DNA of 24,319 nucleotides from a virus: positions 1-24,319 of IMG/VR virus record IMGVR_UViG_3300021961_000616; one strand, given 5' to 3'. Numbering within the stretch: the first letter of the stretch is position 1; every line of letters begins with the position of its first letter. This document shows, piece after piece, positions 1 through 24,319 of the stretch. A program made the position numbers and the translations under genes. Below the pieces are notes generated by a model. The model worked only from the letters and a program-made list of their open reading frames with translations, did not search any database and was not told where the DNA came from.

Positions 1-2
1 CG

Positions 3-557
3 GCCGGTGCAAGCACAGGGCACGTGCCCGAGTACTTTACGTGGTCTCCCGAAAAGCGCGCCGCATACGACGCACAAGGTCTTTGGGCCCAAGAGGCACC
101 TGAAATGGCCACGCAGCGCATTGGCATCTTTGGGCCCACAGGACAAGTTCCTGCGGAAGTAGGTGCAGGCCGCCGTGACGTTTTGTACGGCGCGCTTGGC
201 ATGCGTCAGTTGCCGAGTATTGAAAGCTCTGGCTCGTACCGCAATTCGCGCGGTGAGTTGGAAGGCAACAAAATGTACATGCCCCGCCCACTGATTGATT
301 TCCCGACGGGTGGAGGCGGCAAAATGACGCCGCTTACGTACGACGCGATGGACCTTGTCGAACACTACCGTGCCCTTAACGACGCACAAGAAGCGTATGC
401 TGTTAACCTTCCCAACACTACGGCCAGTGCGCCAAACAAAAGCGGCGTCCTGTTAGAAACTACGGGTGATTTGCCTATCGGCGAACAACTGTACCGTGGT
501 AGCAGGCAGCCACCAGCGACCAACTTGCAGCTCTTAGCAAGGTGTTGGGCCCCGTAG
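3..557 (+). CDS. 3' part of a large late protein, upstream fragment (5' end outside window)
   Basis: The frame is open from the first bases of the window, so the gene almost certainly begins upstream; the GTG at 24 is only an internal codon. I do not recognise the family. About 184 residues are visible, rich in Gly, Pro and Ala, with no membrane segment. The frame stops at 555-557, while the protein-like sequence appears to continue in another frame from about 503 and onward as the next entry. It lies at the end of a plus-strand block, immediately before the convergent minus-strand genes. That position is where many podovirus-type genomes carry a giant internal virion or DNA-ejection protein, so this may be its C-terminal part (inference from position only). 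Confidence 0.55.
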   Translation, partial: AGASTGHVPEYFTWSPEKRAAYDAQGLWAQEAPEMATQRIGIFGPTGQVPAEVGAGRRDVLYGALGMRQLPSIESSGSYRNSRGELEGNKMYMPRPLIDFPTGGGGKMTPLTYDAMDLVEHYRALNDAQEAYAVNLPNTTASAPNKSGVLLETTGDLPIGEQLYRGSRQPPATNLQLLARCWAP

Positions 558-1081
558 GGGGCGATTACGTGGTGTCTGCCACAAATCGGGGCGCTTTGGT
601 TATACCAACAAGCAGCGATGCAACGGAAAAAAGCGCAGAAGCCCTACTGGATAAGTACGGCTCGCAGTTGGGTGATGTTTTGGGCGCGGAGCCCAAATTG
701 GCGACCCCGACCAGTATCTACGGACCGGCCCTTGGCCGTTTTGACGAGGATTACAATATCGTGCCTACAGCGCCTTATAGTGGCGAAGCTACGATGGCGT
801 TCCTAGAAAAAGCGGCTCGATTGCCAGAAACAATGTCGCTGAATATCTCAGAAACCGAAGCCGGTAGGTCTGCCTTGCGCCAAAAGTATCTGCGGGATCT
901 GGCTCTCAAAAACGAAGAGGGCGTCGGCTACCGAGGTGACATTCAAAACATGCGCCAATTCTTTGCTGAAGCTAACTGGCCAAAGGCTGTAGAATTGATA
1001 CGTAAGGGCCTGTCACCCGCTGCCGCCATTGCGGCTCTTGGCTATTCGGCCTCCGCGATGGCGGAGGAACCCGAAGAGTAA
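542..1081 (+). CDS. C-terminal fragment of the same late protein, or separate overlapping gene
   Basis: The first possible start is GTG at 542, overlapping the end of the previous frame by 16 bases, but the frame is already open from 503 and reads protein-like before that GTG (QAATSDQLAALSK). No good ribosome binding site precedes 542. It is therefore more likely a frameshifted continuation of the upstream gene than an independent gene. The 179 residues end in a helical, Ala-rich tail (GLSPAAAIAALGYSASAMA) followed by acidic residues, as seen at the C termini of large phage proteins. The stop TAA ends at 1081, directly abutting the stop of the convergent gene. Function unknown; a virion role is inferred from strand and position. 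Confidence 0.55.
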   Translation: MLGPVGGDYVVSATNRGALVIPTSSDATEKSAEALLDKYGSQLGDVLGAEPKLATPTSIYGPALGRFDEDYNIVPTAPYSGEATMAFLEKAARLPETMSLNISETEAGRSALRQKYLRDLALKNEEGVGYRGDIQNMRQFFAEANWPKAVELIRKGLSPAAAIAALGYSASAMAEEPEE

Positions 1082-1300
1082 TCAGCCGGTACTTATTAGC
1101 CGACGGTCGTAATACGTTTGGATAGCGATGCGGTGCCTCCGCTTCGCTTGCGGCGTATCCCGATCCTGCGGCTCGTACCCTATTTGATCCAGAGTTTCTT
1201 CTGCCTCGTGAAGCTGACCAAGCAACTCTTCGACCGCCTGCGCGTGCGCTTCTTCACCTGCCGCCCGTAGATCGCGGATAATTTTATCATAGTCGAACAT
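1082..1300 (-). CDS. small hypothetical protein, 72 aa
   Basis: This is the last gene of the minus-strand block. It starts with ATG at 1300, inside the last codons of the helicase gene (14-base overlap), with an AGAGGA ribosome binding site about 8 bases upstream provided by the helicase C-terminal coding sequence. The protein is charged and mostly helical (AHAQAVEELLGQLHEAEETL looks coiled-coil-like), then turns basic near the C terminus. No family recognised and no membrane segment. Translation is probably coupled to the helicase. Confidence 0.7.
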   Translation of the reverse strand: MFDYDKIIRDLRAAGEEAHAQAVEELLGQLHEAEETLDQIGYEPQDRDTPQAKRRHRIAIQTYYDRRLISTG

Positions 1301-2654
1301 TTTTCTTCCTCTTCAATGCTTCCAATAGTATCTCCTGCACGCTCTTCTTCGAGGACAGGCGCTCCATGACCATGTCGTCGACCGTGTCGCGGGCGAGGAT
1401 GGGGTAGATGTGCACCGGGCGATCGTAGCCCGCCTGCTTCTGCCGCATGGGCCCGATGCGCTCGATGATCTGCATGTGCTCTTCTAAGTTCCAGTTGACC
1501 CCGAAGAAGGCGAGGATGTTGCCCCCGTCCGCGAGGTTAAGCCCGTGCCCCGCCGACGCAGGGTGAGCGAATAGTAGCGGCACCCGTCCGGCGTTCCAGT
1601 CCCTGATCGTATCAGGGTTAGCGTCCAGCACCCGACCCTGACGGAAACGAGCTTGTAGACGTTCGAGATCGTGCTTGAAGTTATAGGCAACGATAACAGG
1701 CGCACCATTGGCCTCTTCAATAATGCTCTCCAGTGCGTCCAACTTCGCGGCATGTACATCCTCCCACTCTCCTACGTCATTCGTGTATATGGCCCCGTTG
1801 GCGATTTGCAGGCACTTCTGCGTGCGCACGGCGGCATTGGGTGCCTCGACACCCTCCTCGTTAATTATGGCGAACATCTCCGCCTCCATCTCGTTGTACG
1901 CGGCGCGAGCGGCGCGTGGCAGGTCGACGTAGATCGGCGTCGTGATCGGTTCGTCGACCTGAAGGCCTTGGACCGTCAGGCAGATGTCCCGCAACTTCTC
2001 CTCGACCTCGCGCTGCGTGTGGTCGTACGGCACGAGGCTGTAGCCGTCGTACCCCTTGCGGAACCACCGCTGCTCGAAGGCGCTGAACGTCTTGCCCAGA
2101 CGCTCGCCCTTGTCGAGGAACCAGATCTGCCCCCAAAGATCCTTCACGCCGTTCGGCGCGGGCGTCCCTGTGAGGCCGATAAAGCGGCTCCCATCTGCGT
2201 GGGCCACCTGACCCAGCGCCCGTGCCCTCGACCCACCCTGACGGATGCGGTAGGACTTCAGGCGCGTGAACTCATCGGCCACCACCGTCTTGAACGGCCA
2301 CTTGTCGCCAAGGGCGGTGCGCAGCCAGACGAGGTTGTCGTAGTTCGTGCAGTAGATGTCCGCCGGCGTGTCGAGTGCCACCTGACGCTGCTTCGGCGTG
2401 CCGGTGACGACGCTGACGCGCAAGTGCGCCAGATGGGGCCACTTCGCGACTTCGTCCGGCCACGTCGACTTTGCGACGCGCAGCGGGGCCAGCACCAGTG
2501 CGGGGAAGACGTCCTCGACCAGCGACAGGTTGTCCAGCGCGGTCAACGTGGACACGGTCTTCCCGCCGCCCATCGGCATCCACAATGCGGAACGGCGCAC
2601 CTTGTACAGGTGCGCCATAGCCTCTTTCTGATAGTCGTGTGGGGTGAAGGTCAT
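1287..2654 (-). CDS. SNF2/DEAD-type DNA helicase or translocase
   Basis: A superfamily 2 ATPase of 455 residues. Visible motifs, numbered from the ATG at 2654: Q-like HDYQKEA at 6-12, Walker A MGGGKT at 28-33, motif II DEFT at 127-130, motif III LTGTPAPNG at 161-169, motif V around AGHGLNLADGG, and motif VI around IERIGPMRQ. Single-domain SNF2-like helicases of this size are a regular part of phage replication modules beside PolA, VRR-NUC, DUF2800 and DUF2815, as here. The frame can be opened 11 codons earlier at 2687, but ATG 2654 forms an ATGA overlap with the stop of the 50-aa gene upstream, which decides the start. It probably remodels forks or branched DNA; the substrate cannot be read from sequence. 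Confidence 0.93.
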   Translation of the reverse strand: MTFTPHDYQKEAMAHLYKVRRSALWMPMGGGKTVSTLTALDNLSLVEDVFPALVLAPLRVAKSTWPDEVAKWPHLAHLRVSVVTGTPKQRQVALDTPADIYCTNYDNLVWLRTALGDKWPFKTVVADEFTRLKSYRIRQGGSRARALGQVAHADGSRFIGLTGTPAPNGVKDLWGQIWFLDKGERLGKTFSAFEQRWFRKGYDGYSLVPYDHTQREVEEKLRDICLTVQGLQVDEPITTPIYVDLPRAARAAYNEMEAEMFAIINEEGVEAPNAAVRTQKCLQIANGAIYTNDVGEWEDVHAAKLDALESIIEEANGAPVIVAYNFKHDLERLQARFRQGRVLDANPDTIRDWNAGRVPLLFAHPASAGHGLNLADGGNILAFFGVNWNLEEHMQIIERIGPMRQKQAGYDRPVHIYPILARDTVDDMVMERLSSKKSVQEILLEALKRKKNVRL

Positions 2655-2803
2655 TTGAGCATCTGCAATAGCGCCAAACTCTGGCATTGCTCATACGTGA
2701 GCTTCGGTGCGCGTTGCCAGATGGCCTCGGCGCGGGTCTCGACTTCGTCGGCTATGGCGTATGCCATTGCCTTAAGTTCTGCCTTGGTGCGTTTCTTTAC
2801 CAT
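2651..2803 (-). CDS. small hypothetical protein, 50 aa
   Basis: A short frame starting MVKKRTKAELKAMAYAIADE and ending SLALLQMLK. It overlaps the gene before it by 7 bases (ATGGTAA) and the helicase after it by 4 (ATGA), and has GAGGAG about 8 bases before its ATG. The unbroken chain of overlaps is good evidence that it is translated. The N terminus is basic (KKRTKAELK) and the rest helical; no family is recognised. The position next to the helicase could mean an accessory DNA-binding role, but this is a guess. Confidence 0.7.
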   Translation of the reverse strand: MVKKRTKAELKAMAYAIADEVETRAEAIWQRAPKLTYEQCQSLALLQMLK

Positions 2804-3051
2804 GCCACAATCTCCTCGATGTTGGCGACTTGCTCTTTCCAGTGCGCCACTGTGTCGCGCGGCTGCTGATCGCTGTTAGGTTCGGCATAGATGAAAGCCT
2901 CGATGGAGCGGTTGCCGTCGTTGGCGTTCCACGTGTAGCCGTCGGCCAGCCAGACGATGGCCTTGCCCAACTCGTCCCACTCGATCTCGGGGTCTATGCG
3001 CGGATCTTTGGCTGCGGCTGCGCGGATGTATTTGGCTGTGAGGTATGTCAT
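2797..3051 (-). CDS. small hypothetical protein, 84 aa
   Basis: Starts with ATG at 3051, in an ATGA overlap with the stop of the 58-aa gene, and ends overlapping the 50-aa gene by 7 bases. It is an acidic soluble protein with several Trp residues (IVWLADGYTW, VAHWKEQ) and no visible catalytic motif. Family not recognised. It is part of the last sub-operon of the minus-strand block, which runs 3224 to 1082 from its own promoter-like region. Confidence 0.72.
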   Translation of the reverse strand: MTYLTAKYIRAAAAKDPRIDPEIEWDELGKAIVWLADGYTWNANDGNRSIEAFIYAEPNSDQQPRDTVAHWKEQVANIEEIVAW

Positions 3052-3224
3052 GCTTCGAGCCTCCAGCCGTACGACTTGATTGGGCCAGCTACGCCATAGC
3101 GCTTGTCGCGGACCTGACGGGTGAACTGGCCGTAGCGGGCAATGGCGCGAGCACGGCTCAGTCCCTCGTGGACTTCTCGGTCGCCGTTTTCGAAGACGGC
3201 GTATGCAGTGTATTTGTTAGACAT
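3048..3224 (-). CDS. small hypothetical protein, 58 aa, first gene of a sub-operon
   Basis: The frame is open upstream to 3266, but the ATG at 3224 is the better start because it follows the conserved leader and ribosome binding site (AACGAAGGAGTAAACCAC then ATG). The product (MSNKYTAYAVFENGDREVHE) begins with a beta-rich segment and continues into a basic helical part with Arg/Tyr clusters (ARYGQFTRQVRDKRYG). Short proteins of this look are common in phage early regions, but I cannot name the family. It is preceded by a good promoter candidate at 3255-3283. Confidence 0.72.
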   Translation of the reverse strand: MSNKYTAYAVFENGDREVHEGLSRARAIARYGQFTRQVRDKRYGVAGPIKSYGWRLEA

Positions 3225-3232
3225 GTGGTTTA

Positions 3233-3248
3233 CTCCTTCGTTGCTGAT
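3233..3248 (-). promoter_or_regulatory. conserved leader/RBS box (ATCAGCAACGAAGGAG)
   Basis: On the minus strand this reads ATCAGCAACGAAGGAG, 8 bases before the ATG at 3224. The same sequence recurs before the genes starting at 9264, 13662, 15081, 16001 and, with an insertion, 16356. The AGGAG end is the Shine-Dalgarno; the conserved ATCAGCAAC part goes beyond what ribosome binding needs. Confidence 0.7.
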
Positions 3249-3254
3249 ACGCAG

Positions 3255-3283
3255 TATATAGCACATGCAATCACAGGTTGCAA
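3255..3283 (-). promoter_or_regulatory. promoter candidate with TTGCAA-N6-ATTGCA element
   Basis: On the minus strand TTGCAA (3283-3278) is followed by a 17-base spacer and TATATA (3260-3255), a reasonable sigma-70-type arrangement. The spacer contains ATTGCA, giving TTGCAA-N6-ATTGCA, which recurs with the same spacing at three other minus-strand gaps. It lies directly after the stop of the VRR-NUC gene and would drive the genes 3224 to 1082. Confidence 0.55.
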
Positions 3284-3292
3284 CCCCCTTAA

Positions 3293-3577
3293 TTAAATAG
3301 TTCGCACTTTTTTTACGATTTCGTCGATGTCCTCGTTCGACCGGGCGATGTACACCGGGATGCCGTAGTTCTGCATGCGCTGGATCTCGTGCTGCTGCAC
3401 CTTGCTGACGCGGTCGTTGTCGGCCTTGATCTCAACAAAGGCCATGTGCGGCCACGCCCACCAGATAAGGCAGTCTGGGCAGCCGTTACGGCCCTCCCAG
3501 CGCACCTTGCGGTACTGACCCCCACTCTTCTGCACTTTCTGCTTGAGGTGGTCCTGTAGGCGGCCTGCGGGCGTCAT
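3293..3577 (-). CDS. VRR-NUC domain nuclease
   Basis: A 94-residue stand-alone VRR-NUC (PD-(D/E)XK superfamily) protein. Diagnostic residues: basic KVRWEGR at 24-30, GCPD with Asp35, VEIKAD with Glu49 and Lys51, and QQHEIQRM with Gln61. In FAN1 and phage homologues this fold cuts DNA junctions or flaps, with divalent metal bound by Asp and Glu. The length matches phage single-domain members. The gene starts in an ATGA overlap with the stop of the DNA polymerase gene, so the two are translationally coupled. It probably resolves branched replication or recombination intermediates; the exact substrate is inferred from the family. Confidence 0.93.
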   Translation of the reverse strand: MTPAGRLQDHLKQKVQKSGGQYRKVRWEGRNGCPDCLIWWAWPHMAFVEIKADNDRVSKVQQHEIQRMQNYGIPVYIARSNEDIDEIVKKVRTI

Positions 3578-5541
3578 TCCTTCCGGTAGCGCAGGGCCTC
3601 AAAGCCCGCAGCGGACAGGGGTAGGCCTATCGACCAGCTCGGGTTGGTCGCCATCATGTTGGCCAAAGTAACGTCGTCGTAGCCCTTGTGGTCCGGCACT
3701 TCGCACACCAGCTCGTCGTGCACGCGCAGGACGACGGGGTAGTCGTTCTCCTCCGCCCGGCGCATGCCCGTCATGAACACGTCGCGCGCCACGGCCTGAA
3801 CGATGTTCTCGACCAGCTTGCCGTAGTACGTCTCCTGTAGCTCCCACTTGCGCGTGAACTGGTTCACACCCTCGTATTGCAGCTTGCCGTCCTCGTCGAC
3901 GTGCATGCTGCGGTAGCACAGGTACCGCCCAGAGGGCAGGCGGCAGCGCACGTACCTAACTTTGTCTGGGCCGAGCATGCTGTCGAAGCGCACCATTTCG
4001 CCGCGCACGGCGAAGCTCTCGCCCTCGGTACGCACGGCGGCGCGAGCCGCCGCCTCGACGTCGTACCAGAAGCGCTTCGTCGCGGGGTGCGCCTTGCGCC
4101 ACGCGTGCACGATCTCCATGATGGCGTCGTCGTCCATCGCGTCGAACACCGCGCCGCCCATCTTGCGGTAGGCACCGAGGCCGCCGCCATAGCCTCCGGC
4201 CAGCTCAGGCACCTTGCCCTGCGTCTGGCGCTCGGCCTTCGTCACGTCGAACGGATCCTTGCCGAGGATGCGCCCGGCGGTCACCTTGTACAAGTCCGCG
4301 CCCTCGCCGCGATCGTAAGCCTTAAAGGCCTCGATCTTCCACTCCTCGCCGGCCATCCAAGCCAGCACGCGCCCCTCGATGTTGGACAGGTCGGCGATGA
4401 CCAGCTTCTTGCCCTTGGCGGCGACCAGACACCCGCGCACGGCAAAGGAGCAGCGCTCGCTTACGTTGTCGTAAATGATGTCCTCGCAGTCGGCCTTAAA
4501 GGCGGCGATGGTGGCCTCCTGCACGTCACCGTCGAACCAGTCTGGCGATCGGGGCAGGTTCTGCGGCTGGAAGATCCGCCCGGCGTCACGGCCTGTGCGC
4601 CCCGCGCCGCAGAACTGTATCGTCCCGCGCAGGCGGCCGTCCTGTGACGTAGCGTCAATCAGGGCTTGGTACTTGGCGGGGGATGTCGCAGCGGCCTGCT
4701 GGCGGATCTCCAACAGCTCGCGCACCTTCGGGTCAAGTTCGCCCTTCAATGCCGTCTCGACGGTGGCCTTGGTCAGGTCGTCCGTCTCAAAGCCGCGATC
4801 GTCCTTTAGGTACGTCAACAGCTTTTCGCGCTGCGTCGTGGACGAAACCTGCCCGCCGGTTAGACTGGCTGCACGAGCGGCCAGAGATCCAGAAGCTCGT
4901 CGAAAAGCTCGGATTGCTGACTTAGCGAGGTCCACATCGACGGCGACACCACGGTCATTAACTCCTTGGTCAAGTCGCCAAAGGTAGCGCTCACTATGTG
5001 AATTGTTCCAATGCGGCACTCGTCCGTATAGGTTTCGCATCGCGTCCACATCGAGGCGGGCGTATTCGATGAAGGCAGTCCACTCATCCGGATGGGTTCC
5101 CATGTTGGCGCGCCGGATCTTCCAGTTCTTCGGGCACGGCTTCGTGAATAGCTGTATAAACCTTCTGCCGGTTTTGTCTTTAGATTTATCTTGCGGGACG
5201 TCCAGAACGTCGCAGAGCGTGCCCAGAGACGCAGGTAGGCTGTGCGCCAGCGCCATGATCATGGTGTCCTCGACCTTGTCCACGGGTATGCGCACGTCTT
5301 GATGGTGCAGGATTGTGCGGTCGAAGGCGCTGTTGTGGATGACGACGCGCTCGGCTGCGTCGATCAGGGACTGGAGGTCGCGCTTCCACGTCGGCCGGAA
5401 CTGTGTGTCCCACACGTCGGTGGGCTGGTCATCTACAGCTACGGCCACCAACAACACCTCGGCCTCTTCGGCGTAGCGATGCGCCCCGTGCTTGATAGGC
5501 ACAGGGCTGTATGTTTCGAGGTCAAGCCAAAGTGTGGACAT
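3574..5541 (-). CDS. DNA polymerase, family A (PolA type) with 3'-5' exonuclease
   Basis: The replicative polymerase of the phage, 655 residues from the ATG at 5541, which overlaps the previous stop as TGATG; a TTG one codon earlier is less likely. DnaQ-like proofreading domain first: DLE at 7-9, NSAFD at 70-74, and Asp164/Asp166 in YARLDVDAM. The polymerase domain follows: motif A ADLSNIEGR with Asp384, motif B RQTQGKVPELAGGYGGG at 438-454 with Lys443, and motif C HDE at 608-610. All catalytic acids are present. There is no room for a 5'-3' (flap) exonuclease domain, as usual for phage PolA proteins. GGGAAG precedes the start. Its neighbours form the classic phage set with VRR-NUC, DUF2815 and DUF2800. 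Confidence 0.97.
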   Translation of the reverse strand: MSTLWLDLETYSPVPIKHGAHRYAEEAEVLLVAVAVDDQPTDVWDTQFRPTWKRDLQSLIDAAERVVIHNSAFDRTILHHQDVRIPVDKVEDTMIMALAHSLPASLGTLCDVLDVPQDKSKDKTGRRFIQLFTKPCPKNWKIRRANMGTHPDEWTAFIEYARLDVDAMRNLYGRVPHWNNSHSERYLWRLDQGVNDRGVAVDVDLAKSAIRAFRRASGSLAARAASLTGGQVSSTTQREKLLTYLKDDRGFETDDLTKATVETALKGELDPKVRELLEIRQQAAATSPAKYQALIDATSQDGRLRGTIQFCGAGRTGRDAGRIFQPQNLPRSPDWFDGDVQEATIAAFKADCEDIIYDNVSERCSFAVRGCLVAAKGKKLVIADLSNIEGRVLAWMAGEEWKIEAFKAYDRGEGADLYKVTAGRILGKDPFDVTKAERQTQGKVPELAGGYGGGLGAYRKMGGAVFDAMDDDAIMEIVHAWRKAHPATKRFWYDVEAAARAAVRTEGESFAVRGEMVRFDSMLGPDKVRYVRCRLPSGRYLCYRSMHVDEDGKLQYEGVNQFTRKWELQETYYGKLVENIVQAVARDVFMTGMRRAEENDYPVVLRVHDELVCEVPDHKGYDDVTLANMMATNPSWSIGLPLSAAGFEALRYRKE

Positions 5542-5834
5542 CAACGCTTCCCGTGCAGGATCTCGCTGACGCGACCGAGGTTTATGCCGTGGGCAGTCGC
5601 GATCTCTTGGTACGCTAGGTCGGGGAAGTCCGCGGCCATCTGGCGCACGGACGCACGGACGGCTGCCGTGATGCGGCGGCTGCTGGTAGGCGCACGCGTA
5701 TAGCTGCGGCGGCGTGTCTCTTCGGACAGTTTGTGGATCTTAGTCGCGATGTAAATCTGACGCCGGGCGAGCGTTTTGCTCTCATCGGTCAGCTCGGTAA
5801 TCAAGTCACGGATCTGTGGTATGGTAAGTTTCAT
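5541..5834 (-). CDS. helix-turn-helix protein, 97 aa
   Basis: The C terminus carries a probable helix-turn-helix: YQEIATAHGINLGRVSEIL followed by basic HGKR, at about residues 75-97. The N-terminal half is helical and charged, and a Ser/Thr/Arg-rich linker (RRRSYTRAPTSSRR) joins the two. It may be a transcription regulator or a DNA-binding replication accessory; the stop overlaps the DNA polymerase start by one base, so polymerase translation is likely coupled to it. The upstream gap contains two long inverted repeats, one of which buries part of its ribosome binding site (AGAGGAG), so expression may be controlled at the RNA level. Confidence 0.85.
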   Translation of the reverse strand: MKLTIPQIRDLITELTDESKTLARRQIYIATKIHKLSEETRRRSYTRAPTSSRRITAAVRASVRQMAADFPDLAYQEIATAHGINLGRVSEILHGKR

Positions 5835-5843
5835 GCTGATACT

Positions 5844-5924
5844 CCTCTATTCTGGTGAGCCGCGCGATCGTGTATCAGCAACGCAGGAGCAACCCGCACC
5901 ACGCGCGGCTCGCCAGAATAGAGG
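5844..5924 (-). repeat. 23-bp inverted repeat, RBS-covering hairpin
   Basis: Arms at 5844-5866 and 5902-5924 are 23 bases with a single mismatch (T opposite C; G:U or A:C in RNA), separated by 35 bases. On the minus strand the second arm ends in AGAGG of the Shine-Dalgarno AGAGGAG for the 97-aa gene, so the hairpin would hide it. The loop contains GTATCAGCAACGCAGGAG on the plus strand, that is, a copy of the leader box in the wrong orientation for the gene. Confidence 0.85.
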
Positions 5925-5961
5925 TGCGCCGGTCTTAAGGGTGGATAGAGACCGACGCACC
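5923..5961 (-). repeat. 13-bp inverted repeat, second hairpin
   Basis: Arms GGTGCGCCGGTCT (5923-5935) and AGACCGACGCACC (5949-5961) match in 12 of 13 positions around a 13-base loop. It lies 12 bases past the gapR stop and shares two bases with the larger inverted repeat, so the gap folds as two stacked stems. No T-run follows on the minus strand, so it is not a standard intrinsic terminator. Confidence 0.75.
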
Positions 5962-5973
5962 AATCTTATACAG

Positions 5974-6228
5974 TTAGAGCAGATCCATGCCAAGAGCCTT
6001 TTTGTAGGTCTCCAGTATGGCCTCCATCTCCGCCCGATCGTCCTTGGTCATCTTCCGCAGGCGGACGATTTGACGCATGATTTTCGCATCGAAGCCGAAG
6101 GCTTTCGCCTCACTGTAGACGTCGCTGATGTCATCCGCGACGCCCTTCTTTTCTTCCTCCAGACGCTCAACACGCTCGATTAAGAGGCGCAGTTGCTCTT
6201 CGCTGGAGTTGTGGCCGATTACGCTCAC
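5974..6228 (-). CDS. gapR: GapR-family nucleoid protein (DUF2312)
   Basis: The 84 residues match the GapR family closely: a coiled-coil first half ([20 protein letters not shown]), the typical [19 protein letters not shown] segment, and an acidic helical end ([16 protein letters not shown]). Host GapR proteins of alphaproteobacteria bind AT-rich overtwisted DNA ahead of replication and transcription forks and stimulate type II topoisomerases. Length is as expected. The start is GTG at 6228 in a GTGA overlap with the DUF2815 stop, so it is translated with the single-strand binding candidate. A replication role is inferred. It is also the best host clue in the window. Confidence 0.93.
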
Positions 6229-6818
6229 AGGATGTCCTCGGCGTCGGCCTTGGCCTTAGCAAAGGCGGCGAACTCATCAGCAGATGCTGGCTTTGAGCCA
6301 CCACCGAAGTTCTCACCCTCGCCTGTCAGCATGATGCCACGCAGCGAACAGTTGATGCGACGGCCCCAGTCCTTGCTGTCCTGCGCCCAGATCTCGATCG
6401 AGGCGTTGACAACGGCACCGCTGAACGCCTCGCGCTCGATGTCCGCCTTACCGACCACGTCGTCACCGTAAGCGTTGTACACGCTCGGCTGGGTCTTGGG
6501 GTTGCGCGTGGACAGGTAGTGCTTGTCTTCAAAGCCCTGATACGGCTCGCCGGAGGTCTTGTTCTTGTAGACCTTCTTTGTGAAGGCGACCTTGTCGTCC
6601 TCGGTGAGGGTGGCGAGAATGTTCGAGCCCTTATCGCCCCACTCTTCCTTGGCAACTTCCAGCATCGCGGCTTCGATCGCCTTGTGCTGTTCGCTGTTGG
6701 GTACGATGGGGAACTTTGCGCCGTATGCTGGTTCACCTTTTCCGAAGGCCTGCGGCTCGGCAATGTTCGGGAAGGCAAGAACTACGTGCTTCAGCATAAG
6801 TTGTTTTTTAGCAGCCAT
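6225..6818 (-). CDS. DUF2815 family, probable single-stranded DNA-binding protein
   Basis: 197 residues from the ATG at 6818 (a TTG two codons earlier is possible). Sequence typical of DUF2815: a start such as [16 protein letters not shown], a central [19 protein letters not shown], and a beta-rich C-terminal part with [20 protein letters not shown]. It ends in the acidic tail DAEDIL, which resembles the protein-docking tail of SSBs. DUF2815 proteins sit beside PolA and DUF2800 in many phages and are thought to coat single-stranded DNA. AGGA lies about 10 bases before the ATG. It is the gene just upstream of gapR, in the same overlap chain. Confidence 0.9.
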
Positions 6819-6835
6819 TTTCAATTATCCTATTC

Positions 6836-8074
6836 TCAGTTTAGCGTTTTAATGAGGTCGCTGAAATCATCAGAGACCGGTTGTATGACCATCTCTGGTC
6901 GTTTATCCGTGGCCAGTGCCACAGATGGCTTGCCCACGCTTTGGGTGATAAGGTCGGTGACCTTAGCCCAGCGCTTGGGATTTTGCTTGAACACCTTCTC
7001 CGCCTTGGTCGGCGAAATCAAGCTCAAATCGTACATCTCGTCCTGACGCATGCGGAATGATTTGAAGAGGCCCTCGACCTCCGCCTCATTGCCCCACTTG
7101 CGGTGGCCGCGCTTGCCCTCGACCAGCTTGTAGCCGTCCACCTTCTGGCCGGCGAACAATCTGCGCTCGACTTCAGCGCGGACGGCCTTGCACCAATCCT
7201 CGACCAGCGCGACCTTGGACATGGCGATCGGCAGGTAGTTGTCGCCGGTCTCGCTGTCGACGGCCTCTGGCAGGAACTGCGCGAACTCATCAATGGTGCA
7301 GGCAGCGTCGCCGCCCACAACGTCGGTGATGTCGGCACGCAGGGCACTGCACGTGGCCTTCGCCTTGCAGAAGCGGCACTGCTTTTCGCCCGGCTCAAGG
7401 AACTCGGCCAGATCAGCCTCCTCGGCCGCCTCGGCCTCGCGGCACAGCTCCGCGCCGCGACGGACGTCATCGCCCGCGCTCAGAAGCTCTTGAACGGCTA
7501 TGTGGTACTCGCTGACGAAGTTCAGGCGGGGCATGTGGATGTACATGCTGACCGTCTCAAAGACGCCCAGAACGTCGTACTCGTGCAGCGCGCCAAGGGC
7601 GTACATCATGAGCTGCGGGTTCTCCTCGGCCTCAACGCGAACGCCCATGCCGTACTTCAAATCGACCACAGTTAGGTTGCGGCCGGCCGTGTCCACGATG
7701 ACCACATCGCTGGTGCCGGTGGCACCCTCCTCGCCCGTAAGGTGGCTGATGGGCACCTTGCGCTCAACGAGCAGCATCTTACCCTGCGCCAGCTCGCGGA
7801 CCAGCTTTATGTAATCGTCAACGTAATCGGCCATGTCCTGCGTGACGCGCCAATCCACCATTTCGCCGTGGTCTTCGAACTCAAATATCTGGTTCACATA
7901 GTACTGGGCATTCGGTCTCTCGCTGGAAAGTATAAAGGCCGCCAGCTCGTGCGCGGCAGTGCCCTCACGGGCGTAACTGCTGCTCGTGTCTGGATAGGGT
8001 GCCTCAAGGACGACGCTGCCGGGGCAGCGCAGCCAACGGTGCGCCCCCGACGGTGATAGCTTTGCGTGTGCCAT
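6836..8074 (-). CDS. DUF2800 family, RecB/Cas4-like nuclease with probable Fe-S cluster
   Basis: 412 residues. PD-(D/E)XK nuclease signs: EGTAAHELA at 37-45, GTSDVVIV with Asp123, VVDLKYGMG with Asp138 and Lys140, and [10 protein letters not shown] with Gln154. Cys17 (LRCPGS) together with Cys233, Cys236 and Cys242 ([10 protein letters not shown]) forms the C...C-x2-C-x5-C pattern that holds an iron-sulfur cluster in Cas4 and AddB nucleases. This supports an exonuclease acting on DNA ends in replication-linked recombination. The start ATG overlaps the previous stop as TAATG. It is normally found next to DUF2815, as here. No helicase domain is present. Confidence 0.93.
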
Positions 8075-8490
8075 TATATCGCGTCCTGCAATGCAGTGAC
8101 CAACTCCGGCCAGCGGGCTGGGTCGAGCAGCGATGCCTTCTCAACGCCGAACTGCGACAGGATCTCCTGCGCGGCCGGCTTGCCCAGCTTCTGCACCACG
8201 GCCAGCACGTGCGGCGCTACGTCCGTGTCAAAGTCCAATGCCGCAGGGGCAGGGGTAGAAGAGGTCTCCGTCGTCGTTGGCTGGCTCTCGGTAGCTTCTG
8301 CAACTGGGACACTCTTGGGGGCCGGAGTAGGGTCCACGGATGCGGCTTCGGCGACCTCCAACACCTGCATTGCGTTTACTGCGGCACGCGCGCCCTCAAC
8401 GATGGCGTTTCCTCGTAAGTTGGCCCCGAGGGCCAACAGCTTGTCCGCCAGTTCGGGAATGGTGTTGCCGGTTACTTCGATCTTAATCAT
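8074..8490 (-). CDS. hypothetical protein with Pro/Thr-rich linker, 138 aa
   Basis: Two parts are visible: an N-terminal segment ([20 protein letters not shown]) and a C-terminal helical domain (residues about 92-138, including [17 protein letters not shown] and [12 protein letters not shown]). They are joined by a low-complexity linker rich in Pro, Thr, Ala and Ser at about 53-85. Small helical domains of the C-terminal type end several phage recombination-associated proteins, so it may help neighbouring DUF2800 or DUF2815, but no enzyme motif is present. The stop overlaps the DUF2800 start (TAATG). AAGGAAAC precedes the ATG. Confidence 0.75.
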
Positions 8491-8493
8491 TTA

Positions 8494-8781
8494 TCAGTTT
8501 CCTTTTCTCAGTTCGTCAATAATACGGTCGCGCTCTCCCAGCATCAGTTCGAGCTTGTCGATCTCCTGCTGTAGTAGATAGATCTTGTCGTCGAGCTGGT
8601 TCATGTCGAGCCGCGCGTCTTCGGCGGCCACCTTCGCCTCTTCGAGCTGTTCGTCAGCCTCGGCCTGCACCTCGCGGAAGCGCTCGGCCAGAACGACGGC
8701 CAGCTCTACGGTCGGGTGGTACTTCGCCTCTTCGAGGAGGTTGCTGTCCTCGCGCATGCGGTAGTGATTGCGGTCTGTCAT
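8494..8781 (-). CDS. coiled-coil protein, 95 aa
   Basis: The frame is open further upstream, but ATG 8781 lies 1 base past the stop of the 56-aa gene, with GGAA about 9 bases before it, so it is the probable start. From about residue 30 to the end the protein is a long charged helix with heptad-like spacing (LEEAKVAAEDARLDMNQLDD, LLQQEIDKLELMLGERDRI). It is likely a coiled-coil oligomer or scaffold. No family recognised. Confidence 0.75.
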   Translation of the reverse strand: MTDRNHYRMREDSNLLEEAKYHPTVELAVVLAERFREVQAEADEQLEEAKVAAEDARLDMNQLDDKIYLLQQEIDKLELMLGERDRIIDELRKGN

Positions 8782-8782
8782 A

Positions 8783-8953
8783 TCAAAAGTTCCATTCAAT
8801 AGCGCCGCGCTCGGCGGCAATGCGGCGGGCGTCGCGTTTGTCCGCGACGACGATTGTCTCAACCTTAAAGGGCCGACCGTCACCACCGACGTGGTGGATG
8901 TCCAGTTCCTTACGGCCCTTTGCGTTGTAGTAGTTGGCGCGCAGCTCGGTCAT
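8783..8953 (-). CDS. small basic hypothetical protein, 56 aa
   Basis: A short frame beginning MTELRANYYNAKGRKELDIH and ending GAIEWNF. Its ATG overlaps the stop of the 103-aa gene (TAATG), and its stop is 1 base before the next ATG, so it sits exactly in the translational chain. Rich in Arg and His with a VETIVVADKRDARRIA segment. It resembles small phage proteins that contain one beta hairpin and a helix, but the family is not recognised. Confidence 0.7.
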   Translation of the reverse strand: MTELRANYYNAKGRKELDIHHVGGDGRPFKVETIVVADKRDARRIAAERGAIEWNF

Positions 8954-9264
8954 TATACTTTCCTCGCTGCGATTTTGAGGACGGTGTAGCCCTTGACTAC
9001 CTTCTGGTTCTTGCTGAACCAGCGACCGTCGACGCCCAGTTCGCGGAGCTTGGCTTCGGCAGCCTTGGGGCAGAGCGACGAACGCTCGGCCACTTCGCTG
9101 ACGGTGGCACGGAAGAGGTCGCCCTCATGCGCGCCGACGCCAAGGTCTTTGATTTCGGCTTCAAGGAACTTCGAGATCTCCGACAGGCGGGCGATCTCTG
9201 CCTTGATGTCACCCAGACGGTCGGCTGGGTGGATGTTGCTGATGGTTGCAAATGCGGTGCTCAT
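8953..9264 (-). CDS. hypothetical protein with helical N-terminal part, 103 aa, first gene of replication sub-operon
   Basis: ATG 9264 is chosen because it follows the conserved leader box and AAGGAG; the frame stays open to 9309. The N-terminal half is a probable coiled coil (IKAEIARLSEISKFLEAEIK), and the second half has a beta-rich stretch (GDLFRATVSEVAERS) and a basic end (VVKGYTVLKIAARKV). Proteins with this plan (helical hairpin, then a LFRATVS-like strand) occur in many phage early regions with no known function. It is the first of an overlapping gene series running down to the GapR gene. Confidence 0.78.
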   Translation of the reverse strand: MSTAFATISNIHPADRLGDIKAEIARLSEISKFLEAEIKDLGVGAHEGDLFRATVSEVAERSSLCPKAAEAKLRELGVDGRWFSKNQKVVKGYTVLKIAARKV

Positions 9265-9272
9265 ATTGTGTA

Positions 9273-9288
9273 CTCCTTCGTTGCTGAT
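9273..9288 (-). promoter_or_regulatory. conserved leader/RBS box
   Basis: On the minus strand it reads ATCAGCAACGAAGGAG, identical over 16 bases to the copy before the gene at 3224, and it is followed by TACACAAT and the ATG at 9264. Confidence 0.7.
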
Positions 9289-9293
9289 GCACC

Positions 9294-9322
9294 CTAATGG
9301 CACATGCAATTAGGCATTGCAA
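9294..9322 (-). promoter_or_regulatory. TTGCAA-N6-ATTGCA element, possible promoter/operator
   Basis: TTGCAA (9317-9322) and ATTGCA (9310-9305 on the minus strand) have the same 6-base gap as at 3266-3283, and the following GTGC is also shared. A -10 at 17 bases would be CATTAG, which is weak. A further TTGCAA lies just upstream at 9330-9335. The element sits between the primase-helicase stop and the leader of the 103-aa gene. Confidence 0.5.
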
Positions 9323-9339
9323 CACCTATTTGCAATTTT

Positions 9340-11361
9340 TTACTCATAAAAGATAATTTTTCCACCTTCCATGCGCAGCGGGCCGTCCTTCTCCTTGCTA
9401 AGTGCCTGAATTGCGCGGGTTACAGACTGCCTGCGCGTGTCCCGCTTGCCGTCCTCTGGTGGCTGCAATGCGGCCACGGCGCGGTCAATTAGCTCGATAG
9501 CGCTGACAATGCTGTCAGATCCGAACAGGGTCATAACCTCCAACACGTGATTTTCTACACGTCCGCGACGCTTCAGGCCGATGCGCTCCTCCTCGACCTT
9601 GACCGGCAATTCTGCGGGCACGGCAACGCAGCTCGTGATGATGTCGCCGTCATAGTCGATGCCGACCTCGACGACTTCAAGCCTGAAGGCCCAGCGGATG
9701 CCGTCCTCGCCGTCCTTCATCTTCTCGATGATGATCTCGCGTGTGCCGTCCTCGTGACGCACCACTTCGATCTGGACGTCGGCTGCGGCCTTCAGGCCCG
9801 ACCAGCCACGCACGCCCTTGCTGAGATCCTTGCCGGCGTGGGCGACGACAAGGTTCATGGCGCGCGTCGCCTCGTGCAGGAGCTTCAGGTTCGCCAGTGC
9901 GCGGCCCACGTCCTCGGATGTATTCTCATTTGCGCCGGGTGTCACCTGCGCGAACGTGTCGACTATGACCAAGTCCACGGGGCCGATGTTGTTAAGCTCG
10001 GCTATCACCTCGGAGACGTCGTCACTGTCAAGGAAGTTCGGCGCGGCCGTGATGACGTGCACGTCGATGCCCTGCAAGTTGAAGTCATGGTAGCGGGCGT
10101 ACGCCTCGCCGCGCTTGCCGATGCCCGCGCCGCCCTCTGCGGCGATGATCGCGACACGCCCGCGCGTCGTGCGCCGATCGCGCCACGCGATGCCGCGTGC
10201 GACCGAGAAGGCCAGATCCAGCGCCACGAACGTCTTGCCAGATCCCGACGCGCCGAAGAGCACGCCCAGCTCGCCCCTCGGCAGGACGCCCTTGATCAGC
10301 CAGTCCATCGGCGGTGCGAGGGACAGGTCGTATATCGGCACGGGGCCGAAGCGGCCTAAACTCTTTTTGGGCAGCTCAGCCATGATCGCCTCGGCCTTGG
10401 CGAGCACTTGTTCCCTGCTGGCTGCCTCACTGGGGCGGTAGCCTGCCTCCTTGGCCATCTTGATGACCGAGGCCATTGTTATGGACGCGCGGCCGGGTGT
10501 CGGCCCACGGAAGCTGCGCCACTGGTACTCCACGCCCTCCGAGCCGGGGTATGTGACGCCGTCAGACGACCACTCGTCCCAAAGGTACAGGCCGGTGTCA
10601 TCACCCTCCGTCTCGTGATGGATGGCCGTACCGATGCGGATCCACTCCTCGCGGCTGCAATCCGGGCTCAGGTGCCGCAGGATGTCCTCGATCTGCTCTA
10701 TGGAAAGGCCAAGCGGCCTCTCGCGACCGAGCATGAAGTCCTCACTGTCGATGGTCGTGCGGGACTTACCGAAGCGGCGCTGGCATGCGTCAACAACAGC
10801 CTGCGGCAGGGGCGCGATGCGGTCCTCGTATCCGAGGATGTCCACGTGATCGAGCAGCCAGCCGGTGAACGTCGTAAAGCCCGCAGAACTGAATGCCTCC
10901 ACTGCGAACTCAGGCCCCTCGTTGCGGGCCTTTCGGTTCTCAAGCAGGTTCGGAGGCCCGAAGAAGATGGCGTGTATGCCCTGACCGCTGGGGCTGAACT
11001 CTGCGTACGTGCTCTCGACCAGACTGAGGATGTCCGGACGCACGACGCCGTCCGTTACGCACGCGTCGAAGTCGAGCGTGACGACACCGCCGGCAAGCGT
11101 GTGCGCAAAGCCCACGCCGTCAAAGCCGCCCTTGATGGCAGCCTCGCGGGCGGCCGCAAAGGTTGTCAGCTTGGCCATGTCCTGCGGCGCGCCCTGCGTG
11201 CCATGCCGGCGCTCGCCGGTTGGGTAGTAGGGCACCTTGCGTGCCTTGGCCTCGCCGGGAAAGGGCTCGAGCCTCCAGCACAGCCAGTACGGCAGGTCGC
11301 GCAAGGGCGCTGGCGCTTTCATTTCGCGCAGGTGTGGTGTGATACGCTGGACGGCGGTCAT
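9340..11361 (-). CDS. primase-helicase: prim-pol-like domain plus RepA-type AAA ATPase
   Basis: 673 residues with three parts. (1) An N-terminal prim-pol-like domain: LPYWLCWR at 23-30, DFD at 97-99 (metal-binding type), and SPSGQGIH at 123-130. (2) A PriCT-2-like linker domain around 220-300 (LSPDCSREEWIRIGTAIHHE). (3) A RepA/DnaB-like hexameric helicase domain: Walker A GASGSGKT at 370-377, Walker B VIVDTF at 465-470, and HAGKDLSKGVRGWSG at 508-522. This organisation fits a protein that unwinds the origin or fork and lays primers. No separate primase or DnaB is visible, so it is probably the phage replisome core with the polymerase. GAGG lies before the ATG. Confidence 0.92.
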   Translation of the reverse strand: MTAVQRITPHLREMKAPAPLRDLPYWLCWRLEPFPGEAKARKVPYYPTGERRHGTQGAPQDMAKLTTFAAAREAAIKGGFDGVGFAHTLAGGVVTLDFDACVTDGVVRPDILSLVESTYAEFSPSGQGIHAIFFGPPNLLENRKARNEGPEFAVEAFSSAGFTTFTGWLLDHVDILGYEDRIAPLPQAVVDACQRRFGKSRTTIDSEDFMLGRERPLGLSIEQIEDILRHLSPDCSREEWIRIGTAIHHETEGDDTGLYLWDEWSSDGVTYPGSEGVEYQWRSFRGPTPGRASITMASVIKMAKEAGYRPSEAASREQVLAKAEAIMAELPKKSLGRFGPVPIYDLSLAPPMDWLIKGVLPRGELGVLFGASGSGKTFVALDLAFSVARGIAWRDRRTTRGRVAIIAAEGGAGIGKRGEAYARYHDFNLQGIDVHVITAAPNFLDSDDVSEVIAELNNIGPVDLVIVDTFAQVTPGANENTSEDVGRALANLKLLHEATRAMNLVVAHAGKDLSKGVRGWSGLKAAADVQIEVVRHEDGTREIIIEKMKDGEDGIRWAFRLEVVEVGIDYDGDIITSCVAVPAELPVKVEEERIGLKRRGRVENHVLEVMTLFGSDSIVSAIELIDRAVAALQPPEDGKRDTRRQSVTRAIQALSKEKDGPLRMEGGKIIFYE

Positions 11362-11376
11362 GTTGCCTCGGCCTTC

Positions 11377-11619
11377 TTAAAAAGTGTGTGCTGCGGGCGT
11401 GCTCAATGCGCGGACAAGGTTGGGGTCCATCAGCCGACTTCGTTCAACACCAAATATGGTCTCAATAATAAGAGAGCGCTCGGGCGGAACCCAGCCACGC
11501 TTCCGCCAGTTGTAGACCGCCTGATGCGTGACGTTCATGCTCTTTGCAAAGCGCACGATGCCGCCGCCGCGCTCAATGGCAAGGTCGAGGGCCGCGATAC
11601 GTTCATCCTTGGTGGTCAT
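11377..11619 (-). CDS. YdaS/Cro-like helix-turn-helix protein, 80 aa
   Basis: Carries a typical YdaS-family domain: ALDLAIERGGGIVRFAKSM, then the recognition part VTHQAVYNWRKRGWVPPER, then IETIFGVERSRLMDPN. YdaS/Cro proteins bind operators as dimers and act as phage repressors or antirepressor-like regulators. The ATG overlaps the stop of the 66-aa gene (ATGA). It is a prime candidate for the factor that recognises one of the repeated operators described here (inference). It directly precedes the primase-helicase gene with a 15-base gap. Confidence 0.9.
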   Translation of the reverse strand: MTTKDERIAALDLAIERGGGIVRFAKSMNVTHQAVYNWRKRGWVPPERSLIIETIFGVERSRLMDPNLVRALSTPAAHTF

Positions 11620-11816
11620 TGAAACGTCTTCCCCTTGGGGCCGATGCGGCCTGTCTCAGGGTTGCGGAAGTAGCCCTTGGCGATCTGCGCCTTGAGTTTG
11701 TTGTTCAGGGTTGTCCACTTCTTGTGCTCAACCCAGTGCGCGGCCTGCGCATCTTCGAACTCTTTACGTACGCGGCGCAGTGCGCCCCAAGGGTTAAGGG
11801 TGTCCAGTATGTCCAT
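11616..11816 (-). CDS. small basic hypothetical protein, 66 aa
   Basis: The frame is open to 11858, but ATG 11816 has AGGAG 9 bases upstream and is chosen. Residues (MDILDTLNPWGALRRVRKEF) form a charged helix, and the C terminus (FRNPETGRIGPKGKTF) is a short basic Gly/Pro tail. No family recognised. It heads the sub-operon with YdaS and the primase-helicase, behind its own TTGCAA-N6-ATTGCA element. Confidence 0.72.
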   Translation of the reverse strand: MDILDTLNPWGALRRVRKEFEDAQAAHWVEHKKWTTLNNKLKAQIAKGYFRNPETGRIGPKGKTFQ

Positions 11817-11848
11817 TTGCTTTCTCCTACTGATTGACGTGTGACATG

Positions 11849-11866
11849 TGCAATCCAAAGTTGCAA
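11849..11866 (-). promoter_or_regulatory. TTGCAA-N6-ATTGCA element
   Basis: TTGCAA at 11861-11866 and TGCAAT at 11849-11854 (plus-strand reading) have the same 6-base gap as at the other three sites. The gap is only 54 bases long and precedes the 66-aa gene. The leader here is a shorter variant (ATCAGTAGGAG). The expected -10 position holds CACACG, so a standard promoter is doubtful and an operator is as likely. Confidence 0.5.
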
Positions 11867-11870
11867 GTGC

Positions 11871-12098
11871 CTATGATAAAATAATCGACGACTTTGGCTG
11901 CGGGGCCTCTCCCCGGTGCAGATTGTCCTCGATGCTCTCGATGATGCCGCCCACGAAACCGCTGGCGAAGCGCAGGGTCTCGACGTCCGCAGTGATGCTG
12001 CCGCGCAGGGCGACGTCTATGCCTTGCTGCATCGACACCAGCATCTCAATGACGGCGGCCTTCTCGGCCTCGACGGCCTCTGTTATCTTCTTGCTCAT
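11871..12098 (-). CDS. small acidic helical protein, 75 aa
   Basis: ATG 12098 overlaps the stop of the 95-aa gene (ATGA). Nearly all helix by appearance: KKITEAVEAEKAAVIEMLVS, then FASGFVGGIIESIEDNLHRG. No transmembrane segment, catalytic motif or recognised family. It ends a sub-operon just before the TTGCAA-N6-ATTGCA gap. Confidence 0.72.
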   Translation of the reverse strand: MSKKITEAVEAEKAAVIEMLVSMQQGIDVALRGSITADVETLRFASGFVGGIIESIEDNLHRGEAPQPKSSIILS

Positions 12099-12382
12099 AG
12101 TGCTGCCTTTCGGTTTTCAAAGAATTTCATTAGTGCGCGCAGCAAATCATCAGATCCCTGCTTTGCGTTTGCGCGCATGCGCTGCTCCTCGGCAGTGGAA
12201 GGCATGGGTGTGCGGCTCTGCGCACGCTCGGCCTTCATCGCCTCCCTCTGGGACGTCTTCTTACGCAGCGCGACCACGCGGGCTATGTCGACGTGGAAGT
12301 AATCGGCGATGGCCTTGTCGTCCGTTATGTACGAGCAGGCACGCTTGATGTCGGTGTCGTTAACTCTGAATGTCTTTGTCAT
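12095..12382 (-). CDS. probable DNA-binding protein, 95 aa
   Basis: ATG 12382 is in an ATGA overlap with the stop of the 42-aa membrane protein; a TTG three codons earlier is less likely. A helix-turn-helix-like stretch DDKAIADYFHVDIARVVAL (about 20-38) is followed by basic RKKTSQREAMKAERAQSR. The rest is an Arg/Lys-rich helical tail ending FFENRKAAL. Probably a DNA-binding regulator or accessory, but the family is not recognised. Confidence 0.72.
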   Translation of the reverse strand: MTKTFRVNDTDIKRACSYITDDKAIADYFHVDIARVVALRKKTSQREAMKAERAQSRTPMPSTAEEQRMRANAKQGSDDLLRALMKFFENRKAAL

Positions 12383-12507
12383 GCCCACCAATCCTCTTCC
12401 ATCTCTTTGCGCTCTTGCGCTGTCGTCTTTGGGGCTGTCGCGATCAGGTAGGTGGTGAGTATCACCAGCCCAACGACGATAACGAATAGCGGTGTGTCAT
12501 TGGTCAT
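12379..12507 (-). CDS. tiny single-pass membrane protein, 42 aa
   Basis: It reads MTNDTPLFVIVVGLVILTTY onward: one hydrophobic segment (about 6-25) followed by a charged tail (APKTTAQERKEMEEDWWA). Both ends overlap neighbours by 4 bases (ATGA), which strongly supports translation. The segment would cross the inner membrane once with the charged end probably in the cytoplasm. It may be an early protein acting on the host membrane; no holin or other family is recognised. Confidence 0.72.
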   Translation of the reverse strand: MTNDTPLFVIVVGLVILTTYLIATAPKTTAQERKEMEEDWWA

Positions 12508-12791
12508 TTGCTTTTCTCCAGTGCTGCAATGGCTTTCGCTTCGGCCAGATCAAGGGCAGGCCACGGATATATCCGTCCGCTGTCCCGGCGGACAGCCTCG
12601 GCGAAACCAGTCTTGCCGCAAACGGCGTGAAGCAGATCCGCCAAAGCCTCACGCAGCGCATCGCACCGCACAATAGGGTTTGCGCAGCCGTCGTAATAGC
12701 CACGGTCGAACTGCGCCTGTGCTTCGGCCCGCAGCCTTTCGATCTCTGCCGCTTGGGCTTCGCAGTTGGGGCAGTGTTGGGTCTTAATCAT
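12504..12791 (-). CDS. hypothetical protein with N-terminal CxxC, 95 aa
   Basis: ATG 12791 overlaps the end of the previous gene by 8 bases and has GAGGGAAG about 12 bases upstream. The protein opens with CPNC at 7-10 and then a coiled-coil-like helix (AAEIERLRAEAQAQF), GYYDGCANPIVRCDALREAL, and further Cys. CxxC plus later Cys could hold a metal, but no known zinc module is complete. Many phages carry similar small CPxC-plus-helix proteins of unknown role. Confidence 0.72.
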   Translation of the reverse strand: MIKTQHCPNCEAQAAEIERLRAEAQAQFDRGYYDGCANPIVRCDALREALADLLHAVCGKTGFAEAVRRDSGRIYPWPALDLAEAKAIAALEKSK

Positions 12792-13032
12792 CAGCGTGGC
12801 TTCCCTCTGGCTCAAACACATAGCCAATCATGCTATGCAGTGGGCGCAGGATTGTTTTCTTGGTCGGGTCAATCTTGAACGTGTGCATCGGGTTGCCATC
12901 GGCTGCGCTCACCACCGTGAACGTGACAGTCTTGGGCTGGCGCAGCCGCTCGTTCTCGGCCTCCAGTTCAATAACGCGGACCATGTAGGCTTGAAGTTCA
13001 TTCACAAAATCCAATGTATTTTCGTCACACAT
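12784..13032 (-). CDS. leucine-zipper-like small protein, 82 aa
   Basis: ATG 13032 is chosen for the GGGAGAAG ribosome binding site just before it. An N-terminal helix with a short heptad pattern (YMVRVIELEAENERLRQ) could dimerise. It is followed by a beta-rich part (KTVTFTVVSAADGNPMHTF) and a basic stretch (KIDPTKKTILRPL). Family not recognised. It may be a regulator or adaptor. Confidence 0.7.
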   Translation of the reverse strand: MCDENTLDFVNELQAYMVRVIELEAENERLRQPKTVTFTVVSAADGNPMHTFKIDPTKKTILRPLHSMIGYVFEPEGSHADD

Positions 13033-13043
13033 CGTTCTTCTCC

Positions 13044-13217
13044 CTATCTTAGCCTCGTGATGAAGGTGACGCCTTCGATCGTGCGGCACTTGTAACAGCG
13101 ACCCTTTCGGATGCCGTACTGGCTCACATTCCGAGCGATGCGCTTCGGATCGCCCGGCTTGTCTGCCGGCATGCTCACGCTCTCGCCCACGGCTAGGTCG
13201 CCCATCGGGTACGTCAT
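13044..13217 (-). CDS. small basic protein, 57 aa, phage regulator-like
   Basis: ATG 13217 is taken as start, 8 bases after the stop of the 68-aa gene, with GTGAG near -12; ATG 13205 is an alternative. The layout, MGDLAVGESVSMPAD followed by RIARNVSQYGIRKGRCYKCR and a final beta strand (VTFITRL), is shared by small phage proteins I have seen without a firm function. The Arg/Lys-rich NVSQYGIRKGR part suggests nucleic acid binding. Confidence 0.7.
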   Translation of the reverse strand: MTYPMGDLAVGESVSMPADKPGDPKRIARNVSQYGIRKGRCYKCRTIEGVTFITRLR

Positions 13218-13225
13218 GGGGCGGC

Positions 13226-13432
13226 TCACGCGAGGATGCCCCGCGCTACGCAGGCCTGACGCAGAACCTCGGCGGGACGGAAGCCCCATATGCGGTACGC
13301 CTCGCCGTACTCGCGGGCGACGGTGCTGAGCTTAGCCTCGTTGATGCGTAGCTGCACCTTCAGGGCCTCCTGCTCCTTGAGCAGCTCGGCTGCGCGCAAG
13401 AGCACGTCGTGCTGTGTGTCCTCGGTAATCAT
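13226..13432 (-). CDS. small helical hypothetical protein, 68 aa
   Basis: ATG 13432 overlaps the stop of the 77-aa gene (ATGA). An N-terminal helix (LLRAAELLKEQEALKVQLRI) continues into NEAKLSTVAREYGEAYRIWG and ends with PAEVLRQACVARGILA. No family, no membrane segment and no catalytic motif is visible. Confidence 0.7.
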   Translation of the reverse strand: MITEDTQHDVLLRAAELLKEQEALKVQLRINEAKLSTVAREYGEAYRIWGFRPAEVLRQACVARGILA

Positions 13433-13662
13433 GCTTCAATCTCCTTGAGAAATGCTTCCTCAACTGTCGGCTGGCAGTGCCAGTCCTCGAACGCGTCGAC
13501 GTCCTCGCGGCGGAAGTCATTCCACAGGTCGTTCAGGTACTCGTCGCGGATAAGCTCCAACTGCGCCTCGTGCTCGAGTGAGAACTCGTCGGTGGCGCGG
13601 GCGTGCTCTACGGCCTGCGCCAGTATCGCCACGGTGCGTTCGTCGTTGGTCCAGTTGATCAT
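13429..13662 (-). CDS. acidic hypothetical protein, 77 aa, first gene of a sub-operon
   Basis: ATG 13662 follows the conserved leader and AAGGAG; the frame is open to 13722 but the leader decides. Very acidic with several Trp (INWTNDERTVAIL, LNDLWNDFRREDVDAFEDWH), mostly helical. Highly acidic small phage proteins sometimes mimic DNA or bind host enzymes, but nothing specific can be assigned. It heads the sub-operon 13662 to 11871. Confidence 0.75.
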   Translation of the reverse strand: MINWTNDERTVAILAQAVEHARATDEFSLEHEAQLELIRDEYLNDLWNDFRREDVDAFEDWHCQPTVEEAFLKEIEA

Positions 13663-13670
13663 GTCGTGTA

Positions 13671-13685
13671 CTCCTTGTTGCTGAT
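13671..13685 (-). promoter_or_regulatory. conserved leader/RBS box, one base shorter
   Basis: On the minus strand it reads ATCAGCAACAAGGAG, then TACACGAC and the ATG at 13662. The part between box and ATG is almost the same as at 15081 and 16001 (GCACACGAC). Confidence 0.7.
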
Positions 13686-13693
13686 ACAGCGTC

Positions 13694-13722
13694 AATATAG
13701 TGTTTGAGGGTATATGCAACAA
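13694..13722 (-). promoter_or_regulatory. promoter candidate with shared ATACCCTCAAAC operator
   Basis: On the minus strand TTGTTG (13722-13717) is followed by a 17-base spacer and TATATT (13699-13694). The spacer contains ATACCCTCAAAC, the same 12 bases as in the palindrome before the gene at 16356. A TGCAAC (plus strand, 13715-13720) overlaps the -35. It directly abuts the stop of the winged-helix gene. Confidence 0.55.
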
Positions 13723-14289
13723 CTATTTTGTGCGCTCTGCATAGACTTTGTCGATGAGGGCGCGCAGCGCCTCTTCGGGCACCTCCTCGCCGTCAAGGGT
13801 GCTGCGAACCCACTCCTCGATCTCAGCGTATACCGGATCGACCGGGGCGACCTCCGGCTCCAGTGCGCGGATGCGGCCGTCAAGGACGGTAAGCCACACC
13901 TCGTGGTCGTTGAACCAGCGGTCCAACTGCTCGGTCTTCCCGCCGAAGTGGGATATGTTCTTGGCGTGCTCGGAGAACTTCAGGACCATCCTGTTGTGCG
14001 TTTCGGTCAGGTTCTTGAAGGCTTCCTCCAGCGCGATCATGCGGGCAGTTAGCGGGTTCTCAACGGCGGCGTTCGCCGTGTTGGCGACGTACGTGCGTTG
14101 GCGCTTGTAGAAGCCCGGCACGTGCTTCAGATCGTGCGGGCGGATGAGGTTCGCAGCGCGCAGGGTGCGCATTGCGCTCTGCGTGCCGCTCAGGCTACAG
14201 GCAAGGGCCTCCGTAAGCTCCTGCACGGTGGCAGCGCCGTTGGCGGACAGGTGCTGTAGTACCTTCTTCTCGATTTTCGATAAGTTCAT
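13723..14289 (-). CDS. winged helix-turn-helix DNA-binding protein, 188 aa
   Basis: ATG 14289 is chosen for its strong site TTGAGGAGAAGACCA. The N-terminal part is a winged-helix fold in the MarR/replication-regulator style: LSKIEKKVLQHLSANG (2-17), VQELTEALACSLSGTQSAMR as the helix-turn-helix, then the wing with LRAANLIRPHDLKHVPGFYK. The middle is a long helix (ARMIALEEAFKNLTETHNRM), and the end is acidic. It probably regulates transcription or marks DNA sites as a dimer. With YdaS it is a candidate for binding the repeated operators in this window. Confidence 0.85.
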   Translation of the reverse strand: MNLSKIEKKVLQHLSANGAATVQELTEALACSLSGTQSAMRTLRAANLIRPHDLKHVPGFYKRQRTYVANTANAAVENPLTARMIALEEAFKNLTETHNRMVLKFSEHAKNISHFGGKTEQLDRWFNDHEVWLTVLDGRIRALEPEVAPVDPVYAEIEEWVRSTLDGEEVPEEALRALIDKVYAERTK

Positions 14290-14300
14290 TGGTCTTCTCC

Positions 14301-14666
14301 TCAAACTGATAATTCAAAGGGCAGGAAATCTACCCACTCTTTGGCGCAGTTGCCCGATACACCAACCGCCTCGCCGCACTCTTTCCAAGTCGAGCCCTGC
14401 CTGCGCATGATGACGATGCGCCGGATCTTGGCACCAGTGCTTTGGTTGCTGCTGTACCTATTTCGGTTGCGCCCCCGAAGCCACGCCTCGTACTCGGCCA
14501 CCGGCGCGATGGGCTTGGCCTGCATGGCCAGCCGCCTGCCGTTGTGGTGCACGGAGACGATCGTACCGTGCTTGGCCGTGGATGCGGGCGAGCTGTATAT
14601 CTTATTGGCGCGGTACATGCTGCCAATGTCTCCGGTGCGCATGTCGGTCAGGCGGCGGCCTGTCAT
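14301..14666 (-). CDS. helix-turn-helix protein, 121 aa
   Basis: ATG 14666 overlaps the stop of the 53-aa gene (ATGA). The C-terminal third (residues about 81-114) reads as a helix-turn-helix: KIRRIVIMRRQGSTWKECGE, then AVGVSGNCAKEWVDFLP. The N-terminal part is a basic beta-like domain (AKHGTIVSVHHNGRRLAM) with a Tyr/Trp helix (EYEAWLRGRNRNRY). Probably a DNA-binding regulator. Family not recognised. Confidence 0.78.
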   Translation of the reverse strand: MTGRRLTDMRTGDIGSMYRANKIYSSPASTAKHGTIVSVHHNGRRLAMQAKPIAPVAEYEAWLRGRNRNRYSSNQSTGAKIRRIVIMRRQGSTWKECGEAVGVSGNCAKEWVDFLPFELSV

Positions 14667-14824
14667 GTCAGTTTGGCCAGTGCGTCCAACAGCTCGCGAT
14701 CGGCCAGCAGCACCTCGACGCAGGCACGCGCGCCGTCGATGGTGCGCCAGTCAATGTCGATGCTGTCGGTGATGGCGTCGTCGAAGACGTCGGCTAGGTG
14801 GATTTCAAATTCAGTGCGTGTCAT
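14663..14824 (-). CDS. small acidic hypothetical protein, 53 aa
   Basis: A short frame: MTRTEFEIHLADVFDDAITD, continuing SIDIDWRTIDGAR and ending ELLDALAKLT. Four-base overlaps on both sides (14821-14824 and 14663-14666) argue that it is translated. Strongly acidic and helical. No family recognised. Confidence 0.7.
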   Translation of the reverse strand: MTRTEFEIHLADVFDDAITDSIDIDWRTIDGARACVEVLLADRELLDALAKLT

Positions 14825-15081
14825 GCTGCCTTCTCCTGCTTCTGGATGTGCAGTGCCTCGTCGAGCAGCGCCTCGCGCAGCGTGTGCAGCGCGGCCAGTC
14901 GGTCGAAGTGGATGGTGCGGTCAGAGGCGCAGGCCAGCGTGTCGCCGGGATAGTCGCGACCGTTGGGCGTGGCCTGCTTGAGGGCGTCGATGACCTCGTC
15001 GATCAGGCCCATCGCGGTGCGGCGTGGGTCGATGAGGTCGAAGGCGCTTGAGCCGTTGATGTTGAGGGTTGGTCGTATCAT
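14821..15081 (-). CDS. hypothetical phage protein, 86 aa, first gene of a sub-operon
   Basis: Starts at ATG 15081 behind the leader box and AGGAG. The plan NINGSSAFDLIDPRRTAMG, a helix (LIDEVIDALKQATPNGRDYP), then LRALHTLREALLDEAL-like helices is a recurrent small-protein type in phage early regions, function unknown. No catalytic residues are apparent. The stop overlaps the next start (ATGA). Confidence 0.78.
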   Translation of the reverse strand: MIRPTLNINGSSAFDLIDPRRTAMGLIDEVIDALKQATPNGRDYPGDTLACASDRTIHFDRLAALHTLREALLDEALHIQKQEKAA

Positions 15082-15089
15082 GTCGTGTG

Positions 15090-15105
15090 CTCCTGTGTTG
15101 CTGAT
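15090..15105 (-). promoter_or_regulatory. conserved leader/RBS box
   Basis: Minus-strand reading ATCAGCAACACAGGAG, followed by CACACGAC and ATG 15081. It is identical to the box before the gene at 16001 through to the ATG. Confidence 0.7.
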
Positions 15106-15111
15106 GAGGTA

Positions 15112-15140
15112 CCCTTAAACGATGCAATCCGATGTTGCAA
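15112..15140 (-). promoter_or_regulatory. TTGCAA-N6-ATTGCA element, possible promoter/operator
   Basis: TTGCAA (15135-15140) and TGCAAT (15123-15128, plus-strand reading) are 6 bases apart, as at the other sites. Position -10 would be TAAGGG, which is weak. It lies 4 bases after the end of the 43-aa gene and upstream of the 86-aa gene. Confidence 0.5.
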
Positions 15141-15143
15141 TAG

Positions 15144-15275
15144 CTATTTTTTGAGCAGTTGCTGCACGGCCCTGCGCGCCTCCTGCTGGGTGCTGGCACC
15201 GAGTATGGTCCACAGCTCCCGCAGGTGCGCCTGCGTCGTGACGCTGCCGCCGTAGGTCTTTGGTTCGTTGCTCAT
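15144..15275 (-). CDS. small hypothetical protein, 43 aa
   Basis: A short frame: MSNEPKTYGGSVTTQAHLRE, then LWTILGASTQQEARRAVQQL. Its ATG follows AAGGAG that overlaps the stop of the gene before it (AGCTAAGGAGAGTAAC then ATG). The helical end ARRAVQQLLKK is basic. No family recognised. Support is spacing, ribosome binding site and coding-like sequence. Confidence 0.65.
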   Translation of the reverse strand: MSNEPKTYGGSVTTQAHLRELWTILGASTQQEARRAVQQLLKK

Positions 15276-15285
15276 GTTACTCTCC

Positions 15286-15477
15286 TTAGCTGATGGTCAG
15301 GCCGTCGCGGATGATGCCCGCGTACACCGGTTTGAAGTAGCAGCGCTCGATGACGGTGCCGTTGGCCCAGTTCTGCGCATCCTCGGGGAAGCGCTCGTCC
15401 GCCCACGCCTTGGCCGCAGTGGTCTGCGGCTCAAGGATGATGATGCTGCCGTGATCCTGTACGTGGAAGTCTGTCAT
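15286..15477 (-). CDS. hypothetical protein, 63 aa
   Basis: ATG 15477 has AAGGGAGAG just upstream, inside the last codons of the 31-aa gene. A compact alpha/beta sequence (FHVQDHGSIIILEPQTTAAK then WADERFPEDAQNWANG). Short proteins with this form (a strand pair, then a WADE helix) are frequent in phage genomes, function unknown. Confidence 0.72.
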   Translation of the reverse strand: MTDFHVQDHGSIIILEPQTTAAKAWADERFPEDAQNWANGTVIERCYFKPVYAGIIRDGLTIS

Positions 15478-15478
15478 G

Positions 15479-15574
15479 TTACTCTCCCTTGAATGTCTTG
15501 ATGATTGCGATGGTGATGATGGTGGGCAGGACGCCCAGAAAGAAGATGGTCGTTGCGATGTGAAAGGCTGTCAT
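15479..15574 (-). CDS. tiny membrane protein, 31 aa
   Basis: Begins MTAFHIATTIFFLGVLPTII and ends TIAIIKTFKGE: a single hydrophobic segment over most of its length with a short basic end. The ATG overlaps the stop of the 68-aa gene (TAATG), and its 3' end carries the ribosome binding site for the next gene. It would insert in the inner membrane. Function unknown. Confidence 0.62.
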   Translation of the reverse strand: MTAFHIATTIFFLGVLPTIITIAIIKTFKGE

Positions 15575-15780
15575 TATACTGATCCTAAATGTTGCTCGTT
15601 CATGAGCGATGCTATGTCTGGGTTTGCGTCACTGGCGGCCTCGTACAGGCCGTCATTGTATGCGGTCCACTGCTTGGCCGTCCAGTTGGAGGGCCGATCC
15701 AGTCGGAAGGTGTCGCGGTCGTGGTCGGCGCGGCCGAGATAGTAGAACGGCTCGTCGTCGCCATGTGGGGGGAAGCTCAT
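15574..15780 (-). CDS. hypothetical protein, 68 aa
   Basis: Starts at ATG 15780, overlapping the stop of the 74-aa gene (ATGA). Rich in Asp, Tyr and Trp (HGDDEPFYYLGRADHDRD then WTAKQWTAYNDGLYEAASD). The aromatic, acidic composition suggests a soluble protein-binding module. No family recognised. Confidence 0.72.
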   Translation of the reverse strand: MSFPPHGDDEPFYYLGRADHDRDTFRLDRPSNWTAKQWTAYNDGLYEAASDANPDIASLMNEQHLGSV

Positions 15781-16001
15781 GCCACGTCCCCTTCCGTCAG
15801 GTTGTCGGGGTAGACGCGGATGCCGTAGTACTCGGCGTCGTGGTACTCGACGCTGTCGCGGTCGAAGATCGACGGGTCGACCCAGCGGAAGCCGCCGTGC
15901 ACGCTGGCGCTGGTCGTACGGGCACCGGCCGGCACGGTGACGCTGCCGCCGTGGCCGAAGGTGTGGGTGAACTCTTCCTTGACGCGAATGTTGTAGATCA
16001 T
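15777..16001 (-). CDS. hypothetical protein, 74 aa, first gene of a sub-operon
   Basis: The frame is open to 16274, but the upstream part is low-complexity Thr/Ser/Ala that reads like non-coding frame, and ATG 16001 follows the leader box and AGGAG. The protein is beta-rich (FTHTFGHGGSVTVPAGARTT), then acidic and aromatic (EYHDAEYYGIRVYPDNL). No family recognised. Confidence 0.75.
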   Translation of the reverse strand: MIYNIRVKEEFTHTFGHGGSVTVPAGARTTSASVHGGFRWVDPSIFDRDSVEYHDAEYYGIRVYPDNLTEGDVA

Positions 16002-16009
16002 GTCGTGTG

Positions 16010-16025
16010 CTCCTGTGTTGCTGAT
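16010..16025 (-). promoter_or_regulatory. conserved leader/RBS box
   Basis: Minus-strand reading ATCAGCAACACAGGAG before ATG 16001. Unlike most other copies it is not preceded by a TTGCAA element but by a strong hairpin, so the gene may be co-transcribed with the one before it. Confidence 0.68.
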
Positions 16026-16030
16026 GTGGT

Positions 16031-16048
16031 GGGGGACCGAAGTCCCCC
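16031..16048 (-). other. UUCG-capped RNA hairpin between genes
   Basis: In minus-strand RNA this is GGGGGAC-UUCG-GUCCCCC: a perfect 7-bp GC-rich stem with a C(UUCG)G tetraloop, the most stable common loop. It follows the stop of the 99-aa gene by 8 bases. There is no U-run after it, so it may protect or process the message rather than terminate it; partial termination is possible. Confidence 0.75.
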
Positions 16049-16056
16049 GTGTTGTG

Positions 16057-16356
16057 TTAGATGCGGTTGGCTGCGACGATGGCGCAGAGGATGGCGGGGT
16101 GCTTGTGGGTGCGGTAGAAGTCGCCGCAGTTGTATTCCCACTCGTCGTCGCACTCGAAGCGGTGGGCCGTGCCGAACAGTTCGCCATCGTAATAGAAGTC
16201 GACGGTGTGGAAATCGTACTTGGGGTCGTCGCCCTTGGCGGTGTTGAAGTTGCGCAGTTCAAAGTCATAGCCATTGAACGAGAACTTGTTGTCGCGGATG
16301 TTGATGGTGGCTTCTTCGCCGGACCAGTTGCTCTTGTTGAAAGTGATGAAAGTCAT
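16057..16356 (-). CDS. hypothetical protein, 99 aa, first minus-strand gene
   Basis: ATG 16356 is preceded by CGGAG and the leader box; the frame is open to 16389. Beta-rich and aromatic (EATINIRDNKFSFNGYDFEL, VDFYYDGELFGTAHRF), ending with a His/Cys helix (HKHPAILCAIVAANRI). It faces the divergent control region and is likely the first early transcript. First-transcribed phage genes often encode host-takeover proteins, but no family is recognised here. Confidence 0.78.
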   Translation of the reverse strand: MTFITFNKSNWSGEEATINIRDNKFSFNGYDFELRNFNTAKGDDPKYDFHTVDFYYDGELFGTAHRFECDDEWEYNCGDFYRTHKHPAILCAIVAANRI

Positions 16357-16364
16357 GATTTTTA

Positions 16365-16385
16365 CTCCGTTTCTTCGTTGCTGAT
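16365..16385 (-). promoter_or_regulatory. leader/RBS box with insertion
   Basis: The same ATCAGCAACGAAG start as the other leaders, but five extra bases separate it from the GGAG (ATCAGCAACGAAG then AAACGGAG). This makes the ribosome binding site distinct from the conserved box and shows that the ATCAGCAAC part is kept independently. Confidence 0.6.
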
Positions 16386-16403
16386 GCACTCTCCTAGAAT
16401 AGG

Positions 16404-16427
16404 TTTGAGGGTATGTAAACCCTCAAA
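16404..16427. promoter_or_regulatory. perfect palindrome TTTGAGGGT-N6-ACCCTCAAA, operator candidate
   Basis: Two perfect 9-base arms around 6 bases, 48-71 bases upstream of ATG 16356. The half-site with its flank (GTTTGAGGGTAT) recurs within the promoter candidate before the gene at 13662. The symmetry suggests a dimeric repressor or activator, such as the YdaS-like or winged-helix protein encoded in this block. Confidence 0.65.
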
Positions 16428-16439
16428 ATGCATTTTATT

Positions 16440-16664
16440 TGCAACACGTGCATTTTTTTACTCGTGTTGCATGATGGAGGGTACTGCAACGCGGTGCAAC
16501 ACGAGTAATTTATTACCAGTACCGCAGAAATCCTATTGTCTTAGGACGTGCAACGCGGTGCAACACGGTGCACCATTTAGTTCGTGTTGCAGCTGCAACG
16601 CCACCTGCAACGCCGAGGAGGCCTCTTAATCTCCGATTAAGGCCCTCTCGCGTTGCATGTTGCA
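16440..16664. repeat. TGCAACRCG repeat array (iteron or operator cluster)
   Basis: Copies of TGCAACRCG or its complement lie at 16440-16448, 16463-16471 (reverse), 16485-16493, 16495-16503, 16549-16557, 16559-16567, 16583-16591 (reverse) and 16649-16657 (reverse). TGCAACGCC lies at 16594-16602 and 16606-16614, and a bare GTTGCA core at 16659-16664. The 19-base pair TGCAACGCGGTGCAACACG occurs twice exactly, 64 bases apart, with units 10 bases apart (one helical turn). GTTGCAGCTGCAAC at 16587-16600 is a perfect palindrome. Further degenerate CGTTGCG copies run to about 16685. Confidence 0.85.
16620..16644. other. imperfect hairpin GGCC(tc)TTAATC-TCC-GATTAAGGCC
   Basis: Ten base pairs with a two-base bulge and a three-base loop, within the control region just right of the main repeat array. 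There is no T-run on either side, so an intrinsic terminator is not supported. It could be an operator or a structural element. Confidence 0.5.
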
Positions 16665-16808
16665 CGCGTTGTGCGTTGCGTTGCGGTGTGGGAAAGTTGG
16701 CCCTTCTCGTGGTGCAAAATGTCGGCACCCCTTGCCAATGGGTTTCGCGGTGCGTATGTTGCGCGCATTGACTGGTAGCACTGTGTAACCGAACGGAGCA
16801 TGCAGAAT

Positions 16809-17255
16809 ATGGCCAAGCGCCAAACGAAACGGACCCCCGAGGTCGAGGAGCGTATCATCGAGGGGCTGACCGATGGCGTGCCCCTGCGCGTTCTGTGCAG
16901 GCAGGATGATATTCCAAGCTGGCGTACTGTGTATGACTGGATAAACGCAGACCCATCCTTTGCCTCACGCGTCGCATACGCGCGCGATTTGGGCTTCGAG
17001 GCCATCGCCGAGGACATCCTCGACATCGCCGACGACACGCCCGCCATCAGCGAGCACGTGCAACGCAGCAAGATGCGCATCGACACGCGCCTGAAGCTGC
17101 TCGCCTGCTGGAGCCCGAAGCGCTACGGCAACAAGCAGGACGTCAGCATCGGCAACAAGGAGGGCGAGACCCTCAAGGTTCAGAGCAACGCGGAGAATGC
17201 TGCACTCACGTTGCACCTCGCCGAGGTGCTGCGCGACACGGACGTGCCGACGTGA
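16809..17255 (+). CDS. terS: terminase small subunit (Sf6 gp1-like)
   Basis: ATG 16809 is preferred over ATG 16800 because GGAG is 10 bases before it and only 1 base before 16800. The 148 residues fit the Sf6-type small terminase family: an N-terminal helix-turn-helix (VPLRVLCRQDDIPSWRTVYD) and WINADPSFASRVAYARDLG, then acidic helices ending at RLKLLACWSPKRYGNK, a family hallmark. The small subunit recognises the packaging site and regulates the motor; this family usually belongs to headful-packaging phages. It opens the rightward block and overlaps the next gene by 4 bases (GTGA). Confidence 0.9.
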   Translation: MAKRQTKRTPEVEERIIEGLTDGVPLRVLCRQDDIPSWRTVYDWINADPSFASRVAYARDLGFEAIAEDILDIADDTPAISEHVQRSKMRIDTRLKLLACWSPKRYGNKQDVSIGNKEGETLKVQSNAENAALTLHLAEVLRDTDVPT

Positions 17256-17596
17256 TACATCGCCGCCGTGAGGCCGAGCTGGTCAAGCCGGGCATCAACC
17301 TTATGTGGGAGCCGAAGGCCAAGGGCGCGATCGTCAAGACACCGTGGTTCAGTTGGTACATCACATGGAACCGGCACACGCGCCGCCTGAGCTTCGCCGT
17401 GCCGCACGGCTTCAACTGGCGCGCGCCACTCGGCCCCTGGCGTCGCATCCGCGAGCTTGAGGCCGAGGCGAAGATACACGCGACCGAGAAGTACGCGCTC
17501 AACCACGCGCTGCATCTGGCGAACGAGCGGTACGACAAGATCCGCGCGGCCAATCATGAGCTGCGCGAGACACTGACACTCTACCGATCGCAATGA
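17252..17596 (+). CDS. hypothetical protein between terminase subunits, 114 aa
   Basis: Start GTG 17252 overlaps the small terminase stop (GTGA), and its own stop overlaps the large terminase start (ATGA), so it is translated in line with the packaging genes. The N-terminal part is aromatic and basic (TPWFSWYITWNRHTRRLSFA, GFNWRAPLGPWRR). The C-terminal part is a long helix (RELEAEAKIHATEKYALNHA), possibly a coiled coil. Unknown function; a packaging accessory is inferred from position. Confidence 0.82.
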   Translation: MIHRRREAELVKPGINLMWEPKAKGAIVKTPWFSWYITWNRHTRRLSFAVPHGFNWRAPLGPWRRIRELEAEAKIHATEKYALNHALHLANERYDKIRAANHELRETLTLYRSQ

Positions 17597-19056
17597 CCGA
17601 CGTCGCCGCGCTACTGTCAAAGCTCAGTCCCGAGCAGCGCGTCCACCTCGACTGGCAGCGCCGCTGGCGATCGACGGCCCGGCCGAACCAGATCGTGGGG
17701 CGATCGAACTGGACCGAGTGCGGCTATCTAGCCGGGCGCGGCTTCGGAAAAACCAGAGTGGGGAGCGAGTGGGTCACGCGCGCAGTCTTCGAAGATGCGA
17801 GCGGCTACGATAGCTGCGTCATCGCGCCCACCTATCAGGACGTGAAGTTCACCTGCTTCGAAGGGCCGGCGGGCATCCTGTCAGTGCTGCCGCCCGAGCT
17901 GCTGGTAGAACACAACAAGACTGACATGATCATCAAGATGCGAAATGTTGCAGGTGGTGTGTCGACCATACGCGGCTTCACGGCAGAGAAGCCTGAGAGG
18001 TTGCGTGGTCCCCAGCATACACGGGCGTGGTGCGATGAGCTGGCCGCATGGCAGTACGACGAAGAGACGTGGGACATGCTGATGATGGGCATGCGTCTGG
18101 GCGACACGCCGCAGGTGCTCTGGACCACGACGCCCAAACCGAAGGAGCTGATACGCAAGTTGAGCCTGCCGAAGGAGGGCCGCACCATCGTGCGTGGATC
18201 CACCTTCGACAACAAGGCGAACCTGCCCGACAGCTTCTTCGCCTCGTTGGAGCAGTACGAGGGAACAACGCTCGGCAGACAAGAGTTATATGGCGAGCTT
18301 ATAGACCCCGAAGAGAGCGGCATCGTCAAGCGCAGCGACTTCCGCCTGTGGCCGGCCAAGAAGCCGCTGCCCGCACTGGACTACATCATCCTGTCACTCG
18401 ACACGGCATTCACCGAGGCGACGTACGACAAGAAGAGCGGCGACGCGGACAGCACGGCCTGCGTCGTGATCGGCAGCTTCCACGACAAGGACAACGTCAG
18501 CCACCTGATCGTGCTCGACTGTTGGTCCGAGCAGATGGGCATGCCCGAGCTGATCAAGCGCGTGAAGAAGGAACTGAACGTCGCGTACGGCGACGATCAG
18601 GACGTCGCGTTGATCAAGCCGATGTTCGGCGGCGCGAAGCCAATAACGTCGGGCCGCAAGCCCGACCTGTGCCTGATCGAGGACAAGGGGAGCGGCATCA
18701 GCTTGAGACAGATGCTCGAACGGGAGGGCATCGACGCTTATGCCTACAACCCCGGTCGGGCAGACAAGCTGGCGCGCCTGCACATGGTCAGCCACGTCTT
18801 CGCACGCAAGCGGGTGTGGCTGCCGGAGAGCGACAAGTTCCCCGGCAGGCCGCGCACGTGGGTAGAGCCGATGCTCGCGCAACTGTGCGCATTCACCGGG
18901 CCGAAGAGCGTCAAGCACGACGACTATGTCGACGCCATGACACAGTGCGTGAGACTGTGCCTCGACAAGAGACTTGTTTCAGTGATAAAGGAAACCAAGA
19001 AGGTTGAGGACGACCGTCCGCCGCCGAAGGTTATCCAAAACCCGTACGGGCAGTAA
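17593..19056 (+). CDS. terL: terminase large subunit (packaging ATPase and nuclease)
   Basis: 487 residues. ATPase part: Walker A AGRGFGKT at 47-54, Walker B ending with the catalytic pair Asp148-Glu149 (TRAWCDELAAW), and coupling motif TTTPKP at 178-183. Nuclease part (RNase H-like): LSLDTAF with Asp270, and the late acidic motif DDYVDAM near the C terminus. The length is normal. The enzyme pumps DNA into the prohead through the portal and cuts it at the end of packaging. ATGA overlap with the gene before. Confidence 0.96.
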   Translation: MTDVAALLSKLSPEQRVHLDWQRRWRSTARPNQIVGRSNWTECGYLAGRGFGKTRVGSEWVTRAVFEDASGYDSCVIAPTYQDVKFTCFEGPAGILSVLPPELLVEHNKTDMIIKMRNVAGGVSTIRGFTAEKPERLRGPQHTRAWCDELAAWQYDEETWDMLMMGMRLGDTPQVLWTTTPKPKELIRKLSLPKEGRTIVRGSTFDNKANLPDSFFASLEQYEGTTLGRQELYGELIDPEESGIVKRSDFRLWPAKKPLPALDYIILSLDTAFTEATYDKKSGDADSTACVVIGSFHDKDNVSHLIVLDCWSEQMGMPELIKRVKKELNVAYGDDQDVALIKPMFGGAKPITSGRKPDLCLIEDKGSGISLRQMLEREGIDAYAYNPGRADKLARLHMVSHVFARKRVWLPESDKFPGRPRTWVEPMLAQLCAFTGPKSVKHDDYVDAMTQCVRLCLDKRLVSVIKETKKVEDDRPPPKVIQNPYGQ

Positions 19057-19066
19057 GGATTAGGTA

Positions 19067-21628
19067 ATGATCGAAGACGAAGAAATGCTCGAAGGCGAGA
19101 TGGTTGAGTTCGAAGGTGAGGACGTGAGCGACGTCGAGGACACCGAGGACGGTGGCGCTATCGTCACGCTCGAAGAGAACGGACCGGCCGCAGGCGAGAG
19201 CGAGTTCTACGACAACCTCGCAGAAACTATGCCCGAACCGGACCTAAAAGCTCTGGCGTCGAAGTTCCTCGAACTGATCAGCAAGGACAAAGAGGCGCGC
19301 AAGAAGCGCGACGAGCAGTACGAAGAGGGCATCCGCCGTACAGGTCTGGGCGACGACGCCCCCGGCGGCGCGCAGTTCAACGGCGCGTCGAAGGTCGTGC
19401 ACCCGATGATGACCGAGGCGTGCATCGACTTCGCGTCGCGCGCCATCAAGGAGCTTCTGCCCCCGCAAGGTCCAGCCAAGGATCTGATCGAGGGCGAAGT
19501 CACGATGAAGAAGATCCAGAAGGCGAAGCGCAAGACGTCGCTCATGAACTGGCAGCTCACGGTGCAGAGCCAAGAGTTCCGCTCGGAGCTTGAGCAACTG
19601 CTGACGCAGGTGCCACTGGGCGGCGCGCAGTACCTCAAGATGTCGTGGGACGAGGCGCGCAACCGCCCCGGCTTCCTCGCCGTCATGATCGACGACATGT
19701 ACCTGCCCTTCGCGGCGACCAACTTCTACACCGCGCAGCGCAAGACGCACGTGCAGTACCTGACGCAGCTCGACTACGAGCAGCGCGTCGAGAGCGGCAT
19801 GTACCGCGACGTCGACCTGACGCCTCCGGGCCTTGAGCCTGACCGCTCGGCCGCCGACATCGCCAACGACAAGATCGAGGGCCGCACCGACACCAGCTAC
19901 AACGAGGACGGACTGCGCACCGTGTTTGAGTGCCACGTCATCGCCGACGTTGAGGGCGACGGCAACGCGCCGTACATCATCACCATCGACAAGCCGTCGA
20001 GCAAGGTGCTCGCGATCTACCGCAACTGGGACGAAGAGGACGACAGCCGCGAGCCGCTTGACTGGTTCGTTGAGTTCCCGTTCATCCCATGGCGCGGCGC
20101 GTACCCAATCGGCCTGCCGCACATGATCGGCGGCCTATCCGCTGCCGCGACCGGCGCGCTGCGCGCACTGATGGACAGCGCGCACATCCAGAACGTGCCG
20201 ACGATGCTCAAGCTGAAGGGCGGCACACGCGGCGGCCAGTCGCTGAACATCCAGCCGACGCAGGTCGAAGAGATCGAGGGCGGCCTCAACGTGGACGACG
20301 TCCGCAAGCTGGCCATGCCGATCCCGTTCAACCCACCATCGCCGACCCTGTTCCAGTTGCTCGGCTTCGTGGTCGACGCAGGCAAGGGCGTGGTCCGCAC
20401 GTCGATGGACAATCTGGCCGACCAGAACCCGAACGCACCAGTCGGCACGACGCTCGCCCTGATCCAAGAGGGCATGACCGTGTTCTCGTCAATCCACGCG
20501 CGTCTGCACAGCGCAATGGCCCGCACGCTGCGCATCCTGCACCGCCTCAACGCGATGTATCTGGACGACGCGGACGTGAAGCACGAGGTCGGCGAAGTGC
20601 TGGCCACCCGCGCAGACTTCGAAGGTCCGATGGACGTCGTGCCTGTGTCCGACCCGTCGATCTTCAGCGAGGCACAACGCTTTGCGCAGGTGCAGGCCGT
20701 GTCGCAACGCGCCGCTGCGCTGCCGCAACTGTACAACCAGCGTAAGGTCGAGGAGCGTCTGCTTGAGACGCTGCGCGTGCCGAACCCGAAGGAGCTGCTC
20801 AACCCGGCGCTGGAGCCGAAGCAGCAGAACGCGGTGAACGAGAACGTCGCGGCCACGATGGGCCGACCGATTGTCGCCTTCCCCGAGCAGGACCACATCG
20901 CCCACCTCAAGACGCACCTTGCGTACATGACGAACCCGGCGCTCGGCGCAAGCCAACTGATCGCGCCGTCGTACCTGCCGGTGATACTGGGCCACATCAA
21001 GGAACACCTTGCGCTGTGGTACGCGTCGACCGTGCTTGAGCTGGCCGAGGACACGTCCGGCATCGACATCTCCGAGGACATGAAGAACCTAAAGGACGAC
21101 GAGGCACGCCGTGCATTCGACCGCATGCTGGCCGAGGCATCGCAGACTGTGGTCTCCGACGCGGCCGAGGTGTTCGCATCGCTGCCGCCTGTCATTGCGC
21201 AGGCCATGCAGATGATGCAGCAGTTCGCGCCGCAGGTTCCACCAGACCCACGCGTTGCGCTCGAGGGCCAGAAGCTACAGGCGCAGGCACAGCGCGATCA
21301 GGCGCAGATGCAGCTCGACGGCCAGAAGATGCAGATGCAGATGCAGAAGGACCAGACGGCCATGCAGATCGAGGGCCAGAAGATGCAGGCCGACGCGATG
21401 CAGAGCCAAGCCGAGATGCAGCTTCAGGCGCAGAAGCTCCAGATCGAGCAGCAGCTTGAGCAGATGAAGCAGGACCGCGAGGACGCCCGCACATCGGCAG
21501 AGCTGAACGCCCGCATGACTATGAACCAGCAAGACAACCAGACGGCCATGCAGCTTGCGCAGGCCGAGATCATGTCTGGCGAACGCATCGCGGTGTCAAC
21601 AGGCACCGGGATAAACCCGAACCCGTAA
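19067..21628 (+). CDS. portal protein, large form with Gln/Met-rich C-terminal helix repeats
   Basis: Identified by position directly after the large terminase and by sequence: an acidic N terminus, then FLELISKDKEARKKRDEQYE, FNGASKVVHPMMTEACIDFA, IKELLPPQGPAKDLI and a long alpha/beta core as in podovirus-type portals. At 853 residues it is larger than many portals; the extra length is the acidic N-terminal about 60 residues and a C-terminal region from about 725 with four 18-residue Gln/Met repeats (732-803). A long C-terminal helical barrel exists in the P22 portal and may be matched here. Twelve copies would form the DNA entry vertex. AGGA precedes the ATG. Confidence 0.9.
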   Translation: MIEDEEMLEGEMVEFEGEDVSDVEDTEDGGAIVTLEENGPAAGESEFYDNLAETMPEPDLKALASKFLELISKDKEARKKRDEQYEEGIRRTGLGDDAPGGAQFNGASKVVHPMMTEACIDFASRAIKELLPPQGPAKDLIEGEVTMKKIQKAKRKTSLMNWQLTVQSQEFRSELEQLLTQVPLGGAQYLKMSWDEARNRPGFLAVMIDDMYLPFAATNFYTAQRKTHVQYLTQLDYEQRVESGMYRDVDLTPPGLEPDRSAADIANDKIEGRTDTSYNEDGLRTVFECHVIADVEGDGNAPYIITIDKPSSKVLAIYRNWDEEDDSREPLDWFVEFPFIPWRGAYPIGLPHMIGGLSAAATGALRALMDSAHIQNVPTMLKLKGGTRGGQSLNIQPTQVEEIEGGLNVDDVRKLAMPIPFNPPSPTLFQLLGFVVDAGKGVVRTSMDNLADQNPNAPVGTTLALIQEGMTVFSSIHARLHSAMARTLRILHRLNAMYLDDADVKHEVGEVLATRADFEGPMDVVPVSDPSIFSEAQRFAQVQAVSQRAAALPQLYNQRKVEERLLETLRVPNPKELLNPALEPKQQNAVNENVAATMGRPIVAFPEQDHIAHLKTHLAYMTNPALGASQLIAPSYLPVILGHIKEHLALWYASTVLELAEDTSGIDISEDMKNLKDDEARRAFDRMLAEASQTVVSDAAEVFASLPPVIAQAMQMMQQFAPQVPPDPRVALEGQKLQAQAQRDQAQMQLDGQKMQMQMQKDQTAMQIEGQKMQADAMQSQAEMQLQAQKLQIEQQLEQMKQDREDARTSAELNARMTMNQQDNQTAMQLAQAEIMSGERIAVSTGTGINPNP
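21260..21475 (+). repeat. four 54-base in-frame repeats in the portal gene
   Basis: The units start at 21260, 21314, 21368 and 21422. Translated, they read LEGQKLQAQAQRDQAQMQ, LDGQKMQMQMQKDQTAMQ, IEGQKMQADAMQSQAEMQ and LQAQKLQIEQQLEQMKQD. The 18-residue period equals five alpha-helix turns. The last copy is the most degenerate. Confidence 0.85.
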
Positions 21629-21638
21629 GGAAATCCAT

Positions 21639-21773
21639 ATGGCAGATAATGCAAAGACCGCGACACCGAAGGGCAAAAGCCCGAAGGCCAGCGACAAGTT
21701 CATTCCCATGCACAAGAAAATGGCAATGGGCGTCATGCCTTCTGTTGGTAAGTCACCCAAGACACCAGCATGA
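21639..21773 (+). CDS. small basic hypothetical protein, 44 aa
   Basis: A short frame beginning MADNAKTATPKGKSPKASDK and continuing FIPMHKKMAMGVMPSVGKSP. TAAGGAAA provides the ribosome binding site just after the portal stop, and the gene ends in an ATGA overlap with the next. Lys/Pro-rich and probably disordered. Tiny basic proteins in this position accompany portal genes in several phages; function unknown. Confidence 0.7.
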   Translation: MADNAKTATPKGKSPKASDKFIPMHKKMAMGVMPSVGKSPKTPA

Positions 21774-21958
21774 GGATAGAGACCCTCCTCCAACGTCTTG
21801 AGACAGAACAGTCAGCGATGGCTGTTGAGGCGCTGGAGAGGCCGTCCGGCAAGACCGAGTTCGATTATGGACGCGCCGTTGGCCTGTACGCTGGATTGCA
21901 GCGGGCCAAGGAAATCCTGATCGACGCGGTCGCGGAGGACAACAAACGTGAATTTTAG
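21770..21958 (+). CDS. small helical hypothetical protein, 62 aa
   Basis: ATG 21770 overlaps the stop of the 44-aa gene. Begins RIETLLQRLETEQSAMAVEA and continues with EFDYGRAVGLYAGLQRAKEI, a two-helix type found between portal and capsid genes of many phages, function not known. The TTTTAGGAGC at its end provides the ribosome binding site for the co-chaperonin. Confidence 0.75.
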   Translation: MRIETLLQRLETEQSAMAVEALERPSGKTEFDYGRAVGLYAGLQRAKEILIDAVAEDNKREF

Positions 21959-21966
21959 GAGCACAC

Positions 21967-22392
21967 ATGCAGATAAACGGAAATAGCGTCGAGTTTACTT
22001 ACGACGGCCTCGATGAAGCATTCCCACCCTGTGACGCAGGCGTGAAGCCGTTCGGCTCTCGCGTGCTGGTACAGATACGCACGCCAAAGACGAAGACGAA
22101 GGGTGGCATCATCCTGACGGGCGACGTCCGCGAGACGGAGCACTACAACACGCAGGTAGCCAAGGTCATCGACGTCGGCAGCCTCGCGTTCAAGAACCGC
22201 AACACAATGGAACATTGGCCCGAAGGGTCGTGGTGCGAAGTCGGCGACTTCGTCCGCGTGCCCCGCTACGGCGGTGACCGTTGGTCGGTAAAGACCGATG
22301 ATGGAGAAGAGGCCATCGTCGTAATCTTCAACGATCTTGATTTGGTGGGCAAGGTCACTGGTGACCCGCTTGCCGTCAAGGCATTCCTCTAG
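21967..22392 (+). CDS. GroES-like co-chaperonin (Cpn10 fold)
   Basis: The Cpn10 pattern is clear: KPFGSRVLVQ at 27-36 corresponds to the first strand of GroES. A lysine-rich loop ending in GGIIL (46-50) and TG matches the mobile loop that binds GroEL. EGSWCEVGDFVRVPRYGG (86-103) and EEAIVVIFNDLDLVG close the beta barrel. At 141 residues it is longer than host GroES (about 97) because of an N-terminal extension of about 26 residues and longer inner loops. Phage versions (T4 gp31 is the functional model) replace GroES to fold the capsid protein. It lies between the portal and scaffold genes, which fits. No GroEL gene is present, so it must work with host GroEL. Confidence 0.9.
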   Translation: MQINGNSVEFTYDGLDEAFPPCDAGVKPFGSRVLVQIRTPKTKTKGGIILTGDVRETEHYNTQVAKVIDVGSLAFKNRNTMEHWPEGSWCEVGDFVRVPRYGGDRWSVKTDDGEEAIVVIFNDLDLVGKVTGDPLAVKAFL

Positions 22393-22402
22393 GAGCATGA
22401 AT

Positions 22403-23335
22403 ATGGCTGACAACCAACTTACAGAAAATGACGGTGAAGACGAGTTCGAAATCATCGAAGGCGAGGCACCCGTTGAGGACGCCGCGACCGACGATGACGA
22501 CGATGATGACGATGATGGCGACGAGCGTCTTGGCGACAGCGAGGACGACAGCGACGAGGAAATCGCCAGCAAGAGCCGCAGCAACGTCAAGCGCCAGAAA
22601 CAGCGCGAGCGGCAGCGGCGCGCCAAGGAGCACGCAGATCGCGAGCTTGCCGAGCTGCGTGAGCAGAACGATGCGCTACTGCGCCGCGTCTCTGTGATCG
22701 AAGGCAACACGCTTGCCAGCAACGTAAACGCTCTCGACCAACGCATCGCGCAGGCTCAGGCCGACGTGAAGCAGGCCGAGGCGATCATCGCACGCGCAGT
22801 CGAGGCTGGTAACGGCGACGACGTGGCAACGGCGATGCGTCTGCGTGACGAGGCGCAGTACGAGGCGCAGCAACTGTGGCAGCATAAGCAGCAAGTGGAG
22901 CAGGTCCGCCAGCAGCACGCCAACCCCGGCCCTGACCCACGCGTAGTAAATTACGCGAAGGAATGGATGAACGCGAACCCGTGGTACGACCCCAGCGGCC
23001 GTGACGAGGACAGCGCCATCACGAAGGTCATCGACAACCAGCTCGCATCTGAGGGGTACAACCCCAAGGACGCCGACTACTGGCACGAACTGACCCGCCG
23101 CGTGGCCGCACGCATTGGTGACGACGAGGCGGAAACCCGCCAAAGTCCTAACAAACGCAGGGCACCACCGACCGGAACGACGCGTGAGCACGCGCCCGTT
23201 TCGACTAAGAAAGAAATCTACGTGACACCCGAACGAAAGCAAGCTATGATAGACGCAGGTATCTGGGATGACGTTCCACGTCGTAACCAGATGCTCAAGG
23301 CTTATCAGGCTTACGACAAAAGTTCGGCTCGCTGA
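22403..23335 (+). CDS. scaffold-like acidic protein, 310 aa
   Basis: ATG 22403 is chosen over ATG 22397 because AGGAG is 7 bases before it. The N terminus is extremely acidic, with a run of nine Asp near residue 30, then a basic stretch (SRSNVKRQKQRERQRRAKEH), a coiled coil (about 75-185) rich in Gln and Glu, and a C-terminal globular part (VNYAKEWMNANPWYDPSGRD, then KKEIYVTPERKQAMIDAGIW). Acid tail plus coiled coil just before the capsid genes is typical of head scaffolding proteins, which guide procapsid assembly and then leave. Confidence 0.85.
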   Translation: MADNQLTENDGEDEFEIIEGEAPVEDAATDDDDDDDDDGDERLGDSEDDSDEEIASKSRSNVKRQKQRERQRRAKEHADRELAELREQNDALLRRVSVIEGNTLASNVNALDQRIAQAQADVKQAEAIIARAVEAGNGDDVATAMRLRDEAQYEAQQLWQHKQQVEQVRQQHANPGPDPRVVNYAKEWMNANPWYDPSGRDEDSAITKVIDNQLASEGYNPKDADYWHELTRRVAARIGDDEAETRQSPNKRRAPPTGTTREHAPVSTKKEIYVTPERKQAMIDAGIWDDVPRRNQMLKAYQAYDKSSAR

Positions 23336-23353
23336 AAACTGGAGTGAGACAAC

Positions 23354-23893
23354 ATGACAAATAGTACTGATGAGCGTTTGAAGAAGGAACTCGGTGTAGG
23401 ACGGCAGTCACGCGAAATGGAGGACCGACAGGTCACCGAAAATCGCGAAGTGACTGATGACGACCGGCTCGAGATGTTCCGGGCGCAGTTATTTAATGAC
23501 GCACTACCTGATCTACCGAATATACCGGGATATCACATGTGCTGGCTCACGACGACGAACCCTCGTGACCCTATCCACCGCCGCATTCAGCTCGGTTACG
23601 AGCCGATCAAAGCGTCGGAGGTGCCGGGCATGGAGTTCGCCTCAGTCAAGACGGGCGAATGGGCCGGAATGATTGGGGTAAACGAGATGATCGCGTTTAA
23701 GCTGCCCGAAACCTTGTATCAAAGGTTTATGCAGGAAGCTCACCACGATGCTCCGTTACGTGAGGAGAACAAGCTGGCTGAAACCGCAGAGATTATGCGG
23801 CAACAGGCAGAAGGTTCGGGCAGCACGTTGTTTGAGGGTGACGGGATGATGGAGATGCGTGAGCATAACCCGCGCATTGGTCTTTTCGACTGA
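23354..23893 (+). CDS. conserved phage head-region protein, 179 aa
   Basis: Well supported frame with GGAGTGAG before the ATG. The first about 45 residues are charged and probably flexible, followed by a compact domain: LPDIPNIPGYH-like LPNIPGYHMCWLTTTNPRD, then RRIQLGYEPIKASEVPGM and GEWAGMIGVNEMIAFKLPE, with a helical end. This kind of protein often stands between the scaffold and capsid genes of podovirus-like phages; its role is not established. Possibly a minor head protein. Confidence 0.78.
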   Translation: MTNSTDERLKKELGVGRQSREMEDRQVTENREVTDDDRLEMFRAQLFNDALPDLPNIPGYHMCWLTTTNPRDPIHRRIQLGYEPIKASEVPGMEFASVKTGEWAGMIGVNEMIAFKLPETLYQRFMQEAHHDAPLREENKLAETAEIMRQQAEGSGSTLFEGDGMMEMREHNPRIGLFD

Positions 23894-23929
23894 TAGCGGG
23901 TCCACCCAACCAACAAGAGGTTTAAGGCT

Positions 23930-24319
23930 ATGTCTTCGGTATCACAACCGTTCGGCCTACGTCCTGTATACTCGCCAAGCGGTGTGGTTCGTCCTACCGC
24001 CTACTCGATCCTTACAGGCTACGCGTCGAACATTCTCCAGAACCAGCCAGTCAAGATTGTAACGTCTTCGACCGGCGAAGGCACCATCGCTGCGGCCGCC
24101 ATCGGCGACCGCTTCATCGGCACCTTCCAAGGCGTTGAGTTCACAGACACAGACGGTCGCCGTCGCGTGTCCAACAAGTGGACCGCATCGCTCGCAGCGA
24201 CTGACATCGTTGCATACGTCACGCTCGACCCGACCATCGTTTACGAAATCCAGAGCAACGCTGCTCTGAACGTAACCGACATCGGTAAGCAGTACGACTT
24301 CACCACCATCGGTACTGGT
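23930..24319 (+). CDS. probable head structural protein, 5' part (runs off window)
   Basis: ATG 23930 with AAGAGG 12 bases upstream; the frame is open to the window end (130 codons). The visible start SQPFGLRPVYSPSGVVRPTA and the segments IGTFQGVEFTDTDGRRRVS and WTASLAATDIVAYVTLDP are typical of small beta-rich phage coat or decoration proteins that open with FGLRP. It may be the coat or a head-decoration protein; the major capsid protein itself is not distinguishable in this partial sequence. The context after scaffold and head genes supports a virion role. Confidence 0.78.
   Translation, partial: MSSVSQPFGLRPVYSPSGVVRPTAYSILTGYASNILQNQPVKIVTSSTGEGTIAAAAIGDRFIGTFQGVEFTDTDGRRRVSNKWTASLAATDIVAYVTLDPTIVYEIQSNAALNVTDIGKQYDFTTIGTG

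Follow-up and report, generated by a model that had tools for sequence, protein, structure and literature searches.

The repeat array and its hairpin

The DNA analyzed here (the window) is an IMG/VR virus fragment of 24,319 b whose genes form two divergent blocks. The leftward early block includes a gene for a primase-helicase and, as judged by reading of the translations, probably also encodes a DNA polymerase A, a SNF2-type helicase and a nuclease. Rightward, the genes begin with the terminase subunits, followed by the portal gene. The junction of these blocks, which the original prediction had taken for a divergent control region, is indeed bordered on the left by the first leftward early gene (110 aa; 16057 to 16389, minus strand) and on the right by the gene for the small terminase subunit (TerS; 16800 to 17255, plus strand). 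Between them lies an array of TGCAAC(RCG) units in both orientations (16440 to 16664), proposed here as an origin with putative initiator sites. In the window and its group of near relatives, the array is found ~5 kb upstream of the primase-helicase gene.

A scan of all 24,319 b revealed eight exact copies of TGCAACRCG (five on the plus and three on the minus strand), all within 16440 to 16657 and none elsewhere, compared to a mean of 1.18 and a maximum of 5 in 100 dinucleotide shuffles of the window. With one mismatch allowed, 38 copies were counted (22.2 expected). The cluster contains 11 TGCAAC cores, the extras beyond the exact units being located at 16594, 16606 and 16659; the "eight to eleven" copies that had been predicted therefore correspond to exact 9-mers and to cores, respectively. 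Single copies of TGCAACACG are present at 16440 to 16448 (plus), 16463 to 16471 (minus) and 16583 to 16591 (minus). The 19-base double unit TGCAACGCGGTGCAACACG, with its units 10 b apart, recurs exactly on the plus strand at 16485 to 16503 and 16549 to 16567, and a perfect 14-base palindrome made of two cores (GTTGCAGCTGCAAC) occupies 16586 to 16599, both as originally described. The palindrome also brought a protelomerase-type site to mind, but its odd 3-nt center spoke against this idea, which was abandoned. A perfect inverted pair of 14 b (TTACTCGTGTTGCA/TGCAACACGAGTAA; 16458 to 16471 and 16495 to 16508) had been overlooked in the first reading. The AT-rich tract noted earlier alongside the repeats turned out to be two tracts, both possible unwinding elements: one at ~16429 to 16462 (tgcattttatt/tgcattttttta), which is kept in near relatives, and one at about 16501 to 16532, or ~16501 to 16515 when delimited more narrowly (cgagtaatttattaccagtaccgcagaaatcc), which is conserved between them. 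The array displays the multiple short repeats, the compact region and the AT-rich stretch expected of an iteron origin.

The right end of the array forms a 52-b hairpin (16606 to 16657) that had likewise escaped the first reading. It comprises a 22-pair stem with the base TGCAACGC/GCGTTGCA and a 3-nt loop, and two oppositely oriented units form its basal arms. Two TGCAAC cores spaced 12 b apart (16594 to 16611, plus) lie to the left of and at the hairpin base, and the units on the right side are TGCAACGCG (16649 to 16657) and TGCAAC (16659 to 16664), together 16649 to 16664 on the minus strand. The DNA fold of this region was far better than that of shuffled sequences (z = -5.6). Twelve distinct hairpins aligned without gaps with 91.3% of the stem paired, compared to at most 53% in slid controls. 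Nine pairs were altered on both sides, amounting to 30 such cells versus 10.4 in shuffles. As read from these substitutions, the hairpin is maintained by compensatory changes, and it may serve priming as a single-strand initiation site. An Rfam search yielded no match.

Array conservation and unit classes

Relatives were gathered via the terminase, the small terminase subunit and scans for the exact 19-mer, which resulted in more than 140 loci. More than 20 IMG/VR contigs with a terminase 72 to 99% identical to that of the window carried an array of 8 to 15 TGCAAC cores at the same place, and the comparison with related phages that had been suggested as a check thus bore out the conservation of both unit and layout. 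The long relatives possess one array per genome, which contained 8 of 9 exact 9-mers in G006 and 6 of 6 in G001. In L210 (3300 to 3900), the array region is apparently split, a small gene having been inserted between two copies or near-copies of TGCAACGCACCGTTGCAAGCACTATTTT. Within the portal gene, a segment (window 19139 to 21025) showed 76.5% DNA identity to the cultured Caulobacter phages RW, KcrB, RLK and GB2A, which exceeds the identity of the other window genes. No array was found in these four phages, whose terminal repeats of 2,940 b include terS (KcrB record).

Other relatives keep the layout of the array and exchange its unit in concert, in most or all copies. The classes include TGCAAC, TGCACC (L094, L099 and L061), TGCAGC (L042, L073 and L108), TGTCAC (L044 and L228) and TGAAGC; in L042, the array skeleton of the window is retained with TGCAGC in place of TGCAAC. 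From their sequences, these concerted swaps resemble the specificity classes expected of a binding protein and its target site. Candidates for the binder were examined in three phages: that of the window, G006, which has the same array and 19-mer, and G010, which has a TGCACC array. TerS was 41% identical to the window protein in G006 and 89% in G010, the YdaS-like protein 46% and 99%, and a winged-helix protein of 193 aa 29% and 84%. All three are closer to G010 than to G006 and therefore do not follow the unit, and they were rejected as unit binders; for the YdaS-like and the 193-aa winged-helix proteins, this contradicts their earlier nomination. A 121-aa HTH-like protein, absent from G010 and 77% identical in G006, was discarded as well, since it is missing in the TGCAAC-bearing L070.

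The primase-helicase of G010 is 97% identical to that of the window, yet its units are TGCACC, and G010 carries a separate winged-helix gene between the array and terS. Genes at this position with the same C-terminal winged-helix motif as the primase-helicase (GRDTRRQ...) were also observed in L094, L095, L099, L100, L017, L061, L075 and others, exclusively with TGCACC-type or degenerate arrays and with none of the strong TGCAAC arrays. L004, which has a TGCAAC array, contains a similar gene without the winged-helix domain. Judging by sequence, the extra protein of G010 and of the other TGCACC or degenerate arrays may bind there, and it is a possible origin-binding competitor or regulator.

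The primase-helicase, distant arrays and unit covariation

The primase-helicase (673 aa; 9340 to 11361, minus strand) is the proposed initiator. It consists of an NrS-1-type prim-pol, a PriCT_2 domain, an RSF1010 RepA-type helicase and a C-terminal winged helix. Foldseek matched the N-terminal part to the NrS-1 prim-pol, an AEP enzyme, and the middle to the RSF1010 RepA helicase; the helicase part is RepA-like AAA_25. In the AlphaFold model, the winged helix spans residues 601 to 671 (9349 to 9561, minus strand), with the recognition helix at residues 643 to 655 followed by the wing, and it carries a conserved RD-x-R(R/K)Q motif. Going by these matches and the model, a single chain seems to combine a primer-making domain, a hexameric helicase and an origin-recognizing domain.

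We retrieved primase-helicase loci with 10-kb flanks from viral and genome contigs. In distant relatives, an inverted 6-mer array mostly begins no more than ~70 b after the stop codon of the RepA-type (primase-)helicase gene, and when inverted units were counted along 45 distant loci, the 300 b following the stop codon strictly exceeded every other stretch of the locus in 33. The units of these loci include TGCAAC, TGCACC, TGAAGC, TGAAGG, GTAGGG, TGTTCG and TCAACC. Cultured phages with such an array are Roseobacter phage CRP-811, Rhizobium phage 16-3, Alteromonas phage XX1924, Idiomarinaceae phage 1N2-2 and Curvibacter phage PCA1. No array was found for Caulobacter phage KcrB (48% identical protein), nor directly after the RepA-like genes of Mycobacterium phages Baka and BirdsNest, Vibrio phage 1.210.O and ctyzp037. 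A search for perfect stems ranked the hairpin first within its locus in only 19 of 41 distant cases, and hairpin strength alone is therefore no marker. The hairpins of several distant phages (L322, L274, L281, L292, L307 and L323) often have a CCCTTTAGGG or CCCTATAGGG center despite their different units, which suggests, from sequence comparison, a conserved function of the loop, e.g., in priming. Two further phages that encode the primase-helicase, L225 (300 to 1100) and L231 (760 to 1500), display a GGACA/TGTCC-repeat hairpin adjoining a second RepA-like ATPase with a C-terminal DNA-binding-like end of its own. L231 additionally contains ~20 units of GGCTACGGC/GGCAACGGC (5650 to 5900), apparently coding for a Gly-Tyr/Asn-rich protein.

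The association between unit and protein was resolved to single residues by a column scan over 40 representatives with TGCA[A/C/G]C units and 644 primase-helicase columns. Residue 642 (threonine in the window) ranked 1st and residue 646 (serine in the window) ranked 4th of 644 columns for unit class. Both tracked the fifth base of the unit, and model and scan together place them in the recognition helix with its N-cap (residues 642 to 655; 9397 to 9438, minus strand). Among the 40 representatives, I642 occurred only with TGCAGC (10/10) and H646 only with TGCACC (6/6); L233 and L259, which combine TGCAGC units with T642, break the I642 rule. Independent pairs were scored on a protein tree built without the winged helix, and ~5/5 supported H646/TGCACC and ~2/2 supported I642/TGCAGC with none opposed, neither test being significant alone (p of 0.06 and 0.5). 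A partial Mantel test over 51 loci of all unit classes, controlled for the rest of the protein, gave a correlation of 0.315 (p = 0.0002) between unit and residues 641 to 650, with the qualifications that shared ancestry is not fully removed by such a test and that some loci are possibly misassigned because arrays were assigned by an automatic choice of whichever inverted 6-mer cluster was strongest. For the remaining helices of the winged-helix domain, the correlation was 0.093 (p = 0.058). When windows of ten residues were slid along the 673-aa protein, the top 5 of 325 started at residues 634 to 642, spanning 634 to 651. The strongest result of the analysis is that the unit sequence appears to track the start of the recognition helix beyond overall relatedness.

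A proposed origin, its rivals and known systems

The original prediction had left the choice between an iteron origin for the prim-pol/RepA-type helicase and an operator cluster. The conserved unit, the arrays after distant primase-helicase genes and the covariation with the recognition helix favor the former. We consider it probable that the array is where replication starts and that the phage's own primase-helicase binds it via the C-terminal winged helix, with the hairpin possibly used for priming. The predicted course from binding through melting, helicase loading and priming to initiation would be as follows. Copies of the 673-aa protein would bind TGCAAC units of both orientations through the winged helix, whose recognition helix (residues 643 to 655) would read the unit. 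Cooperative loading on the 10-b-phased and inverted units would then melt the adjacent AT tract, where the RepA-type hexameric helicase would be loaded. The unit-flanked hairpin would perhaps be exposed as a single strand and could there receive the first primer from the prim-pol domain. The cumulative GC skew, proposed earlier as a check, was lowest not at the array but ~3 to 5 kb away, in the early genes, both for the window and for long relatives; the skew is confounded by gene direction.

Several other explanations were weighed against this origin. A cooperative operator cluster, in which a phage regulator on the units controls leftward early and rightward packaging transcription, would fit the place of the array at the divergent junction of the window group, the several small HTH proteins encoded nearby and a weak sigma-70-like site in the flank. 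However, distant arrays directly follow the primase-helicase gene and precede a same-strand gene, and the array is therefore not tied to divergent promoters; moreover, the YdaS-like, 193-aa winged-helix and 121-aa proteins are independent of unit class, and the unit tracks the primase-helicase instead. We regard a pure operator as unlikely, although the array may act in transcription control as well, e.g., as an origin that represses transcription. It is very unlikely that the units are read by another binder, whether supplied by the host or encoded by the separate winged-helix gene of TGCACC-type phages, and that the primase-helicase merely tracks it. The nearly identical primase-helicases of G010 and the window with their different units speak for such a binder, as does the restriction of the separate winged-helix gene to TGCACC and degenerate arrays. 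Against it, TGCAAC phages lack this gene, and the association signal is confined to the recognition-helix start of the primase-helicase.

With TerS encoded by the next gene in the window and most near relatives, the repeats could also form a packaging site (pac/cos) bound by TerS, with the hairpin as the cut site. TerS does not track the repeat class, however, being only 41% identical in G006 despite the shared array and 19-mer and 89% identical in G010 with its other units, and in CRP-811 and similar cultured phages the array lies by the helicase gene with no terminase gene beside it; a packaging function is accordingly highly improbable. The strong hairpin with its 3-nt loop could point to an intrinsic terminator or an N4-like hairpin promoter, with the repeats as bystanders. 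Both were rejected. No T run follows the hairpin, and although the minus-strand loop is GNA-like in many relatives, no open reading frame for a giant virion RNA polymerase was found in long relatives (the largest has 2,079 aa). There was also no Rfam match, and neither idea would explain why unit and helix covary, which makes this the most far-fetched of the explanations.

Extending the origin interpretation beyond the window group, we think it somewhat probable that the arrays represent an undescribed, large family of phage origins, each specified by the phage's own initiator. In proteobacterial phages, RepA-type (SF4) primase-helicases, and helicases related to them, would each recognize a 6-bp unit of their own, in most cases located shortly after the gene, via a short recognition-helix code (642 and 646 for base 5 of TGCANC; 645 and others with wider changes, e.g., TGAAGC), and orthogonal initiator/origin pairs would be predictable from sequence. 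A search of literature accessible without subscription returned no description of such arrays for RepA-type phage proteins. To our knowledge, few uncultured phages have a known origin. If the proposal is true, many origins could be located from sequence alone, by looking for a RepA-type (primase-)helicase and the inverted short-unit array that adjoins it or is paired with it. Nature would also supply initiator/origin pairs in which a single base and one or two residues are exchanged, and these could serve studies of origin recognition, the replicon compatibility of coinfecting phages and orthogonal replicons.

Individual elements of the proposed origin have counterparts in known replicons. The RSF1010 oriV combines iterons, a RepA-type hexameric helicase, an AEP-type primase and the priming hairpins ssiA/ssiB, and it employs three separate proteins, RepC, RepA and RepB', of which RepC reads the iterons (PMC4234260). 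The window group shares the iterons, the helicase and primase types and, as a candidate single-strand initiation site, a conserved covarying hairpin, whereas all functions would reside in one chain. No RepC-like iteron binder was recognized among ten window proteins scanned, with small proteins of no known family left over. Plasmid pRN1 (ORF904) and Bordetella phage BIP-1 possess an AEP prim-pol, an SF3 helicase and a C-terminal winged helix, together with a stem-loop 3' of the gene that is essential in pRN1; no origin repeat unit was recognized and no specific binding was detected (PMC4234260). The protein described here resembles them in its prim-pol, helicase, C-terminal winged helix and stem-loop, but its helicase is RepA-type and a repeat unit is present.

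The helicase of the phage P4 alpha protein belongs to SF3. In alpha, a single polypeptide carries the primase, the helicase and a winged helix for binding to the origin repeats (ori/crr), and the primase is TOPRIM-type (PMC4234260). The same three kinds of domain are predicted here in one chain from sequence and model, but with an NrS-1-like AEP prim-pol at the N terminus and with different repeats. In Staphylococcus, the C-terminal domain of SaPI Rep recognizes short iterons directly downstream of its own gene, and that of SCCmec Cch2, which appears to work like SaPI Rep, binds a putative origin whose direct repeats are needed for binding; these helicases belong to DUF927/D5-type families, and the primase is usually separate (PMC7581432). 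An initiator helicase with C-terminal recognition of multiple short repeats, as suggested for the arrays reported here, would be common to both. In contrast to SaPI/SCCmec, an AEP prim-pol is fused to an RSF1010 RepA-like AAA_25 helicase rather than a DUF927/D5-type one, and a unit-flanked hairpin is present. The SaPI arrangement of the origin directly downstream of the gene is found in the 33 of 45 distant loci and not in the window group. By analogy, the best reading is that these arrays would act like SaPI Rep/ori and P4 alpha, built from different enzyme modules.
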